From: Geopsychrobacter electrodiphilus DSM 16401
Lineage (GTDB): Bacteria; Desulfobacterota; Desulfuromonadia; Desulfuromonadales; Geopsychrobacteraceae
Length of the DNA: 64,000 nucleotides
Assembly (NCBI RefSeq): GCF_000384395.1
Contig: NZ_ARWE01000001.1
Coordinates: 372,001-436,000 of the forward strand
Direction of reading: 5' to 3'
Each line of letters starts with the position of its first letter. The first letter of the stretch is position 1. The notes under the pieces are model-generated. The model was not told the DNA's origin. It ran no database searches and worked only from the letters and a program-made list of their open reading frames with translations. Both the position numbers and the translations under genes were made by a program. Shown here piece by piece: positions 1 to 64,000 of this stretch.

Positions 1-147
1 CTTGATCCCGGCGTCCTGATCAATAACGCGACCCTCGAGCAGGTCGCCCGCGCCAACCCGCAGAGCAGAGCGGAGCTGGAGGGTTTGGGTGCTCTGAAAA
101 ACTGGCAGCTGCGTGAACTGGGTACGGGGATGTTGCAGGCTCTCTAA
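1..147 (+). CDS. C-terminal end of an HRDC-domain protein, probably ribonuclease D (partial)
   Basis: The first 49 codons read in frame to a TAA at 145-147. The peptide has the helical pattern of the last part of an HRDC domain (motifs NNATLEQVA, then LGALKNWQLRELG), which ends ribonuclease D and RecQ-type helicases. The short tail after the domain favours ribonuclease D, a 3'-5' exonuclease in tRNA 3'-end processing. The catalytic DEDD part lies outside the window, so the identity is inferred from the tail alone. The stop codon overlaps that of the convergent fumC gene by 3 bases. Confidence 0.55.
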   Translation, partial: LDPGVLINNATLEQVARANPQSRAELEGLGALKNWQLRELGTGMLQAL

Positions 148-1520
148 ATCATCTGCTTCGGGTCCAGCAGCCGATTCAGCTCCTCTGCCGGCAAGGTCTG
201 TTCGGCCGTCAACAGCTCACGAATGGTCTTCCCTTCCTGGTAGGCCTGTTTGGCCAGGTCGGCGGCGCGATCGTAGCCGATGACGGGAGCGAGCGAGGTC
301 ACCAGGGCCAGACTTTGCTCCACCAGCTCAGCACAGCGTTTATGGTCAGCCTTCAATCCGGCCAGACAGCGGTCACCGAACAAAGTGATCGCGCGACTTA
401 AGAGTTCAATACTCTCCAGCATCGCCGCCGCCATCAGCGGCATCATCGTATTCAGTTCGAAATAGCCTCCCAGGCCACAGAGGGTGATGCTGGCATCGTT
501 GCCGATCACCCGCGCGCAGACCTGGATCAGGCTCTCGGCCATCACCGGGTTGACCTTCCCCGGCATGATCGAGCTCCCCGGCTGCACCGCAGGCAATTGT
601 AACTCTCCATAACCACAGCGTGGACCGCTTCCGAGCAGGCGGATATCGTTGGCAATTTTCGACAGGCTGACGGCGCAGGACTTGAGTGAGCCACTTACCG
701 CCACCAGCGCATCACGGGCGGCCTGAGCCTCAAAGTGATTGAGCGCTTCGCGAAATGGCAGACGTGTCTCCGTGGCGATTCGGCCGATGGTGCGTGCCGC
801 GAATTCGGCGTGGGTGTTAATCCCGGTCCCGACCGCGGTTCCGCCCAGCGGCAGCTCGTAAAGGCCGGTTGATTCACAGGCCAGGCGTTCTTGAGCGAGT
901 TTAATCTGACGCGCATAGCCGCTGAACACCTGGCCAAAAGTGATCGGGGTGGCATCCTGCAGATGGGTCCGGCCAATCTTGATGACGCTGGTAAATTCTG
1001 CCGATTTTGCCGTCAACTGCGTCTCCAGCTGCTGTAAGGCCGGGAACAACTTCTCCTGAAGCTGCTGCGCGCAGGCGATATGGATGGCGCTGGGGAAGAC
1101 ATCGTTGCTTGACTGTCCCAGGTTGACTTCATCGTTGGGGTGGAGCGGACGTGCCGATTTGTGGTTCAGCAGTTGGCTGGCGCGGTGGGCGATCACCTCG
1201 TTAGCGTTCATGTTACTGCTGGTTCCTGAGCCGGTCTGATAAATATCAACCGGGAACTGACAGTCGTGCATCCCCTTGAGGATTTCGGCAGCGGCCTGAG
1301 AAATAGCGGATGCCCGCGTCGCTTCGAGCAGCCCGAGCTCGGCATTCACCAGCGCCGCCTGCTGTTTAATCAGCGTCAGGGCGTACAGCAGGGGGCGAGG
1401 TAACGGCTGGCCTGAAATCGGGAAATTTTCAACGGCGCGCGCAGTCTGGGCTCCGTAAAGTGCATCGGTCGGCACCTGCATGGTGCCGAGGCTGTCCTTT
1501 TCAATACGTGTCTTGCTCAT
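144..1520 (-). CDS. fumC: Class II fumarate hydratase
   Basis: Reversible hydration of fumarate to L-malate in the TCA cycle; iron-independent cytoplasmic homotetramer. The 458-residue product has the usual FumC length. The fumarase/aspartase signature GSSIMPGKVNP is at about residues 315-325, TGSGTSSNMN at about 96-105 and GQSSND at 135-140. The start chosen is the ATG at 1518-1520, preceded by AGAGGT, and it gives the normal MSKTRIEKDSLG N-terminus. The frame is open for 39 more codons upstream, but that part is unlike FumC. The gene is divergent from the DMT transporter. The signature is shared with aspartase and argininosuccinate lyase; GPRCGYGEL before it fits fumarase best. Confidence 0.93.
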   Translation of the reverse strand: MSKTRIEKDSLGTMQVPTDALYGAQTARAVENFPISGQPLPRPLLYALTLIKQQAALVNAELGLLEATRASAISQAAAEILKGMHDCQFPVDIYQTGSGTSSNMNANEVIAHRASQLLNHKSARPLHPNDEVNLGQSSNDVFPSAIHIACAQQLQEKLFPALQQLETQLTAKSAEFTSVIKIGRTHLQDATPITFGQVFSGYARQIKLAQERLACESTGLYELPLGGTAVGTGINTHAEFAARTIGRIATETRLPFREALNHFEAQAARDALVAVSGSLKSCAVSLSKIANDIRLLGSGPRCGYGELQLPAVQPGSSIMPGKVNPVMAESLIQVCARVIGNDASITLCGLGGYFELNTMMPLMAAAMLESIELLSRAITLFGDRCLAGLKADHKRCAELVEQSLALVTSLAPVIGYDRAADLAKQAYQEGKTIRELLTAEQTLPAEELNRLLDPKQMI

Positions 1521-1622
1521 GGTAACCTCTCTGTTAAGGATGACCTTCGCGGTCAGATTCAAGCATACCAACCCCTCCAGTGCTGTCAATCGCGCTTTCT
1601 TTGTCCGTGGGCATCGGCTAGA

Positions 1623-2504
1623 ATGCCGGCCATGCAAACTCTCGCTCTGGTTTTGATCCTCTTTTCAGCGCTGATGCACGCCCTGTGGAATCTGCTGGTC
1701 AAGCAGAGCCGTGACAAGACGGTGTTCATCTGGTGGATGTTCGTTTGCGCCTTTATCCTGATGAATTTTCTGATGCTCCTGCCGGGGCGGCCCTTTCCGC
1801 CCATGTCCCCCCGCTATCTGCTGCTGGCCGGGAGTGCGGCTGCCTGCTTTGTGCTCTATCACTGGTTTACCGGCAAGGCCTACCGCGAGGGGGACCTGTC
1901 GATGACCTATCCCCTGGCCCAGACCTCGATGCTTTACGTGCCGATCTGGGGGGTGCTGCTTTTGGGTGAGAGACTTTCCCTGCCCGGCATTCTGGGGATT
2001 CTGCTGATGGTGGCCGGAGCCTACAGCATCCAGCTCCGCTATTTTCAACTGGGCGAATTGCTGCGCCCCTTTCGTAATCTGGGGAACAGTTCGGTCCAGG
2101 CGGCCTTGCTGGCCGGGCTCTGCTATTCCTTCGGCGCGATCATCGACAAACAAGGGGTTACCAGCTATACCGCTTACCATTTCACTTATATCCTGGTGCT
2201 CTTCATGCTTGGTTACATGAGTCTCAATCTGTTGCGCCCCTGTTACCGTGGACGGGTTTTGGCTGAGCTGCGGCATAGTCCCAAACTGGTCATGCTGTCG
2301 GGACCGGTTATGCTCGCCTCGTTCCTCACCTTCCGCTACGGCCTGCAACTTTCACCGGTCAGCTATGCCGTCCCGCTAAGGCAGGTGAGTCTGCTGGTCG
2401 GGGTCCTGATCGGGATTCTGTTTCTGGGGGAATCCTTCGGGCGCATGCGCCTCTGTTCGGCGGGACTGATATTGGCCGGAGTCGTGTTTATCTGGCATGG
2501 CTGA
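1623..2504 (+). CDS. DMT/EamA-family membrane transporter
   Basis: Predicted inner-membrane permease of the drug/metabolite transporter superfamily, 293 residues with about ten hydrophobic segments in two EamA-like halves (about 1-140 and 150-290). The substrate cannot be told from sequence. A start at 1632 (MQTLAL) is equally possible. A TAGAAT hexamer overlaps the first start, so either transcription begins elsewhere or the later ATG is used. It stands alone between fumC (divergent) and the HD hydrolase 45 bp downstream. Confidence 0.8.
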   Translation: MPAMQTLALVLILFSALMHALWNLLVKQSRDKTVFIWWMFVCAFILMNFLMLLPGRPFPPMSPRYLLLAGSAAACFVLYHWFTGKAYREGDLSMTYPLAQTSMLYVPIWGVLLLGERLSLPGILGILLMVAGAYSIQLRYFQLGELLRPFRNLGNSSVQAALLAGLCYSFGAIIDKQGVTSYTAYHFTYILVLFMLGYMSLNLLRPCYRGRVLAELRHSPKLVMLSGPVMLASFLTFRYGLQLSPVSYAVPLRQVSLLVGVLIGILFLGESFGRMRLCSAGLILAGVVFIWHG

Positions 2505-2548
2505 AATCCTGCACTGTGGGGCGTGAAATATGAGAAGTGAAAGGATAA

Positions 2549-3133
2549 ATGATGAAGAATCTGGCCAATTTTCTGTTTGAAGTCGGCATGCTCAAGCGCA
2601 CCCCCCGCACCGGTTTTCAATTCCTCGGATCGGGCGCCGAATCTGTGGCTGAGCACAGTTTTCGCACCGCGATCATCGGTTACACCCTGGCGCAGATTGA
2701 TGGCCAGGTTGATGCCGCGCGGGTGATGCAACTCTGCCTGTTTCATGATCTCCCAGAGGCACGCACCGGCGACCTGAACTATGTCAACAAGAAGTATGTC
2801 AAGGTCGACGAACAAAAGGCGATCGATGACCTGGCCGAGCAGCTCCCCTTTGGCGATGACTACCGCGCCACCCTCGCCGAATTTATGGCGAAGCAGACCC
2901 CCGAAGCGCTGATCGCCAATGATGCCGACCAGTTGGAAATGATTCTGGCTCTCAAGGAGCACAAGGATCTGGGGAACCGTAACGCTGATGAATGGTTCCC
3001 CTTTTCCCTTGAACGGCTCAAAACCGATGCCGCAAGGCAGCTCGCCTCCAGTATCTGGAGTACCGATTCGTCGAAGTGGTGGTTTGATGATGATAGAGAA
3101 TGGTGGATTAATGGTTCTCACGATCACGAGTGA
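2549..3133 (+). CDS. HD-domain hydrolase (YfbR/HDDC2 type, probable 5'-deoxynucleotidase)
   Basis: A 194-residue HD-superfamily metal phosphohydrolase. Metal ligands visible in order: His in AEHSFR (about residue 37), His-Asp in LFHDLPEA (about 69-70) and Asp in NDADQLEM (about 130). The arrangement matches the YfbR/HDDC2 group, which removes phosphate from deoxynucleoside 5'-monophosphates. Two in-frame ATGs lie at 2549 and 2552; AAGGA upstream is better spaced for the second. The tail is unusually acidic and Trp-rich (SKWWFDDDREWW). The exact substrate is an inference from the family. Confidence 0.8.
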   Translation: MMKNLANFLFEVGMLKRTPRTGFQFLGSGAESVAEHSFRTAIIGYTLAQIDGQVDAARVMQLCLFHDLPEARTGDLNYVNKKYVKVDEQKAIDDLAEQLPFGDDYRATLAEFMAKQTPEALIANDADQLEMILALKEHKDLGNRNADEWFPFSLERLKTDAARQLASSIWSTDSSKWWFDDDREWWINGSHDHE

Positions 3134-3250
3134 GAGCTGCACCGCATCTGCGACGTTGCTTCTTGGCTTCCATCCTCGACCTAGCGCTGCTAGGCCTGCG
3201 GTGAAATCCTGCGGCGCGCCTTGCACATGCCGCACATCTCTCACTCGTTT
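3131..3250 (+). repeat. Dispersed GC-rich intergenic repeat, copy 1
   Basis: Begins at the stop codon of the HD gene. It shares an ordered set of blocks with 49371-49482 (CATCTGCG-CGTTGC, then TCGACCT-GCGCT, then GCGCGCCTTGCA), with diverged sequence between. Both copies lie immediately 3' of a plus-strand gene. No open frame is shared between them. Confidence 0.4.
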
Positions 3251-3379
3251 GAGCGTTGTTGTTTTTAGAAATTGAAATAATTCTCCAAATGTCTCTCGCC
3301 TTTTGCTGAACTTGACCCTTGATATGCAGAAATGCTATCTACTGCGGTTCGGTATTATCGTTTTGTGGAGGAATAATTC

Positions 3380-4651
3380 ATGCTCGACATCAAATATTTG
3401 CGTGAAAATCTTGCTGCGGCGACCGCTTCCCTGGCCAATCGGAGTGGCGAAGTTGATCTTTCAGCGTTCACAGGTCTTGATCTGCGCCGCCGTGAACTGC
3501 TCGGCGAGGGGGAAGCTCTCAAGGCCGAGAAGAATCGCGTTTCGGCCCTGATCGGTCAGACCAGGGATAAAAGCCAGGTCCAGAGCGAGATCGTGCAGAT
3601 GAAAGAGGTTTCAGCGCGCATCAAGCAGATTGATGAGGAGCTAAGGCTGGTCGAGGAAGAGCTGCAGGCGTTGCTCTTGACCATCCCCAATATTCCACAT
3701 CAGGACTGTCCCATCGGGCGCGACGAAAACGCCAACCGTGAGGTCCGCACCTGGGGAGAAGTTCCCAGCTATGATTTTGCACCCCAGGCGCACTGGGATC
3801 TGGGGGAAAAACTGGAAATCCTCGATTTCGAACGTGGCACCAAGATCGCCGGGGCGCGATTTGTGCTCTATCGTGGTGCCGGGGCCCGTTTAGAGCGGGC
3901 GCTGATCAACTTTATGCTCGATCTGCATACGGATGTGCATGGCTACACCGAAACCCTGCCACCGTTTCTGGTCAATCGCGCCAGCATGACCGGGACCGGG
4001 CAGTTGCCGAAGTTTGAAGAGGATCTGTTTCATACCGAGGATGTCGATTATTTTCTGATCCCGACTGCCGAGGTGCCGGTGACAAATATCCATCGGGACG
4101 AAATTCTGAATGATGCCGATCTGCCGCTCAAATACACCGCCTACACCCCCTGTTTCCGTAAGGAGGCGGGCTCGCATGGACGCGATACCCGCGGTCTGAT
4201 TCGGCAGCATCAGTTCAACAAGGTCGAGCTGGTCAAATTTGTCCGCCCCGAAGATTCGGATGCCGAACTGCAGAGCTTACTGGCGGATGCTGAAAAGGTT
4301 TTGCAGTTGTTGAAGCTGCCATACAGGGTGGTTGATCTCTGCACCGGCGATATCGGGTTTTCGGCGGCCCGCACCTTTGATATCGAGGTCTGGCTGCCAG
4401 GTCAAAACGGTTATCGCGAGATCTCTTCCTGTTCAACTTTCGGGGATTTTCAGGCCCGGCGCGCTAGCATCCGGTTTCGTCGTGAAGGTGCCAAGAAACC
4501 TGAGCTGGTCCATACCCTGAATGGCTCAGGGTTGGCGGTGGGGCGCACTTTCCTGGCGATCCTGGAGAATTATCAGCAGGCTGATGGTTCGATCCTGATT
4601 CCCGATGCCCTGAAACCCTACATGGGCGGGTTGGAGAAAATCAGTAATTAG
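3380..4651 (+). CDS. serS: Seryl-tRNA synthetase
   Basis: Class II aminoacyl-tRNA synthetase charging tRNA-Ser with serine (also the first step toward Sec-tRNA). 423 residues, the normal bacterial length. An N-terminal coiled-coil arm spans about 30-100 (heptads around [13 protein letters not shown]). The catalytic core includes TAEVPVTN, motif 2 [13 protein letters not shown] (about 255-267) and motif 3 with [10 protein letters not shown] (about 375-384). The start at 3380 has GGAGG 8 bases upstream. It is followed on the same strand by tRNA-Ser(TGA) and tRNA-Ser(GCT) within 230 bp, so the enzyme sits beside its own substrates. Confidence 0.97.
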
Positions 4652-4738
4652 TTTGTGCCGGGCTACGCCTTTCTACTTGCTTTTTGGGCCGATGTTCGTT
4701 AAAGTCGGCGCGCTTTTCGGAATGTTTTACAACGCTAC

Positions 4739-4824
4739 GGAGGAGTGGCCGAGTGGCTTAAGGCGGCGGTCTTGAAAACCGTTGTACGAAAGTACCGTGG
4801 GTTCAAATCCTACCTCCTCCGCCA
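4739..4824 (+). tRNA. tRNA-Ser (anticodon TGA)
   Basis: Acceptor stem GGAGGAG/CTCCTCC, a long variable arm typical of serine tRNAs, anticodon loop CTTGAAA giving TGA, T-loop GTTCAAATC and an encoded CCA end. It lies 87 bp downstream of serS. Confidence 0.95.
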
Positions 4825-4879
4825 ATTTTGTGTAGACCGTTCCAAGGATTTGAACAAAAAAACTGAATATACGACTTGC

Positions 4880-4967
<88 letters not shown>

Positions 4968-5108
4968 GTATTATTCAGAAATCCTCTGCTTGGGGATGTG
5001 AAGTGAAAAGAGCGCTGACTAAATGCCGGAAGAGCGGCCCGGATGGCCGCGGTAGCGAGTACAGGTGAGGTTACGCCGGAATCGCCATGACAGCGATGAA
5101 GGTTTGGC

Positions 5109-5131
5109 CGAATCCCCCCCTCTATGCCAGT
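5109..5131 (+). repeat. Partial duplicate of the tRNA-Ser(GCT) 3' end
   Basis: 23 bases that match the 3' end of tRNA-Ser(GCT) at 4947-4969 with two mismatches (CTCTAT against CTCTCC before GCCAGT). The remaining tRNA body is absent. Such 3'-end copies are what integration into a tRNA gene leaves; alternatively it is a decayed tandem tRNA copy. The interval 4968-5108 contains no recognisable gene. Confidence 0.6.
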
Positions 5132-5216
5132 CTTTTCAAAAATGTCTCCTTCTTAAGGTTGTCCTGGAGGTGTTGGACCTGTTTTTTGGGTTAAGTCAGC
5201 ATCAGGAGGTGCTTTA

Positions 5217-5711
5217 ATGCTCAACCTTGTTGTCAGTCTGTCTTTACTTGTCGTCCTCTTGTTCGGATGTAGCAAGCAGGAAACCAATGCTCCTGTTACC
5301 AAGACTGTTGAAAAGAAGACAGAACTTGAGGTAATCGTTCCGGAAAAAGTCAAAGCTGACTGGTCTGCGGTAAAGATTAAGGTGACGGATAAGGAAAATA
5401 ATTCTTCGGCCGTTTATACGGTTTCCGTCGGTGGTAGCTTTGTTGTTCCCGGATCGGGATTGAAGGTCGAGATTAAAAATTTTCTTCCCAACTTTATTAT
5501 GTCCGGGAATAGAATTACATCGCGTGGTCTTGAAACAGAGAATCCGGCAACCCAGGTTGTTATCAGTGATAATGAGCAACAACTTTTTTCCGGCTGGTTG
5601 TTCGAGAAAAACCCTAAATCACATAACTTTGTACATCCTCGATATAATCTCACCCTTAACGGATTTGTCGCAACTCGGCGGTCGGCCCCTGAGGCTGCAA
5701 AAAAGGGTTGA
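5217..5711 (+). CDS. DUF2155-domain lipoprotein
   Basis: A 164-residue exported protein. Residues 1-18 form a hydrophobic signal ending in the lipobox LLFGC, so Cys18 is the likely lipidated residue. The rest matches the DUF2155 pattern: a beta-rich domain with GSFVVPGSGLKVE, then FSGWLFEK and a final HPRYNLTL. The family has no established function. AGGAGGT is spaced 7 bases before the ATG. The gene is markedly lower in GC than serS or tadA and interrupts the tRNA cluster. Its stop codon overlaps the promoter of the downstream tRNA-Arg. Confidence 0.8.
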   Translation: MLNLVVSLSLLVVLLFGCSKQETNAPVTKTVEKKTELEVIVPEKVKADWSAVKIKVTDKENNSSAVYTVSVGGSFVVPGSGLKVEIKNFLPNFIMSGNRITSRGLETENPATQVVISDNEQQLFSGWLFEKNPKSHNFVHPRYNLTLNGFVATRRSAPEAAKKG

Positions 5712-5736
5712 CAATCGCGCCAGGTTAAGCGATAAA
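5708..5736 (+). promoter_or_regulatory. Sigma70-type promoter for tRNA-Arg(ACG)-tadA
   Basis: TTGACA at 5708-5713, 17-bp spacer, GATAAA at 5731-5736, about 17 bases before the mature tRNA 5' end. The -35 box overlaps the DUF2155 stop codon. Confidence 0.75.
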
Positions 5737-5752
5737 GCTTGTCTTTCTATGT

Positions 5753-5829
<77 letters not shown>

Positions 5830-5848
5830 TTTTAAAAATAAGGGCCAT

Positions 5849-6340
5849 ATGCATCCTTCTTTATTTCAGGATCAGGTCTTTATGCAAGAGGCCCTGGTGG
5901 AGGCAGGTAGAGCTGAGGCTCTGCTTGAGGTCCCTATCGGGGCCATTGTCGTTCATGGTGGCGAAATTGTCGGTCGCGGGCACAACCTGCGTGAGACTTC
6001 GCAGGATCCAACGACTCACGCCGAGCTCATTGCCATTCGTCAAGCGGCTGAAAAGCTTGGGTCCTGGCGACTGATTGATTGTACCCTGTACGTGACCCTC
6101 GAACCCTGTGTCATGTGCATGGGCGGGATCATCTTGGCGCGTATCCCGTACCTGGTTTATGGTTGTCGTGACCCCAAGGCTGGTGCAGCAGGGTCGCTTT
6201 ATAACCTGACGCTGGATGAACGTTTTAATCATCGGGTGGATATCAGGGAAGGTGTTCTGGCAGATCAATGCAGCGAACAGCTTAGTACGTTTTTTAAGCG
6301 CTTAAGAGAACAGAAAAAAATAGCAAAAGAGCAGAATTGA
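5849..6340 (+). CDS. tadA: tRNA-specific adenosine deaminase
   Basis: Deaminates the wobble adenosine of tRNA-Arg(ACG) to inosine so that one tRNA reads CGU, CGC and CGA. 163 residues from the ATG at 5849. The zinc site is visible: His-Glu in THAELIAI (about residue 58) and the two Cys of EPCVMC (about 88-91), with the catalytic Glu in HAE. The frame is open further upstream to 5819, but that ATG lies inside tRNA-Arg(ACG), so it is rejected. The gene is sandwiched between the substrate tRNA (19 bp upstream) and tRNA-Ser(CGA) (6 bp downstream). One promoter before the Arg tRNA and one terminator after the Ser tRNA suggest a single tRNA-mRNA-tRNA transcript. Confidence 0.95.
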   Translation: MHPSLFQDQVFMQEALVEAGRAEALLEVPIGAIVVHGGEIVGRGHNLRETSQDPTTHAELIAIRQAAEKLGSWRLIDCTLYVTLEPCVMCMGGIILARIPYLVYGCRDPKAGAAGSLYNLTLDERFNHRVDIREGVLADQCSEQLSTFFKRLREQKKIAKEQN

Positions 6341-6346
6341 CACTTT

Positions 6347-6434
6347 GGAGAGGTGTCCGAGTGGTCGAAGGTGACAGACTCGAAATCTGTTGAGGGGCAA
6401 CCCTCCGGGAGTTCGAATCTCCCCCTCTCCGCCA
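6347..6434 (+). tRNA. tRNA-Ser (anticodon CGA)
   Basis: Acceptor GGAGAGG/CCTCTCC, anticodon CGA in ACTCGAAA, long variable arm GAGGGGCAACCCTC, encoded CCA. It begins 6 bases after the tadA stop, with no room for a separate promoter. Confidence 0.96.
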
Positions 6435-6435
6435 T

Positions 6436-6479
6436 AAAAAACAAGGGCTTAGCCGGTAACGGTTAGGCCCTTGTTTTTT
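6436..6479 (+). terminator. Rho-independent terminator after tRNA-Ser(CGA)
   Basis: CAAGGGC...GCCCTTG stem followed by a T run (TTGTTTTTT); A-rich on the 5' side, so possibly bidirectional. Confidence 0.85.
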
Positions 6480-6511
6480 GAAACTGCATGAATACACATC
6501 TGATGCTACCC

Positions 6512-6540
6512 TTACACGGATTTATTGGCCTAAATAGATT
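6512..6540 (+). promoter_or_regulatory. Possible promoter of the YitT gene
   Basis: TTACAC at 6512, 17-bp spacer, TAGATT at 6535-6540, 35 bases before the chosen start. Only a moderate match to the sigma70 consensus. Confidence 0.4.
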
Positions 6541-6574
6541 GAATCTCGTATTGCTGAGTCTCTTGGGGATTTTT

Positions 6575-7426
6575 ATGACGAATATGTTGCGGCGTGAATT
6601 GCGTAACCTGGTTTTGATCAGCCTGGGGTCAACCTTGCTGGCGCTGGGTGTGGTGTTGTTTCTGGCTCCGAATCGGATTGCGACTGGTGGAACACCGGGG
6701 GTGGCGATCCTTTTGCACTTTGTGGTTGATCTGCCGATCGGCGGCCTGATGGTGCTGATCAATCTGCCGCTTTTGCTGGCTGGTTGGCGCCTGCTCGGTC
6801 GTGCCTTTGCGCTGCGCACGGTTGGGGCTATTCTGTTGATGTCGGTGCTGATCGATCTGTTTACTGAGATCCTCAAGCTGCCGGCCGTGAGCAATAATCA
6901 GCTGCTCGCCACGCTTTATGGTGGGATCGTTGTCGGTCTGGGGGTCGGCTTGATTCTGCGGGGGAATGCCTCGGCCGGAGGTTCGACGATCATCGCCAAA
7001 ATCGTGTCCAGCCGCACCAATATCAAGCCGGGACAGGTAATTTTTGCCCTCGACCTGTTGATCGTTTGCGCTTCGGCCCTGGTTTTTCGCAGTATCGAAC
7101 CGGCGCTCTGGAGCCTGATCTGTATCTATGTCACTTCAAAGTGTATCGACATGATTTTGACCGGCGCTCTGACCGAAAAGGTCGTGCACATCGCCACCCG
7201 CAGACCTGATGAACTGGCACGTCAGCTTATTGAACAGTTGGGGCGCCATGGGACGATGTTGTCCGGGACGGGGCTTTTTCGCAATCAGGAGAAAACCCTG
7301 ATCTTTGTCACGGTAGAGGCGCGGCGCATTTCACTGCTGCGGGATATCATCCGTCAGACTGATCCTGACGCCTTTATGGTAGTGATGGATGCCGCCGAGA
7401 TGCTCGGCCGGGGGCATGGAGTTTAA
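6575..7426 (+). CDS. YitT family membrane protein (DUF161-DUF2179)
   Basis: A 283-residue membrane protein with about five to six hydrophobic segments in the first 200 residues (DUF161/YitT) and a soluble C-terminal domain (about 205-280, starting VVHIATRRPDELA) matching DUF2179. The transport role is unproven in the family. The start at 6575 (MTNMLRREL) is preferred over an upstream in-frame ATG at 6488, which abuts the terminator and would add an atypical tail. It converges on greB with a 4-base overlap of the two ends. Confidence 0.8.
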   Translation: MTNMLRRELRNLVLISLGSTLLALGVVLFLAPNRIATGGTPGVAILLHFVVDLPIGGLMVLINLPLLLAGWRLLGRAFALRTVGAILLMSVLIDLFTEILKLPAVSNNQLLATLYGGIVVGLGVGLILRGNASAGGSTIIAKIVSSRTNIKPGQVIFALDLLIVCASALVFRSIEPALWSLICIYVTSKCIDMILTGALTEKVVHIATRRPDELARQLIEQLGRHGTMLSGTGLFRNQEKTLIFVTVEARRISLLRDIIRQTDPDAFMVVMDAAEMLGRGHGV

Positions 7427-7932
7427 TCCAGGGCCAGGTATTCGACCTGGATTACTTCGAGTTCGGATTTTCCGCCCGGGGTGTTGAACGAAATCACATC
7501 GCCTTCTTTGGAGCCGAGCAGGGCGCGTCCGATCGGGGAGGTCCAGCTGACGTAGCCCCGCGCGGCATCAAATTCATCTGCGCCGACAATACTGTAGACC
7601 TTCTCTTCCCCCTCTTCGTTTTCAACCGTGACGGTACAGCCGAACAATACCCGACCCTTGGCGATTGCCCCCTGCTCAACTGGGTCGACGATGGCCGCGG
7701 CTTCGAGGCGCTGGGTCAAAAAACGGATCCGCCCGTCAAACCAGCGCAGCTTCTTCTTGGCGTAGTGGTAGTCGGCGTTCTCCGAGCGGTCGCCGTTGCT
7801 CGCTGCCCAGGCGGCGGTCTTTACCATTTCGGGCCTGAGGGTGTAGAGAATCTCTTTAAGTTCTGCACGCAGGCGCTGGGCGCAGGTCGGGGTCATGTAA
7901 ATGGGAGTCGGGGTGGTCGCTTGTTTTGGCAT
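7423..7932 (-). CDS. greB: Transcription elongation factor GreB
   Basis: Enters the RNA polymerase secondary channel and stimulates cleavage of backtracked RNA. 169 residues: an N-terminal coiled coil (about 15-85) whose tip carries the acidic motif NGDRSENADY (about 46-55), then a C-terminal FKBP-like domain ending SWTSPIGRALLGSKEGD. The length and the tip sequence favour GreB over GreA. Monocistronic. Confidence 0.88.
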   Translation of the reverse strand: MPKQATTPTPIYMTPTCAQRLRAELKEILYTLRPEMVKTAAWAASNGDRSENADYHYAKKKLRWFDGRIRFLTQRLEAAAIVDPVEQGAIAKGRVLFGCTVTVENEEGEEKVYSIVGADEFDAARGYVSWTSPIGRALLGSKEGDVISFNTPGGKSELEVIQVEYLALD

Positions 7933-8204
7933 GGGTCTCGTTCGTTGCTGGAGTGACAGATCAGTCTATCTTAAGCCGCTTTGGCCTGAATGCAAAGCAC
8001 GAGGGGCCGGAAAACATGCGCCCATCTGCACCCATCGGGGAAATGCGCATTCGATGTTCTGTTTCGTATGCCCCCTGCTTGATCCGTGTTTGTTTGTCAC
8101 GACTGATCTGACCCCATAATTTTATCCATAACTGGACCTACTCTCGGAAGCAAATTCTGGGTAATCTGCCCTGGATCAAGGGCGAAGTCCGGGGTCGCCA
8201 TGCC

Positions 8205-8276
8205 TCAGCGACAGACCTGGGTGAGGAGGGCGATACCCGCTTCGATCTCTCTGGTGGTCATGCCGCCGAAACGCTG
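8205..8276 (-). pseudogene. Possible remnant of an aminotransferase/MocR C-terminus
   Basis: Minus-strand reading gives 23 codons (FGGMTTREIEAGIALL, then TQVCR and stop) resembling the last helices of fold-type I aminotransferases or MocR regulators. A stop codon lies directly upstream in frame and nothing else of the gene is present. The rest of 7933-8324 shows no gene. Confidence 0.25.
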
Positions 8277-8324
8277 TTACTGGATTCCAGGTTAGCAAGT
8301 TTCTTTTGTGTTGTTGATCCGACA

Positions 8325-8367
8325 TTTAAAGGGCCATCCCAAACTCTGGGATGGCCCTTTAAATTTT
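8325..8367 (-). terminator. Terminator downstream of the ADH/AKR operon
   Basis: Long perfect stem TTTAAAGGGCCATCCCA / TGGGATGGCCCTTTAAA with a 5-base loop, directly after the alcohol dehydrogenase stop. The T runs are short on both sides; it may act in both directions. Confidence 0.7.
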
Positions 8368-8389
8368 GTAATCATTCAACCATATGCGA

Positions 8390-9448
8390 TCAGTCTTTTA
8401 ACGAAGCCATATCGATGGAGAAGCGGTACTTTACCTCTGACTTGAGCAGGCGTTCGTAGGCTTCGTTGATCTTCTGGATCGGGATCACTTCGACATCTGA
8501 AGTGATGTTGTGCGCACCGCAGAAGTCGAGCATTTCCTGGGTCTCCTTGATCCCGCCGATGAGCGAGCCGGAGAGGCTTTTACGCCCGGAGAGCAGGGCG
8601 AAGGCCGAGACCGGCAGCGGTGTCTCTGGTGCACCGACCAGGGTGATGTTGCCGTCGAGCCCGAGCATGCCGATGTAGGCATTGATGTCATGTTCGGCGG
8701 CGATGGTGTCGAGGATGAAACTGAAACTGCCGGCGTGTTGTTTCATCTCTTCGGCGTTGGTTGAGATTATGACCTCATCAGCGCCGAGGCGCAGCGCATC
8801 TTCCTTCTTGCCTGGTGAGGTGGTGAAGACCACGACCTTGGCGCCGAAGGCGTGGGCGAACTTGACCCCCATGTGACCCAGCCCGCCGAGCCCGACCACA
8901 CCGACTTTTTTCCCCTTGATGTCGCCCCAGCGGCGCATCGGCGACCAGGTGGTGATGCCGGCGCAGAGTAGCGGCGCGACTCCTGCCAGGTCGAGGTTGA
9001 GGGGAACACGGAGCACCATCCCTTCGTCGACGACGATGCTCTCGGAGTAGCCGCCGTAGGTGACCGGCGCGGTGCCGTGCTTATCCGGGGAATTGTAGGT
9101 GAAGACCGCCCCCGGGCAGAACTGCTCGACGTTGGCCTGGCAACTGGGGCAGCTATGGTCGGAATCGACCAGGCAGCCGACGCCGACCAGATCCCCCGTT
9201 TTGTATCTGGAGACTTTGTTGCCGACCTGGGTCACCCGACCGACGATCTCGTGTCCCGGCACGCAGGGGTAGGTTGTCGCCATGATGCTGCTCCACTCGT
9301 TGCGCACCGTGTGCAGGTCGGAGTGACAGACGCCGCAGAAGAGAATTTCGATCTGCACATCGCGCTCGGTCGGTTCGCGGCGCTGGATTGTTGCTGAGGC
9401 CAGCGCAGCGGTGGCGCTGGCGGCGGAATAAGCTTTTGTCGTTTTCAT
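8390..9448 (-). CDS. Zinc-dependent NAD(P) alcohol/aldehyde dehydrogenase (YahK/AdhA type)
   Basis: Medium-chain dehydrogenase, 352 residues, expected to reduce aldehydes to alcohols with NADPH. Catalytic zinc ligands: Cys in CGVCHSDLH (about 37) and the GHE motif (about 66). The nucleotide-binding motif is GLGGLGHMG (about 185-193). The structural zinc loop reads CLVDSDHSCPSC...C; the position that is usually the first Cys in this family (VDSC) is Asp here, leaving three Cys. GGAGC precedes the ATG. It is second in an operon with the aldo-keto reductase 27 bp upstream, and a likely AraC-type operator lies in front. Confidence 0.88.
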   Translation of the reverse strand: MKTTKAYSAASATAALASATIQRREPTERDVQIEILFCGVCHSDLHTVRNEWSSIMATTYPCVPGHEIVGRVTQVGNKVSRYKTGDLVGVGCLVDSDHSCPSCQANVEQFCPGAVFTYNSPDKHGTAPVTYGGYSESIVVDEGMVLRVPLNLDLAGVAPLLCAGITTWSPMRRWGDIKGKKVGVVGLGGLGHMGVKFAHAFGAKVVVFTTSPGKKEDALRLGADEVIISTNAEEMKQHAGSFSFILDTIAAEHDINAYIGMLGLDGNITLVGAPETPLPVSAFALLSGRKSLSGSLIGGIKETQEMLDFCGAHNITSDVEVIPIQKINEAYERLLKSEVKYRFSIDMASLKD

Positions 9449-9475
9449 GCTCTGCTCCTTATGATGTTTCGTTGG

Positions 9476-10492
<1,017 letters not shown>

Positions 10493-10558
10493 TTAAACTG
10501 TTCCAAGTGTTCTTGTTGATGAGTATAACCTACTCCCGAAAGAGCGCAGGCCGATAGA

Positions 10559-10585
10559 CCGATCCTGTTTGATTATTGCCTGATC
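10559..10585 (-). promoter_or_regulatory. Predicted AraC-family operator O1 (AKR/ADH operon)
   Basis: CCGATCCTG followed after 3 bases by GATTATTGCCTGATC. It matches 19702-19728, next to the AraC-type regulator gene, at 23 of 27 positions with identical spacing. It lies 79-105 bases before the aldo-keto reductase start. Confidence 0.65.
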
Positions 10586-10716
10586 GTGCGAAGGATTGGA
10601 TGACCGGTTCGCGACACAGAGTGGAATTGGACGTGAAGCGGGCAAATAAAACCATCATGAAATTAATAGTCGAACGACAGAGCCAGGAGTTGCAGCAGGG
10701 AAGTTGCGCTAAAAAT

Positions 10717-10737
10717 TCAGGCACTAATATTGCCTGA
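10717..10737. promoter_or_regulatory. Palindromic second site O2, same core
   Basis: TCAGGCA, 7-base spacer, TGCCTGA: a perfect inverted repeat of the TTGCCTGA core found in O1. Probably an additional binding site for the same regulator. Confidence 0.45.
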
Positions 10738-11139
10738 TAGGCCGAATATCCCGCCTAGCCTTCAGCTCGGCAGTATTTGCAGGAAGACGAGAGGTTCCAC
10801 CCTGACGATGAGACTGTCAAAGGTGGACGTTGTGTTGTTTTTGAATTCCAAATGGGGAAAATGGCCCGTAATTCCAGGTCGCAAAATTTTGACTATTTGC
10901 TAGACACCTCAACTCCCCGCAGCACAAGTTTCCGGCACCAGGTTATCCCCTCGCGCTGCGTCAAGACAGGCAACCTCCCGCAATTACAAACAAATGATCC
11001 CCCGCACTCTTGGCACAGGATATGAAGTGTACTGTGCAGAGCAAACAACATAGCTGGTAGGCAATGGCGCCTATCCAAGGAGGTATCCCTTTCCCTTTTT
11101 GAGGGCGTTTACGAGTACACCTCCGGTAACAAGTGCGCT
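10738..11139. other. Intergenic, no gene recognised
   Basis: Short open frames only, none with a convincing ribosome binding site or family resemblance. Probably contains the promoter of the SGNH hydrolase near its right end. Confidence 0.5.
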
Positions 11140-11769
11140 ATGCTTTCTCCCATGCTGAAATTCCGTCTGACAACTCTTTTCGCCCTGCTGCCTCTCCTGT
11201 TGCTGTTTGCCAGCTGCGACGCGAAGCCGACGATCCGTCCGCTGGCGCCCGGCGCGACGATTCTTGCCTTTGGCGACAGTCTGACGCATGGCAACGGGGC
11301 AAGTGCCGGTCAGAGCTATCCGGCGCTGCTGGCAGAGTTGCTCGGGGTCCGAGTGGTCAATGCCGGGGTTCCGGGAGAAGTCTCGAGCGCCGGGCGCCAA
11401 CGGTTGCCCGGGGTGCTGGAGAAGGTGCAGCCACAGCTGGTTATCCTGATTCACGGCGGCAACGATTTTTTGCAGCGACTTGACGTTATGCAGGCGAAGC
11501 AGAACCTGCGGGCGATGATCGAAATATGCCGGCAGCAGGGCGCCGACGTAGTACTCGCCGGGGTCCCGCAGCTCGGCCTGTTCCTTTCGCCAGCTCCCTT
11601 TTATGCAGAACTCGCCGAAGAGTACCGCCTCCCTTATCTTGAGGACACCCTAAGCGACATTCTTAAAGACAGAAGTTTGAAGAGCGATGCCGTCCATCCT
11701 AACGCAGCCGGATACCGGCAACTCGCCGAGGCGCTCGCGAAGCTGATTCGTGACGCCGAACGGCACTAA
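11140..11769 (+). CDS. SGNH/GDSL-family esterase lipoprotein (TesA-like)
   Basis: Exported hydrolase of 209 residues acting on esters, thioesters or lysolipids (family inference). The signal segment ends in LLFASC, so Cys at about residue 26 is probably lipidated. Block I is FGDSLTHGNG with the nucleophile Ser, block III is HGGNDF and block V is DAVHPNAAGY with the Asp/His pair. A start at 11152 (MLKFRL) is as plausible as 11140; neither has a strong Shine-Dalgarno sequence. Monocistronic. Confidence 0.85.
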   Translation: MLSPMLKFRLTTLFALLPLLLLFASCDAKPTIRPLAPGATILAFGDSLTHGNGASAGQSYPALLAELLGVRVVNAGVPGEVSSAGRQRLPGVLEKVQPQLVILIHGGNDFLQRLDVMQAKQNLRAMIEICRQQGADVVLAGVPQLGLFLSPAPFYAELAEEYRLPYLEDTLSDILKDRSLKSDAVHPNAAGYRQLAEALAKLIRDAERH

Positions 11770-11936
11770 CCGGCCGCTCCGAAAAGCATAGAAAGAGATT
11801 CTGGAATTTCCTGTTCTCTGTGGTTCAAACCCAGGAATAGGGGAATTGTAACTTCATAACTGTCCATGGAGTCTTCGGGGACGTTCTTGACAGAACGACA
11901 GGCCGGCAGGTAGTTGCAGCGCTGCGGCTGTTTAAG

Positions 11937-12011
11937 CGTTAATCCTTTTGTCAGGAAGGTCCCCCAGTTGGTCTACGGTGCAGGCTACAAATATCAACTG
12001 ACGGACTGCTA
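11937..12011 (+). pseudogene. Possible remnant of a response-regulator C-terminus
   Basis: The frame reads VNPFVRKVPQLVYGAGYKYQ and stops shortly after, resembling the last strand-turn-strand of an OmpR-type winged helix (consensus VxGVGYxF). No upstream part is present. Nothing else recognisable lies between 11770 and 12067. Confidence 0.2.
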
Positions 12012-12067
12012 GCGAGCTCTCACTGGTTCAGGCCAGCCATCCGCAGAACATTTGTCTTGAGAGTGGG

Positions 12068-12115
12068 AAAAAAGGGACAGGCTACTTTTTTGATACGTAG
12101 CCTGTCCCTTTTTTA
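12068..12115. terminator. Bidirectional terminator-like hairpin
   Basis: AAAAAAGGGACAGGCTAC pairs with GTAGCCTGTCCCTTTTTT around a 11-base loop. It lies 23 bases after the stop of the beta-propeller lipoprotein (minus strand). The GGGACAGGCTAC core also resembles REP-type elements. Confidence 0.75.
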
Positions 12116-12138
12116 TGTCTTAAATGCCTTTGATGTCT

Positions 12139-13524
12139 CTAAAAGTGGCCGTCGAAGACCAGATAGCGGCTATTTGCGTCGTCACCGACGATGAGCTGGG
12201 TGCCGCCCAGATGGAGCCCGGTAGGATAATTCATGATCGCTTGGGTTGTTCCGCCGGCACGGGAGACAAAATCGGTCTGGCCCAGTACCCCGTCGGCGGC
12301 CTGACCGTTCACAGTCGGCCAACTGTTCCAGATCAGTACACGATTATTGCCGGAGTCCGTCACGAACAACTGGTTACCGTTGACGGTGACGCCGTCCACG
12401 GGGTCATTCGTCGTGCTGGCGGTTGGGACGGCTACTTGACCCTGATTGGCGGCCACGCTGGTGAAATCCTGCTGGCCGAGGACCAGGTCGGCCGGCTGTG
12501 CGTTGCTGGTGGGGAAGGCGTTCCAGATCAGGACGCGGTTATTGTATTCATCCAGCACCACCAGCCGTGTCCCGTCGGTCCAGGCGCCTGCGGGGTAGTT
12601 CAGTGTGCTGGCGGAAGGGGAACCACCGGCGTTTATGCCGGCGCCGCTGAAGTCGGACTGGCCGAGGACCAGGTCGGGGGCCGTGTCGCTGGTGGGGATG
12701 GTGTTCCAGATCAGGACGCGGTTGTTGCTGGAATCCGTCACCACCAGTTTGCCGCCACCGACCGCCAGGCTCTCCGGGCTACTCATGCTGCCGACCGTGT
12801 TGGCGGTGAGGTAAAAGTCTGGCGTCTGCGGTGTAACGGCGCTCGGGGCGCTGGTAGCCGCGGTGGGGACAGTATTGTAGACGGCGATCCTATTGTCACC
12901 GTACACAGTGACGTAGAGGGCCCCGTTGTAGTCGGCGACCGTCTGGGCGCTTGACAGGGAGCCGACCGAGGTGAAGTCGGGTGCGCCCAGCACAAAGTCG
13001 GCATTGGCGCCGTCGCTGGAGGGGATGGCGTTGAAGCCGAGCACGCGGGAATTTCCGAAATCCCCTAGGTAGAGAGCACCGTTAACCATATCCGGGTTGC
13101 CATAAACTCCGCCGATGAGACTCTGCGTACGCCCTATTGAGTTACTGGTAAAGTCGGGCTGGCCGATGACCACCGAAGCCGCCTGGCCGTCGGTGAAGAT
13201 CACCGGGGCAGCCACGGGGGCAGCGATGAAACTGGCGGTGACGGTACAGTCGGCGGTGATGGCGCCAGTGGTGTAGGTTGAACCGGAGAGGGAGCCACCG
13301 CAACCGCTGACGGTATCGATGTTGTAGCCGGTATCCGGCGTCACCGTGAAGCTGGTGGTCTGGTTCGCCGTGACCGTGGCGCTGGTCGGACTGATGCTGC
13401 CGCTCGTCCCGGCGCTGGTGCTGACCGTATAAGATGGCATGGTCGAACCGCCACCGCCACCGCCACAACCGGTGAGCATTCCGAAAACGATTAAAATCAG
13501 TGCTGCGTTGATGGTTTGTCGCAA
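12139..13524 (-). CDS. Lipoprotein with bacterial-repeat domain and NHL-like beta-propeller
   Basis: Exported lipoprotein of 461 residues. Signal peptide with lipobox MLTGC, then a run of Gly. Residues about 30-100 match the cysteine-containing bacterial repeat of surface proteins (PTSATVTANQTTSFTVTPD, GYNIDTV). From about 110 to the end there are five to six repeats of the type NRVLIWN...P(A)DLVLGQxDF, the signature of an NHL/YncE-like beta-propeller, probably extracytoplasmic binding. The start is best placed at TTG 13522-13524: GGAGGT lies 4 bases upstream, and an ATG at 13536 would put the Shine-Dalgarno sequence inside the gene. Ligand unknown. Confidence 0.8.
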   Translation of the reverse strand: MRQTINAALILIVFGMLTGCGGGGGGSTMPSYTVSTSAGTSGSISPTSATVTANQTTSFTVTPDTGYNIDTVSGCGGSLSGSTYTTGAITADCTVTASFIAAPVAAPVIFTDGQAASVVIGQPDFTSNSIGRTQSLIGGVYGNPDMVNGALYLGDFGNSRVLGFNAIPSSDGANADFVLGAPDFTSVGSLSSAQTVADYNGALYVTVYGDNRIAVYNTVPTAATSAPSAVTPQTPDFYLTANTVGSMSSPESLAVGGGKLVVTDSSNNRVLIWNTIPTSDTAPDLVLGQSDFSGAGINAGGSPSASTLNYPAGAWTDGTRLVVLDEYNNRVLIWNAFPTSNAQPADLVLGQQDFTSVAANQGQVAVPTASTTNDPVDGVTVNGNQLFVTDSGNNRVLIWNSWPTVNGQAADGVLGQTDFVSRAGGTTQAIMNYPTGLHLGGTQLIVGDDANSRYLVFDGHF

Positions 13525-13900
13525 GGGGACCTCCATATATTTTTCAGATTGATGCTAAGTGGTAAGGGCAAAAGAGTAGCTGGTTCCAAAGGTTTAGTTG
13601 TGCGTAGTGGCTGTAATGGGACGAGAATAGTCAGGGTTCAAGATACGTAAATTTAATTTAAAGTCAACCCAATAGGTTCCCTGAGGGTGATTGCTTGTCG
13701 CGGCAAACAGCTCAGGTTCGGTATTAATGAAAGGGACCCTGGTATTCGGTGGGGAGATAAAGCAATCAAGCAACAACGTCCCCTGGGATTTCCCTGGGAT
13801 TTCTCCTATTTATGTTTCAGCGCCAGTCAGAGATTGATGAATGAAAGCTGAGTGATTATTTGTTTCCTTTCTCAGGTGATTCCCGGTAAAAGATTGGCCT
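13525..13900. other. Intergenic with one arm of a 30-bp inverted repeat
   Basis: No gene recognised. Holds the 13754-13783 repeat described separately, followed by a small direct repeat (CCTGGGATTTCCCTGGGATTT, two units). Confidence 0.4.
13754..13783 (+). repeat. 30-bp inverted repeat, left copy
   Basis: GAGATAAAGCAATCAAGCAA followed by CAACGTCCCC. Its perfect reverse complement is at 16168-16197, so the pair encloses 2.4 kb with the efflux pump, the toxin-antitoxin pair and the Fic fragment. The flanking bases differ, so the similarity has sharp ends. Confidence 0.85.
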
Positions 13901-15064
13901 ATGAAAAAATCTCGTACATTTTTGCTGCTTGTTCTGCTCTCCGCTTTTCCTCCGTTATCGACCGATATGTATTTGCCGGCGATCCCCCTGCTGCAAAAAG
14001 ACTGGCATCAGCCGCTGTCGGTGGTCAATTTGACCCTTATCGGATTCTTTATCAGCTACTGCGTGTTTCTGCTGATCTACGGGCCTTTGTCTGATCGTTT
14101 CGGACGCAAACCGCCGCTGCTCGTCGGTATCACGCTGTTCATCTTCGCGTCCCTGCTCTGTGCACTGTCAGGGAATGTTACCAGCCTGATTCTCTCCCGT
14201 GTGCTGCAAGCGGCGGGTGCGGCGGCGGCCGCAACGCTCAGTTTGGCCATGACCAAGGATATCTATGTCAGTGAAGAGCGGGTGCGGATTCTCGCCTGGA
14301 TGGGCGTTATCATGGCCCTTGCGCCGGCAATTGCCCCGATTATTGGCGGCTGGTTGCTCGTCTGGTTCTCCTGGCATTGGATTTTCGTTTTTCAGGCCAG
14401 CGTCGCGACGATTGCCCTGATTGGGGTCTTCAGGATGCAGGAGACACTTCACGAAAAGTCACCGTCCGGTGCCTTGGAGACAGTGAAAATATATCTATCC
14501 CTGTTTCAGAATCGACGCTATCTGGCTTATGCCCTGATGGTCAGCTTGACCGTGATGCCTCTTTTCGCCTTCATTGCCGGGTCGGCAGACATCTACATCA
14601 CCCGATTCGGTTTGTCTGAACAGATCTTCGGCTATCTTTTTGCGATCAACGCCCTGGGTTTTATGGCGGGCTCCTTTCTTTGCACGCGTCTGCTCCACCG
14701 CCTCACGTCAGGGAGGGTGATGACGCTGGGCTTTATCGGCATTCTCCTTGGCGGGATCCTTATGCTCCTCAAACTTTTTCCCGCCCCCTGGTCTTTAACC
14801 GTCCCGATGACCCTGGTTACTTTTTCTCTGGGTTTGAGTCGCCCGCCCAGCAACAATCTGGTGCTGGAGCAGGTGAGCCGTAACGCCGGAGCAGCGTCTT
14901 CACTGCTGGTCTTCTTGTACTTTGGGATGGGCGCCGTCTCCATGTGGGTCATCTCGAACGATTGGACCGATAAAATCCAGATTATCGGAATTCTGTCGAC
15001 CGCTGTTGGTGTAACTGCTCTCAGTTTGTGGTCATTTTTAGCCCACAGGCCATCAACTGGTTGA
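13901..15064 (+). CDS. Bcr/CflA family multidrug efflux transporter (MFS)
   Basis: Drug:H+ antiporter of the major facilitator superfamily, 387 residues with twelve predicted membrane segments. Motif A between helices 2 and 3 reads GPLSDRFGRKP (about 62-72). The N-terminal STDMYLPAIP is typical of the Bcr/CflA branch (bicyclomycin, chloramphenicol, sulfonamide exporters). The ATG at 13901 has only a weak ribosome site. Monocistronic; it ends 6 bases before the convergent toxin gene. The drug specificity is not visible in sequence. Confidence 0.85.
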   Translation: MKKSRTFLLLVLLSAFPPLSTDMYLPAIPLLQKDWHQPLSVVNLTLIGFFISYCVFLLIYGPLSDRFGRKPPLLVGITLFIFASLLCALSGNVTSLILSRVLQAAGAAAAATLSLAMTKDIYVSEERVRILAWMGVIMALAPAIAPIIGGWLLVWFSWHWIFVFQASVATIALIGVFRMQETLHEKSPSGALETVKIYLSLFQNRRYLAYALMVSLTVMPLFAFIAGSADIYITRFGLSEQIFGYLFAINALGFMAGSFLCTRLLHRLTSGRVMTLGFIGILLGGILMLLKLFPAPWSLTVPMTLVTFSLGLSRPPSNNLVLEQVSRNAGAASSLLVFLYFGMGAVSMWVISNDWTDKIQIIGILSTAVGVTALSLWSFLAHRPSTG

Positions 15065-15069
15065 TGCGG

Positions 15070-15345
15070 CTACCGGTACACTTCATCATGGCTGCCGATG
15101 TCGAGCAGGATAATCTCATTTTCGGTCAGCAGCAGGGTCAGGGTTATGCGGTAGGAATAGGTCAGTCTGACGGCATGGCATCCGGAAAGCTTGCCGGTGA
15201 GCGGATGAAGGCCGAGGCCCGGCTGAAAGGGGTCCTGTTGCAGGGCGCTGACCGTTGCCGCAAAGCGCGGTTTAAGATCAGGGTGTTTCCTGAAAAACTT
15301 GCGTGCCTGGCGGAGAAAGATTTCCGAGGTGGTAATACTGAACAC
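15070..15345 (-). CDS. RelE/ParE-superfamily toxin
   Basis: 91 residues with the RelE/ParE (YafQ-like) fold pattern: N-terminal helices FLRQARKFFRKHPDL, the central LHPLTGKLSGCHAVRL strand-turn and a final LLDIGSHDEVYR. Family members are ribosome-dependent mRNA interferases or gyrase inhibitors. The conserved C-terminal GSHDEVY favours the mRNA-interferase group. The start is GTG at 15343-15345, 2 bases after the antitoxin stop, so the pair is translationally coupled. Confidence 0.85.
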   Translation of the reverse strand: MFSITTSEIFLRQARKFFRKHPDLKPRFAATVSALQQDPFQPGLGLHPLTGKLSGCHAVRLTYSYRITLTLLLTENEIILLDIGSHDEVYR

Positions 15346-15347
15346 GC

Positions 15348-15617
15348 TCAGTCGCCGTCGTGATCAAGCGTCTGCAGCAGTTCATCGGCAGAAGCAAATT
15401 GGCGTACCCGACCCGCCTTCACATCTTCAAGCGATGCCTTGACCCGCGCCATGTACGCCTCCTCGGCCTCGGCCACCAGTTCCTGGTAACGCGCCTCGGT
15501 TAGCACTACGTACTCGGGTCGATTGTTACGGATAACATGCACGTCACCCTGCGAGATCAACCCGTCAACCGCGGCAATGCCGCGCCGCTTAATTTCCTGA
15601 GCTGGGATGGTATTCAT
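15348..15617 (-). CDS. Phd/YefM-like antitoxin
   Basis: 89 residues. The N-terminus MNTIPAQEIKRRG and RPEYVVLTEARYQELV match the prevent-host-death/YefM DNA-binding fold; the C-terminal part is a charged helix expected to wrap the toxin. The start at 15617 is chosen because AAGGAGT lies 6 bases upstream; a longer frame to 15683 lacks a ribosome site. It probably represses its own promoter with the toxin. Confidence 0.82.
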   Translation of the reverse strand: MNTIPAQEIKRRGIAAVDGLISQGDVHVIRNNRPEYVVLTEARYQELVAEAEEAYMARVKASLEDVKAGRVRQFASADELLQTLDHDGD

Positions 15618-15758
15618 ATGCGTACTCCTTTCGATACCTTTTTCAGTACCTGATAGTGTGCCACGGGTCATGTTTGGCAACAAGAAAATTCTTGCAGAGA
15701 CTGACCTCCTTTTGAATATGATAAGACCTCATCAGAAGGAATAAGGATATTTTCGGGT

Positions 15759-16253
15759 ATGTTTACGGGTAATTCCAATTATGGATTTAATCGGCCGACT
15801 TTCCCTATCCTCACCACACTGCTGCTTATGCAAAGCGGCTATCGCCATGTTCCGTACAGTTCACTGGAGCGGATTGTGGAGCAAAACAAGGATGGTTATT
15901 ACCGGGCGTTACGAGCATCACAGAACCAGATCTGGAGCGAAGGGGAAAACCTGGATGACTGGATGCGCTTCTTTCTGACCAGCCTGAAAAAGCAGAAAGA
16001 CGTCCTGCTCGGCAAGATCGAACGTGAGCAGTTACTGAAGAAGCTGGCACCGCTGGCCGAAAAGATACTGGCCATGACCAGGGAGCGGGGCCGGGTCACC
16101 ATTGCCGATGCGGTCACGCTTCTGGCCGCCAATCGCAATACCGTTAAGCTGGTATCTGGTGTCAATGGGGGACGTTGTTGCTTGATTGCTTTATCTCGCC
16201 GCGCCGGTCTCGTCCCAAGCCCCGACAACTTGGTCTTGATATGCCCTACCTAA
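15759..16253 (+). pseudogene. Truncated Fic-family protein (C-terminal part only)
   Basis: The frame matches the C-terminal half of Fic-domain proteins (LTTLLLMQSGYRHVPYSSLE, then EQNKDGYYRALRASQ), continuing into the start of the winged-helix module (VTIADAVTLLAANRNTVKL). The Fic core motif HPFxxGNGR is missing because no coding sequence precedes 15759. The end is also broken: after NTVKL the frame runs into the 30-bp inverted repeat (16168-16197) and a foreign tail. This is a two-sided fragment, not a working AMP-transferase. Confidence 0.8.
16168..16197 (-). repeat. 30-bp inverted repeat, right copy
   Basis: Perfect reverse complement of 13754-13783. It cuts into the Fic fragment. About 55 bases further, TGGGGA...TCCCCA and GGGAA...TTCCC (16254-16285) form a REP-like hairpin. 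Confidence 0.85.
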
Positions 16254-16296
16254 AAGGGAAATGGGGACACTTCCCTATTCCCCAATCTCCAGATCA

Positions 16297-17556
16297 TCAC
16301 TCAATCGAAAACGGATTAAGAAACTGCCGTCCCCACAGATAGTTTTTATCAACCGGGCTAAGCTCAGCTTCTTCGCAGACCCTCTCCCAATTGTCGCGAA
16401 TGGCTGACTCAATTCGCTCAATCGCATCGACCGCAGCCTGACGGGAAAGCAAGAAGTGGTGCGCGGCCGCAAGGCAGGTTTTAATCTGACTGAACCGGTT
16501 TGCGCCGGTTATGAGCATGGCCTGGGTTGCTTCATTGCCGGTACGACCTTGCGGGCAAATATCATAGGCCGGTGTTAAGGTCAGCTCTTTCCCATCCCAA
16601 AAAGCGGCGTGATTGCGGGCGTGATCATCGGTATTGCCACACAGGATATTAAAAACCAGCCGACCATAAAGCTCTTTAAGGGTTTCTCCCGGTTGGGTAA
16701 AGCGATGCCGAATGATTTCGGCAAGGTCTTCGTAGCTGGCATAACGTGCCATCATCTCGCTGAGGCCAAACAGGGTCAGGGCGGAAACCATCGATTTCCG
16801 AGCCCATCCGGCTTCGAGCGCTATCCGGTCGAAGCGCTCAATCAGCAAAATATCCTTTCCAGCCGCCTTGAACAGCTTGACGGGAGCGGTATTCAATCCG
16901 GCAAGGGAAGCCAGGCGCATGGCAAGGTATTCGGCTTTGACGACACTGTAGAGATCGCTGCTGGACGAAAATTTAGCAATGTACTTGGTGCCCCGATCTT
17001 CTACCTGGGCTTTGGGGCGGGCACCACCAATCGAGCTGCCATGGAAGAGCGCCTGATCCAGCTCGGCGCTTAACGGCACCCCTTGTTCAACCCGTGCGGC
17101 CGATTCCTGCAATTCTTCCAGGCTGGCATTATTTGGAACTCTGGGGACAAATTCTGTGGGGGAGCGTTGAAAATCAAGCGCACCAATCCGATCGGACCCC
17201 GATTCCAGCAGATAGGTGAGCTCGTCCAGACTGCCGGTATCCGCATTCCGACCTTTCAGCCCGAATTGCTTGTTGATGATAACGCGTCGTCCCCAGGCAT
17301 CGGGCGCGGCATCCCGAATACAGTTTGGTATCTCCAGGCCGTTGAGTAAGGGTAAAATCCCGGCTTGCAGAGGTAATTCCGGAGCATAAATCGGAATGGC
17401 GGGATTTAGGTCGTTAATCCGATCAAGATAACTTTTGCCATAGTTAAAATGGATTGTGCCGTTATTCGCTTCAAGCTTACCGGCGACCACCGGTTGCATT
17501 TCTCCGGGGAGCCATATCCAGACAAAAGCTGCTTTATTTTGCGGGTTAGAAGTCAT
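16297..17556 (-). CDS. hipA: HipA-family serine/threonine kinase toxin
   Basis: Type II toxin; E. coli HipA phosphorylates glutamyl-tRNA synthetase and causes growth arrest. 419 residues. N-terminal subdomain about 1-110, Gly-rich loop GSSIGGARPKA (about 174-184, equivalent to the self-phosphorylated Ser loop), catalytic NTDDHARN (about 311-318) and the metal-binding Asp in PAYDICP. The start overlaps the hipB stop by 11 bases. ATG 17559 and 17556 are both possible; the second has better spacing from GGCGGTGG. The target of this homologue is unknown. Confidence 0.88.
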   Translation of the reverse strand: MTSNPQNKAAFVWIWLPGEMQPVVAGKLEANNGTIHFNYGKSYLDRINDLNPAIPIYAPELPLQAGILPLLNGLEIPNCIRDAAPDAWGRRVIINKQFGLKGRNADTGSLDELTYLLESGSDRIGALDFQRSPTEFVPRVPNNASLEELQESAARVEQGVPLSAELDQALFHGSSIGGARPKAQVEDRGTKYIAKFSSSSDLYSVVKAEYLAMRLASLAGLNTAPVKLFKAAGKDILLIERFDRIALEAGWARKSMVSALTLFGLSEMMARYASYEDLAEIIRHRFTQPGETLKELYGRLVFNILCGNTDDHARNHAAFWDGKELTLTPAYDICPQGRTGNEATQAMLITGANRFSQIKTCLAAAHHFLLSRQAAVDAIERIESAIRDNWERVCEEAELSPVDKNYLWGRQFLNPFSIE

Positions 17557-17875
17557 CATCCACCGCCCTGGTTTTGTTGCTGATCCGTTTAGGGAGAAGA
17601 GCAATTTTGCTTTGTGTCAGTTCGATGCTGGTTGCAAGTGCCCGGCTGTTCTGCTCAAACAGGGGGACGCCAACCAGTGCGGCGACTTCAAGGACCAGCC
17701 CGATGGACGGAGACATTTCACCGGCCTCGATCTTCTGGAGTGTCGCTCTGGAGATACCGGCTCTTTCTGCAAGGCTCTGCTCAGACCAGTGGCGCTCTTT
17801 GCGCCCGAGCTTGATCTGCTGACCGAGCAATAAGGCGGCTTCTTTTGCGTATTTTGAATATGTCCGTTGTTTCAT
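17546..17875 (-). CDS. hipB: HipB-like XRE antitoxin/repressor
   Basis: 109-residue DNA-binding antitoxin with an XRE helix-turn-helix (about 35-60: SLAERAGISRATLQKIEAGE). The tail ends RISNKTRAVDDDF. The frame is open up to 17947, but the first codons there would lie within the operator palindrome at 17925-17950, so a start at 17875 (MKQRTYSKYA) is preferred; its ribosome site is weak. Two palindromes with identical spacing upstream suggest cooperative autoregulation, as in known hipBA operons. Confidence 0.83.
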   Translation of the reverse strand: MKQRTYSKYAKEAALLLGQQIKLGRKERHWSEQSLAERAGISRATLQKIEAGEMSPSIGLVLEVAALVGVPLFEQNSRALATSIELTQSKIALLPKRISNKTRAVDDDF

Positions 17876-17924
17876 TATCGCCAATCCAAACATGAAACGA
17901 CCAAAATAATAGTCATTAATATAC

Positions 17925-17950
17925 TTAATGGCCACTATATTGGTCATTTA
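17925..17950. promoter_or_regulatory. HipB operator O1 (imperfect palindrome)
   Basis: TTAATGGCCA, 6-base spacer, TGGTCATTTA: 8 of 10 arm positions pair. It lies 50-75 bases upstream of the hipB start. Confidence 0.6.
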
Positions 17951-18003
17951 GCTAATTTTCAAGAAATAATTGGTGATTGGCTAAAATAATAGGCACAAGA
18001 GGT

Positions 18004-18031
18004 CCAAATGACCAGGATGTTGGTCATTTGG
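18004..18031. promoter_or_regulatory. HipB operator O2 (perfect palindrome)
   Basis: CCAAATGACCA, 6-base spacer, TGGTCATTTGG: 11-bp perfect arms with the same AATGACCA-N6-TGGTCATT core as O1. Centres of O1 and O2 are 80 bp apart. Confidence 0.7.
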
Positions 18032-18063
18032 TAGAGGTTGTACCGGGATAAAAAGAGATAGAT

Positions 18064-18669
18064 CTATTTTATTGCTCGCTTGCGGGTACTCTCAAGGATG
18101 TCAGGCAAACTCCCCTTGGTCTGCAGATCGACAATCCAGCCGGTGCCGAAAGGAATGTCGCCGGGATCGGTGCGGACCCGATACTCGACCAAGGTCTTAT
18201 CCCCAGGCAGAGGGGTCAGCCGCCAATAACCGCTCGTGTCGCGGATGGTCTCCGCTGCTGACAGTTCCGGCCAGGGAATCAGTTGCCAGCCGATTTCGGC
18301 TTTATCCGCCGCGATCTGGTAAGTCATCTTCAGCCGGTAGCGTTTCTTTACCCCCATCGGCAGTCCCAGATAATAATCGAGACGTGCCACCTGTTGATCC
18401 GCGCCGCGGACAACCACCTTCTCAACGTTCGGCATAAAGTCTGGATAGGCCGAAAAATCGATCAAAACTTTGTAGATTTTGGCGAGCGGGGCGGCGATGA
18501 CGGCATGGGCGAGGAAGGTTTGGTAACCCTTAACCTCCTCCGGAACCTCCTTGACCAGGATCGTCCCCCCTTGCAGGGTCTGGAGTTCATCCGGGGTGAC
18601 CGTTGCGGCAAAAGCTGCCGGGGTGAGCAGGGCGAAAAAGAGCAGGAAGAGGAGCAGAGACGATTTCAT
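18064..18669 (-). CDS. Exported SRPBCC (START-like/Coq10-type) lipid-binding protein
   Basis: 201 residues with a cleavable signal peptide (MKSSLLLFLLFF, AFA cleavage motif near residue 22). The rest has the SRPBCC/polyketide-cyclase pattern: HAVIAAPLAKIYKVLIDFSAYPDFMPNV then YRLKMTYQI and a C-terminal helix TKGSLPDILESTRKRA. Such proteins bind hydrophobic ligands in a helix-grip cavity; a periplasmic location is predicted from the signal. The start at 18669 follows AAAGG and gives a normal signal peptide, unlike the open frame to 18717. Ligand unknown. Confidence 0.75.
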   Translation of the reverse strand: MKSSLLLFLLFFALLTPAAFAATVTPDELQTLQGGTILVKEVPEEVKGYQTFLAHAVIAAPLAKIYKVLIDFSAYPDFMPNVEKVVVRGADQQVARLDYYLGLPMGVKKRYRLKMTYQIAADKAEIGWQLIPWPELSAAETIRDTSGYWRLTPLPGDKTLVEYRVRTDPGDIPFGTGWIVDLQTKGSLPDILESTRKRAIK

Positions 18670-18974
18670 CACAAACCTTTCAGCAGGGCATGCGTAAGGC
18701 AGCGCAGACGTCTTCACCCTACTCCAGATCCCCGCAAATCGTCTATACGATCACCGGTCTTTAGATCCTGAAGTGCATGGGGGCCACTGTTATCTCTTTA
18801 CCTACCAGGAGACTATCGGACAAAGCTTTTTGATGGGCCATATTCTTGCCCTTCCCAGCAGTTATTATTCAGAATTGAGCATCCCGTAATAGTCGTTTCA
18901 CCCCGCAGGTTAACATCAGATTCCTTCAGCCCTCTGCAGAACCGGCGTTGGTATTATTTCGCGCCAGGTCTACT
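18670..18974. other. Intergenic, nothing recognised
   Basis: About 300 bases between the SRPBCC gene and the end of the thioesterase gene, without an open frame that looks coding. Confidence 0.4.
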
Positions 18975-19352
18975 CTATTTGGCCGGCACATGGTTGGTGG
19001 TCACATCGGCAATCAAGCGGTCTTTTTTGCCGTAGATGATGGTTCGCACGACATTGACCTTTTTTCCCTTCTTGACGTAGGTCGCGACGGCTTTGAATGT
19101 TCCCTCCTTCTGGTTGCTGACAAAGTTCGCGTTCAGGGTAATGGCAAGCGGGAATCCCGCCATGCCTTCGGTGGGACGGGAGGATGGTCCCATGACCAAT
19201 AGAGTGGCGGTGATATCCGCAAACCACAGGATTGCACCGGCATTGACCACGCCATAGGGATTTAGTACCCCGGCCAGAATCGGCATTTCTGAAATGACCT
19301 GCTCGGGGGTTTGCTCCACGACCTCGAATGCGATTTTCCCTTCAATTTTCAT
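18975..19352 (-). CDS. PaaI-like hotdog-fold thioesterase
   Basis: 125 residues with the hotdog thioesterase pattern: the helix motif GVVNAGAILWFADITATLL (around residues 34-52) that usually carries the catalytic Asp/Glu, then ITLNANFVSNQKEGT and a final beta strand. Hydrolyses acyl-CoA in better known relatives. The upstream gene on this strand is the truncated cupin-like gene, and beyond it lies an AraC-type operator. It may belong to the same regulon as the ADH/AKR operon. Confidence 0.75.
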   Translation of the reverse strand: MKIEGKIAFEVVEQTPEQVISEMPILAGVLNPYGVVNAGAILWFADITATLLVMGPSSRPTEGMAGFPLAITLNANFVSNQKEGTFKAVATYVKKGKKVNVVRTIIYGKKDRLIADVTTNHVPAK

Positions 19353-19432
19353 CCGTATTTCTCCGTCTTTCGTAGGGTAATTGTCTGGTTAATGCCCATG
19401 AGGCTGGCACGAGCCTGTCGTGCCGGTCAAAA

Positions 19433-19633
19433 TCATGGCAGATGCGATGCCGGTATGCACCTTCCACCAACATGTTTAAACTCCGGAATGAGCAAGCGCA
19501 TGGAAATGAGGCTGCCGATCCCGCAAATTGCAATCACCCAGCCCATCGGCCAGGGCGTACCGTTGAATTTGTCCCTGGTGAATTTTTCGCCGCTGGGAAA
19601 AATAACACTCTTGCTCAGGTTGTTGGCATTCAT
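19433..19633 (-). pseudogene. Truncated cupin-like gene (N-terminus only)
   Basis: It starts correctly (GGGAGAT 5 bases before ATG 19633), and the first 27 residues (SVIFPSGEKFTRDKFNGTPW) look like the N-terminus of small cupin proteins that accompany aldehyde/ketone reductases. From residue 28 the frame instead gives a hydrophobic stretch (GWVIAICGIGSLISM) and ends after 66 residues without the cupin barrel. Either a deletion has fused it to other sequence, or it is a small membrane protein. Seventy bases upstream lies operator O3. Confidence 0.45.
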
Positions 19634-19701
19634 ACCTTATCTCCCTGATCCCTCCTTAATGACCCTGTTAGACTACGCAGGAAAGGCTGAGGGCGGGTAG
19701 T

Positions 19702-19728
19702 CCGATCCTGCCAGATTCTTGCCTGATC
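19702..19728. promoter_or_regulatory. Predicted AraC-family operator O3
   Basis: CCGATCCTG, 3 bases, GATTCTTGCCTGATC. Matches O1 at 10559-10585 at 23 of 27 positions. It lies in the divergent region between the cupin-like gene and the AraC-type regulator, so it may control both. Confidence 0.65.
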
Positions 19729-19812
19729 TTCTGATTTACTGGATTGGGGTTGTAACCCAAAGCCGGGATGGTTAGTATTGAATTGTAAAAATCGACGCGA
19801 AAATAGGACCTT

Positions 19813-20742
19813 ATGGAAGAAAATCAAAATGCCCGTACCGAATTTGCGATAAAGGAGCTGGGTAAGAGAATTGCCCGAAGGACCGAGCAGGGGGAGTTGC
19901 ACACCTCGGCCGTTCCGGGCTTGTCGCTGTTCCGTCGTGATGAGCCGACTGAGCCCATGACCGGCATGTACCTGCCGAGCATCTGTCTGGTCGCCCAGGG
20001 GGCCAAGCGTGTCCTGCTTGGCGATGATACCTACGTGTACGACTCACAACATTACCTGATCACCTCCCTGCATCTGCCGACGGTGGTGCAGATTGTCGAC
20101 GCGAGTCCGGGGAAACCTTACCTGGGGCTCAGGCTGACTTTTGATCTGCGTGAGATTGCCCAGCTCATGGCCGACAGCCACCTCCCGCCGCCGCGCACCC
20201 AGCAGTCGAGCCGCGGTATGGCGACCGGTAAAGTGACGCTGCCGCTGGTGAATGCCTTTCTGCGTTTGATCGACCTGCTTGGCGAAGAAGAGGACATTCC
20301 AATCCTCGCGCCTATTATCCAGCGCGAAATTATCTACCGGCTGCTGACGGGCGATCAGGGCACGCGTCTGCGCCAGATTGCGGCGACGGGGAGTCAGAGC
20401 CATCAGATCGCCAAGGCTCTCGACTGGCTGAAGGGGAACTTTACCCAGTCTCTGCGTATCGATGATCTTGCGGCACAGGCGCGTATGAGCACCTCAACCT
20501 TCCATCATCACTTCCGTGCCATGACCGCCTTAAGTCCTCTGCAGTACCAGAAGCAGCTGCGCCTGCAGGAAGCCCGACGCCTGATGCTGGCGGACCACCT
20601 GGACGCGGCTACCGCAGCGTTTCAGGTGGGCTACGAAAGCCCGTCCCAGTTCAGCCGTGAATACGGCCGCCTGTTCGGTGCGCCACCCGTACGGGATGTC
20701 ACAAGTTTGCGCCAGCTGGCGGTCAGCACCACCGGGGAATAG
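19813..20742 (+). CDS. AraC-family transcriptional regulator (YqhC-like)
   Basis: 309 residues. The N-terminal half (about 20-190, with TGMYLPSICLVAQGAKRVLLG) matches the AraC_N domain of YqhC-type regulators. The C-terminal AraC/XylS double helix-turn-helix is at about 205-300 (IDDLAAQARMSTSTFHHHFR, then VGYESPSQFSREYGRLFG). YqhC controls aldehyde reductase genes in E. coli. The shared operator in front of the AKR/ADH operon 9 kb away supports the same role here. The start ATG at 19813 is preceded by GGACC only, so initiation is probably weak. Confidence 0.88.
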   Translation: MEENQNARTEFAIKELGKRIARRTEQGELHTSAVPGLSLFRRDEPTEPMTGMYLPSICLVAQGAKRVLLGDDTYVYDSQHYLITSLHLPTVVQIVDASPGKPYLGLRLTFDLREIAQLMADSHLPPPRTQQSSRGMATGKVTLPLVNAFLRLIDLLGEEEDIPILAPIIQREIIYRLLTGDQGTRLRQIAATGSQSHQIAKALDWLKGNFTQSLRIDDLAAQARMSTSTFHHHFRAMTALSPLQYQKQLRLQEARRLMLADHLDAATAAFQVGYESPSQFSREYGRLFGAPPVRDVTSLRQLAVSTTGE

Positions 20743-20810
20743 AGGCTTATTGCGGTGAGGGGAGCAATGGCCCCTTGGCGGCGGCGCAGATTTCTGTATA
20801 ATCCCTCTCC

Positions 20811-22052
20811 ATGATAACACTCATTATTTTTCTCTACCTGGCCGTTCTCGCCTGCAGCTGCTGGCTGCACTTGCTCAATAACCGCCATCTCCACCAGCAT
20901 GGTCAGCGGGTCCCGGCGGAGTTCGAAGGGGCGATCGATCCCGAAGTTCTGGCCAAATCCTCGGCGTATACCCTGGTCAAAGGGCGGGTCACGCTGGTGC
21001 AGACCCTCTTTGACAGTGGGCTGACGCTGCTCTTCGTCTATGGTGGCCTGCTGGTCTGGTACGACGGCTGGCTGGCCGCTTATACGCTGAGTTTCATCTC
21101 GGCCGGACTTATCTTCTTCGTGGTTTTGAGTCTGGCGAAGATGCTGCTCGATCTCCCCTTCGACCTCTATAACCATTTCAAGGTCGAAAGCCGCTTCGGC
21201 TTCAACCGGATGAGTTTTAAACTCTGGTGTGTCGATCTGTTGAAATCGTTGCTGCTATCCACGCTGTTCTTTATTTTGCTCGGCTCGGCCGCGTTCTGGC
21301 TGATTCAAGCGGCTCCGGCCAGCTGGTGGTTGTGGGTCTGGGGGTTGGTGGTCGGCTTCAGCCTGTTGATGATGGTTATCTCCCCATACGTGATTGAACC
21401 GCTCTTTTTCAAGTTCGAGCCGCTTAAGGTTGAGGGGCTTGAAGAGAATATCCGTGAGATGATGGGCAAGGCGGGCCTGTCGGTGAGCAAGGTGCTGCAA
21501 GTCGATGCGTCAAAGCGCAGCGGCCATTCCAACGCCTACTTCACCGGCATCGGCAAGCAGAAGCGCGTGGTGCTCTTCGACACCCTGTTGGCGCAACTGT
21601 CGCCGCCGGAGATCCTGGCGGTGCTGGCTCACGAGCTGGGACACATGAAGAAGAAGCATATTCTGAAACGGATGCTCCTGATGGCCGGGATCGCGCTCTT
21701 TTACTGCTGGCTGGCGCATGCCCTCATCGATTGGCCGGCACTCCCCCTGCTGGTTGGAATCTCTTCTGCCAGTTTCTACGCGCGGCTGGTGATCCTTTTC
21801 TTCCTCTCCGGGATTCTGACCTTTCCCCTGACGCCGCTCTTCAGCAGTCTGTCTCGCCGCGATGAGTACGCAGCCGATCGCTTTGCCTGCGCGCTGCACG
21901 GCAATTCCGAAGATCTGGCGACGGCCCTGATCAAGATGAGCAAGGAAAATCTCGCAAACCTGTATCCCCATCCCAGCTACGCGCGTTTCTACTATTCGCA
22001 CCCGCCGGTGGTGGAGCGGGTGCGAAGTTTGCGGAGCAGGGATAAGGGATGA
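20811..22052 (+). CDS. M48-family membrane zinc metalloprotease (Ste24/CAAX-protease-like)
   Basis: 413 residues, integral membrane protease. Zinc site HELGHMKKKH (HExxH at about 281-285) with the third ligand Glu in DEYAADRFAC (about 345-354). Several hydrophobic segments flank it, and the N-terminal CAAX-prenyl-protease region spans about 30-210 (FNRMSFKLWCVD). This is the bacterial Ste24 branch rather than HtpX, judged by length and the extended N-terminus. The physiological substrate is unknown; roles in membrane protein quality control are known for relatives. Monocistronic. Confidence 0.87.
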   Translation: MITLIIFLYLAVLACSCWLHLLNNRHLHQHGQRVPAEFEGAIDPEVLAKSSAYTLVKGRVTLVQTLFDSGLTLLFVYGGLLVWYDGWLAAYTLSFISAGLIFFVVLSLAKMLLDLPFDLYNHFKVESRFGFNRMSFKLWCVDLLKSLLLSTLFFILLGSAAFWLIQAAPASWWLWVWGLVVGFSLLMMVISPYVIEPLFFKFEPLKVEGLEENIREMMGKAGLSVSKVLQVDASKRSGHSNAYFTGIGKQKRVVLFDTLLAQLSPPEILAVLAHELGHMKKKHILKRMLLMAGIALFYCWLAHALIDWPALPLLVGISSASFYARLVILFFLSGILTFPLTPLFSSLSRRDEYAADRFACALHGNSEDLATALIKMSKENLANLYPHPSYARFYYSHPPVVERVRSLRSRDKG

Positions 22053-22192
22053 GCAAACTTCGCACCTTCTTTCATCTCATGGAGCGTCTGCCTGAAATTT
22101 TCAGGTTCTGTCCATTCTGCACTGTTTAATGCTTCCCACTTTGTGGAAAGCAGCTTTGCGATCAGCGGATCTCCTTGCTTCTCCTCGCTCAT
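21992..22192 (-). CDS. Possible small protein, unidentified
   Basis: 66 codons from ATG 22192 (MSEEKQGDPLIAKLL...). The composition looks protein-like over the first 47 residues, and the rest overlaps the 3' end of the protease gene on the other strand. An AAGGAGGGG sequence exists upstream but is about 25 bases from the ATG, too far for normal use. No family recognised. Confidence 0.25.
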   Translation of the reverse strand: MSEEKQGDPLIAKLLSTKWEALNSAEWTEPENFRQTLHEMKEGAKFAHPLSLLRKLRTRSTTGGCE

Positions 22193-22232
22193 GGCTGCCG
22201 ACCAGCTAATCGATAGTTCCCCTCCTTAAGGA

Positions 22233-23414
22233 TTATGGCCAGGATATGGTCACCGGGTTTGAAACACTTCGGGCGTAATTACTTGTGCCGCTGTAGATTC
22301 GGGTTTGCATCTGCCAGCTCACGGTTGTGGCTGATGTGAGTTGGCCCGTTAGACCGATCTGCTGAACCAGGCTGGCGGACAGTGTGACCTGGGAGACTCC
22401 CGGCAAGACCCGACCATAAAAGATGGCATTGCCACTGGCATCGGAGAAGTAGACCCGATATTGATCGAAGGTATCAGCAGGCTCTGCCCAGGACAGGGTA
22501 AGACTGCCGTCAAGATTCCATTGGGAGGCCATACTTGTCGCCGTGACAGGGATGAGTGAGGTCTGGCCTGGAAAATTTACAGTGTAATTAAAAGGTGAAC
22601 CTGTCGCGGGCTGAACGGTAAATGTCCATGTTCCGGGAGTAATACTCAGGTGATTGGACAGGTCGAAAATATAACCGGAGTCACCACTTGTCGCTATCGA
22701 TTCGAATTGGGTGGTTGCTCCGTTCCATGCGGCAATCGTATAGGTCGCTGAGTAGAATTGCGCAGGGGTTACTGGAAAAATCTGCGTTGTATTCGGGTCG
22801 AAAAGCTCAACACTCTGAATGTCCGTTGCCTGGATCATCTGCCCGTTATTTCGCAAATCGATAAACGCGCGATGCTGGTCTGCGGTGGGATCTTCAAAGG
22901 TTCGGTATTGCAGGTACGTTACAGTGGTCGCCGAAATGCTTGATAGATTCGGTGAGGATGTGAGGGTGTAGGCTCCGGTTGTTGCGGGATCGAAAGAGCT
23001 GACAGCGATCACGTAAGTCCCTGCGGCCAGAGCCGGTAAAACAAGCTGCGTGTCCCTGGTCACCGGGTCGATGTTGATATCCGCACTAATGAGATGATTG
23101 ATCCAGTTGTTCATATTGGGCTCATTGAGTGCGCTTCCCTGCAGGAGAACCAGCACAGTATCAAAGGCTGATGAATCCAAATGGATAAGCAGGTCGGTCG
23201 TGCTGGGAATTGTGAGTTTATAGAGATCGAAGTAATAGCCATCTGCATCTGAAATATCACTCGTAGCCAGAGAGCCAAAGACCGTTGCATCTGAAGAAAT
23301 CGGTGTTGATGGCCATACAAAATCACCCCCGCCGCCGCCACCACAACCAAAGAGAGAAAAAATAGTTAGCAAGAATATCCATCGTAACCTTTTCAAAAAT
23401 TTCGACATTTTCAT
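22233..23414 (-). CDS. Lipoprotein with PPC-like N-terminal domain
   Basis: 393 residues. Signal peptide with lipobox SLFGC followed by six Gly, the same style as the lipoprotein at 12139-13524. Residues about 45-150 (DADGYYFDLYKLTIPSTTDL, then LPALAAGTYVIAVSSFD) match the pre-peptidase C-terminal (PPC) beta-sandwich of secreted proteins. The remainder is beta-rich with a fibronectin-like end (TLSWAEPADTFDQYRVYF). AAAGGGGAC precedes the ATG at 23414. A GEMM-like riboswitch lies about 230 bases upstream on the same strand, pointing to control by a cyclic dinucleotide. Function unknown; surface-located. Confidence 0.72.
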   Translation of the reverse strand: MKMSKFLKRLRWIFLLTIFSLFGCGGGGGGDFVWPSTPISSDATVFGSLATSDISDADGYYFDLYKLTIPSTTDLLIHLDSSAFDTVLVLLQGSALNEPNMNNWINHLISADINIDPVTRDTQLVLPALAAGTYVIAVSSFDPATTGAYTLTSSPNLSSISATTVTYLQYRTFEDPTADQHRAFIDLRNNGQMIQATDIQSVELFDPNTTQIFPVTPAQFYSATYTIAAWNGATTQFESIATSGDSGYIFDLSNHLSITPGTWTFTVQPATGSPFNYTVNFPGQTSLIPVTATSMASQWNLDGSLTLSWAEPADTFDQYRVYFSDASGNAIFYGRVLPGVSQVTLSASLVQQIGLTGQLTSATTVSWQMQTRIYSGTSNYARSVSNPVTISWP

Positions 23415-23647
23415 GGTGTCCCCTTTCGGATCGGCTAGGTTGAATATCTGTTGCGGGTGGAAGTTCCCCCTGAAAGTATTTGAGTTTTAACTCTGCGTCA
23501 TTTCTGTCGCAGGTCATTGTGTGGCGGACAAAGAAGGTATAAAAAACAAGGCTAAAGGGGGAATAATGATCCAACTGGCATCGAACCCCCTTCCGACTTT
23601 GCGAGGAAAGCCACCTCAGACAAAAAAAGCCGGGCGCCAAAGATAAA

Positions 23648-23748
23648 ATCATCCTTCGGTAGCTCAGCCGTCTTGTCGTAGTTTTTGAAGTAAAGACCCG
23701 CCGCTTTCCGTTCCCCCCTCACGGGAAGTTAGGCTTTTCGGGATTGCA
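23648..23748 (-). ncRNA. Probable GEMM-I (cyclic di-GMP/cGAMP) riboswitch
   Basis: Minus-strand reading shows the GEMM architecture: outer P1 AATCC/GGAT, a first hairpin closed by a GNRA tetraloop (TTCCC-GTGA-GGGGGG), the conserved linker ACGGAAAGC (consensus ACGCAAAGC), then the second hairpin CGGGTCT ... AGACGGCTGAGCTACCG (consensus GCCGGGTTACCG). It is followed by GCGCCCGGCTTTTTTTG, which may be part of the expression platform. The next gene on this strand is the PPC-like lipoprotein. Identified by eye from consensus features. Confidence 0.6.
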
Positions 23749-23979
23749 GTACTTTTGTTAGGATTTGTAGCAGGCGTTGTTGAGCTGTCAAGTCAACTTC
23801 TTAACTGTGTACAAAAATTAATTACTATTGGCACATAAGGTTGGTTTGTTCATTTAGGGCAGCGCAACGGCAGGGTGTGTGTTTATGGGTGATTTTGCTG
23901 GATCTTCAGACGTCACAGGCGGGATGGATCAGAGATGTGTCGGTCTGCGTTGTTTCTGGCTTAGTCATGCCCTCCTGGT

Positions 23980-25200
23980 TTAGGGCTCATAGGCCTGGGC
24001 GATGCCCGCGCCTGAGGTTTCGCGGTAGAGGGCCGGTAGTGCCTGGCCGGTCTCTTTCATGACCCGGACGATGGTGTCGAAGGAGACCTTGTGCTGGCCG
24101 TCGGATAAAAGGGCAAAGTGACAGCAGCTGAGGGCACGCGAGGCGGCATGGGCGTTGCGCTCGATGCAGGGTATCTGCACCAGCCCGCCGACCGGATCGC
24201 AGGTCAGGCCGAGGTGATGTTCCAGCCCCATCTCGGCGGCGTATTCGATCTGGGCCAGCGAGCCGCCATGCAGCCTGGTCGCCGCCGCCGCCGCCATGGC
24301 ACAGGCGGTGCCGATCTCCCCCTGACAGCCGACCTCGGCGCCGGAGATAGAGGCGTTGGTCTTGACCAGATTGCCGATCAGACCGGCAACTGCCAGGGCG
24401 TGCAGAATATCCTGCCGACTGCAGTCGAGGCTCTCATCCAGATAATGCAGCACCGAGGGGAGCACCCCGCAGGAGCCGCAGGTTGGAGCGGTGACGATGG
24501 TTCCACCGCAGGCGTTCTCTTCGGCGACCGCGTAGGCGTAGGCGCAGAGCAGCCCGTTCTGTTTCAGATGTGGACCGAAGAGCGAGGCCTTGCGATAGAA
24601 GGATCGCGCCTTGCGCGCCAGGCCCAGGCCGCCGGGAAGGGCGCCCTCCTGCTGCAGACCGCGCGTGATGGAGAGCTGCATCGCCGCCCAGATCTGATCC
24701 AGATACTCTTCAATTCCATCCCCCTCGCAGGCCTGAACATAATCAACGAGCGAGGTTCCCTGTTTTTCACACTGATTTAGAATTGCGGCCAGTAAGGTGA
24801 GGGTATAAACCGGCTGGGTTGTCTGGGTAATCGGTCCGCTCTGATCGAGCAGCGCGCCGCCGCCGACGCTGTAGACCTCCCAGCTTGCAAGCACATCTCC
24901 GGTTGCCGAAAGGCTCTCAAAACGCATGCCGTTGGGGTGCAGCGCGAGTTGCTGCTCGGGAGACCAGACAATCTCCAGAGGCCGGGGAGAGAAGCTTTCA
25001 TTCAGAGCCTGATCGGTCAGATGACCGCGACCGGTGGCGGCCAGGCTGCTGAACAGGGTCACACGGTAGCCGGGCGCATTGGGCTGACGCTTGAGAAAAA
25101 GCTGCGCGGCGGTCCGTGGTGCCATGGTGTGGCTGCTCGAAGGGCCCTGGCCGATACGATAAAGCTGGCGGATCGATTCCATCGTGGTCATTTCGGTCAT
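23980..25200 (-). CDS. sdaA: L-serine ammonia-lyase (iron-sulfur serine dehydratase)
   Basis: Converts L-serine to pyruvate and ammonia using a [4Fe-4S] cluster. 406-residue single-chain enzyme: beta-domain with GPSSSHTMAP (about 18-27) and a C-terminal alpha domain. The candidate cluster cysteines are in TAPTCGSCGVLPS (about 237-249), CQGEIG and LTCDPVGGLVQIPC. The next gene on the same strand upstream is the radical SAM gene, 220 bp away. The start at 25200 is preceded only by AAAGG; an in-frame ATG at 25188 is an alternative. Confidence 0.92.
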   Translation of the reverse strand: MTEMTTMESIRQLYRIGQGPSSSHTMAPRTAAQLFLKRQPNAPGYRVTLFSSLAATGRGHLTDQALNESFSPRPLEIVWSPEQQLALHPNGMRFESLSATGDVLASWEVYSVGGGALLDQSGPITQTTQPVYTLTLLAAILNQCEKQGTSLVDYVQACEGDGIEEYLDQIWAAMQLSITRGLQQEGALPGGLGLARKARSFYRKASLFGPHLKQNGLLCAYAYAVAEENACGGTIVTAPTCGSCGVLPSVLHYLDESLDCSRQDILHALAVAGLIGNLVKTNASISGAEVGCQGEIGTACAMAAAAATRLHGGSLAQIEYAAEMGLEHHLGLTCDPVGGLVQIPCIERNAHAASRALSCCHFALLSDGQHKVSFDTIVRVMKETGQALPALYRETSGAGIAQAYEP

Positions 25201-25264
25201 CCTTTAAAGGTGAATGCCTCACTGACACTATACCTCATCTCACTGCAGGCGGGTTTCTGGGGCC

Positions 25265-25384
25265 CTATCCCAGATCTTGCGTGTCGCGCAGCTTGCGGTA
25301 GAGCGAAAACAACATTGCACCGATCAAAAGGACCCCCAACCCGAGCACGGCCAGTGGCTGAACTCTCTCCAGGGGGAATAATCT
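25265..25384 (-). other. Short hydrophobic open stretch, possible small membrane protein or gene end
   Basis: Reads VQPLAVLGLGVLLIGAML then FSLYRKLRDTQDLG and stop: one membrane helix with a positively charged tail. No ATG start; GTG or CTG would be needed, with GGAGAG about 20 bases before the GTG. Could be a small membrane peptide or the end of a lost gene. Confidence 0.25.
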
Positions 25385-25423
25385 TCAGATCATGGGACGT
25401 CCTGAATTTAAGCCCTGTTCGGA

Positions 25424-26830
25424 TTAAAAATAGGGTTGTAACCCTTCTGGAATATGCTCCCATTTACCGAAGATACGCTGGCTGACTGGGACGTTTGCCG
25501 GGCTGACCTCTGCCAGCCATGTTTCGGAAAACTGTCGGGTTGCCGTTGGTCCAAGTAATATCTCAGATGAGACTGCACGACGAATGACGCGCGCGACCTC
25601 TCCAGAGTCAAGGGGAATCGTCCATTCGTCCGGTTCCAACTTGCCTTCCTGCATGAGCTGAACCTGAGCGTAGCTGACCGTGAGTCGCAGACGGTGCCAA
25701 CGGATCAGCGGGATAAGTTGAGGCGATATCTCGAGGCGCGAAGCCGCTGTGGACAGGTTCCAGAGCGCGGTGTCCTGGCCGGTCTGCTGCCATAGTTCAA
25801 CCTGCTGCTGGAGCTGTTTCGCTTCCCCGCAGAGGGCGAGTTTGCGGATGAAGCCCGCACGGGTGACCGTTTCCCAGGGGCGCTTGTCTAACTGGGCGAC
25901 GCGACGCAGGGCGGCAGCTTTTTGATGGCGATGCTTGAAGACAAAGGAACAGTAATTGACTGGCAGGTTTAGCTGAGTGCGATGAACAAAGCTGAGAATC
26001 TCGAGTGCCGCCAGTTCTGAATCGAGCACGGTAATCTTTTCGCCATGCAGGAAGGTGTAGTTTCTCTCGTTCATCTGTCTGAAGTTGTGCTGGGTCAGGC
26101 GCAACTGGTGAAGATTGAGGTGATTAACCCCAAGTTCTGGCAGCTCCGGCAGGACCTGTTTGAGGGTCGAAACTGCTTCTGGAACTGCTGGGATCTCAAT
26201 GCTGATCACCGGGATCAACCCTTTGGCCTCGGCAATCTTATGGCACTTGTAGCCCGTCGCGCCGATATCAAAACGGATCTCATCGAGCCCCGCCTCTGCC
26301 AGTTGTCCGGCAATCTCACGCGTCAGCAGGATGCCGTTGGTGTACATCCAGAGGTGACCATGTTTCCCCAGTCCCTTGCGTGCGGCGCGCAGAAAGGCCA
26401 GGGTGCGGTTCAGGGTCAGCAGAGGTTCACCTCCGCTGATGCTGGACCCGCTGAAACCGAGTCGTTTCAGGTAAGTTGTGTAGCTCCGGGGGTGCCTGAA
26501 TGACAGATTGTTGGTTGCCGGAATTTCACCCCGGTCCTGCGCGGTGGGACAATAAAAACAGCTGGCGTTGCAGCTGGCGTTGATAAACAGACAGGACCAG
26601 TTACCGGCGACACATTGCTGGCATCCGGGGGAGAGCTCGCCGATATGTGGTTTGGTTCCACCCGCTGTCCACTGCAGCTGCTCAGCCAGTGAGGCGAGCA
26701 GCTCCTGTCGCTTTCGGTCCGCTGATACCTGGCGCCGGCGGCCGGGAAATTTAAGGGCGCGATAGTATAGGCCAAATTCGTCCTCGTTGCCGGTGATCAG
26801 CCGACGAGATAACCCTGGTAAGTTGGGCAT
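25424..26830 (-). CDS. Radical SAM protein with upstream Cys pair (Mmp10-like)
   Basis: 468 residues from ATG 26830. Radical SAM cluster motif CNASCFYC (CxxxCxxC) at about 94-101, preceded by SPGCQQCVAGNWSCLF. The arrangement of a GC..C...LF segment just before the cluster resembles the Mmp10 (methanogenesis marker 10) family of B12-dependent radical SAM methylases. SGGEPLLTLNRTL follows as the SAM-binding GGE motif. The C-terminal 180 residues are unlike known domains. The open frame extends 55 codons upstream but without a ribosome site; TGGAG precedes the chosen ATG. Methanogenesis is not expected in this organism, so the substrate must differ. Function not assigned. Confidence 0.7.
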   Translation of the reverse strand: MPNLPGLSRRLITGNEDEFGLYYRALKFPGRRRQVSADRKRQELLASLAEQLQWTAGGTKPHIGELSPGCQQCVAGNWSCLFINASCNASCFYCPTAQDRGEIPATNNLSFRHPRSYTTYLKRLGFSGSSISGGEPLLTLNRTLAFLRAARKGLGKHGHLWMYTNGILLTREIAGQLAEAGLDEIRFDIGATGYKCHKIAEAKGLIPVISIEIPAVPEAVSTLKQVLPELPELGVNHLNLHQLRLTQHNFRQMNERNYTFLHGEKITVLDSELAALEILSFVHRTQLNLPVNYCSFVFKHRHQKAAALRRVAQLDKRPWETVTRAGFIRKLALCGEAKQLQQQVELWQQTGQDTALWNLSTAASRLEISPQLIPLIRWHRLRLTVSYAQVQLMQEGKLEPDEWTIPLDSGEVARVIRRAVSSEILLGPTATRQFSETWLAEVSPANVPVSQRIFGKWEHIPEGLQPYF

Positions 26831-27054
26831 ATATGTGGAGCTCCAGTGGGAAAATATGTTCGCCTGAATCAGCGAGGGCTTGCCTGGAAAAGGCGAGCTT
26901 ACGGATGTCCTGCTATTAGCGCTTAACGCGGTTTTTTTGCAATCAAGAAATGCAGACGAACCAAAAACGCCCCGCCGATTGCGGCGGAGCGTCATTCACT
27001 CATCTGCATAAGAAGAGAGCCCTGGGCGGTACGTGCTCAACCCGAGGCTGTAGG

Positions 27055-28671
27055 TTAGAGTGCTTCAGTCAAGCGTATTTCTGTCAGCAACTCCTCTTCC
27101 TTACAGCGTCGCTCGTCCCAGCCGAGTTCGGTCTGCATGATCTCCATTACGCGTGGTGCCGCGGTGCGTGCAGCCTGGGTGTCGAGCAGGGCCAGGGGCA
27201 TGCGCCGTGCCAGAACATCAATGACTCGTTCGGCCATTTCATGGCGTACGGCATAGAGGACTTCGGCCTCTAGTACCGGATGATTCTCGACCAGACGTCT
27301 GCCGCCGTCTTCCTTCGCCAGAATTGCGATATGCTCAGCCTGGTCGCCGTAGGTGCGATTTAGATAGGCGGCGACATCGGTGTCAAAACCATATTTTCTG
27401 CTCAGCTCCAAATCTCCCTTTTCGGCATAGGTGGCCCCGCCGATAATCGCCAGGCCTTCAGTCTGGCAGGCTGGAATGGCTGGCGACAGCTGGAAGTTTT
27501 TCAGGGCATGATCCACAGTGTCTTCAGCCATCTTGCGGTAGGTCGTCCATTTCCCCCCGGCTATGGTCAGCAGGCCGGTCGGGCTCAAATCCAGAATATG
27601 ATCACGGGCCAGGCGGGCGGTATCGACCGCCTGGGGGTCGGAGACCAGCGGGCGCAAACCGGACCAGACCGCCTTGACATCCGAGCGCTCAACGCTGAGG
27701 TTAAAATAACGCGTCACATGGCGCAGCAGGTAGGCGATTTCAGCTTCAAGGGGCTTGGGGTGCTCACTGATTTCGGCCGGCTCGTCAGTGGTGCCGACCA
27801 GGGCATGATCTTCCCATGGCAGGACGAACAGCACCCGGCCATCTTCAGTCTGGGGGATCATCAGCCCGGTGTCAGGTGGGGCGAAGCGCTTATCCAGTAT
27901 GATGTGAATCCCGCTGCTGGCCGACAGAATTTTAGGTACCTGCGGGTTGTCGAGCCTGCGGATCTGGTCGGTAAAGGGGCCGGTTGCGTTGATCACACCT
28001 TTGGCGCGTACCTGCCAGGTTTTCCCAGTTAACGAATCGCACAGCTGCACGCCGCAGATTTTGCTCCCGTCTTTGATGAGGTCTTTGACTGCCACATGGT
28101 TGGCGATTACGGCACCCTGTTGGGCTGCGGTCAGGGCCAGGGAGAGCGCCATGCGTGCATCGTGAAACTGGCCGTCGTAATAGAGGACCCCGGCCTTCAA
28201 CCCTTCGGCCTTTACCGTCGGGAAACGGCGCAGGACTTCCTTGCGACTGAGCAGGCAACTGTGGCCGACGCTGCGTTTTCCCGCCAGGATATCGTAGAGC
28301 TTGAGTCCGGCGAACACATAGGGGACGTCGATCCAGCGGTAGAGCGGAGTAACCAGCGCCAGCCGGTTCGACAAATGAGGTGCGTTCTTCAGCAGGGTGT
28401 AGCGTTCGCGCAAACCATCCTTCACCAGATTGTACTGGACCCGGTCGAGTTTTTTGACCGCCATTTCCAGATAGCGCACCCCGCCATGGACCAGTTTGGT
28501 GCTGCGGCTGCTGGTCCCTTCGGCGAAGTCGTTCTTCTCAACCAGGGCCACTTTCAGCCCCCGGCTGGCGGCATCCAGTGCGACGCCACAACCGGTGGCG
28601 CCTCCGCCGATGACCAGCAGGTCGTAGCTGCTGCCATCTTTTAAGTGCTGGAGATACTGGCTTCGTTGCAT
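27055..28671 (-). CDS. glpD: Glycerol-3-phosphate dehydrogenase (FAD, respiratory type)
   Basis: Oxidises sn-glycerol-3-phosphate to dihydroxyacetone phosphate and feeds electrons to quinone at the inner membrane. 538 residues: FAD-binding GGGATGCG (about 22-29), LVHGGVRYLE and GGKWTTYRKMAED typical of GlpD. The ATG at 28671 follows GGAG by 5 bases; the open frame upstream lacks a ribosome site. Divergent from glpK. The neighbourhood supplies or drains glycerol-3-phosphate, the likely acceptor of the fusion synthase at 35161-37431. Confidence 0.93.
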   Translation of the reverse strand: MQRSQYLQHLKDGSSYDLLVIGGGATGCGVALDAASRGLKVALVEKNDFAEGTSSRSTKLVHGGVRYLEMAVKKLDRVQYNLVKDGLRERYTLLKNAPHLSNRLALVTPLYRWIDVPYVFAGLKLYDILAGKRSVGHSCLLSRKEVLRRFPTVKAEGLKAGVLYYDGQFHDARMALSLALTAAQQGAVIANHVAVKDLIKDGSKICGVQLCDSLTGKTWQVRAKGVINATGPFTDQIRRLDNPQVPKILSASSGIHIILDKRFAPPDTGLMIPQTEDGRVLFVLPWEDHALVGTTDEPAEISEHPKPLEAEIAYLLRHVTRYFNLSVERSDVKAVWSGLRPLVSDPQAVDTARLARDHILDLSPTGLLTIAGGKWTTYRKMAEDTVDHALKNFQLSPAIPACQTEGLAIIGGATYAEKGDLELSRKYGFDTDVAAYLNRTYGDQAEHIAILAKEDGGRRLVENHPVLEAEVLYAVRHEMAERVIDVLARRMPLALLDTQAARTAAPRVMEIMQTELGWDERRCKEEELLTEIRLTEAL

Positions 28672-28727
28672 GATTACTCCTGATTTGGTGTTTTCCTGAC
28701 AACTAGGCAATACTAGCAAATATAGAA

Positions 28728-28764
28728 ACATATTAGGTAAACGCTTTGATATTCTTTAATATGT
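28728..28764. promoter_or_regulatory. Inverted repeat in the glpD-glpK divergent region
   Basis: ACATATTA at 28728-28735 and TAATATGT at 28757-28764 with a 21-base spacer, in the 121-bp interval between the two starts. Candidate shared operator. Confidence 0.35.
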
Positions 28765-28792
28765 CACAAATTGACTCAGATGGAGGCATCTT

Positions 28793-30286
28793 ATGAGGGA
28801 AGGCCATATCCTTGCCATCGATCAGGGGACGACCAGTTCCCGGGCGATGATTTTTGACCAGAGCGGACACTGTGTTGCGCGGGCTCAGCAGGAATTTCGT
28901 CAGATCTACCCGCGGGATGGCTGGGTCGAGCATGACCCGGAGGAGATCTGGAAATCTGTGCTGGCGGTCTGTCGTGACGCGTTGCAACAGGCCGAGCGGA
29001 TAGGGATTCAGGTCATCGGCATCGGCATCACCACTCAGCGCGAAACCACCATAATCTGGGAGCGTAAAACCGGCAAACCGCTTTACAACGCGATTGTCTG
29101 GCAGGATCGCCGCACCGCTGAATATTGTGCCGAGCTTAAACGGTCTGGACATGAAGCGAAGGTCGCTAAAAAGACCGGCTTGCTCCTCGATCCTTATTTT
29201 TCTGGTACTAAGTTAAACTGGATTCTCGGGCATGTCGAGGGCGCGCGGGCCAAGGCCGAAAAAGGGGATCTGGCCTTCGGCACCATCGACAGCTTTCTGC
29301 TCTGGCGGCTGACTGGAGGGAAGGTGCACGCAACGGATGCGACCAATGCTTCTCGAACCCTGCTGTTCAACATCCATGAACAAAAATGGGATGAATCACT
29401 GCTCGAACTGTTCAATATCCCTGCTGCACTGCTCCCCGAGGTGAAGGACTGTGTCGCCGATTATGGCACGACCGACGCGCGTGTCTTTGGCCGGGCCATT
29501 CCGATTGGTGGCATCGCCGGGGATCAGCAGGCCGCTGCCATCGGCCAGGCCTGCATCGAGCCGGGGATGATCAAGAGCACCTACGGCACCGGTTGTTTTG
29601 TTTTGATGAACACCGGCGAGAAGGCCTTCCGTTCGCAGAATCGTCTCTTGACCACGGTCGCCTATCGCATCGCCGGCAAGACCAGTTACGCCATCGAAGG
29701 TTCGATTTTTGTTGCCGGGGCGGCGATCCAGTGGCTTCGCGACGGGCTTGAATTGATTGGCTCGGCCGGTGAGGTCGAGGGGCTGGCGCAGGGGCTCGAA
29801 TCAAACCGTGGCGTGTATCTTGTCCCGGCGTTTACCGGATTGGGCGCGCCTCACTGGGACCCTGACGCCCGTGGAGCGATCTTCGGTCTGACGCGCGATA
29901 CCGGCATTGCGGAAATTGCGCGCGCCACCCTCGAATCGGTGGGATATCAGACCTATGATCTGATGGAGGCGATGAAACGTGACAGCCAGACAGGATCGCT
30001 GAGCTTGCGCGTGGATGGCGGGATGGTGACGAATAACTGGTTTCTGCAGTTTTTGGCGAATATTCTCGATATTTCGGTCGAACGACCGCGCGTCATCGAA
30101 ACAACCGCACTGGGCGCGGCTTATCTGGCGGGAGTACAGTTCGGTCTGTTCACGTCGTTGGCCGATATCAAAAAGCATTGGCAAGGTGACGCTCTGTTCA
30201 CGCCGCGGCTTGCCCCCTCGGCGCGGAAAGAGCTGTTGCGCGGCTGGGAGAAGGCGATATCAAGGGTTTTGGAGGCGGAGAATTGA
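28793..30286 (+). CDS. glpK: Glycerol kinase
   Basis: Phosphorylates glycerol to sn-glycerol-3-phosphate with ATP. 497 residues, typical length. FGGY-kinase motifs: [11 protein letters not shown] (about 6-16), the glycerol-binding region [20 protein letters not shown] (about 239-248) and the C-terminal [11 protein letters not shown] (about 405). TGGAGG lies 7 bases before the ATG. Followed after 15 bases by an SDR gene on the same strand. Confidence 0.96.
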
Positions 30287-30300
30287 GCCCTGGAGGGAGT

Positions 30301-31092
30301 ATGTCTGAACAAAATTTCGATCTGTTCCGTGCCGAACTCTCCGGCAAGGTGGTGTTGGTGACCGGCGGCGGCAGCGGCATCGGCGCGGCGATCGCCGAAG
30401 CCTTCTGGCGGCAGGGAGCCAGGGTCGCAATTCATTATCATCACAGCGATAAACAGGATATCTCAGCGCTGGCTCAAAGGATTTGTGCTGCTGGCGGCGA
30501 GGCCTTGAGCCTGCAGGCTGATTTTGGTTCAAGTCCTGAAGTTACGGCCACCGTAGCCAAGGCCATAGCGCATTTCGGGCGTCTCGATATCCTGGTCAAT
30601 AACGCCGGCAGTATGATCGCCAGACGCACCCTGGAAGAGGTGGATGATGATTTTATCGAGCAGGTTTTTGCCCTCAATGCCCGTTCGGTCGTTACGGCCT
30701 GCCGCGCTGCGCTCCCCATTTTTACCCTGCAGGGGGCAGGTTGCATTATCAACGTCAGTTCCATCTCGGCGCGCACCGGCGGCAGCCCGGGGTCTTCAAT
30801 CTACAGCGCCTCCAAGGCCTTTGTCAGCACCTTGACCCGCTCCCTGGCTCGCGAACTGGCGGAGCGGAACATCCGGGTCAACGCGATCTCGCCAGGCACC
30901 ATCGACACCGCCTTTCACGAACTGTTTTCTAACCGTGAAAAACTCGAAAAAACGCGGGTCGGCATCCCCTTGCAGCGCCTTGGCGAGCCAAATGACTGCG
31001 CAGGGACTGCTCTCTATCTGGCCTGCCCGAGTCTGAGCGGTTATGTGACGGGTCAGGTTATCGAGATCAACGGTGGCCAATTAATGGCTTGA
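30301..31092 (+). CDS. Short-chain dehydrogenase/reductase
   Basis: 263-residue classical SDR: cofactor motif TGGGSGIG (about 20-27), NNAGS, catalytic Ser in INVSSIS, and the YSASK catalytic pair (about 169-173). The C-terminal GYVTGQVIEINGG resembles FabG-type enzymes. GGAGGGAG precedes the ATG at 30301. It is in an operon with glpK, so a polyol or sugar substrate is likelier than fatty-acid synthesis, but the substrate is not visible in the sequence. Confidence 0.82.
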   Translation: MSEQNFDLFRAELSGKVVLVTGGGSGIGAAIAEAFWRQGARVAIHYHHSDKQDISALAQRICAAGGEALSLQADFGSSPEVTATVAKAIAHFGRLDILVNNAGSMIARRTLEEVDDDFIEQVFALNARSVVTACRAALPIFTLQGAGCIINVSSISARTGGSPGSSIYSASKAFVSTLTRSLARELAERNIRVNAISPGTIDTAFHELFSNREKLEKTRVGIPLQRLGEPNDCAGTALYLACPSLSGYVTGQVIEINGGQLMA

Positions 31093-31153
31093 ACAGGGTC
31101 CAATATTCAGGAACTCCATAACGAAAATGCGCGGCTTTGTGCCGCGCGAAATA

Positions 31154-32179
31154 TCAATGCGTTTCCGTGACCTTGCGCAGTGCAGGATGTTCATCGGGGT
31201 TGATGCCGTAGTGTTCAGCCAGGGCGACGCAGGTGAGCTGTGAGATATAGGCTAAAAGTGGAGTGCGCGCCCAGCGTACCTCAGGAAACGGCATTTGCAG
31301 GTGCGCCGCTGGTGTCTGCTCACAGCCTAAACAGAGAGAAGGCACCGAACGCGCCAACAAGGCGGTGGTCACTGCCTCCTGGCTGTCCATTGGTTCATCG
31401 GCCGCTGTGAAAAGCACCACCCGGTCTTGCGGGCTGGCTACCGCAATCGGGCCGTGCAGGTATTCGGCGGTTGAATAAGCGAAAGCTGGAATGCCGACGG
31501 ACTCCTGCAGCTTCAGCGCGGCATCCAGTGCCCCGGCAACCGAAGGGCCGCGTGCCAGCCAGGTGACAGTGCGGGCACCGGTTAGAAATTCGGCAAGTTT
31601 GGTGGGTACACCAGCGGCATCGATGCTCAACATGCAATCCGCCAGCTGTGCTGCCGCCACCTCAATCTCATATCCAGCCAGTGCCGCGGCGATGAAGAAT
31701 TGGGCGATAACACTCTTGGTCGCAGGTACGGCGAGCTCAGGACCGCAGCCCAGGCGCAGCACATGTTGCGCAGATTTCAGCACATAGGCATCGGCCGCGT
31801 CAGCTTCTGAAATGGCGACCACCAGCGCACCCCGTTTCTTCAGCCATTCGGCGCTCGCAGCGACATCAGTTGATCTCCCCGAATAGGAAAACGCGTAGAC
31901 CACGGCATCACTCCAGTCGGCATCTGGCAGAGGCTGTGTCGTAAGCCAGGGTCGAAACTCAACCGGTTGATGTCCGGTTTGCAGGGTAAACAGGTAGGCG
32001 GCAAAGGTGCAGACGTTCCCTGAACTGCCACGCCCGATCAGCACCACCCGTGGCCGATCTGCGACCAATTGGCGAATCCTGGTGGCTTCGCGCTGCCAGC
32101 GTGCGGCTTCTGCACGCAGCATTTGCGGTGCCGTGCGCGCTTCTTGAGCCATATAACTCGTTGATGTCAACATGGTCAT
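31154..32179 (-). CDS. SIS-domain sugar isomerase (GlmS isomerase/AgaS-like)
   Basis: 341 residues with two SIS domains, each a sugar-phosphate binding Rossmann-like fold. The first shows GRGSSGN (about 50-56) and YAFSYSGRSTD (about 92-102); the N-terminal YMAQEARTAPQML matches the HxMxxEIxEQP lead of GlmS-type isomerases. Relatives interconvert ketose and amino-aldose phosphates or deaminate glucosamine-6-phosphate. Last gene of the coupled operon; its ATG overlaps the preceding stop as ATGA. A second ATG at 32173 has better spacing from AAGGAG. Confidence 0.8.
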   Translation of the reverse strand: MTMLTSTSYMAQEARTAPQMLRAEAARWQREATRIRQLVADRPRVVLIGRGSSGNVCTFAAYLFTLQTGHQPVEFRPWLTTQPLPDADWSDAVVYAFSYSGRSTDVAASAEWLKKRGALVVAISEADAADAYVLKSAQHVLRLGCGPELAVPATKSVIAQFFIAAALAGYEIEVAAAQLADCMLSIDAAGVPTKLAEFLTGARTVTWLARGPSVAGALDAALKLQESVGIPAFAYSTAEYLHGPIAVASPQDRVVLFTAADEPMDSQEAVTTALLARSVPSLCLGCEQTPAAHLQMPFPEVRWARTPLLAYISQLTCVALAEHYGINPDEHPALRKVTETH

Positions 32180-33012
32180 TTCTCCTTCGAGGGGGTGGTT
32201 TCAAGCGCCTTGGCCCGCCAGTAAAACTCGCTCGGCACATTGTTATGTTGATGACCAAGGATACGGGCACGCATGCCCACGTCATCGCCAAATAAAGCGG
32301 GTATCTGACTGGGATAGTGACGGAGCACTGCCAGCTTTTCTTCGACATCAACCGGTACGGCGTAGTGCCCGGCGGGGGACCGTTGCAGACGGGCGAGTGC
32401 CTGCAGAGGGCTATCCTGGTCGCCGCGGCCGATACGCGTATCGGCCACGTAGGGGAAATCTTCGTAAAACAGCAGTATGGCCCCAGCCGCAGCCAGGCGA
32501 ACCGCCACTTGCGCGCAGATCTGATGATCAACATGATGCCCGATACCCAGAGGGCTCAAGAGCAGAATTTTGCCCAGATTAAGACACAGGCGGCGCAGCA
32601 CCAGATAGAGCTCCTCGCTGTGCGCCAGGTCTTCGATGCGTGGCGATATCCAGCGTTCGCGAGCACTGAGATAAATCAGTTTGCCGGTCAATGGGCTGCG
32701 ACGATAAATGCCGTCGGCAAAGCCGAGATGGACGAAGTCGGTGTCAACCGAGTGCATGGCTGCGATATCTTCGCGCCGCCGGGTCTGAGAACTGACGTAA
32801 CCCCGGCGGTGTGAAATCTTGCTGTTGCCCTTGCTGGTCAGAACGCGTGGGGTGGCACAACTGACACTGACCACCAGGGTTGAGACCCGATCGCGCAGGG
32901 CGTGGAGTAAGCCACCGCAGCTCAACGCGGCGTCGTCCAGGTGGGGGGATAAAATCACCACCCGCTCAAATTCACTCCAGTCAAAGCGTTCAAGTAAGGG
33001 GAGTGTCTTCAT
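32176..33012 (-). CDS. PIG-L family deacetylase
   Basis: 278 residues. The PIG-L/LmbE zinc-hydrolase pattern is present: SPHLDDAALSCGG near residues 22-34 (His, Asp-Asp) and GHHVDHQ (about 169-175), giving the His/Asp/His metal site. Family members remove N-acetyl groups from GlcNAc conjugates (mycothiol and bacillithiol synthesis, GPI anchors). Both ends overlap their neighbours as ATGA, so translation is coupled with GH4 before and SIS after. Together with SIS it suggests an N-acetylated amino-sugar intermediate in the operon. Confidence 0.8.
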   Translation of the reverse strand: MKTLPLLERFDWSEFERVVILSPHLDDAALSCGGLLHALRDRVSTLVVSVSCATPRVLTSKGNSKISHRRGYVSSQTRRREDIAAMHSVDTDFVHLGFADGIYRRSPLTGKLIYLSARERWISPRIEDLAHSEELYLVLRRLCLNLGKILLLSPLGIGHHVDHQICAQVAVRLAAAGAILLFYEDFPYVADTRIGRGDQDSPLQALARLQRSPAGHYAVPVDVEEKLAVLRHYPSQIPALFGDDVGMRARILGHQHNNVPSEFYWRAKALETTPSKEK

Positions 33013-34283
33013 AGGGCGCTCGGCAGCAAATCCCCATAGACTTCTCGGGCACGGGCCAGCATGCTCCGGGCAATCGCCTCCTCGCCGACCAGCGGATTAG
33101 CGGCCAGCGCGGCGACCAGTGCCTGCGGGTTGCCGTTTGCCGCGGCTTGCGCGGTGAGTCGCTGGTAGCGTTCAAGCTGTGTGGCGAGGCCCGTAAAAGG
33201 GACAGGCAGATCAGGTGCCGCCAGCCGCTCGATCCCGTCGCTTGAGACCCTTACGCGCGTCTCGATGACCGTATCGGCGGCAAAAGCGAGCGTCGCCCCC
33301 TGGTTGGGCAGGTTCAGCACCAGCTCGTGGGGGGTAGGTGACGCCAGGGCCCGAATCACATTGACGGCTAAATCCCCGAATCCCGCCGAACCGCGATAGG
33401 TGCGCAGGTGCGGCGTTGCGCTTTTCCCTTCGCTCTTAAAGTGGGCATAGTACCTGTCCAGCGACGCCGCTACCACATCGCTGCGCGGTCCGACGCGCTC
33501 TGCCTGGGAGACAAAGGCTGCGGGGAACAGATAATAGGGCAGATAAGAGTTTGGCCAGTACCCGGGATTCTCCTCGGCTAAATGCCGGGAGAATTCAAAG
33601 CGCAGTTTGTGCTCTTCATCGAACTCCGGCGGTGCCACCAGCGGTGCCGACATTTCCCCTAACGGGGCACCATCAAGCAGGATATCGCTGTACCAGGTGG
33701 CGTGGTTGAGACCGTTACAGCGAAAATGATAAGGGGCCTGAGCGCCGAGCGCCTGGACGATGGCCTGCAGGTCTTCATCCGATTGATCGCAGAGACCGAT
33801 CACTTTCACGCCACCCTGATCGACCAGGGCCTGGGTCACAATGTTACTCGGGTTGGTGTAGTTGAGGATGAGCGCCTGTGGCGCCAGGGCTTTCACCTTG
33901 GTCGCGACGCGTAAGGCTTCCGGTACTGAGCGCAGGGCAAAGAAGAAACCACCCGGGCCAACAGTCTCCTGGCCGGGAATGTCAAACTCCAGCGGCAGGG
34001 TTTCATCAATGCGGCGGGCCTTAAGGCCCCCTGGGCGGGTTGAGTTAAGAATCAGGTCCGCCCCTTCAATGGCCGCTTCGAGGGAGTCGGCAACCTCGAC
34101 GTTAAAGACCCCGGCGTTGCGGGCCATGGCGCTGGTGAGTCGTGCGACAATCGCCAGCCGGTCGACATCGGTATCGTACAGCCGCACGGTTTTCAACGGC
34201 AATTCAGCTGCGTGCAGAATTAACGCCTGCAGCAGCCCCGGGGTGTAGGCGCTACCGCCCCCCAATATACTTAAGGTTTGCAT
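33009..34283 (-). CDS. Glycoside hydrolase family 4 (6-phospho-glycosidase type)
   Basis: 424-residue NAD- and metal-dependent glycosidase. N-terminal dinucleotide motif ILGGGSAYTPG (about 6-16), NPSNIVTQAL (about 143), and the metal-binding Cys/His pair in RCNGLNHATW (about 188-197). Family 4 enzymes open phosphorylated alpha- or beta-glycosides by an oxidation-elimination mechanism. The start overlaps the end of the PfkB gene by 13 bases. In an operon with a disaccharide synthase it may turn over the phosphorylated product or process an analogue; anomer and sugar are not predictable here. Confidence 0.85.
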   Translation of the reverse strand: MQTLSILGGGSAYTPGLLQALILHAAELPLKTVRLYDTDVDRLAIVARLTSAMARNAGVFNVEVADSLEAAIEGADLILNSTRPGGLKARRIDETLPLEFDIPGQETVGPGGFFFALRSVPEALRVATKVKALAPQALILNYTNPSNIVTQALVDQGGVKVIGLCDQSDEDLQAIVQALGAQAPYHFRCNGLNHATWYSDILLDGAPLGEMSAPLVAPPEFDEEHKLRFEFSRHLAEENPGYWPNSYLPYYLFPAAFVSQAERVGPRSDVVAASLDRYYAHFKSEGKSATPHLRTYRGSAGFGDLAVNVIRALASPTPHELVLNLPNQGATLAFAADTVIETRVRVSSDGIERLAAPDLPVPFTGLATQLERYQRLTAQAAANGNPQALVAALAANPLVGEEAIARSMLARAREVYGDLLPSAL

Positions 34284-35161
34284 AAAGTCCCTTCGCTTAA
34301 GTCAGCCATAATGCTGGGATCCGTGATCAGACCACCAGTTTGCTTTAGAATTCGTGCCGCCGCATCGGTACCGAGCTCTACCGCTGCCTTGGGTGTGGCA
34401 CCGCGCAGCAGACCTGCAATCACACCGCCACAGAAGGCGTCGCCGGCTCCGGTTGGATCAAGGACCAGGGTTTTCACTGCCCGGTTTTGTATCGCCGTTC
34501 CCTCAAGTCCGCCGCAAACACCGTTGGCCGCGAGGGTGACCAGCACCGAATCTGCTGCACCGGCCAAACGCTGTGGTGCCGTGGCGACATCGCTACAGGC
34601 CCTCAGCGCTTCTTTCTCGTTGAGAACCAGCAGATCCCAGGCGGGGCTGTTGCGCCTGGCAAGCTGGTCCAGTCGGCCTGGGCTCCAACTGCCACTGACT
34701 GAAATTCGTGCCCCATCCCGCCGTGCTTGCGCCAGAGGCTCTTCAAGTCGATCAGCCTCTTCCAGGCCCGGCACGTGTATCCAGCGACTTTTGGGGAGCT
34801 GCTTAACCTTGGTCAGAACCTCAAACTCGCTCGTGCTCACGAAAGAGCGGTCACTTGAATTGGAGAAGACCAGCGAAATGGCCGGGTTATCGCTCGCCGC
34901 GAGTGGTTCGAGCCTGATCCCCAGACGTTTTGCCAGCAGCACCACCGCTTGATCAACGATGCCCTGTCCCAGCGGGACGCACAGGCAGACCTGCAATCCG
35001 AGGGCAGCAGCGACCGTCGCACTGTTGAGCGCTCCACCCAAGGCCAGTTGTATGCCGTCAACGAACAGCTCTTCCCCTGCGGGTGGGCGTTGGTGAGGTG
35101 GGACAAAGACCTCAAAATAGGCCATCCCGACAACGACAAGATCAGTTTCGCGTTCGGTCAT
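34271..35161 (-). CDS. PfkB-family carbohydrate kinase
   Basis: 296 residues with the ribokinase fold: GGALNSATVAAALG (about 37-50, PfkB signature 1 region) and LDPTGAGDAFCGG (about 232-244, signature 2 with the catalytic Asp of GAGD). N-terminal VVVGMAYFEVFVPP is atypical. Substrate unknown; sugars, nucleosides or aminosugars are all used in the family. The ATG overlaps the stop of the upstream fusion gene by one base. Confidence 0.82.
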   Translation of the reverse strand: MTERETDLVVVGMAYFEVFVPPHQRPPAGEELFVDGIQLALGGALNSATVAAALGLQVCLCVPLGQGIVDQAVVLLAKRLGIRLEPLAASDNPAISLVFSNSSDRSFVSTSEFEVLTKVKQLPKSRWIHVPGLEEADRLEEPLAQARRDGARISVSGSWSPGRLDQLARRNSPAWDLLVLNEKEALRACSDVATAPQRLAGAADSVLVTLAANGVCGGLEGTAIQNRAVKTLVLDPTGAGDAFCGGVIAGLLRGATPKAAVELGTDAAARILKQTGGLITDPSIMADLSEGTLCKP

Positions 35162-37431
35162 CAGACGCTCCGCACGGCTTGCATAAATTTTTCACCCCAG
35201 TTCACCACGTCGTTTTCGGTGACGATGGCGGCCATCCGTTGGCAACGATAGGTCATCTCATCCGCACCCATAGTGAGTGCTTGATGGAGGGTTTTCGACA
35301 TAGAGTCGGCATCGTAGGGATTGGTCAGCAGCGCCCCATGCAGTTCGACTGCTGCGCCGGCAAATTCTGAAAGAACCAGAACCCCAGGAGTTTCGGTGAC
35401 GCTTTTTGTGGCGACATATTCCTTGGCCACCAGATTAAGCCCGTCTCGCAGTGGCGTGATCCAGGCAACATCGCAGGCCGCGTAGTGCGCAATGACCTCT
35501 GCGTAAGGGAGGGAGCGATAGAAATAGTGCACGGGTGTCCACTCAATGGTTGCGAAACGGCCATTGATGCGGCCAACGATCCGATCGACCTCAATTCGCA
35601 GGCTTTCATAAATCTCCATGCCGGGGGCTGCAGGCGTGATGATATTGAGCAGGGTAACGCTACCGCGCAGTTCCGGGTGATCCTCGAGCAGATGTTCGAA
35701 GGCTTGCAGTTTTTCGAGGGACCCCTTGACGTAGTCCAGCCGTTCGATCGAAACGATCCCCTTGACGCCGCCTAGCAACGCCTTGATGCTGGTGATCTTC
35801 TTCTGCACGGCGGGCTTCTTGACGATTTCTGCGATGACCCCGACATCAATCCCTACAGGATGGGCTCCCAGTGCCACGCGACGACCGGAAACCTCGATGG
35901 CCGAGGTCATTGAATCGACGCCCAGGGCGCATCCGTAGGTCACAAACGCCGGCGCGCAGGAGATTGTTTCGAGGACCTCAAGCGGTGAGTAGGAACGCAC
36001 CGCATCGACGAAGTTTTCGACATAGCGAGGGATATGAAAGCCGACATAATCACACTGTAGCAGGCTGCCAATGATCTCGCGTCGCCAGGGGAGAATGTTG
36101 AATACGTCGCTGGAGGGGAAGGCGGTGTGGTGGAAAAAAGCGATACGCAGGTCCGGCCGCAGTGGCCGCAAAAACGCCGGGACCATCCACAAATTATAAT
36201 CATGAATCCAGATAATCGCCCCTTCGGCGGCTTCTTGTGCCGCCTGCTCGGCGAAGATGCGGTTCACGTCAAGGTAGCGTTCCCAGTGGGCCTGATTAAA
36301 TTTTGCAATGCTCGGAAAGGTGAAAATAATCGGCCAGAACGCCTCCTTCGAAAATTTCTTGTAAAAGAGATCGACATCCTCTTCTGTCAGCGCAATCCGG
36401 GCGACTTGCAGGTTCGGGTAGCGCTTGCTGTCAACCGCGACATGCTGAATGAAACCTTTGGGGGCGCGACTGGCCTGCAGCGACCAGGCCACCCACGAGC
36501 CGTGGCGCGCACCGGCAAAAAAACCGAGCAGCGTCGGAATGATGCCATTGGGACTTTTTGGCCGTTTCTGTAGAACCACCCCATCTTTAACCACCTCGTC
36601 AAATGGCGGCCGGTGATAGACCATGACCAGTTCGGCTTCGCCGCGCTCATCCATCAGGCGTTGAGCCTTGCGCGTACTTTCAATCTGGGTTCCATGGTGT
36701 GCCAGCCCGGCCAGGATTCCACCGCAACCTTGCTCCGTGGCAATATAGACGCGCGGCATTTTGCGCACCCGCTCAATCAACGCGGGTTCGGCGCCACCGA
36801 CGACCACTCCGCGAAAGCCGCTGGTGTACATGGAGAGGTCGTTTAAGGTGTCACCGGCGACAACGACTGAATCCAGGTCAAAGCCTTCGCTCTCGGCAAG
36901 CTGTTGCAGTGTGGCGCCTTTATTGACGCCCCGCGGCAGGACGTCGAGATAGCGGTTTGCGGAAAAGAGCAGGTCGCAATCAAGGTCCTCAACCGCCGCG
37001 CGTAATTCGTCGCTGATCCCGCCCTCATTAACGAAAAACGAGCAGCGTCGCTCCTGGGGCACCGTTTGTCGATGCAACAGCGGAAACTTGGCGAGCTGCT
37101 GCAGGACATATTGCGAACCGGGCCAGCGGGCGGCGATGTCATGGTGGAGCGGATCGACCGGGCTCAGGTCGCCATGCATAACCGTCGCGCCGACATCAGC
37201 AATAATGTAGTCGGGCTGCGGCAGCGTCGAATCGCTGAGCAGCGGGATGATCGACTCTAAGCCGCGGCCGGAGACATAAATCAATTTCGCTCCCGCCAAA
37301 CCACCACTGAACAGGTCGCGGATCCGTCGTCGCGTTTCTTGGGTTCCTGCGAGCAAGGTACCGTCAAGGTCAGTTGCCAACACCAGTTTATTGGTCATGA
37401 TGAGCGGTTGCGGTTTATTGATTAAGTGCAA
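35161..37431 (-). CDS. HAD phosphatase-GT20 synthase fusion, probable glucosylglycerol-phosphate synthase/phosphatase
   Basis: 756 residues. The N-terminal HAD domain (about 12-255) has DLDGTLLAG, the SGRG motif and GDTLNDLSM, as in sucrose-phosphate phosphatases. The C-terminal GT20 domain (about 275-750) has ERLDYVKG and WITPLRDGLNLVAKEYVA, like OtsA and GgpS. The HAD-first order and WITPLRDGLNL favour the GgpPS type, which makes glucosylglycerol from ADP-glucose and glycerol-3-phosphate, over trehalose-phosphate synthase; glpD and glpK nearby support this. The start is TTG at 37431 with AAGGAG 8 bases before; ATG 37398 has no ribosome site. First gene of the coupled operon. Confidence 0.75.
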   Translation of the reverse strand: MHLINKPQPLIMTNKLVLATDLDGTLLAGTQETRRRIRDLFSGGLAGAKLIYVSGRGLESIIPLLSDSTLPQPDYIIADVGATVMHGDLSPVDPLHHDIAARWPGSQYVLQQLAKFPLLHRQTVPQERRCSFFVNEGGISDELRAAVEDLDCDLLFSANRYLDVLPRGVNKGATLQQLAESEGFDLDSVVVAGDTLNDLSMYTSGFRGVVVGGAEPALIERVRKMPRVYIATEQGCGGILAGLAHHGTQIESTRKAQRLMDERGEAELVMVYHRPPFDEVVKDGVVLQKRPKSPNGIIPTLLGFFAGARHGSWVAWSLQASRAPKGFIQHVAVDSKRYPNLQVARIALTEEDVDLFYKKFSKEAFWPIIFTFPSIAKFNQAHWERYLDVNRIFAEQAAQEAAEGAIIWIHDYNLWMVPAFLRPLRPDLRIAFFHHTAFPSSDVFNILPWRREIIGSLLQCDYVGFHIPRYVENFVDAVRSYSPLEVLETISCAPAFVTYGCALGVDSMTSAIEVSGRRVALGAHPVGIDVGVIAEIVKKPAVQKKITSIKALLGGVKGIVSIERLDYVKGSLEKLQAFEHLLEDHPELRGSVTLLNIITPAAPGMEIYESLRIEVDRIVGRINGRFATIEWTPVHYFYRSLPYAEVIAHYAACDVAWITPLRDGLNLVAKEYVATKSVTETPGVLVLSEFAGAAVELHGALLTNPYDADSMSKTLHQALTMGADEMTYRCQRMAAIVTENDVVNWGEKFMQAVRSV

Positions 37432-37455
37432 ATTGCTTCTCCTTCTGATGGAATA

Positions 37456-37477
37456 GTGCGGTGAGATTCCACCGCAC
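37456..37477 (-). promoter_or_regulatory. Leader hairpin before the fusion synthase
   Basis: GTGCGGTG, 6-base loop, CACCGCAC, ending about 10 bases before the AAGGAG ribosome site on the minus strand. Could affect translation of the whole coupled operon. Confidence 0.4.
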
Positions 37478-37697
37478 CCGGCATGAAGCAGGGCGCCCAG
37501 CTTGCGGGTCGTTATTCGTACATCCTGATCTGGTCTTATGATCTCGACCAGGACAACCCTTGTGTGGGCCTCCGTCGTTGCCTGAAATTTTCTGGCTAAG
37601 CTAGGTGGTTGCTGGTGTGTTTGAAAAAGACCTCGATATGCCCGGGGCGCTTGCTCCGCCTCTATCCTCAGTTAAGTTTTGGGGAAGCCCCTCCTTT

Positions 37698-38777
37698 TTA
37701 ACTCTCCAAAATATTCGGAATTCGGGTGGTTTCCCCCTTATGGTTCGTCAGCGTGTATTCCTTGTCGTTTTTATCCGTAATCGAATAGTTCGGCATCAGC
37801 GGAATTTTGCCGATATTGGTCGCCAGCACGTACATCGGCTGGGCCAGACCGGTGGTGTGACCGCGCAGGGCGTCACGGATCAGTTCGGCTCCTTTTTCGA
37901 CCGGGGTGCGAAAATGATCGATCCCCGGAGCCGCTTCGCAGTAGAACAGGTAATAGGGACGGATCCGGGTGCGCAATAGTTTCTGATGCAGCTCTTTGAA
38001 GGTCGGCACGTCATCGTTTATCCCCTTTAGCAGCACCGCCTGATTTCCGACGTTGATGCCGCAACTCATCAGGTCAAACACGGCTTTTTCAGTCTCAGCG
38101 GTAATTTCCTTGGGGTGGTTGCATTGGGTATTGATCCAGACCGGCACCTTATGAAATCCGCCGATCGCTTTTTTCAGGCCCTCGGTAATCCGTTGCGGCA
38201 GAACGATCGGCAGGCGTGAGCCGATGCGGATCATCTGAATATGGGGGATGGTGCGCAGGCTGCTGATCAGGTATCCCAATTTATCATCTGGCAGCAGCAG
38301 GGGATCGCCTCCGGTGATCAGCACGTCGCGGATCTCCTCGTGTTCGCGAATCCAGGCCAGGCCTTCTTCAACATCAAAGCGCAGCTGTAGATCCTGATCG
38401 ACGACCAGCTCTTTACGGAAACAGTGACGGCAGTAGATGCCGCATTCCTGGATGACGGTAAAGGCGATACGGTCGGTGTACTGCCGTGCGATGCTGTCGG
38501 GGCGAACCTCGGTGGTATCACGGTTCTCCTTGAACATCAGGTAATCATCCATGCCGAATTCATTGACCTTTTCCTGCATCGAAGGAATCACCTGCATGCG
38601 TATCGGGCAGTTTGGATCGTCCCTGTCCATCAATGAGGCAAAATAAGGGGTGGTCCCCCATTTGGTGTTTAAAGACCGGATCGCCTCCTTTTCACCGTCA
38701 GAGACATTGATATAGGTTTCGAGTTTTTCCAGGGTGTTGACCTGATTCTGAATCTGGTGAACCCATGGTTCTTGCAT
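37698..38777 (-). CDS. KamA-family radical SAM aminomutase, substrate uncertain
   Basis: PLP- and SAM-dependent 2,3-aminomutase family, 359 residues (lysine 2,3-aminomutase is usually about 400-420). Cluster motif CGIYCRHC (CxxxCxxC, about 112-119), LITGGDPLLLP and PYYLFYCEAAPGIDHFRTPV. The two Asp residues that bind the lysine side chain in lysine 2,3-aminomutase (in CDLS and VDAPGG) are Glu in FYCEAAPG and absent or replaced in VLATNIGK, so lysine may not be the substrate. beta-Amino acids such as beta-glutamate and N-acetyl-beta-lysine are osmolytes, and the flanking genes are osmotic. No AblB-like acetyltransferase is adjacent. Confidence 0.8.
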   Translation of the reverse strand: MQEPWVHQIQNQVNTLEKLETYINVSDGEKEAIRSLNTKWGTTPYFASLMDRDDPNCPIRMQVIPSMQEKVNEFGMDDYLMFKENRDTTEVRPDSIARQYTDRIAFTVIQECGIYCRHCFRKELVVDQDLQLRFDVEEGLAWIREHEEIRDVLITGGDPLLLPDDKLGYLISSLRTIPHIQMIRIGSRLPIVLPQRITEGLKKAIGGFHKVPVWINTQCNHPKEITAETEKAVFDLMSCGINVGNQAVLLKGINDDVPTFKELHQKLLRTRIRPYYLFYCEAAPGIDHFRTPVEKGAELIRDALRGHTTGLAQPMYVLATNIGKIPLMPNYSITDKNDKEYTLTNHKGETTRIPNILES

Positions 38778-38792
38778 TGAAACTTTCCTTTC

Positions 38793-38835
38793 AAAAAAAA
38801 ACCGGCCGGAGGATTTTGTCCTTCGGCCGGTTTGG
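38793..38835 (-). terminator. Rho-independent terminator of proVWX
   Basis: On the minus strand AAACCGGCCGAAGGA...TCCTCCGGCCGGTTT then a nine-T run, between proX and the KamA gene. Confidence 0.9.
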
Positions 38836-38852
38836 TTTTATCAGCGTTTTAC

Positions 38853-39869
38853 TTAAGCGGCGTTACGCGCTGCTGCCAGCCATGCATCCCAGGTACTCTG
38901 ATTCTTTTTGATCCACTCTTTTACGTGGCGCTCGATATCTTTCTGCGACTTTTCGCCGTTCTGCATCTTGGTGTTTTGCTCGTTAATGTCACCCAATGGC
39001 AGGGTAAAGACCTTAAAAAATTCTTTCGCCGCAGGGTTCTTGGCTAAAAAATTCTTGTTGGCGACTATCCGGATGTCGGCGACCACAAACCCGAGTTTGA
39101 TTGGATCGCTGACCGCGCCATCGACACCACTGACGGTCAGGCGATCGACCATCGGTTTTTGCGCTTCAGTCGGGTTGATCTCGGGCACGTTGATCCACAT
39201 GACATCTTTGCCGGGCTTGAATTTGAAGACGGTCCAGTTTGGTGCCCAGGTATAGAAGAATGCCGGTTTGCCAGCATTGTACCGCGCCAGAGCATCGGCC
39301 ATGCTTGCCGAGTAGGCGGCTTTGATCAGGTTGATGTCATCCTCAAGGCCATAGACCTTCATGTGGTGGGCGATCGTCCCTTCACAACCCCAACCGGCGG
39401 GGCAGGCGGTTAGATCGGCTTTGCCGTCGCCGTTGGCATCAAAGGCCGCCTTGACTTCGGGGCGTTTGAAATCTGCGAGTGATTTGATATTGAATTTATC
39501 AACTTCCTTTTTCGAAACTAGGTAGCCTTGGAGCCCGCCGGCTTTAACGACATAACCTACCTTTTCGGCCTTTTCATAGAAGTTCTTCGGTAACTGACCA
39601 TTGTGGACCGGGAACCAGCCGTTGGTCCAGTAGTCGAGGTCGCCCAGTGCGAGAGATTGGTAAAAAAGCGGATTGGTTAAGTCTTTGGGTTTTTCAACCT
39701 TGTAGCCAAGCTCCTTCAGGCCTTCACGTACCAGGGCTTCCTGAAAGTAGCCGGTGTTCCAGGTCGCTCTGGCCGGTTGGACCTTGACCCCCTTGCCGGG
39801 CAGTTGGTTTACCGCAAACGCGGGGATTGTAAATGACAGAAGTAACAGGACGAGCATAATTCGTTTCAT
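38853..39869 (-). CDS. proX: Glycine betaine/proline ABC transporter, substrate-binding protein
   Basis: 338-residue periplasmic binding protein of the ProX/OpuAC type. Signal peptide MKRIMLVLLLLSFTIPAFA. The mature part shows GVKVQPARATWNTGYFQEAL and DYWTNGWFPVHNG with the Trp residues that cage quaternary amines. AAGGAAAAAAC precedes the ATG. Last gene of the proVWX operon, 43 bases after proW; followed by a strong terminator. Confidence 0.92.
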   Translation of the reverse strand: MKRIMLVLLLLSFTIPAFAVNQLPGKGVKVQPARATWNTGYFQEALVREGLKELGYKVEKPKDLTNPLFYQSLALGDLDYWTNGWFPVHNGQLPKNFYEKAEKVGYVVKAGGLQGYLVSKKEVDKFNIKSLADFKRPEVKAAFDANGDGKADLTACPAGWGCEGTIAHHMKVYGLEDDINLIKAAYSASMADALARYNAGKPAFFYTWAPNWTVFKFKPGKDVMWINVPEINPTEAQKPMVDRLTVSGVDGAVSDPIKLGFVVADIRIVANKNFLAKNPAAKEFFKVFTLPLGDINEQNTKMQNGEKSQKDIERHVKEWIKKNQSTWDAWLAAARNAA

Positions 39870-39912
39870 GTTTTTTCCTTTTTTAGAGTGAGGTGTGAAT
39901 TGAACTTATAAG

Positions 39913-40752
39913 TTATCTCTTACCTATACCCTGGGTGATCCGATCCAGGACCATCGCTAGCAGCACAATCGCCAGGCCGCCGATGGTGGCCAGGCCGATC
40001 TCCAGGGTGTTCAAACCTTGAACCACCGGATTTCCCAGACCTCCAGCGCCGATCAATGCGGCGATAACGACCATCGACAGGGCCATCATGATCGTCTGGT
40101 TGAGCCCGGCCATGACCGAGGGCATGGCGAGCGGGAACTGGACTTTGCGCAAGACCTGCCAGGGGGTGGCGCCAAAGGCGATCGCAGCTTCGACCAGTTC
40201 GGGGTGAACCTGGCGAATACCGAGGCTGGTCAGGCGGATGATCGGCGGCAGGGCAAACACAATGGTCGCCAGGATTCCTGAGACGGTGCCGATACTGAAC
40301 AACATCACCACTGGTACCAGATAGACGAAGGGCGGGGTGGTCTGCATGACATCGAGACAGGGGCGCAGATACATCTCAAAACGGTCACTTCGACCCGCCA
40401 TGATGCCGAGGGGAATCCCGACCACCGCACAGAAAACCACGGCGCAGATTACCATCGCCAGCGTGGTCATGGTGTAGTCCCAAAGCCCGAGATAACCGAT
40501 CAACACGAAGGTCAAGATGGTAAAAACGGTCACTCGCTTGCCGGCATAACGCCAGGCGAGAGCAGCAAAAATCAGGATAAATACAAACGGCGGGACACTG
40601 GCGAACAGCCATTGCAGCCCTTCGAGACTTAGCTCGACCGGCGCCTTGATAATTTGAAAATATTCGCGGTAATTAAGTACAAGCCAATCGACGGCGGACT
40701 GCACCCATTCATCAAGCGGAATCAGTTGAGTGGTAAAATCAAATATATGCAT
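39913..40752 (-). CDS. proW: Glycine betaine/proline ABC transporter, permease
   Basis: 279-residue inner-membrane permease with five to six helices. The ABC-permease EAA-type loop is ELVEAAIAFGATPWQVLRKVQ (residues about 186-206). Length and sequence fit ProW/OpuAB without the long N-terminal extension of the E. coli protein. 23 bases after proV. Confidence 0.92.
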   Translation of the reverse strand: MHIFDFTTQLIPLDEWVQSAVDWLVLNYREYFQIIKAPVELSLEGLQWLFASVPPFVFILIFAALAWRYAGKRVTVFTILTFVLIGYLGLWDYTMTTLAMVICAVVFCAVVGIPLGIMAGRSDRFEMYLRPCLDVMQTTPPFVYLVPVVMLFSIGTVSGILATIVFALPPIIRLTSLGIRQVHPELVEAAIAFGATPWQVLRKVQFPLAMPSVMAGLNQTIMMALSMVVIAALIGAGGLGNPVVQGLNTLEIGLATIGGLAIVLLAMVLDRITQGIGKR

Positions 40753-40775
40753 TGAATTATCTCTTAAGTTTTAGG

Positions 40776-42002
40776 TTATTCTGCGGTTTCGGTTTCAGCC
40801 TGTTCGGTACGGTGCAGGGTGCGCAGAAACAGGTTCTTGGAGACGGCGCCCTGATATTTGCCAGTTTCATCTAAGACCGGTAACGGCCAGGGGTGGTTGG
40901 CAACTTCGGGCAGAATATCTTGCATCGAATCACTGATCCGAGCAGGGGTCACATCGGGCAGGTAAGCGCTGGCAAGAATTTGAGGATATTCCGGCCGATC
41001 GAGCAATTCCCTCAGGGAGTCCGTCGAGACGATCCCTTGAAATTGATGATTGCTATCGAGAACATAGCCGTAATCACGGTCATTTTTGATCAGGCGCTGC
41101 AAGGCGGGGCGGATTCCCTTACCGTCGGTGACGATAATTGTGACTTGGGAGTCGCTGGCGATGTCTCCGGCAGAAAGGATGTTGGTCTGATCAACGCCAC
41201 GGAAGAAGGCGCGCACATAGTCATCGGCCGGATTTTGCAGAATCTCTTCCGGGGTGCCGACCTGAACTACGCGGCCCCCCTCCATAATGGCGATTCGGTC
41301 GCCGATGCGCATCGCCTCATCGAGGTCATGCGAGATAAAGACAATGGTGCGTTTGGATTTGGCCTGCAACTTCAGCAATTCATCCTGCATCTCGGTGCGG
41401 ATCAGAGGATCGAGAGCCGAGAAGGCCTCGTCCATCAGCAGGATATCGGGATCAACCGCCAGTCCACGTGCCAGGCCAACCCGCTGCTGCATGCCGCCGG
41501 AGAGTTCGTTCGGCATACTTGCCGCCCAGGCTTCAAGGCCGACCTGTTCCAGCGCCTGTAAGGCGCGTGCCTCGCGGGTCGTTTTGTCGATACCGTCCAT
41601 TTCCAAACCGAAAGCAGCGTTCTGCAACACGGTCATATGTGGCATCAGGGCAAAGGATTGAAACACCATGCTCATCTTCTTGCGGCGCATTTTGATCAAC
41701 TGGTTATTGTCCATGCTGATGATATTTTCATCATCAATCAAAACCTCCCCGGTTGTCGGTTCAATAAGGCGGTTGAGCATGCGCACCATGGTTGACTTGC
41801 CCGACCCTGAGAGCCCCATGATGACAAAGATCTCGCCGGTATAGATTTCGAAACTGGCATCCTGCACGCCGACGGTGGTTTCGGTTTTTTTAAAAATAGC
41901 GTCTTTGTCCAGTCCTTGTTTGAGCAAGCTCATGGCTTTTTTTGGATGTGGGCCAAAAATTTTATAGAGATTTTTTACTGAAATTTTTACGCTGGGACTC
42001 AA
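40776..42002 (-). CDS. proV: Glycine betaine/proline ABC transporter, ATP-binding protein
   Basis: 408 residues. Walker [10 protein letters not shown] (about 64-72), signature LSGGMQQR (about 168-175), Walker [13 protein letters not shown] (about 190-201). Two CBS domains fill the C-terminus (about 285-400), the part that senses ionic strength in OpuA. The start is TTG at 42002 with AAGGAG 6 bases upstream. First gene of proVWX, an osmoprotectant uptake system. Confidence 0.94.
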
Positions 42003-42552
42003 TTAATTCTCCTTGTAAAACAGGTGGTTGCCGATGGGATTTCGACCCGTATTAAGCGGCGTTACGCACATGTGGAAGTTTCCCGACCTCAACCGAATAG
42101 TGAGTGGGGTTAGACTGGATGTGGTCTGCGTTCGGTTGCAGGTTGGTTTAGGTCGGACTATTTTGTTTTTAAGAGGGCAGAGCGACCCGCGACCCGTTTC
42201 TGCAGGAACTGCGAGAATCGAGCGCTACTCTGAAAGAAATGGAGATCTGCGAAGCGTTACACGGGGTAACTTTCTTGACGATCTCCTTGCGGGAAAAGGC
42301 TGATACACCCTGGCAGGATGCCGCCTTATTCTCAGATCATGATACAACTGTTTGACGGGAAGGTCAACTTACTTGATGTTTAGTCCCTTTTGCGCGAGTT
42401 CGAATTGACAGTAAGTCCGATCTGCCCTATATAGAAGCCGATTAGATTCACTATGAACTTTTGAGAGGGAGGGACGTGTAAAACGTAGCGGGCGTAACCC
42501 GGGCGGTAGTTGTTTGTCTTCCACTGCCCATATGGCCGAAAGGATTTTGAAG
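42003..42552. other. Long intergenic region upstream of proV
   Basis: 550 bases. Should hold the proV promoter. A 60-codon open stretch (42174-42355, plus strand, including LREKADTPWQDAALFSD) has no convincing start and matches no family I recognise; it may be a gene remnant. Confidence 0.35.
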
Positions 42553-42864
42553 ATGGCCAAAAAAAGTATGATTATCACGGGCGAGTCCCTGGCCCGTCAG
42601 GGCTATTGCCGTATCAGCAAGCGTAAAAATATCGTTGCCCGAATCGATGTTGAAAACTGGGTCGAGCTTCTTGCGGCACATTTCGGAAAAACCCTCCACC
42701 AGATGTTCACCGAAATTCTGGCGAATCCCGGTTACTACGAAGATCTTTTCCGCCGTGAGTGGAGCAAGGATCAGCTGGATGTCAGTTTGACCACGGCGCG
42801 TACCGTCCCTTCGAGTTTTGGCTGTGCTGTCGGTTACGAAGAGAAGGACACCCCTTCCGCATAG
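42553..42864 (+). CDS. Unidentified small protein
   Basis: 103 residues from ATG 42553, with AAAGGA 8 bases upstream; the frame is open to 42514. Predicted soluble, basic N-terminal part (MAKKSMIITGESLARQGYCRISKRKN) and a helical middle (HQMFTEILANPGYYEDLFRREW). No family recognised. Next gene on the strand is the spermidine-synthase-like protein 80 bases downstream. Confidence 0.5.
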   Translation: MAKKSMIITGESLARQGYCRISKRKNIVARIDVENWVELLAAHFGKTLHQMFTEILANPGYYEDLFRREWSKDQLDVSLTTARTVPSSFGCAVGYEEKDTPSA

Positions 42865-42943
42865 GGTGTGATTCGCGCATATCACTATTAAAAGTCTGGA
42901 GTCCCTGTCTCTTCTCCCGTTGTCCTTTCCGATTGGAATCCTC

Positions 42944-43636
42944 ATGGCTTTGCCCTGGAAGACCCTGGATCGTTTTGTCATTGAAGCAGAAGGGGTTCTT
43001 GAATTGCGCCAACGCGGCATCGGGGATTATCTGATTTCCATCGGTAATCAGGTGCTGATGAACAGTAAGGCCCAGCGTTCCGAAATCGCCCTCGGGGTTC
43101 TGGGTTGCAAGGAGTTGAAGGGCATGGCCGAACCGCGCGTGCTGGTCGGCGGTCTGGGAATGGGGATTACCTTGCGGGCCGTGCTGAATGAATTGCCGAC
43201 GGGGGCTCAGGTTGTCGTCGCCGAACTGAATCCGCAGATCTGCGCCTGGTGTCTCGGTCCTCTGGCGGAATTGACCGATGATGCGGCCCGTGATCCACGC
43301 GTAACACTCGAAGTCGGTGATGTCTCAGCATTGATTCAGCGCGCGGTGCCCGGCAGTTTTGATGCGGTTATCCTCGACCTTTACCGCGGTCCCGGCCCGC
43401 AGACCGATGCGCTTAAGGATCCGATTTACGGCAGTCGGGCCATAGGCCGGACGCTTAGGGCGCTCAAGCACGGTGGCACCTTTGCCGTCTGGGGGGAGAA
43501 TCCTGATCTCGGTTTCGAAAGGCGTCTTAGCGCCGCGGGCTTCAGCGTGCGTTGTGAAAGACCGGGGAAAGGTGGTTATCGCCATGCCGTCTGGGTTGCG
43601 CAGAAGAGGAATCATTCCGTCGGTGATCGCCATTAG
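42944..43636 (+). CDS. Spermidine synthase-like methyltransferase-fold protein
   Basis: 230 residues from ATG 42944; a TTG at 42920 is an alternative. Rossmann-type methyltransferase fold of the SpeE/spermidine-synthase family: GGLGMGITLRA (about 67-77, SAM-binding loop), AELNPQICAW (acidic residue after strand 2), FDAVILDLYRGP (about 140). The SpeE catalytic Asp and polyamine-site residues are not obvious, so it may be a SAM-dependent enzyme of another kind, as is common for these short homologues. Confidence 0.65.
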   Translation: MALPWKTLDRFVIEAEGVLELRQRGIGDYLISIGNQVLMNSKAQRSEIALGVLGCKELKGMAEPRVLVGGLGMGITLRAVLNELPTGAQVVVAELNPQICAWCLGPLAELTDDAARDPRVTLEVGDVSALIQRAVPGSFDAVILDLYRGPGPQTDALKDPIYGSRAIGRTLRALKHGGTFAVWGENPDLGFERRLSAAGFSVRCERPGKGGYRHAVWVAQKRNHSVGDRH

Positions 43637-43671
43637 GGTGCCGGCGCTGGTCACATATAAGAAAGAGGCTC

Positions 43672-43881
43672 ATGGATAACTTTGATTTAAACGGGCGTGA
43701 GTTCGTGGAACTGTGTAATCTGCTTAAACTGGTCGGCTGGTGTCATAGCGGTGGGACTGCCAAGCTTGTCATTGCCGAGGGAACGGTGTCTGTTGATGGC
43801 CAGGTAGAGCTGCGTAAACGTTGTAAAATACGTTCGGGGCAGGTCGTCACATATGCCGGGCAGCAGATCTTGATCGACTAG
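43672..43881 (+). CDS. S4-domain RNA-binding protein (YbcJ/RlbA type)
   Basis: 69 residues, almost entirely an S4 domain: FVELCNLLKLVGWCHSGGTAK and VNG-like turn VSVDGQVELRKRCKIRSGQVV. Binds RNA in the ribosome-biogenesis family; function uncertain. AGAGG 3 bases before the ATG. 35 bases after the spermidine-synthase-like gene, likely the same transcript. Confidence 0.8.
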   Translation: MDNFDLNGREFVELCNLLKLVGWCHSGGTAKLVIAEGTVSVDGQVELRKRCKIRSGQVVTYAGQQILID

Positions 43882-44054
43882 CACAGGACCAACTGGCCTG
43901 AATATGATTCAGTTCGGTACTAGCCGAAACCAGTGGGCAACTTCAGTGTAATCCCGGGGTGCGCCGTCACTTAAGTTCATATATTTGGCTATAATTTGTA
44001 CTGGACTTCGGCCTTGCCGTGATTGAATTCAGGTGGAAGACTGAGGTAGAAATT

Positions 44055-44092
44055 AAAAAGGGAACCCGAAAACTCGGATTCCCTTTGATTTT
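44055..44092 (-). terminator. Terminator after initiator tRNA
   Basis: AAAGGGAA-C-CCGA / TCGG-A-TTCCCTTT hairpin directly after the tRNA 3' end on the minus strand, with T-rich sequence on both sides. Confidence 0.75.
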
Positions 44093-44094
44093 TT

Positions 44095-44171
<77 letters not shown>

Positions 44172-44183
44172 ACAACGTCAGGG

Positions 44184-44212
44184 AACCTACCCGATTGACT
44201 GGCAGAGGTCAA
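44184..44212 (-). promoter_or_regulatory. Promoter of tRNA-fMet
   Basis: Minus strand TTGACC, 17-bp spacer, TAGGTT, 13 bases before the tRNA 5' end. Confidence 0.65.
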
Positions 44213-44342
44213 CACCTAATTGGCGCCTGGGGGGATTTTCTGTCGAATGCGCGCTTCATCCTTGTCGCCATGGCAGGGTTGGTGATACAAAACGGCTCCT
44301 GAAGTAAGCAGTAAATGACCAACTTTAAAAGGATCTAAGCCT

Positions 44343-45389
44343 TTGCAATCCGTGATTGATCTCGAAAAAGCATTGAAGCTTCGGCAACGCGGTGCGCTGT
44401 TTGTCGACGTGCGTTCGCCGGCCGAGTTTGCCGAGGCGACCATTCCCGGGGCGATCAATGTGCCGATTTTTGACAACGAGGAGAGGGCCGAGATCGGTAC
44501 GCTCTACAAGCAGACGGGGCGTAAGGATGCGCGGCGTCGCGGCATCGAAATTGTCTCGCCCAAGATTCCGCAGATTATGCAGCAGATAGAAACGGCGCGC
44601 GATCCGAATGCACCGCCGGTAGTCGTCTTCTGCTGGCGGGGAGGACAACGCTCGCTGGCGATTACGACCTTTCTCAGTCTGGCGGGGATACCAGCTCACC
44701 AGTTGGCAGGGGGGCATAAGGTCTTTCGGCGGCGGGTTATCGATTATTTTGAACAGACCGATTTCGGCCGGGTTCTGGTGGTTCGCGGCCTGACCGGGGT
44801 GGGGAAGACCCTGCTCCTCAAGCGCCTCGAAGCAGCAGCATATCCGGTGATCGATCTGGAAGGTCTGGCCAATCATCGTGGCAGCGCCTTTGGCGGCCTG
44901 GGACTGGGTGACCAGCCGGGGCAGGTCATGTTTGAAGCGCGGCTCTGGGAACGTCTGCAACAATGCCAAGGCGCCGGGTATCTGCTGACCGAAGGGGAGA
45001 GCCGGCACATTGGTCGACTGGTGGTGCCGCCCCGTTTTCACCTGGCGATGCAGCAGGAGGTCAGTCTGTGGGTCGATGCGTCCCTCGATTATCGGGTGCG
45101 AGTGATTCTCGAGGATTATCCTGCCCTGGATGATCTGACTGCGGCTTTCGAACCTCCGCTGAGGGCCTTAAAGGAACGGCTCGGAAAGCAGGCGGTTGAG
45201 GATCTGCTCGGGTTGCTTGCACAGAAAAAATGGGAGGAGCTGACCCGCCGCCTGATGGTCGACTACTACGACCCGCTCTACCTGCATACCTGTCCGCCAG
45301 CACGGGTGGAGATTCGGGTTGAGACCCTTGACGCCGGTGTCGAGGATCTTAAGCAGGCCATCCTGAGCGTTTTGGCCTCCAAGGCTTAG
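44343..45389 (+). CDS. mnmH: tRNA 2-selenouridine synthase
   Basis: Replaces sulfur by selenium in 5-methylaminomethyl-2-thiouridine at the wobble position of tRNA-Lys, -Glu and -Gln, using selenophosphate. 348 residues: an N-terminal rhodanese domain with the catalytic Cys in VVFCWRGGQRS (about 92-102), then a P-loop domain with VRGLTGVGKT (about 145-154). The start is TTG at 44343 with AAAGGATC upstream. Two substrate tRNAs, Lys(TTT) and Glu(TTC), are encoded 12 kb away. Implies a selenophosphate synthetase elsewhere in the genome. Confidence 0.92.
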   Translation: MQSVIDLEKALKLRQRGALFVDVRSPAEFAEATIPGAINVPIFDNEERAEIGTLYKQTGRKDARRRGIEIVSPKIPQIMQQIETARDPNAPPVVVFCWRGGQRSLAITTFLSLAGIPAHQLAGGHKVFRRRVIDYFEQTDFGRVLVVRGLTGVGKTLLLKRLEAAAYPVIDLEGLANHRGSAFGGLGLGDQPGQVMFEARLWERLQQCQGAGYLLTEGESRHIGRLVVPPRFHLAMQQEVSLWVDASLDYRVRVILEDYPALDDLTAAFEPPLRALKERLGKQAVEDLLGLLAQKKWEELTRRLMVDYYDPLYLHTCPPARVEIRVETLDAGVEDLKQAILSVLASKA

Positions 45390-45430
45390 CTTCTCTTGCG
45401 ATAGAAACCGCTGCAGGTTATTCTGCAGGG

Positions 45431-46735
45431 ATGAAAGTCGACCCCGCTCAAAGAACCATCTCTCCCTTGTTTGTCAGCGATTTTACGGTCGATGTGAACG
45501 CGCCCTTTGAGCGGCATCTGAATCGACTCGAGGTTGAAGTCGGCGGCGAAGATTATCGGGACCTCAAGCGGGTCGAACTGGTCGAACTGCCGGATTCAGC
45601 CTTTACCTCAATGGTCGAGCTGACCGAGCGTCTGCTGAACACCACCCAGAACACTTATAACCGGCAGCTGCTGATCGCGCTTCGGGCACGCGTTTACCTC
45701 GACAAGCTGCGCTACCATGTTTATTACCGACTGCCGCAGCGGACCATCCGTTTTGTGCCGAGTTGGCGCGAGCGCGTGCTGACGCGGGTCTTCGGCAGCC
45801 TCCCGCTTTACAGTAGCGACTGGATCGCCTGCCCGGCCCTGCTCGAAGGTTTCAGCAGCCGCTACCTGGCCGACGGCGCCGGGGGGAGCCTGTTGCTGCA
45901 GTCCGACAAGCCTGATCCCGAACTGCCGCTTTTGACCGTCAGTCATGGCCCTTACGATCCGCATACTCTGGAAGTGGCGCTCTATTTTTTGCGCGAAGGA
46001 CGCGCGCGCGGGGCAATCATCAATCTCGGTTTCTCCGGGCGCGAACCGCTTGCCGATCAGAACCTGCAAAAGCTCAAGGCCTGGGGGGTGCCGCTCAATC
46101 CCAGTAATATCGATGTCATCTACCCTTATGTTGACGCCGATGGCCGCCCGAACTGCTATAAGCAGGAAGAAGGGCTTTGCGCTTTTATCAGCCATTTTAC
46201 AGCGCCAACCCCGGTCTTGATTGTCGATGTCCACGGCTATGTCGGGACCAGCCCTGAGGATCGTCGGGTGATTGTCGGGCTCGGAGGCCTGCCGCCTTAT
46301 CCTGATCCGCATAAAATGGGTCTGCTGGAGCTTGATGGCGAACGGGTTCAGCTAACTCCCGACGGACGGCTCGGACAGGGGTTGCAGATGATTCGTGAAC
46401 TCTCACCCGAGATTGTGGTGCAGTTCTGTGCCGGGAGTCATCGGGGCTTCCATCTGGAGTTGCAGGATGATCTGAGTTTGCGCGGTCGTTTTTTCGATCC
46501 GCGACAGGAGGTTGAGAGTCTGCTCCGGGGGGAAGAACGCAACTACCTGAAGGCAGAGAATGTCCGTTGGCTGCCGAGTGCCGGAGCCAATGCGTTGCAG
46601 CGGATTCAGGCGTGCAATCTCCAGCGTTGCGCCGGTTGCATGCACGTCGAAATTCCGACCCTGATCCGCCAGCGTATGGCTTTGCGCATGAAGGAGTTGG
46701 CGATCACAGATTCGCTGACAAGTTCAGGGCTCTAA
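45431..46735 (+). CDS. Unidentified 434-residue protein, possible metal hydrolase
   Basis: No family recognised with confidence. Contains TVSHGPYDPHTLEVALY (about 168-184) and VLIVDVHGYVGTS (about 257-269); His and DxHG elements of this kind are metal ligands in N-formylglutamate amidohydrolase and zinc carboxypeptidase-like folds. Near the C-terminus, CNLQRCAGC (about 395-403) could bind a metal. No signal peptide or membrane segment, so cytoplasmic. It lies 42 bases after mnmH and may share its transcript; whether it has a selenium- or tRNA-related job is unknown. Confidence 0.6.
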   Translation: MKVDPAQRTISPLFVSDFTVDVNAPFERHLNRLEVEVGGEDYRDLKRVELVELPDSAFTSMVELTERLLNTTQNTYNRQLLIALRARVYLDKLRYHVYYRLPQRTIRFVPSWRERVLTRVFGSLPLYSSDWIACPALLEGFSSRYLADGAGGSLLLQSDKPDPELPLLTVSHGPYDPHTLEVALYFLREGRARGAIINLGFSGREPLADQNLQKLKAWGVPLNPSNIDVIYPYVDADGRPNCYKQEEGLCAFISHFTAPTPVLIVDVHGYVGTSPEDRRVIVGLGGLPPYPDPHKMGLLELDGERVQLTPDGRLGQGLQMIRELSPEIVVQFCAGSHRGFHLELQDDLSLRGRFFDPRQEVESLLRGEERNYLKAENVRWLPSAGANALQRIQACNLQRCAGCMHVEIPTLIRQRMALRMKELAITDSLTSSGL

Positions 46736-46740
46736 GATCG

Positions 46741-46817
46741 GTGAGGAGTGAGGAGTGAGGAGTGAGGAGTGGCACCAAAATTTCTCGGGATCTTTCTCCT
46801 CACTCCTCACTCCCCAC
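46741..46817 (+). repeat. Heptamer tandem repeat with inverted counterpart
   Basis: Four head-to-tail GTGAGGA units (46741-46768), a 27-base spacer, then the inverted complement CTCCTCACTCCTCAC (46796-46817). It can fold into one long hairpin and lies between two convergent genes, so it may terminate both. Confidence 0.7.
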
Positions 46818-46823
46818 TGGTTT

Positions 46824-47654
46824 TCAGAGCGGTCGCTGATTGTTCATCTCTTTGTAGGTGCCGGTGAAGGGGGCGAGGCGGATCTTGATCCCTTCGACAA
46901 AACTATTATCTTTAATCTTTAGCTCGAGAGCCGATTCTCCACCATACTTACCGTAAGGTTCGCCTTTGTGTGGCATATCCCAGGCTTTAATGCGTGCTGC
47001 CAGAAAGTAGCTGCCACCCTTTGGCAGGTAAAGGGTGAACTCACCTTTCTGGTTGGAGAGGGTCGAGGCGTAATCAGGCAGACGTTGCAGATTGTTGTCG
47101 ACGTAGGCGATGGCAAAGCCGCCAGGGAGAGGATTCCCCTGCTCGTCGAGAAGTACTCCGCGGATGCCTGTATCGGTCTTGGTGTCTGACAGGTTTTTTT
47201 TGAAAAACATCGGAGCTCTCATCTGGAGCATCTCCAGGTCCACCTGAGTCAGTTTGCCGCTGGCGACTTGTGCCAGAATCCGTTGATGGTCCGAATAGTA
47301 GTCCCCCGTAGTAATCGGGCCGTTGGCCAGGCCGCTCAGGCGTTTGCGGGCGACGACATAGTAATTGCCTGGTGGCAGCTCCATGAGGTAACGTCCTGCC
47401 GCATCGGTCGGGGCGGAGAGAAACTGAGAGGGACCGAGCAGGTTTGAAATGGTATTGGGGTAGATGTTGACGTAGGCGCCGGCCATAGGAGAGGTGTCTG
47501 CTTTGAGCCGGACCTGACCGCTGATCCCGGTTTGACCCTGTCCATCGATCATCCGGGAGATGACCTGGTCTCCTCCGGGTGTGGTGGAGATGGTCGTCGT
47601 ACAGGCGGGAAGCAAGGTTAGACAAGTCAGGCAGCAGCAGAGTGCAAGGCGCAT
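46824..47654 (-). CDS. Lipoprotein with carboxypeptidase-regulatory-like domains
   Basis: 276 residues. Signal peptide with lipobox LLPAC (Cys at about 18). Two beta-sandwich repeats: GISGQVRLKADTSPMAGAYV (about 44-63) and TGIRGVLLDEQGNPLPGGFA (about 162-181), each followed by a GxFTLYLPKGGSYFL-like strand, typical of the CarboxypepD_reg-like/transthyretin fold. GGGAGATTT precedes ATG 47654; the frame is open far upstream but unlike any protein. Probably anchored in the outer membrane. Function unknown. Confidence 0.75.
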   Translation of the reverse strand: MRLALCCCLTCLTLLPACTTTISTTPGGDQVISRMIDGQGQTGISGQVRLKADTSPMAGAYVNIYPNTISNLLGPSQFLSAPTDAAGRYLMELPPGNYYVVARKRLSGLANGPITTGDYYSDHQRILAQVASGKLTQVDLEMLQMRAPMFFKKNLSDTKTDTGIRGVLLDEQGNPLPGGFAIAYVDNNLQRLPDYASTLSNQKGEFTLYLPKGGSYFLAARIKAWDMPHKGEPYGKYGGESALELKIKDNSFVEGIKIRLAPFTGTYKEMNNQRPL

Positions 47655-47858
47655 AGGTAAATCTCCCGGAGCAAAGCAAAGAGCAGGACAGCAAGAATGA
47701 AGTGAAGCCAATTGTAGCCGGGACGGAGCATTTGTCAAAGCCAGGTCAGGGCAATGCCCCCCGGGCGTGTTAAGCTTCAGGGCAAGTGTTTTTGATTGTG
47801 GCTTTTCCGGGAGTTTTGGTGCCCGGGTCATCATTTTAACCGTATCAAGGGGGTCCTT

Positions 47859-49358
47859 GTGACTAAAATTTCGATTAAGGCAGGCCATCCACTGAAGCAG
47901 AAGACGGCATGTCTGGTGCTTCCTGTCTATGAAGGTAAATTGAAAAAACCGCTCTTCTCTGAGCTTGACGCGTCTCTTTATGGGCGCCTGCAAAAAATTT
48001 TCCGCAGCCGGGAATTTAGTGGGAAAGCTGGCGAGGTGCTGCTGCTCCATGCTGTGGAAGGGCTGGCTTGTGAGCGCTTTCTGCTGGTTGGGCTGGGTCC
48101 AAAGAAAACCGCCAATGGCACCGCTCTGCGTAACTTTGGCAGTCTGGTGACGACCTATCTGGCCGAGCGGAGTATCGGCCGTTGCCTGATTGACACCAGC
48201 GGTTTTCAACTGGCCAGGGGCAGCGAGATGTCGGGGTTGAGCGCGCTCAGCGAAGGGGTGTTGCTGGCGGGATACAGCTTCGATGATTATCGTGAAAAAG
48301 TGGCCGACGCCATTTCCCCTCTGCAGGGCGTGACGCTGTTGATCGGGACGTCACGGGACAAAATTGCCGCTGAAACCGCGGTGAGTGATGCGCTGGTGGT
48401 GTGTCGCGGAATCTGTTGCGCCCGTGATCTGGTGAATCAGCCGGGGAACACGAAGTCACCGCTGTTTCTCGCCGAAGCGGCACAGAAAATTGCCCGGGAG
48501 CAGGGGCTGAAGTGCACCCTGCTGGATAAGGTTGAACTCGAAAAACAGGGGTTCGGTGCTCTGCTCGGTGTTGCCCAGGGGAGTTTGCGGGACCCCTATT
48601 TGATTGTCCTTGAATATCATGGCGGGACCAAGGATGAGCGGCCGGTCGCGCTGGTCGGCAAGGGGGTGGTGTTCGACGCCGGGGGGATTTCGCTGAAGCC
48701 GTCCGACAAGATGGATGAGATGAAGATGGATATGGCCGGTGGCGCGGCGGTGCTCGGGGCGATCCAGGCCGTAGCTGAACTGAAGCTGCCGGTCAACCTG
48801 GTGGCGGTCGTCCCGGCGGTGGAAAATTTACCTTCTGGCTCCGCCTATCGTCCCGGCGATATTCTGAGATCTCTGTCGGGTAAAACCATTGAAGTCATGA
48901 ACACTGATGCCGAGGGCCGCCTGATTCTGGCTGACGCCCTGACCTGGGTGGGAAAATTCAATCCGCGGGTGGTGATCGATCTGGCGACCCTGACCGGAGC
49001 CTGTATCGTTGCGCTGGGGCATCATGCCAGCGCGGTGCTCGGCAATCACGAGGGCCTGATCCGTGAATTGATCAAGGCCGGCGAGCGCTGCGGGGATCGA
49101 CTCTGGCAACTGCCGCTCTGGGATGAGTACAATGCGCAGATTAAGGGCGACTTCGGTGATATCAAGAATACCGGCGGACGGCCCGCAGGCACGATTACCG
49201 CCGCGGCTTTTCTTAAGCAGTTCGCCGAAAAATACACTTGGGCACACCTCGATATTGCCGGGACCGCCTGGAGTGACAAAGGCAGTCCGGGTGAGCCCAA
49301 AGGCGGCACCGGGGTCGGGGTGCGGGTGTTGGTCGAGTATCTGCGCGGGCAGTGCTGA
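47859..49358 (+). CDS. pepA: Leucyl aminopeptidase
   Basis: M17 zinc/manganese aminopeptidase releasing N-terminal residues; a homohexamer in the cytoplasm. 499 residues, normal length. Metal/active-site regions: VGKGVVFDAGGISLKPS (about 263-279), DKMDEMKMDMAGG (about 280-292) and the family signature NTDAEGRL (about 348-355). The start is GTG at 47859 with AAGGGGG upstream; an in-frame ATG at 47796 is too far from a ribosome site. E. coli PepA also binds DNA; that is not testable here. Confidence 0.95.
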   Translation: MTKISIKAGHPLKQKTACLVLPVYEGKLKKPLFSELDASLYGRLQKIFRSREFSGKAGEVLLLHAVEGLACERFLLVGLGPKKTANGTALRNFGSLVTTYLAERSIGRCLIDTSGFQLARGSEMSGLSALSEGVLLAGYSFDDYREKVADAISPLQGVTLLIGTSRDKIAAETAVSDALVVCRGICCARDLVNQPGNTKSPLFLAEAAQKIAREQGLKCTLLDKVELEKQGFGALLGVAQGSLRDPYLIVLEYHGGTKDERPVALVGKGVVFDAGGISLKPSDKMDEMKMDMAGGAAVLGAIQAVAELKLPVNLVAVVPAVENLPSGSAYRPGDILRSLSGKTIEVMNTDAEGRLILADALTWVGKFNPRVVIDLATLTGACIVALGHHASAVLGNHEGLIRELIKAGERCGDRLWQLPLWDEYNAQIKGDFGDIKNTGGRPAGTITAAAFLKQFAEKYTWAHLDIAGTAWSDKGSPGEPKGGTGVGVRVLVEYLRGQC

Positions 49359-49370
49359 GGCGGATGAAAA

Positions 49371-49482
49371 GCACCCACCTGCGGCGTTCCCCTTGCCTTT
49401 ATCGCTGCGACCTCGCTTGCGCTACGCCTCGCTCTGCAGGCTGCGGGCGCCTTGCATCTGGGCATTTTTGACCCGCCTCTAA
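49371..49482 (+). repeat. Dispersed GC-rich intergenic repeat, copy 2
   Basis: Block-wise similar to 3131-3250 (CACCTGCGGCGTT, GCGACCTCGCTTGCGCTA, GGGCGCCTTGCA). Starts 12 bases after the pepA stop. Confidence 0.4.
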
Positions 49483-49497
49483 TTTACCACCGACCAG

Positions 49498-49543
49498 AAC
49501 GTGATCAGGCCCGGACTTCTTCAAGTCCGGGCCTGATCACGTT
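49498..49543. terminator. 21-bp perfect hairpin between pepA and ilvN
   Basis: AACGTGATCAGGCCCGGACTT pairs perfectly with its reverse complement around a CTTC loop. Positioned between two convergent genes. The tails are not T-rich, so it may not be a classical intrinsic terminator. Confidence 0.6.
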
Positions 49544-49565
49544 TATATGCTAAAACTTTTTCGGT

Positions 49566-50036
49566 TTACTTCTCCAGTGCCGCGACCCCGGTGCGTGAAA
49601 TCTCGACGATATGTTCTTCACCGAGTTGGGTGACGAAGGCGTCGATACGACGGGTTGCCCCGGCAATCTGGATAATATAGGTGTCATGATTCTTGTGGTC
49701 GAGAATCTCGAAGTTGTACTCCGCTTTAAGCGCGTCTAAGGCTTCGGCATCGATTTCGAGTTTAATGATCGCCGCTTCGCGCCAGTAGCTGTGGTCGGTG
49801 TCAAGTTCCTTGGCCGAAATCACTTCGGTGAATTTTTCGAGCTGATGGATCACCTGGCTGACCTTGGCTTCATCATCTTCGCGCAGGGTAATCGTCATGC
49901 GACTGATCCCCGGTTTGCGCGATTTGCACACCGTCAGGGTGTCGACGTTGTACATTTTTTTGCGGATCAGCATCGAGACCTTCTGCAGTACGCCGGGGCG
50001 GTCGAGCAGGTAGGCGAGAATCGCGCGTCTTTTCAT
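49566..50036 (-). CDS. ilvN: Acetolactate synthase small (regulatory) subunit
   Basis: 156-residue regulatory partner of IlvB; binds valine for feedback control. N-terminal ACT domain (RAILAYLLDRPGVLQKV, residues about 3-19) and a C-terminal extension to about 156, the IlvH-type length. The ATG overlaps the ilvB stop by 4 bases (translational coupling). Confidence 0.93.
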   Translation of the reverse strand: MKRRAILAYLLDRPGVLQKVSMLIRKKMYNVDTLTVCKSRKPGISRMTITLREDDEAKVSQVIHQLEKFTEVISAKELDTDHSYWREAAIIKLEIDAEALDALKAEYNFEILDHKNHDTYIIQIAGATRRIDAFVTQLGEEHIVEISRTGVAALEK

Positions 50037-51784
50037 TTTTTGCCCCCTTTCTTCTGCAGCTCAGGTCGCTTGACGATCATGTCGTCAAAGCCACCACCGG
50101 CCGGAATCATCGGCAGAATCACTTCAGATGGATCACAGACGAATTCGATGATGATCGCGCCCTTAAGGTCGATCGCTTCCTGTAACGCGGGGACAATCTG
50201 ATCGAGGGTTTCGACCTTACGGTAAGGGATACCGTAAGCGGCTGCGATCAGGCCGTAGTCCGGGCTCAGCATCGGCGTGCCGGCGTAGCGCCCGTCAAAG
50301 AAGAGCGTTTGCCACTGGCGGACCATGCCGAGATAGCCGTTGTTGAAAATTAGAATCTTAATGTCAATTTTGTGCTCCATGACGGTGCCGAGTTCCTGCA
50401 TGTTCATCTGGAACCCGCCGTCGCCGCTGATCGACCAGACCCGCTCATCGGGCCGCACCAGCTTGACCCCGATTGCCATCGGCAGGGAGGCGCCCATGGT
50501 CCCGGCACCACCCGACGCAAACCAGCTGTTGGGGGTTTGATAGTTGTAGAAGCGTGCCGACATCATCTGATGCTGGCCGACGTCGGGGACCAAAATATCG
50601 CGCCCGGCCGTCAGGTCTGAAAGCTGACTGACGATGGTCTTCATAAGCAGTTTGCCATCGCTCCCCACGCCGGTAGCAATCTCTTCGCGCAGATCTTCGG
50701 CCATCACCTGCCGGAACTCGTCGATGCGGGCATGCCAGCGACGGCGCGGCTTGGCAGTCAGCATCGGGTCGTCGACCAGCACGTGCAGGGTGCGGTAGAC
50801 ATCGGCGTTGATGGCGACGCTGGTTTTGACGTTTTTATCGATTTCGGATGGATCAATTTCGACGTGGATGACATCGGCATTTTGCGCATATTCATTCAGC
50901 TTGCCGGTGACCCGATCATCAAAACGCATGCCGAAGGAGATCAGCAGGTCGGCTTCTTTGATGGCGCGGTTGGCTTCGACGGTGCCATGCATCCCCATCA
51001 TGCCGAGGCTTAAGGGGTGATCGGCCGGCATCGCAGAGATGCCATGAAAGGTGAAGGCGACCGGAATTTTGGTTTTTTCGGCAAAGGCCTGCAAGAGCTT
51101 GCCCGCGTTGCTGCCGATGACGCCGTGGCCACAGAAGATGACCGGACGCTCGCTACGATTGATCAGTTCAATCGCCCTTTTCATCGGTTCCCGCGCCGGA
51201 GTCGGATGATAGAAGAAGCCGGGGAGGTTGGGCCGATAATTTTCAAACGAAAACTTGTAGTCCTTGCCGACCTTCTGGTTTTGAATGTCTTTGGGGATGT
51301 CCAGTAATACCGGTCCAGGCCGACCGGTGGTTGCAACGTAGAAGGCTTCGTGGACGGTCTGCTCGATCTCATCGGCGACCAGCGGCATATAGGTCTGCTT
51401 GCAGATCGGCATCATCACTCCGATCACATCACTCTCCTGAAAGGCATCGGTAGCGATCACTCCGGTGGCGACCTGACCGCTGATTGCGATCAGCGGGATC
51501 GAATCCATGTGGGCATCGGCTATACCGGTGGTCAGATTCATCGCCCCAGGTCCGGAGGTCGCCATGCAGACTCCGACCTGTGGATTGTTGGTCGAGAGCG
51601 AGGCGCGTGAGACCCCCTGCGCCATAAATGTGGCCCCCTGTTCATGTCGCGACATGACAAACTTGAAAGTGCCCAGTTTATCCATGCTGTCGAATATCGG
51701 CATGATTGCTCCGCCGGTATAACCAAAAATGTGACGCACCCCCCGTTGTTGAAGGGCCCGCAACAGCAGTTCCTTGCCAGTCAT
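50033..51784 (-). CDS. ilvB: Acetolactate synthase large (catalytic) subunit
   Basis: Thiamine-diphosphate enzyme condensing pyruvate to acetolactate (or with 2-oxobutyrate to acetohydroxybutyrate), first step of branched-chain amino acid synthesis. 583 residues from ATG 51784 (AGAGG upstream), with the catalytic Glu in RHEQGATFMA (about 45-54), the FAD/central domain and the ThDP motif GDGGFQMNMQEL (about 435). Operon with ilvN. TTGTTC-N17-TAAAGT upstream on the minus strand is a plausible promoter. Confidence 0.95.
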   Translation of the reverse strand: MTGKELLLRALQQRGVRHIFGYTGGAIMPIFDSMDKLGTFKFVMSRHEQGATFMAQGVSRASLSTNNPQVGVCMATSGPGAMNLTTGIADAHMDSIPLIAISGQVATGVIATDAFQESDVIGVMMPICKQTYMPLVADEIEQTVHEAFYVATTGRPGPVLLDIPKDIQNQKVGKDYKFSFENYRPNLPGFFYHPTPAREPMKRAIELINRSERPVIFCGHGVIGSNAGKLLQAFAEKTKIPVAFTFHGISAMPADHPLSLGMMGMHGTVEANRAIKEADLLISFGMRFDDRVTGKLNEYAQNADVIHVEIDPSEIDKNVKTSVAINADVYRTLHVLVDDPMLTAKPRRRWHARIDEFRQVMAEDLREEIATGVGSDGKLLMKTIVSQLSDLTAGRDILVPDVGQHQMMSARFYNYQTPNSWFASGGAGTMGASLPMAIGVKLVRPDERVWSISGDGGFQMNMQELGTVMEHKIDIKILIFNNGYLGMVRQWQTLFFDGRYAGTPMLSPDYGLIAAAYGIPYRKVETLDQIVPALQEAIDLKGAIIIEFVCDPSEVILPMIPAGGGFDDMIVKRPELQKKGGKK

Positions 51785-51972
51785 CTCAGCCTCTTTGTTC
51801 TTTCGCAAATGGATTGATAAGGTATCGGAATTTCTCCGAATAGAATGCTTACTTTATCGCTCTTAATTCATTAGAACAATGGTTTCGTGTGAAAAATATG
51901 AAAAAAGTGGAAATCAGACGCCCTTGCGGCATTTCGGCAGGCTTTCCGAGGTTTTCTGTGCGTCGGCTCAAC

Positions 51973-52001
51973 TTGACATCATTCAACGCTGTTGTTAGAT
52001 T
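51973..52001 (+). promoter_or_regulatory. Promoter of serA
   Basis: Perfect TTGACA at 51973-51978, 17-bp spacer, TAGATT at 51996-52001; start of transcription expected near 52008. Confidence 0.8.
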
Positions 52002-52052
52002 GCGAGCTTCGGTCAAATGGCCGTTTTTCCAGTTTTGGCGGGAGTTTACGCA

Positions 52053-53663
52053 GTGAAAATTCTGGTTGCAGATCGACTGTCTCAGGCCGGGCTTGATATC
52101 TTCAGCGCGGCGGAAGGGGTGACTCTTGACTATCAGCCGGAGTTGAGCGAGCAGGCTTTGCTCTGTGCGGTGGCGGATGCCGATGCCCTGGTGGTTCGTA
52201 GCGGAACCCATTTGACAGCTGAAGTCTTTGAAAAAGCCAAATGTCTACGGGTGGTTGGACGGGCGGGTATTGGCGCCGAGAATGTCGACCTGGACGCGGC
52301 CAACCGGCGTGGCGTCGTGGTGATGAACACCCCCTTCGGCAGCAGCATTACCAGTGCTGAACATACCATCGCCATGCTGATGGCGCTGGCGCGACATATC
52401 CCGCAGGCCTGTGCCGCCCTGCGTGCCGGAAAATGGCAGAAGGACAGCCATCTGGGTGTCGAACTGTCGGGGAAAATGTTCGGGGTGATCGGCGCTGGCA
52501 AGATTGGTCGGTTGGTCATTGAACGGGCGCTGGGGCTCAAAATGCAGGTCCTGGTCTGTGACCCCTATCTGACAACCGAAGCGATTCAGCAGTTGGGTGG
52601 AGAGCAGGTCGAACTGCTTGATCTGTTGCGGCGCGCCGATTTTATCTCACTGCACGTTCCTCTCAATCAGGAGACTCGCGGGTTTTTAAATGCCGAACTG
52701 CTGGCGCAGACCAAGCCCGGCTGCCGGATTATCAACTGCGCTCAAGGTGGCCTGATTGATGAGGAAGCCCTGGTCGCGGCCCTGAAGAGCGGGCAGATCG
52801 TCGGCGCGGCGCTCGACGTTTTTGCCAAGGAACCGCCGTCGGCGGATCACCCCCTCCTGCAGTTTGACCAGGTTATCGCGACACCTCATCTGCGTGCCGC
52901 CAGCGCCGATGCCCAGATCAATATCGCTGTCCAGATTGCCAGACAGATTCTCGATTTTTTGCAGCGCGACCTGATCACCAATGCCTTGAATGTTCCCTCG
53001 GTGAATGCCAGTCTGTTAAAAAAAATGCGGCCCAGTTTTGAGCTGGCCGAACGGATGGGACTGTTTATGGCCCAGTATCGCAGTGGTCATTTTAAACAGG
53101 TTTCGCTTGAATATACCGGCACCATGACCACGCATCCGTTGGAACTGCTGACGGCTACCTTTTTGAAAGGACTGCTGCGCCCGGTTTTGGGAGAACAGGT
53201 CAACGATGTCAATGCTTCGCTTCTGGCCCGGGAAAATGGGATCCGGGTCAGCGAAACGCGGGTCTATTCTGCAGCGGAATTTGCCAGTTCGATCCAAGTT
53301 CGTATTGACAGTGACCAGGAGAGCCACAGTCTCAGCGGTGCGCTGTTCGGCGAGAAGGATTATCGCCTGGTCCGGATCGATGACTACATGGTCGAGGCGA
53401 TCCCAGAGGGTCATCTGCTGGTAGTGCATAATGAAGATCGCCCCGGCGTCATTGCGCAGGTCAGTGGTATTCTGGCTTCTGCCGGGGTGAATATCTCCAT
53501 GTTTAATCTTTCCCGGCGGCGGATCGAGGGGACTGCGGTCGCTTTGATCGGCGTCGATACGCCGGTAAGCCCTGACGTTTTACACCAGATTGATGAGGCC
53601 GAAGGCGTTCTGTTCGTGCGCCCGATTCACCTTCCGCTGGCGACCGATTGGGATAGCCTTTAA
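52053..53663 (+). CDS. serA: D-3-phosphoglycerate dehydrogenase
   Basis: First step of serine synthesis. 536 residues, the long form: substrate-binding domain, NAD domain with GAGKIGRLVIERA (about 148-160), catalytic Arg/Glu/His loop (LRAASADAQ about 285-293), intermediate allosteric domain, and a C-terminal ACT domain (VVHNEDRPGVIAQVSGIL, about 458-475) for serine feedback. The start is GTG at 52053 (MKILVADRL), with GGGAG 9 bases upstream; the longer open frame is rejected. Monocistronic behind a strong promoter. Confidence 0.95.
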   Translation: MKILVADRLSQAGLDIFSAAEGVTLDYQPELSEQALLCAVADADALVVRSGTHLTAEVFEKAKCLRVVGRAGIGAENVDLDAANRRGVVVMNTPFGSSITSAEHTIAMLMALARHIPQACAALRAGKWQKDSHLGVELSGKMFGVIGAGKIGRLVIERALGLKMQVLVCDPYLTTEAIQQLGGEQVELLDLLRRADFISLHVPLNQETRGFLNAELLAQTKPGCRIINCAQGGLIDEEALVAALKSGQIVGAALDVFAKEPPSADHPLLQFDQVIATPHLRAASADAQINIAVQIARQILDFLQRDLITNALNVPSVNASLLKKMRPSFELAERMGLFMAQYRSGHFKQVSLEYTGTMTTHPLELLTATFLKGLLRPVLGEQVNDVNASLLARENGIRVSETRVYSAAEFASSIQVRIDSDQESHSLSGALFGEKDYRLVRIDDYMVEAIPEGHLLVVHNEDRPGVIAQVSGILASAGVNISMFNLSRRRIEGTAVALIGVDTPVSPDVLHQIDEAEGVLFVRPIHLPLATDWDSL

Positions 53664-53708
53664 CGCTCGACTTTTTACCGCGGTTGCGGTTGATGCTAAT
53701 GGAAAATT

Positions 53709-54989
53709 ATGACAAATATTGACGCGATGCCTGAATCCGCTCTGCCAAAGGGGGTGCGTGATTTCTTGCCGCTGAAGGCAGCCAAGGTCGAATATCTGCA
53801 GCAGCAGTTACGCCAGGTTATGGCTGACTGGGGATTTCACCCGGTCATCCCGCCACAGCTCGAGTTTTTTGATCTGCTCGAAAAGGGCCTGGGAAATGAT
53901 CTGCAGGCCCGGGCGTTCCGGTTTGATGACCGCCAGAGTGGTCGCCTTCTGGCTTTTCCGCCTGACATTACACCGCAGATTGCACGTATCGCCGCTACCC
54001 GGATGCGTGACCTGCCGCTCCCGTTGCGCCTGTGTTATTCCGGGAAGGTGTTGCGTCATACCGAACAGCAGGCGGGGAAGGATCGTGAAATTTTCCAGGC
54101 CGGTGTCGAACTGATCGGTCTTGCTCAGGCCGAAGCCGACGCTGAAATGATCGCCATGGCGATCGAGTGCCTGCAGCGCAGCGGCGCAAGCGATTTCACT
54201 CTGGATATCGGGCAGGTTGAATTTTTCCGCGGGGTGATGGACGGGCTGGCGCTGCCGGGTGATCTGGCGCGGCGTGTCACCGGAGCCATCGGTCGTAAAG
54301 ACAGTACGGAGCTGAAGGCCCTGCTCGACGAAGGGGACATTGATGAATCTGCCCGTGAGGAGGTGCTGGCCTTGACCCGCCTCTTCGGAGGGCGCGAGGT
54401 GCTGGCGCGCGCCGCCAAGCTGGTCAAAAATCCACGCTCGCAACAAGCCCTGAATACTCTGGAAGAGGTGCTGGCGCTCCTCGATCAGTACGGCCTCGCC
54501 GAATATGTCACCTTTGACCTTGGGGAGTTGCGTGGGCTCGATTATCATACCGGTATTACCTTTCAGGGTTTCCTGCAGGGGTATGGTCAGGCTGTCTGCA
54601 GTGGCGGGCGATACGATGGATTGATGGCCAATTACGGCAGTCCGGCTCCGGCGACTGGCTTCACCTTCGATCTGCTCAACCTGCTCTTTGCCCTCGACCC
54701 GATCCTCGACGCTCAGGTCGCCCCCCACACCGATCTGCTGGTCTACGCCCGGGATGGCGCCATGGCGCAGGCGCAGAAATTGACCTATCAGCTGCGGGCC
54801 GCTGGATTCAGCGCCGCGCGCGATATGATTGAACGCTCGCGAGATGAAGCGCTTGCCTATGCGCAGCTGATGAACTATCGTCAGCTGCTGGTCCTGACTG
54901 CGGCGGGGGGGCTCTCGCTGGTTGACCCGGTCACCCGGCGGGAAGAGGCACTGACTCTCGAAGAACTACTGAAACGGAAAACGCTGTAA
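53709..54989 (+). CDS. hisZ: ATP phosphoribosyltransferase regulatory subunit
   Basis: HisRS-like subunit that activates the short form of HisG in histidine synthesis. 426 residues with LPKGVRDFLPLKAAKVEYLQ (about 13-32), class II catalytic core (QAGVELIGLAQAEAD about 130) and a truncated C-terminal domain without the full anticodon-binding module. It lies 60 bases upstream of purA on the same strand. A short HisG should be encoded elsewhere. Confidence 0.93.
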   Translation: MTNIDAMPESALPKGVRDFLPLKAAKVEYLQQQLRQVMADWGFHPVIPPQLEFFDLLEKGLGNDLQARAFRFDDRQSGRLLAFPPDITPQIARIAATRMRDLPLPLRLCYSGKVLRHTEQQAGKDREIFQAGVELIGLAQAEADAEMIAMAIECLQRSGASDFTLDIGQVEFFRGVMDGLALPGDLARRVTGAIGRKDSTELKALLDEGDIDESAREEVLALTRLFGGREVLARAAKLVKNPRSQQALNTLEEVLALLDQYGLAEYVTFDLGELRGLDYHTGITFQGFLQGYGQAVCSGGRYDGLMANYGSPAPATGFTFDLLNLLFALDPILDAQVAPHTDLLVYARDGAMAQAQKLTYQLRAAGFSAARDMIERSRDEALAYAQLMNYRQLLVLTAAGGLSLVDPVTRREEALTLEELLKRKTL

Positions 54990-55017
54990 TTCCATATAAC
55001 GGACCGTTGTCGCCTGA

Positions 55018-56343
<1,326 letters not shown>

Positions 56344-56409
56344 TTTTTAGTTCGAAGATATGCATGATGTCGGAGTTCGCGGGGGTCATAAAATAAGTTC
56401 AAAAAAAGG

Positions 56410-56438
56410 TTGACGGACCCCAAATCATCGCGTATAAA
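56410..56438 (+). promoter_or_regulatory. Promoter of tRNA-Lys/tRNA-Glu
   Basis: TTGACG at 56410-56415, 17-bp spacer, TATAAA at 56433-56438, 14 bases before the mature tRNA-Lys end. Confidence 0.8.
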
Positions 56439-56451
56439 GATGCTCCGTTAC

Positions 56452-56527
56452 GAGCCGGTAGCTCAGTTGGTAGAGCATCTGACTTTTAATCAGATGGTCG
56501 TGGGTTCGATCCCCCCCCGGCTCACCA
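56452..56527 (+). tRNA. tRNA-Lys (anticodon TTT)
   Basis: Acceptor GAGCCGG/CCGGCTC, anticodon TTT in GACTTTTAATC, T-loop GTTCGATCC, encoded CCA. A substrate of the MnmH pathway. Confidence 0.95.
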
Positions 56528-56582
56528 TTTTAATAGCGTCAAATTGCGAGTACAATTCTCGCAGGGTGCTTAGTAGTTTTAA

Positions 56583-56660
56583 GTCCCTATCGTCTAGCCT
56601 GGCCCAGGACATCGCCCTTTCACGGCGACGACAGGGGTTCGAATCCCCTTGGGGACGCCA
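56583..56660 (+). tRNA. tRNA-Glu (anticodon TTC)
   Basis: Acceptor GTCCCTA/TGGGGAC (with a wobble/mismatch pair), anticodon TTC in CCCTTTCACGG, T-loop GTTCGAATC, encoded CCA. 55 bases after tRNA-Lys, same transcript. Confidence 0.95.
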
Positions 56661-56665
56661 TTAAC

Positions 56666-56706
56666 GAACGAAGCCTCTCTGTTCACGCAGGGGGGCTTTT
56701 TTCGTT
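56666..56706 (+). terminator. Terminator after tRNA-Glu
   Basis: GAAGCCTCTCTG...CAGGGGGGCTTTTTTC hairpin with T run. Between 56707 and 56961 nothing else is recognisable. Confidence 0.8.
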
Positions 56707-56961
56707 GTGTTTTGGAAGTTAGGTTGGCTCTAGGTTGGGCGCGGGTTGCCTTGGATTGACGCCAGATTGAAAGAAATAGACCCAAATCCATGTTTTGAAC
56801 TGTCACTGGTGAGCTCTGAAGGGGACCCAGATTACCGTCCCTCGGGCTTGTTGTAAAATAAAATTCCGCTACCTTTTCAGGTAACGGTCAGTGGCAAAAT
56901 TTATTATTTTTGTGTACAGGCAAGATCGCTTCAAAATTCTCCCTCAACGGTAAAACCTCAA

Positions 56962-57042
56962 AGTTCAAGGTGTCCTGGAAGTTGCTCCACCCTATATCGG
57001 GTGATACTTGCACTTGCGAAGCGCATATTCCTATTGACCCTG
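56962..57042 (-). repeat. 81-bp inverted repeat, left copy
   Basis: Reverse complement of 63442-63529; the only difference is a 7-base insertion in the right copy. Reads on the minus strand as MRFASASITRYRVEQLPGHL. Flanks a 6.4-kb lower-GC segment adjoining tRNA-Glu. Confidence 0.9.
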
Positions 57043-57082
57043 TATCCCAATACAGAGTGTTCAATAAATAGCGCAATACGAG

Positions 57083-57116
57083 AAGAGCCCATGATCTGAT
57101 AATCATGGGCTCTTCC
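57083..57116 (-). terminator. Terminator after the CsaA-like gene
   Basis: 14-bp perfect stem GAAGAGCCCATGAT / ATCATGGGCTCTTC with a 6-base loop, 30 bases after the stop. Confidence 0.7.
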
Positions 57117-57145
57117 TGTGTTACTGATGGTGCAAACCGGGAATT

Positions 57146-57505
57146 TCAAAAAAGTTTACTCCCGATTTTTGCATTGACCGCTGGAGAGACAAATGTGGCC
57201 TCCCCACTTTCTCCCCTGGGATATTGCACGCCAAGGATGAGGATTTCAGAAAAAACCGGCCCCATTTGCTTCGGTGGGAAATTGAGCACCCCGAGCACCA
57301 GCCGCCCCCTAACCTCTTCAATGGGGTGGTTGGTGAACTGTCCGAAACATATACGCTTCCCGTACTTGCCAAAATCCACATCCATCCGATAGGTCGGCTT
57401 CGGCGTACGATGCTCGAATTCGACCTCGATGACTCGCCCGACCCGAATATCCAGAGTGGCGAGAGATTCTTCATATGTCACATCCGGCTTAAGTTCCGTT
57501 GCCAT
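57146..57505 (-). CDS. csaA: CsaA-like tRNA-binding (EMAP/tRBD) protein
   Basis: 119 residues, one OB-fold tRNA-binding domain as in CsaA and the C-terminus of MetRS: LDIRVGRVIEVEFEHRTPKPTYRM (about 18-41, shown shortened as DIRVGRVIEVE) then GVLNFPPKQMGPVFSEILILG. CsaA has reported chaperone-like activity in Bacillus. No ribosome site stronger than GGAAT before ATG 57505. Monocistronic, closed by a hairpin. First gene inside the repeat-bracketed segment. Confidence 0.85.
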   Translation of the reverse strand: MATELKPDVTYEESLATLDIRVGRVIEVEFEHRTPKPTYRMDVDFGKYGKRICFGQFTNHPIEEVRGRLVLGVLNFPPKQMGPVFSEILILGVQYPRGESGEATFVSPAVNAKIGSKLF

Positions 57506-57894
57506 GTTTCAATCCTTTCTGGCCTTCGCCGCGACCGGGTTGGTACACGAGCAGGGAACAACGCAGGCGCATTTAACAAAAGGCAGGGGTCAAATCTCAA
57601 CTTCCAACAAATCCAGTTCGCGCTCGATCTCTCTCAGGATATCCCTCAACCCTTCGTCGACCTTCAAACGTACGGCGACCCTTTTGCTTGCGCAGACACT
57701 CCGGTATCACTGATTCCGGTTCCCCCTCCTATTGGCGGTCAGTTCACTATTTCTCTCGATTTGTTGATTTTTGAGATCTGGCCCTTTATGCGAATAGATC
57801 GTCGAACTCCACATTTGTAAGGGCATGAACATGAGAAGGATCACGTTTGAGTTACTACACCTCATGGCACGTGCTATCAACGGGTCAATAGTCC
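57506..57894. other. Intergenic, possible decayed small gene
   Basis: The minus strand carries SVCASKRVAVRLKVDEGLRD, continuing as a charged helix to a stop near 57600, but without a start codon in frame (a stop precedes it). AGGAGGGGG lies just upstream, in a different register, so a frameshift may have broken a small gene. Confidence 0.3.
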
Positions 57895-58260
57895 CTATTT
57901 GTTTCGATCCTTATCCATCTTCTCCAGAAATTCCTTAAGCACTATGGCGTGGTTATGCCGCGCATCTCTGGCCGCATAAATTAGAGTCAATCTGGAGTGC
58001 TCTGCTCGAGAGAGCAGGTTGGTCGCCTCTTCGCCGCGGCCATTCAGTTCGTCAAGGTAGAAATGCCTGAATGCTTCCCATTTGTCCGGTTCGTGAGCGA
58101 ACCACGTGCGCAGAGTGCTGCTGGGGGCAAGAGCTTTTTCCCAACCGTCAAGTCTCAGTTTCTCCTTGCTGATTCCCCGCGGCCAAAGGCGGTCGACCAG
58201 AATTCGCAACCCATCATTGTCTTCAGGCGGGTCGTAGGCTCTCTTCAGACAAATCAGCAT
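57895..58260 (-). CDS. DUF488-family protein
   Basis: 121 residues from ATG 58260 (MLICLKRAYDPPE). Contains the DUF488 hallmarks RILVDRLWPRGISKEKL (about 21-37), WFAHEPDKWEAF, and the final LTLIYAARDARHNHAIVLKEFL. Function unproven. The longer open frame to 58311 overlaps the preceding gene. Second in a likely operon with the ferritin-like gene (16 bases apart). Confidence 0.8.
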   Translation of the reverse strand: MLICLKRAYDPPEDNDGLRILVDRLWPRGISKEKLRLDGWEKALAPSSTLRTWFAHEPDKWEAFRHFYLDELNGRGEEATNLLSRAEHSRLTLIYAARDARHNHAIVLKEFLEKMDKDRNK

Positions 58261-58276
58261 TGGACATGCCGTTTTT

Positions 58277-58774
58277 TCATTCGCGGACGTAGGTGTCCAT
58301 GTCGGTTTCATGAACCATCCTCATAAGACGTGCATACTCCGACTCGATCAATTCGAAATGTTGATGGGTTGAGTCAGCGTTTTTGATAAAAACCTCACGC
58401 ACGGCCACATCTGAAATCTTTTCGGCCAGATTGCGTAATGCCGTCTCTAATTTAAGTTCCTTGTCCATGGCAAGTTCCATCGCTTTCCGTTCGTTGAGGC
58501 CTTCCATCAGAGCCTTTTCCAGATCAGTTAGCCAGTCGCTGTCCGGCGCGGATTCGAGTTTCATGTACTCTGCAAACTCGGGGAGATCGTCTCTCTGGTA
58601 GATGTCATAAAACGTTTTGGCGTGCTCGACTTCTTCAGCTGCCAATAATTCAAAGGTTCTGCATGCATCCAGGTTTTTCATGTGCTTTGCGCACAGCAGG
58701 TAAAAATCACGGGCGTACTTTTCTGTTTGAATAGAACGTTTGATCGCCTCTTGCACATCGACATTTTCGAACAT
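58277..58774 (-). CDS. Ferritin-like (rubrerythrin-type) diiron protein
   Basis: 165-residue four-helix bundle. First half-site EKYARDFY with ExxH in EEVEHAKTF (about 47-55); the second half-site is less regular (IKNADSTHQHFELIE, about 130-144). No rubredoxin domain. Members detoxify peroxide or store iron. GGAGAGG lies 8 bases before the ATG. It lies within the iron/nitrosative-stress cluster. Confidence 0.75.
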   Translation of the reverse strand: MFENVDVQEAIKRSIQTEKYARDFYLLCAKHMKNLDACRTFELLAAEEVEHAKTFYDIYQRDDLPEFAEYMKLESAPDSDWLTDLEKALMEGLNERKAMELAMDKELKLETALRNLAEKISDVAVREVFIKNADSTHQHFELIESEYARLMRMVHETDMDTYVRE

Positions 58775-58857
58775 AATAATTTCCTCTCCGCGTCCAAATT
58801 TTTAGCTTCAATTTCGACAACAAAGGACCAAGGTCTTAGACGCAATTACTGGTCAAT

Positions 58858-59121
58858 TCAGCATTCTGTGCGGTTGAAGCACTGACCGGAGTCAGCCATA
58901 TAGTCGCACTGATCCTTGGGGGACGCCTCCACCTCAAAGAGTTCGTAAATGCCCTTTGGTACTTTCCCAATAACGGCCATAATCTCTTCGCTGGTACATC
59001 CATCTTCGAAAATGAACAGGTTGTCAGTACTATCGTGGATGCCGAAGCGTTGGCCAAATTCAGCCGACCATTTGTCTTGCCAGCGGATCTTGTCCTTGAT
59101 AAGAAGTCCCAACATAATCAT
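58858..59121 (-). CDS. Unidentified small Cys-containing protein
   Basis: 87 residues from ATG 59121, AAAGGAG 4 bases upstream. N-terminal hydrophobic short segment (MIMLGLLI), then charged sequence with FEDGCTSEEIMAV, and a Cys-rich tail CDYMADSGQCFNRTEC that could coordinate metal. No family recognised. It is flanked on the same strand by ferredoxin and the ferritin-like gene, so a role in iron or electron transfer is a guess from context. Confidence 0.55.
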   Translation of the reverse strand: MIMLGLLIKDKIRWQDKWSAEFGQRFGIHDSTDNLFIFEDGCTSEEIMAVIGKVPKGIYELFEVEASPKDQCDYMADSGQCFNRTEC

Positions 59122-59277
59122 GGCTCCTTTCAATAATTTATAGGTGAGGTTCCAGGCAGCTAACTCCGGGGTCAGACGGAGATCTTATTAGCAATCTACC
59201 AAAAAAGATCTATTCAAGCCTTCCGCATAGTTGGAGTCTGCGAGCTGGATCAAGGAACCTGCCCAAGAATCAGGGGC

Positions 59278-59472
59278 TCATTCCTTCCAGTGAATACATG
59301 AAACCGGGCAGGCATCGATCGCGTTGTTCTCGATCTCCTCCTCAGGAGCTCCATTCGGATCGTAGCATTCGGCCTTACCGTTTTCGGCAAACCGGAACAC
59401 ATCTGGAATATTGTCAATGCAGACACCGCAACTAATGCATTCATCCTGATCGACCCACGCTTGTTTAGCCAT
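59278..59472 (-). CDS. [4Fe-4S] ferredoxin
   Basis: 64 residues from ATG 59472 (AAAGGAG upstream). Cluster ligands CISCGVC (about 11-17) and the fourth Cys in DACPVSC (about 55-61, CP motif); the tail is short and acidic, as in small single-cluster ferredoxins. Low-potential electron carrier. 43 bases after the Ric gene; likely same transcript. Confidence 0.85.
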   Translation of the reverse strand: MAKQAWVDQDECISCGVCIDNIPDVFRFAENGKAECYDPNGAPEEEIENNAIDACPVSCIHWKE

Positions 59473-59514
59473 GTCATTTTCTCCTTTTTTATATGGTCGT
59501 GGCCTCGCCACCGG

Positions 59515-60237
59515 TTACAGTTGTTCTGCCTTCGAGAAGAGGATGTTGTTTTCGAGGTGGACATGTTTATGCAAATCATCCTCAAACTCCTTGAGTTTGC
59601 GGTAGGTGACGACAAAGGTGTTGCAGACATCCGCCGGGATCGCATAATCCCTGGCGAGATGCCGAATTCTGTGAATAGCATCGCCGATTTGCTCGTGTTC
59701 GCGGTGCAGTTTAGCCAGCTCTGACTTGATCAGGATGCTGTCCTTGGTGTCGGGATTGCTACCACTCCTGACAGCCGCTTCGGCGCGCTTGATGGCCGGG
59801 AAGAAGACCTCCTCTTCCTCCACCAGGTGTGCTGCCATATCGGCAGCAATTTTCTCGAAGATCTCTGCGATTTTAATGACCTCGGGATGATGGGCGCCAT
59901 GCACCTCGGCGATCTTGTGTGCATAGGCGGCAATCTGCTCATCGTTCTCCTTGAGATAGACGTGGTGGGTATTAACGATGTAGTCGATAAGAAACGGCAG
60001 GGGCCAGGCTGTGTAGTTCTCATTTCGTTGAAGCGGTTCCTTCCTGGCTGCTTCAATTTCCTGCAGGACCTTGTCAGGGTCGAGGGCCTTCTCTTGGCAG
60101 GTGCTGGCGAGAGTCGCCTGGCCGCCGCAGCAGAAGTCGATCCCATATTTCTCGAAGATCTCTGCGGTCCGGTAATCTTCTGCGACGAACGCACCGATTG
60201 TTTTGCTGGCTTCTATAGTTTTATTGGCTTCTGTCAT
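59515..60237 (-). CDS. Iron-sulfur cluster repair di-iron protein (Ric/YtfE/ScdA)
   Basis: 240 residues. The N-terminal ScdA_N domain has IDFCCGGQ (about 33-40), the C-terminal hemerythrin-like bundle carries His/Glu ligands in THHVYLKEND, AEVHGAHHPE, AHLVEEEEVFFP and HREHEQIG. Family members restore Fe-S clusters damaged by nitric oxide or oxidants. GGGAGG before the ATG. The TetR repressor is 70 bases upstream on the same strand. Confidence 0.9.
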   Translation of the reverse strand: MTEANKTIEASKTIGAFVAEDYRTAEIFEKYGIDFCCGGQATLASTCQEKALDPDKVLQEIEAARKEPLQRNENYTAWPLPFLIDYIVNTHHVYLKENDEQIAAYAHKIAEVHGAHHPEVIKIAEIFEKIAADMAAHLVEEEEVFFPAIKRAEAAVRSGSNPDTKDSILIKSELAKLHREHEQIGDAIHRIRHLARDYAIPADVCNTFVVTYRKLKEFEDDLHKHVHLENNILFSKAEQL

Positions 60238-60306
60238 GGGAACGAACCTCCCGGTGTTTTTGGGTTAATGATCTCGCTTAATCATCGAACCTCCAAAAGC
60301 AGGGTC

Positions 60307-60933
60307 TCAGCTAGACCTGACGTTCTCAAGCATGCGCTCAATAAGAGCCCACACGTCTTCAGAGGGTTTATGACTGTTTGATGTACACGCAACCTGCGTG
60401 CGGGTATGGGACAGCGAAAGAATGGCACCAATCACAATGGACGTAGCGGCTTCAACATCGACCACGGAATCAAGGGAACCCCGCTGCTCCGCCTCCCGGA
60501 TGCATTCGTGAATGAACTTACGCGACCTGATCTTGATTTTTGACAACCGCTTGGCAGCTTCAATACCAGCGGCTTGTTCCAAATGGTCAGAGAGCAGCAA
60601 CCGAGAGATGCCTGGATGAGCCAGTATGGTTCGGGTCCGCTGGAGAAAAAAGTCCCGCAGGCGTTTAATCGGGTCTTCAACGCCGGAGGGGAAGTCGCTG
60701 GAGAGAATCTCTTCTATTCTCTCTATGGCATCTTCAACAATGGCCTCCATACTTTCAAAGTGCCTGAAAATGCCTCCCGAGGTCATTCCGACTGCGGTAG
60801 CGATATTCTTGGCGGTAAAAGCCCGCGCCCCTTCGAACGCAATGATATTGATCGCCACATCAATGATTTCGCGCTTGCGAACCTCAGTAGGCTTTCGCAC
60901 TTGCTTCCTCTTTTCTTGAAGGTGATTATTCAT
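60307..60933 (-). CDS. TetR-family transcriptional regulator
   Basis: 208 residues from ATG 60933 (an ATG 36 bases upstream would overlap the operator). N-terminal helix-turn-helix FTAKNIATAVGMTSGGIFRHF (about 42-62); C-terminal ligand-binding helices differ from known relatives. A palindrome 17 bases upstream of the start is a likely autoregulatory site. It probably controls the Ric-ferredoxin genes downstream and perhaps the divergent ferritin-like gene. Confidence 0.85.
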   Translation of the reverse strand: MNNHLQEKRKQVRKPTEVRKREIIDVAINIIAFEGARAFTAKNIATAVGMTSGGIFRHFESMEAIVEDAIERIEEILSSDFPSGVEDPIKRLRDFFLQRTRTILAHPGISRLLLSDHLEQAAGIEAAKRLSKIKIRSRKFIHECIREAEQRGSLDSVVDVEAATSIVIGAILSLSHTRTQVACTSNSHKPSEDVWALIERMLENVRSS

Positions 60934-60949
60934 ACCACCAATTATAAGT

Positions 60950-60965
60950 AAGTAAGCATTTACTT
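60950..60965. promoter_or_regulatory. TetR-type operator
   Basis: AAGTAA, 4-base spacer GCAT, TTACTT: a perfect 6-bp palindrome, extended on the left by another AAGT. Between divergent genes. Confidence 0.6.
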
Positions 60966-61118
60966 GCAAGCCATTTATTGTTATTCTTTTGAGGCTCCAG
61001 TTGAGGTCTATTTTTCGGATTGATGCCGTGCTTTAAATTAATTGTTGGGTTGGAAGTGGTAGTGACTGCGAAGTTTTTTTTTGTTGGGAGTGCCAGCTAA
61101 TCTGCTTGGAGGCTAAAT

Positions 61119-61595
61119 ATGACATATCAAGCTAATGCCTGTTTTACTTTTGATGCAGCCTGTGATTCTGCAATCGAGTTGGAGACCCAGATTTACCAAG
61201 GTTTCTTGGCAGCAATTAGAATTGTAAAAAACACGGCGGCCAAAGAAATTCTTCAGGATGCTGCAACCGTCAGGCTCGGCATTAAACAGAAACTCGAGCT
61301 GGCGGCAATCAAAGGAGGGCTTGAAGCACAGGTGGCCAAAGGTCCTGTACCAACGATGAACCTCATTATCCGTTGCTGTGACCTTCACCATTTAACTGCT
61401 GAGACGGACAATCGAAAAGCCCTGGCTTACGCAATTCAGTTATCAATAGACGCACTCAAATTTTATCGAGGAATGTCTGAAAAATGTAGTGGTGCGCCAA
61501 TGGCTGAACTCTTTACAGCTCTTGCTGACGACCAAACTCAATATTTACAGCAGCTTGAAGATACTTACGAGGAGCACTTTTTGCCGGAGGGATAA
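61119..61595 (+). CDS. Ferritin-like helical protein, metal ligands poorly conserved
   Basis: 158 residues. Two helix pairs with rubrerythrin-like sequence (AIELETQIYQGFLAAIRIVK; KALAYAIQLSIDALKFYRGM). The expected ExxH motifs are replaced (TVRLGIKQKLE and ADDQTQYLQQLE), so diiron binding is doubtful. GGAGG 8 bases before the ATG. Divergent from the TetR gene. Low GC like its neighbours. Confidence 0.65.
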   Translation: MTYQANACFTFDAACDSAIELETQIYQGFLAAIRIVKNTAAKEILQDAATVRLGIKQKLELAAIKGGLEAQVAKGPVPTMNLIIRCCDLHHLTAETDNRKALAYAIQLSIDALKFYRGMSEKCSGAPMAELFTALADDQTQYLQQLEDTYEEHFLPEG

Positions 61596-61705
61596 ACTGG
61601 AAAAATAAATCCATATACACTGCACTTATAACAATTGGATAAAATCATGACTAAGTAAATCATGATCCCACAAGGCAACGCGAATACCTGAATTTTGGAG
61701 GCAAA

Positions 61706-61990
61706 ATGGATATCAAGATTGAAAATAATAAATCTGCAAAGCGCTTCGAAGCAATAGCGGCGGGGTATCGGGTTTTTATCGATTATGAATTAAATAATCA
61801 AACAATGACTTTGATCCATACCAAAGTTCCGTCAGAGCTTGAAGGGCAAGGTCTTGGAGGCAAAATTGTTAAAGCTGCTCTGGAATATGCAAAGAATCAT
61901 GGTCTCCAGGTCATTCCTCAATGCCCCTTTGTGCTCAGTTATATAGAGCGTCATCAGGAGTATAAGACTCTCATCGAAAATGAGCATTAA
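61706..61990 (+). CDS. GNAT-family N-acetyltransferase-like protein (YjdJ type)
   Basis: 94 residues, the short YjdJ/YidJ subgroup: VFIDYELNNQTMTLIHTKVP then ELEGQGLGGKIVKAAL (acetyl-CoA loop Q/RxxGxG, about 47-62), ending CPFVLSYIERHQEY. TGGAGG 6 bases before the ATG. Substrate unknown. Lies 110 bases after the ferritin-like gene. Confidence 0.8.
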   Translation: MDIKIENNKSAKRFEAIAAGYRVFIDYELNNQTMTLIHTKVPSELEGQGLGGKIVKAALEYAKNHGLQVIPQCPFVLSYIERHQEYKTLIENEH

Positions 61991-62096
61991 AACTGATACT
62001 GAAATTCGTCTTTCGATCGCCATTCCACGCTTTATTGTCGCCAAAGGTAAGGCTGCAATTTAGTAATTTGTATTCGATTTATTGCGCAGCATAAGA

Positions 62097-62126
62097 AACG
62101 CCCACGATTTGCCAACCGTGGGCGTT
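62097..62126 (+). terminator. Terminator-like hairpin
   Basis: AACGCCCACG, 10-base loop, CGTGGGCGTT, between convergent GNAT and YbhB genes. Confidence 0.65.
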
Positions 62127-62265
62127 CGGTGCTCTATAAATAGTGACAAATAAGAATGACCACCAGCGCGCGGGTTACCAAGTCGCTGTGCAATACCCTT
62201 GGCCATGGTTTCATTCGGTTTGTTGCCTTAGGCGTGCATGAGGATCCGTGACCATCTCAACGTCA

Positions 62266-62904
62266 TCAGCCTTTGATATCAGGGTTCATTGAATAAGTCC
62301 CCATGTACGATGCACTCGCCAGAATGTGCCCCTTCATTGCCTCCAGAGCGTCTTGACCGGTGAATTCGCCCTGAAGTTTCAACGTTTCGACATCAAGGGC
62401 AAAGACCTCGAAGTTGTAGTGATGCACGATACTATCATTCCACGGCGGACAGGGACCGTCGTAACCGCCGTAGGTGCCTCCCATCTCGAGGTCCCCCGCG
62501 AACCATCCTGTGTAGTCATTCTTGCCGGTCACGCCGTGTAGGGTTCGACCTACGGGTTTGCCTCGTGGGGTGATGCCCCGACAGGCAGCACCCTCCTCAA
62601 GACCGGACACTTCGGCAGGAATATCCACCAGGACCCAATGAAAGAAGTTAACGCGCGGCAAATCGGAGGGAACCATCTTGCCTTGTTGATTTACGTCCTC
62701 CCCTGACGACGGGACGTCCGGGTCGTGACATATGATTGCAAAGGATCGCGTGCCCGCGGGCGCATGAGACCACCGAATGCCAGGGCTTATGTTGTCACTT
62801 GGAGCAAATGGGCTGTCGGTCCCCGGACGACCAAAAGCGAATTGGGCCGGTATCGCAGCACCATGAGCCCAAGAGTCAATGTGGACAGTAAATTGTGTTT
62901 TCAT
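62266..62904 (-). CDS. YbhB/YbcL family (PEBP-like) protein
   Basis: 212 residues of the phosphatidylethanolamine-binding/Raf-kinase-inhibitor-like fold: IPAQFAFGRPGTD, then SFAIICHDPDVPSSGEDV (about 54-71) with the ligand-site DPD and FFHWVLVDIPAEV (about 89-101), and GYDGPCPPWNDSIVHHYNF (about 146-164, PPxG-H-Y motif). Cytoplasmic, function unknown in bacteria. GAGGAG 9 bases before the ATG. Confidence 0.88.
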   Translation of the reverse strand: MKTQFTVHIDSWAHGAAIPAQFAFGRPGTDSPFAPSDNISPGIRWSHAPAGTRSFAIICHDPDVPSSGEDVNQQGKMVPSDLPRVNFFHWVLVDIPAEVSGLEEGAACRGITPRGKPVGRTLHGVTGKNDYTGWFAGDLEMGGTYGGYDGPCPPWNDSIVHHYNFEVFALDVETLKLQGEFTGQDALEAMKGHILASASYMGTYSMNPDIKG

Positions 62905-63132
62905 TGTCAGCGCTCCTCTGTTGTTGGTTTGGGTTAAATGTTAAGCAACAATCCTACAGGATTGAGCAACGAATCCCTGACTAACAAGAAACAGTTCAAG
63001 CATACAACACTATAACATTCATGCTATCACAACTTAGACGCCGGTTATTCAGCCCTGCGTCAAGGGCTGACCGTTTTCTGTGGTTCTTTTTGAGGGGCGA
63101 TGGCCACTAAAGCAATAAAGTGTTAATCAGCA

Positions 63133-63265
63133 TGCAAGTTTGACCCATTTGGAGATAAAATAGGCGCCGAAGACTGACCCACCTTGTTTTTTACTTCTGC
63201 CTGTTTGACAGGGAGTTAATAGGCATTTGTCCAACGGACCCAGTATGCCGATGGTGGGTCAAATA
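63133..63265. mobile_element. Possible relic of a transposon end
   Basis: AAGTTTGACCCATTTGG (63137-63153), TGACCCACC (63175-63183) and its inverted copy GGTGGGTCA (63253-63261). TGACCC-rich inverted ends are seen on IS21-type elements. No transposase gene is present in the window, so this is a tentative call. Confidence 0.25.
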
Positions 63266-63279
63266 GGAATGCCGATTGA

Positions 63280-63330
63280 CATATATTAACCTCGGAACAG
63301 CGGAGGGGGCTGTTCCGAGGTTAATATATG
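63280..63330. repeat. 21-bp perfect hairpin
   Basis: CATATATTAACCTCGGAACA-G pairs with C-TGTTCCGAGGTTAATATATG around a 9-base G-rich loop. Not followed by a T run. Function unknown; could be a terminator, an operator or a recombination site. Confidence 0.8.
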
Positions 63331-63441
63331 GGTGGACTTTGGTCCCCCCACCATGACTTGATCTGATATCCCGGTTGGCACGTCAAAGTGAAAGACTCGA
63401 TAGGCTACTTTGGAAATGGGGGGATGACAGCTCTTATTTAT

Positions 63442-63529
63442 CAGGGTCAATAGCCGATAGGAATATGCGCTTCGCAAGTGCAAGTATCACCCGATATAGG
63501 GTGGAGCAACTTCCAGGACACCTTGAACT
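63442..63529 (+). repeat. 81-bp inverted repeat, right copy (88 bp with insertion)
   Basis: Reverse complement of 56962-57042, with a 7-base insertion near its left end (ATAGCCGATAG, an ATAG direct repeat). Open reading as MRFASASITRYRVEQLPGHL. Confidence 0.9.
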
Positions 63530-63777
63530 GATCAGAGATTTGATGCCTGCCTTGTCGGAATCAGGCCGGTAAAACTTACGATATTCGAGACACCGAAATG
63601 GAAAAACCCCGACATACGCCCAAGCCGTTTATTCAAGGGTTAAAGCAAAAAACCAACTCGCGTTACAAACCGGACATAAAAGCGGACAGTTTGCGGGACA
63701 CATTTCTGCTTATATTAACACTAACCATATGATATTGTTTCATATTAATAATTGAAGTAAGGGCAAAGAAAGCGGAC

Positions 63778-64000
63778 ATGATGAGTAGTGAGAACATAAG
63801 GGATGACGGCGAGAACATAGGCTTGTTTGAGCCATTGATGGTGAGTGAAGCTTCTTCGAAGCGCTCGGAGCTTAATGATCTGGTGCTCGACTTGGCAACG
63901 GCCTCCGCCCGTTTCGCCAGCAGTTTGCCTGCATCCATCGCCGACGCTTTGGCCGATCTGATCCGCTCAATGAATTGCTACTACAGCAACTTGATCGAAG
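63778..64000 (+). CDS. Fic-family protein, 5' part (partial)
   Basis: 74 codons from ATG 63778 to the window end. The end reads MNCYYSNLIE, the start of the conserved N-terminal region that precedes the Fic domain in Fic/DUF4172-type proteins (usually followed by GxxT). The part visible carries the inhibitory-helix/N-terminal region; the catalytic HPFxxGNGR lies beyond the window. A GCGGACA motif occurs just before the start and twice more at about 63676-63700 (GCGGACAG, GCGGGACA). A fragment of a related gene is at 15759-16253. Confidence 0.7.
   Translation, partial: MMSSENIRDDGENIGLFEPLMVSEASSKRSELNDLVLDLATASARFASSLPASIADALADLIRSMNCYYSNLIE

Follow-up and report, generated by a model that had tools for sequence, protein, structure and literature searches.

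What could a bacterium achieve by coupling an apparent osmolyte synthase to four enzymes of a kind associated with amino sugars? An operon of Geopsychrobacter electrodiphilus raises this question. In the stretch of DNA analyzed (the window, 64,000 nucleotides), five minus-strand open reading frames at positions 31154–37431 encode, in order, a HAD–GT20 fusion, a PfkB kinase, a GH4 glycosidase, a PIG-L deacetylase, and a SIS phosphosugar protein, with successive overlaps of 1, 13, 4, and 4 bases (Table 1). These coordinates and domains, reported earlier in a first-pass annotation, were confirmed. The described synthase/phosphatase fusion also stands, except that the domain order had to be corrected: the HAD domain is N-terminal and the GT20 domain follows. 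All Pfam domains of the operon score above their own Pfam cut-offs.

Table 1. Features of the operon and its upstream context (window coordinates)
Feature	Position	Strand	Evidence and remarks
HAD-GT20 fusion, predicted solute-phosphate synthase/phosphatase	35161..37431	-	TIGR02398 672.8 bits; S6PP + Glyco_transf_20
S6PP-type HAD phosphatase domain	36691..37389	-	residues 4-236 of 745-aa form; PF05116 167 bits
GT20 glycosyltransferase domain	35173..36624	-	residues 259-742; PF00982 453 bits; OtsA-type active-site residues retained
PfkB-family sugar kinase, putative C6 glycoside kinase	34271..35161	-	PF00294 82 bits; TGAGD motif
GH4 NAD-dependent 6-phospho-glycosidase (predicted), alpha-type CDQ	33009..34283	-	PF02056 129 bits + PF11975 (GH4C) 100 bits
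PIG-L family N-deacetylase	32176..33012	-	PF02585 44 bits, cut-off 28.2
SIS-domain putative phosphosugar deaminase/isomerase, NagB-II-like	31154..32179	-	SIS Pfam 83 bits; NF046059 125 bits, under cut-off 430
ProV-ProW-ProX betaine/proline transporter + KamA-family aminomutase	37698..42002	-	directly upstream; context, not operon part

The fusion may start at a TTG codon (756 aa), which has AAGGAG seven bases on its 5′ side, or at an ATG at 37398 (745 aa). The G+C content of the operon is 59.0%, versus 55.0% for the window. Of the upstream genes, those for ProX (NF008334, 438 bits; cut-off 215) and the KamA-family protein (TIGR00238, 281 bits; cut-off 199) are identified by profile, and ProV and ProW are named from sequence alone. 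Tight gene packing is itself conserved among relatives. In the 20 relative loci where our own gene calls place PfkB and GH4 side by side, the two genes overlap by 13 bases in 11, by four in seven, and by one in one, and are separated by a 27-base gap in one. The GH4/PIG-L overlap is exactly four bases in 15 of 17 relative loci.

Motifs are largely intact in the four downstream proteins (hereafter, the module). The TGAGD motif is found in 20 of 21 PfkB sequences, the exception being locus L034. The PDB chains closest to the GH4 protein are 6-phospho-glucosidases. A GH4 profile gives 173–245 bits for PDB entries named as 6-phospho- or maltose-6′-phosphate enzymes (one entry named cellulase scores 181) and 80–106 bits for an alpha-glucosidase, an alpha-galacturonidase, and one unnamed GH4. 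By this measure, the protein is nearer to the 6-phospho enzymes than to those acting on unphosphorylated substrates. Residues G8, G9, S11, P15, C165, D166, and H194 are invariant in seven sequences, so that the NAD-binding and metal-binding C/H motifs are present, and the C-D and GLNH motifs are kept in 22 of 22. A C-D motif marks alpha-type GH4 enzymes, as opposed to C-N. The window protein reads CDQ, and CDM or CDQ occurs in the 6-phospho-alpha-glucosidases 1u8x, 6dux, and 6vc6, versus CNV in 1s6y and CNI in ChbF, to which the window protein is 29% identical.

PIG-L comes closest in the PDB to deacetylases that act on glycopeptide-antibiotic pseudoaglycones, and some of its four structurally solved relatives are named as deacetylases of N-acyl-glucosamine pseudo-teicoplanin. 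Its zinc motifs are well preserved (SPHxDDA in 18 of 19 sequences, not in L032; VDH in 18 of 19, the remaining one being a 59-aa fragment). The SIS protein falls far below the NagB-II cut-off (125 bits versus 430 for NF046059) and matches 3hba, a putative phosphosugar isomerase, and 8eol, a glucosamine-6-phosphate deaminase, at 95 bits each. Of 16 SIS sequences, 15 have the motif S-T/A-A-E-x-L/Q-H-G and 14 end in a basic motif; these correspond to the catalytic Glu-His region and the C-terminal Lys of NagB-II and GlmS-type SIS proteins.

The reading we favor, with slightly less than even confidence, is that these genes form an osmotic-stress operon that makes and recycles a small, nonreducing, alpha-linked N-acetylglucosamine glycoside as a putative compatible solute. 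The GT20 domain would transfer the sugar of a nucleotide donor to an acceptor that carries a phosphate, which the HAD domain would then remove. For recycling, PIG-L would strip the N-acetyl group, PfkB would phosphorylate the amino sugar at C6, GH4 would split the resulting alpha-(6-phospho)glucosaminide into glucosamine-6-phosphate and the free aglycone, and SIS would deaminate the former to fructose-6-phosphate and ammonia. Candidate aglycones are glycerol, because of the kinship of the fusion to glucosylglycerol synthase, and glucose; the solutes would be N-acetylglucosaminyl-glycerol and N-acetyltrehalosamine, respectively. The gene set, its order and conservation, the osmotic neighborhood, the intact motifs, and the lineage of the GT20 proteins are observed; what we infer is each reaction, the substrate, whether deacetylation or phosphorylation comes first, and whether PIG-L helps to make or to break down the solute.

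This scheme draws on analogy. The downstream enzymes match the logic of Escherichia coli chitobiose catabolism, namely phosphorylation, deacetylation, GH4 cleavage, and deamination. The available text on the E. coli GH4 enzyme describes it as cleaving glucosamine-6P-glycosides once ChbG has carried out the necessary deacetylation (PMC12791066). From this precedent, deacetylation and phosphorylation can be proposed to come first, followed by GH4 cleavage and then deamination. The earlier proposal that the four proteins fit a phosphorylated, N-acetylated amino-sugar intermediate is supported by the enzyme set. PIG-L could instead act in synthesis, as MshB does in mycothiol assembly, which has the same three-step logic: synthase, phosphatase, and PIG-L would make a free glucosaminyl-polyol, and PfkB, GH4, and SIS would recycle it. 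Gene order does not separate the two cases. However, wherever a scan locus has SIS (14 of 14), PIG-L lies between it and GH4, and deacetylation precedes GH4 in the chb precedent, making a synthetic role very improbable.

The fusion passes the curated cut-off for glucosylglycerol-phosphate synthase (TIGR02398, 672.8 versus 569 bits) and does not pass the OtsA profile TIGR02400 (438 versus 564.85 bits). Alignment places A591 at the position of OtsA R301, which we take to be a phosphate contact. We also looked for a donor-sugar switch at the donor-site residues compared with OtsA, whose roles we likewise assume, and saw none; all are of the OtsA donor type. Since the fusion passes TIGR02398 and keeps these residues, its sequence gives no sign of amino-sugar use. 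An amino-sugar solute, as first suggested, is deduced from the partner enzymes alone.

A serious rival of the amino-sugar reading is that plain glucosylglycerol is degraded by the kinase and GH4. The solute would be ordinary 2-O-alpha-glucosylglycerol, PfkB would phosphorylate glucose C6, GH4 would release glucose-6-phosphate and glycerol, and PIG-L and SIS would do something else. The TIGR02398 score and the alpha-type GH4 motif are consistent with this explanation. So are two loci: L141, where a PfkB–GH4 pair occurs with neither PIG-L nor SIS adjoining (in a genome without GgpS), and L034, where the module adjoins a split ggpP–ggpS of the clade of GgpS enzymes without a module. Characterized fused GgpPS proteins, from Stenotrophomonas rhizophila and others, are reported as glucosylglycerol enzymes in the available text of one study (PMC10873239). 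The same text calls glucosylglycerol breakdown in heterotrophs mysterious before the phosphorylase GGP was studied in Marinobacter (PMC10873239). The kinase and GH4 would supply this step with a new, third route beside GghA and GGP. We nevertheless consider this explanation less likely than the amino-sugar reading. It offers no task for PIG-L, which follows GH4 in all 17 loci long enough to be informative, and it has no need for SIS.

The lineage of the synthase also argues against it. In a tree of the enzymes sampled here, none of them characterized, the module-less GgpS proteins form a 13-row clade (support 100/99) that includes L034, and the window fusion and all other module-linked GT20 proteins fall outside. 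L111 (Kitasatospora, 37% identity) and L145 form long branches in this tree, and L148, a duplicate of L139, was excluded. Across two genome samples, each centered on one module carrier, the module accompanies seven of eight enzymes outside the clade and zero of nine inside (p 4e-4); without the center genomes, the counts are five of six and zero of nine (p 0.002). L149 speaks against the favored reading, with a module-like GT20 in a genome without a module-level GH4. None of the 17 synthase loci from module genomes that extend 1.1 kb or more upstream has a gpsA-type gene, versus nine of 12 module-less loci.

At positions 291 and 306, the window fusion lacks the K/R typical of the module-less clade, and at 347 it lacks that clade's H. 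When column preferences were gauged by scoring point-changed fragments, TIGR02398 leaned weakly toward K/R291, K/R306, H347, and E494 (1.4–2.0 bits, versus 2.5–4.6 at invariant columns), had hardly any preference at 328 and 330, and favored the window's residue at 460. Because the lean is weak, absent at two positions, and opposite at another, the columns that differ between groups do not prove a different acceptor. In one comparison, L034 was placed in the module group despite its synthase of the other kind.

Burkholderiales and Myxococcota also have the five genes, arranged as in the window. Among 20 loci found through GH4, PfkB adjoins GH4 in 19, and the remaining locus starts inside GH4; SIS comes next after PIG-L in 14 of 16. 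The operon is thus conserved as a unit, and scattering of its genes in relatives, which would have spoken against a functional set, is not seen in most loci. In L028, L032, L033, and L035, the synthase is on a different contig from the other four genes. The genomes of the SIS-less loci L029 and L030 hold another related SIS protein (about 127–129 bits to the SIS profile). NagB was considered as a substitute in Massilia/Janthinobacterium and rejected: a PF01182 search of 19 genomes (G662, G670, and G674 were left out) gave no match in G664–G666, each of which has another SIS protein.

The set is foreign to the class of the window genome. Among 277 genomes of this class, the operon's PIG-L is found only in its own genome, and GH4 occurs in five other genomes of 395 in its phylum, at 36% identity or less. 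This GH4 distribution suggests that the block came from outside, and the five genes were apparently acquired together, as a block shared mostly with unrelated bacteria. Plasmid relatives of PIG-L (eight records, at most 38% identity) were rejected as module carriers, since the four neighborhoods read contain no module.

The module could also be a salvage system for cell-wall or environmental N-acetylglucosaminides that is co-transcribed with an osmolyte synthase by chance. Its enzymes can be read as amino-sugar salvage, the synthase is not adjoining in the four split loci named above, and SSF symporters adjoin the set in L036 (closest to sodium/glucose cotransporters), L037, and L139. We judge this improbable because the distribution of the module tracks GgpS-type GT20 at the genome level. 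A TIGR02398 protein above cut-off is present in 19 of 20 module genomes. Among 250 Burkholderiaceae genomes, 12 have TIGR02398 and four have the module GH4, all four within the 12 (Fisher 3e-6; 6e-5 without the center genome), although the GH4 scan had already turned up three of these four. Among 235 genomes from the phylum to which L037 belongs, each occurs in five genomes, three of them shared (p 5e-5). Here, 20 genomes match GH4: four at 545–742 bits and G1016, whose partial 298-bit match has PIG-L and SIS neighbors, were counted as module-type, and the other 15 (212–293 bits; neighborhoods inspected for two) were taken as ordinary GH4.

Osmotic neighbors recur as well, which, like the co-occurrence, supports the favored reading and disfavors salvage. 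MscS is found in 10 of 20 module loci, and some loci have Na+/H+ exchangers or betaine, TRAP, and SSF transporters. MscS also adjoins module-less GgpS (seven of 12 loci), so it marks osmolytes rather than this module. The window operon contains no transporter gene, and where neighbors were identified in the Burkholderiales loci, the adjoining transporters belong to the betaine and TRAP types.

Returning to an amino-sugar product, the solute is possibly, with some reserve, an alpha-linked glycoside of GlcNAc or glucosamine, with glycerol or glucose as aglycone, that has so far gone undescribed as a compatible solute and is served by its own horizontally spread make-and-recover operon. A GT20 lineage beside glucosylglycerol synthase would make the glycoside, and deacetylation, kinase, GH4, and SIS would recover its carbon and nitrogen. 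If this is true, amino-sugar glycosides join the bacterial osmolytes with a complete dismantling route. The automatic name glucosylglycerol-phosphate synthase would then be wrong for a whole branch, and many proteins so named would make something else.

The open-licence literature searched, insofar as its text was available, describes no pathway with these five activities, in agreement with the first-pass annotation. Individual parts have precedents. The fusion resembles GgpPS in HAD–GT20 order, over-cut-off score, and OtsA-type donor residues, but it lies outside the sampled module-less clade, has no adjoining gpsA-type gene, and has four further enzymes encoded behind it. The Marinobacter ggpPS–ggp pair likewise encodes an osmolyte synthase together with a breakdown enzyme, which in the text available is one GH13_18 phosphorylase rather than a kinase/GH4/PIG-L/SIS set (PMC10873239). 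The accessible texts on trehalosamine-type disaccharides report them as antibiotics, not osmolytes, and name no such operon; a role for trehalosamine or glucosaminylglycerol as a known osmolyte was rejected on the same grounds.

In mycothiol and bacillithiol assembly, a glycosyltransferase, a phosphatase, and PIG-L act on an alpha-GlcNAc conjugate. The glycosyltransferase there is GT4 rather than GT20, and the window set lacks a cysteine ligase and has a recycling arm. The archaeal chitin pathway Dac–GlmA–GlmD combines a PIG-L deacetylase with a SIS-type glucosamine-6-phosphate deaminase; it acts on chitobiose and has neither GH4 nor a synthase. The predicted route has its steps in common with the E. 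coli chb operon (ChbBCA PTS, ChbF GH4, and ChbG deacetylase) plus NagB: phosphorylation, removal of the N-acetyl group, cleavage by GH4 of a glycoside of glucosamine-6-phosphate, and deamination. The window set uses a kinase in place of the PTS, PIG-L in place of ChbG, and SIS in place of NagB; its GH4 has the alpha-type motif, and the whole set is coupled to a synthase.

The first-pass annotation had described five overlapping genes, and the set was confirmed; it lies on the minus strand, with successive overlaps of 1, 13, 4, and 4 bases. According to Pfam and NCBIfam, the first gene encodes a fusion in which an S6PP-type HAD domain precedes a GT20 domain, and the remaining genes encode, in order, PfkB, GH4, PIG-L, and SIS. 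The fusion scores 672.8 bits against TIGR02398, the glucosylglycerol-phosphate synthase (GgpS) model with a cut-off of 569, and is the sole GT20 match in the genome. For SIS, the best NCBIfam model is NagB-II glucosamine-6-phosphate deaminase, yet its 125 bits fall far under the cut-off of 430.

Positions of the operon and associated features (L-numbers are loci in other genomes)
Feature	Sequence	Position	Strand	Remark
Five-gene operon	Window	31154-37431	-	
KamA-family aminomutase	Window	37698-38777	-	359 aa; between ProX and operon
c-di-GMP-I riboswitch	Window	23655-23744	-	45.6 bits, above gathering score
Small protein gene	L022	8645-9127		Between synthase and PfkB; same place in L020, L024, L026
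Lone module-type PfkB-GH4 pair	L141	4102-6281	-	
PfkB kinase	L111	6747-7643		Kitasatospora plasmid; just upstream of HAD-GT20 fusion
GpsA-type gene	L095-L098, L101, L102, L108-L110			Upstream of split ggpP-ggpS

A GH4 search of genome contigs returned 20 loci, mostly from Burkholderiales (Rhodoferax, Polaromonas, Massilia, and Janthinobacterium) and including one Deltaproteobacterium and one Myxococcales MAG. PfkB lies next to GH4 in 19 of the 20 (the exception, L039, starts within GH4), PIG-L follows in all 17 loci that reach far enough, and SIS comes next in 14 of 16, being absent from L029 and L030. In 12/20 loci the synthase lies upstream in the same orientation, separated by no more than one gene. 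In L036 it lies past a symporter encoded on the opposite strand, and in L034 the module's neighbour is a different, split ggpP-ggpS. The scattering among relatives that the first-pass annotation had named as a refutation is thus not what most loci show, although the synthase is on a separate contig in L028, L032, L033, and L035. A small protein encoded next to the synthase (see table) recurs after the synthase of L107, at a contig end; the L022 copy carries bacterial SH3 domains.

Synthase and module also co-occur at the genome level. TIGR02398 is matched above cut-off in 19 of 20 module genomes, the exception being a MAG with its module on a 4.7-kb contig. Among 250 genomes of the L022 family, 12 have TIGR02398 and four the module GH4, all four within the 12 (three of these, the centre genome included, were already known from the GH4 scan). 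Among 235 genomes of the L037 phylum, module-type GH4 and TIGR02398 each occur in five, with three in common. The two GH4 genomes without TIGR02398 are L141, where no synthase, PIG-L, or SIS was found near the PfkB-GH4 pair, and L142, a degraded copy whose contig has half a GH4, fragments of a symporter, and near full-length PIG-L and SIS, with neither PfkB nor synthase.

The module's neighbours are those of a salt-stress solute. MscS-type channels adjoin it in 10 of 20 loci, in nine immediately after SIS or PIG-L, and likewise adjoin GgpS in 7/12 loci of genomes without the module. Among the loci whose neighbours were identified, Na+/H+ exchangers are present in L020, L024, and L033, betaine transporter genes in L022, L024, and L026 as well as the window, and TRAP transporters in L022 and L024. 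SSF symporters are near the module in L036 and L037, the L036 copy being closest to sodium/glucose cotransporters. The adjacent KamA-family protein stays below cut-off with each of the 2,3-aminomutase models for arginine, lysine, and glutamate (362, 347, and 338 bits) and may make a beta-amino acid solute.

Within a sample of 277 genomes of the class, PIG-L relatives (E <= 1e-10) and GT20 proteins above the TIGR02398 cut-off each occur in one genome, the window's own. GH4 is found in 6 of 395 genomes of the phylum sample including the window's own, the other relatives all being distant. The nearest complete sets, L021 and L023, are 67-83% identical across the five genes, and the window synthase clusters with Burkholderiales sequences in a tree. 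The simplest reading of these sequence relationships is that the five genes were transferred together. On L027, a contig assigned to a Patescibacteria MAG but perhaps mis-binned, the first three genes are 91, 85, and 87% identical to the window's. Overall, this is a real, conserved, and mobile osmolyte operon.

What the synthase makes is less directly readable. The donor-side residues compared, D131, H155, R263, K268, D362, N365, and E370 of the trehalose-phosphate synthase OtsA, are identical in module-linked and module-less synthases, and the sequence accordingly gives no sign of a GlcNAc donor. Beside the acceptor-side residues, module-linked synthases have S at column 306, K at 347, and L at 291, where module-less ones have K, H, and K; the window synthase matches OtsA at 291 and 306. 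At 291, 306, and 347, L145, which scores highest of the TIGR02398 proteins met (782 bits), carries R, R, and H. When TIGR02398 was probed with point-changed fragments, its preference was 1.4-2.0 bits at 291, 306, 347, and 494 vs 2.5-4.6 at invariant columns, slight at 328 and 330, and reversed at 460. Given these preferences, the column differences are no more than suggestive.

In the tree, module-less GgpS form one clade (13 rows, support 100/99) whose sole module carrier is L034. The other module-linked synthases fall outside, their branching order unresolved, as does that of L149, whose genome has no module-level GH4. Across two genome samples, the module accompanies 7 of 8 synthases outside the clade vs 0 of 9 inside, or 5 of 6 vs 0 of 9 without the two centre genomes. 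A GpsA-type glycerol-3-phosphate dehydrogenase gene precedes ggpP-ggpS in 9 of 12 module-less loci (named by RefSeq in L108 and L110), seemingly a dedicated acceptor supply. None was found in 23 module loci and five unlinked synthase loci; in 17 of these 28, the sequence preceding a module-type synthase extends for 1.1 kb or more.

Where genes are whole, module-linked synthases are fused and members of the module-less clade split. Two papers (PMC10873239; PMC6753628), however, describe glucosylglycerol enzymes that are fused, from Stenotrophomonas rhizophila among others, and this is the argument's main weak point. The solute could be glucosylglycerol itself, broken down via the kinase and GH4, a less likely reading that accounts for three of the five genes. 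The L111 kinase beside another fusion is 26% identical to the window PfkB.

The best reading, a tentative one, is that the operon makes and recycles an alpha-N-acetylglucosaminide, which accounts for all five genes. The closest relatives of GH4 are 6-phospho-glycosidases, and its catalytic-cysteine motif is C-D in 22/22 sequences, as in aligned 6-phospho-alpha-glucosidases; aligned beta enzymes and ChbF, the E. coli chb GH4 enzyme, have C-N. The closest solved relatives of PIG-L are glycopeptide-antibiotic pseudoaglycone deacetylases (two of four entries named for N-acyl-glucosamine), and SIS is closest to glucosamine-6-phosphate deaminase and unnamed phosphosugar isomerases. The glycoside would be deacetylated, phosphorylated, cleaved, and deaminated, each product serving as the next substrate, and PfkB would provide the 6-phosphate, a role of the PTS in other systems.

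The first-pass annotation knew of no described pathway with this gene set, and our search of open-licence papers likewise found no description of the set or of such a solute. A trehalosamine-type compound is known in Streptomyces as an antibiotic (PMC4490520; PMC10241594). In E. coli, as PMC12791066 and PMC9402603 report, the GH4 enzyme cleaves glucosamine-6P-glycosides and deacetylation by ChbG is required first. The steps proposed for the module follow the logic of the chb operon and draw on other enzyme families.
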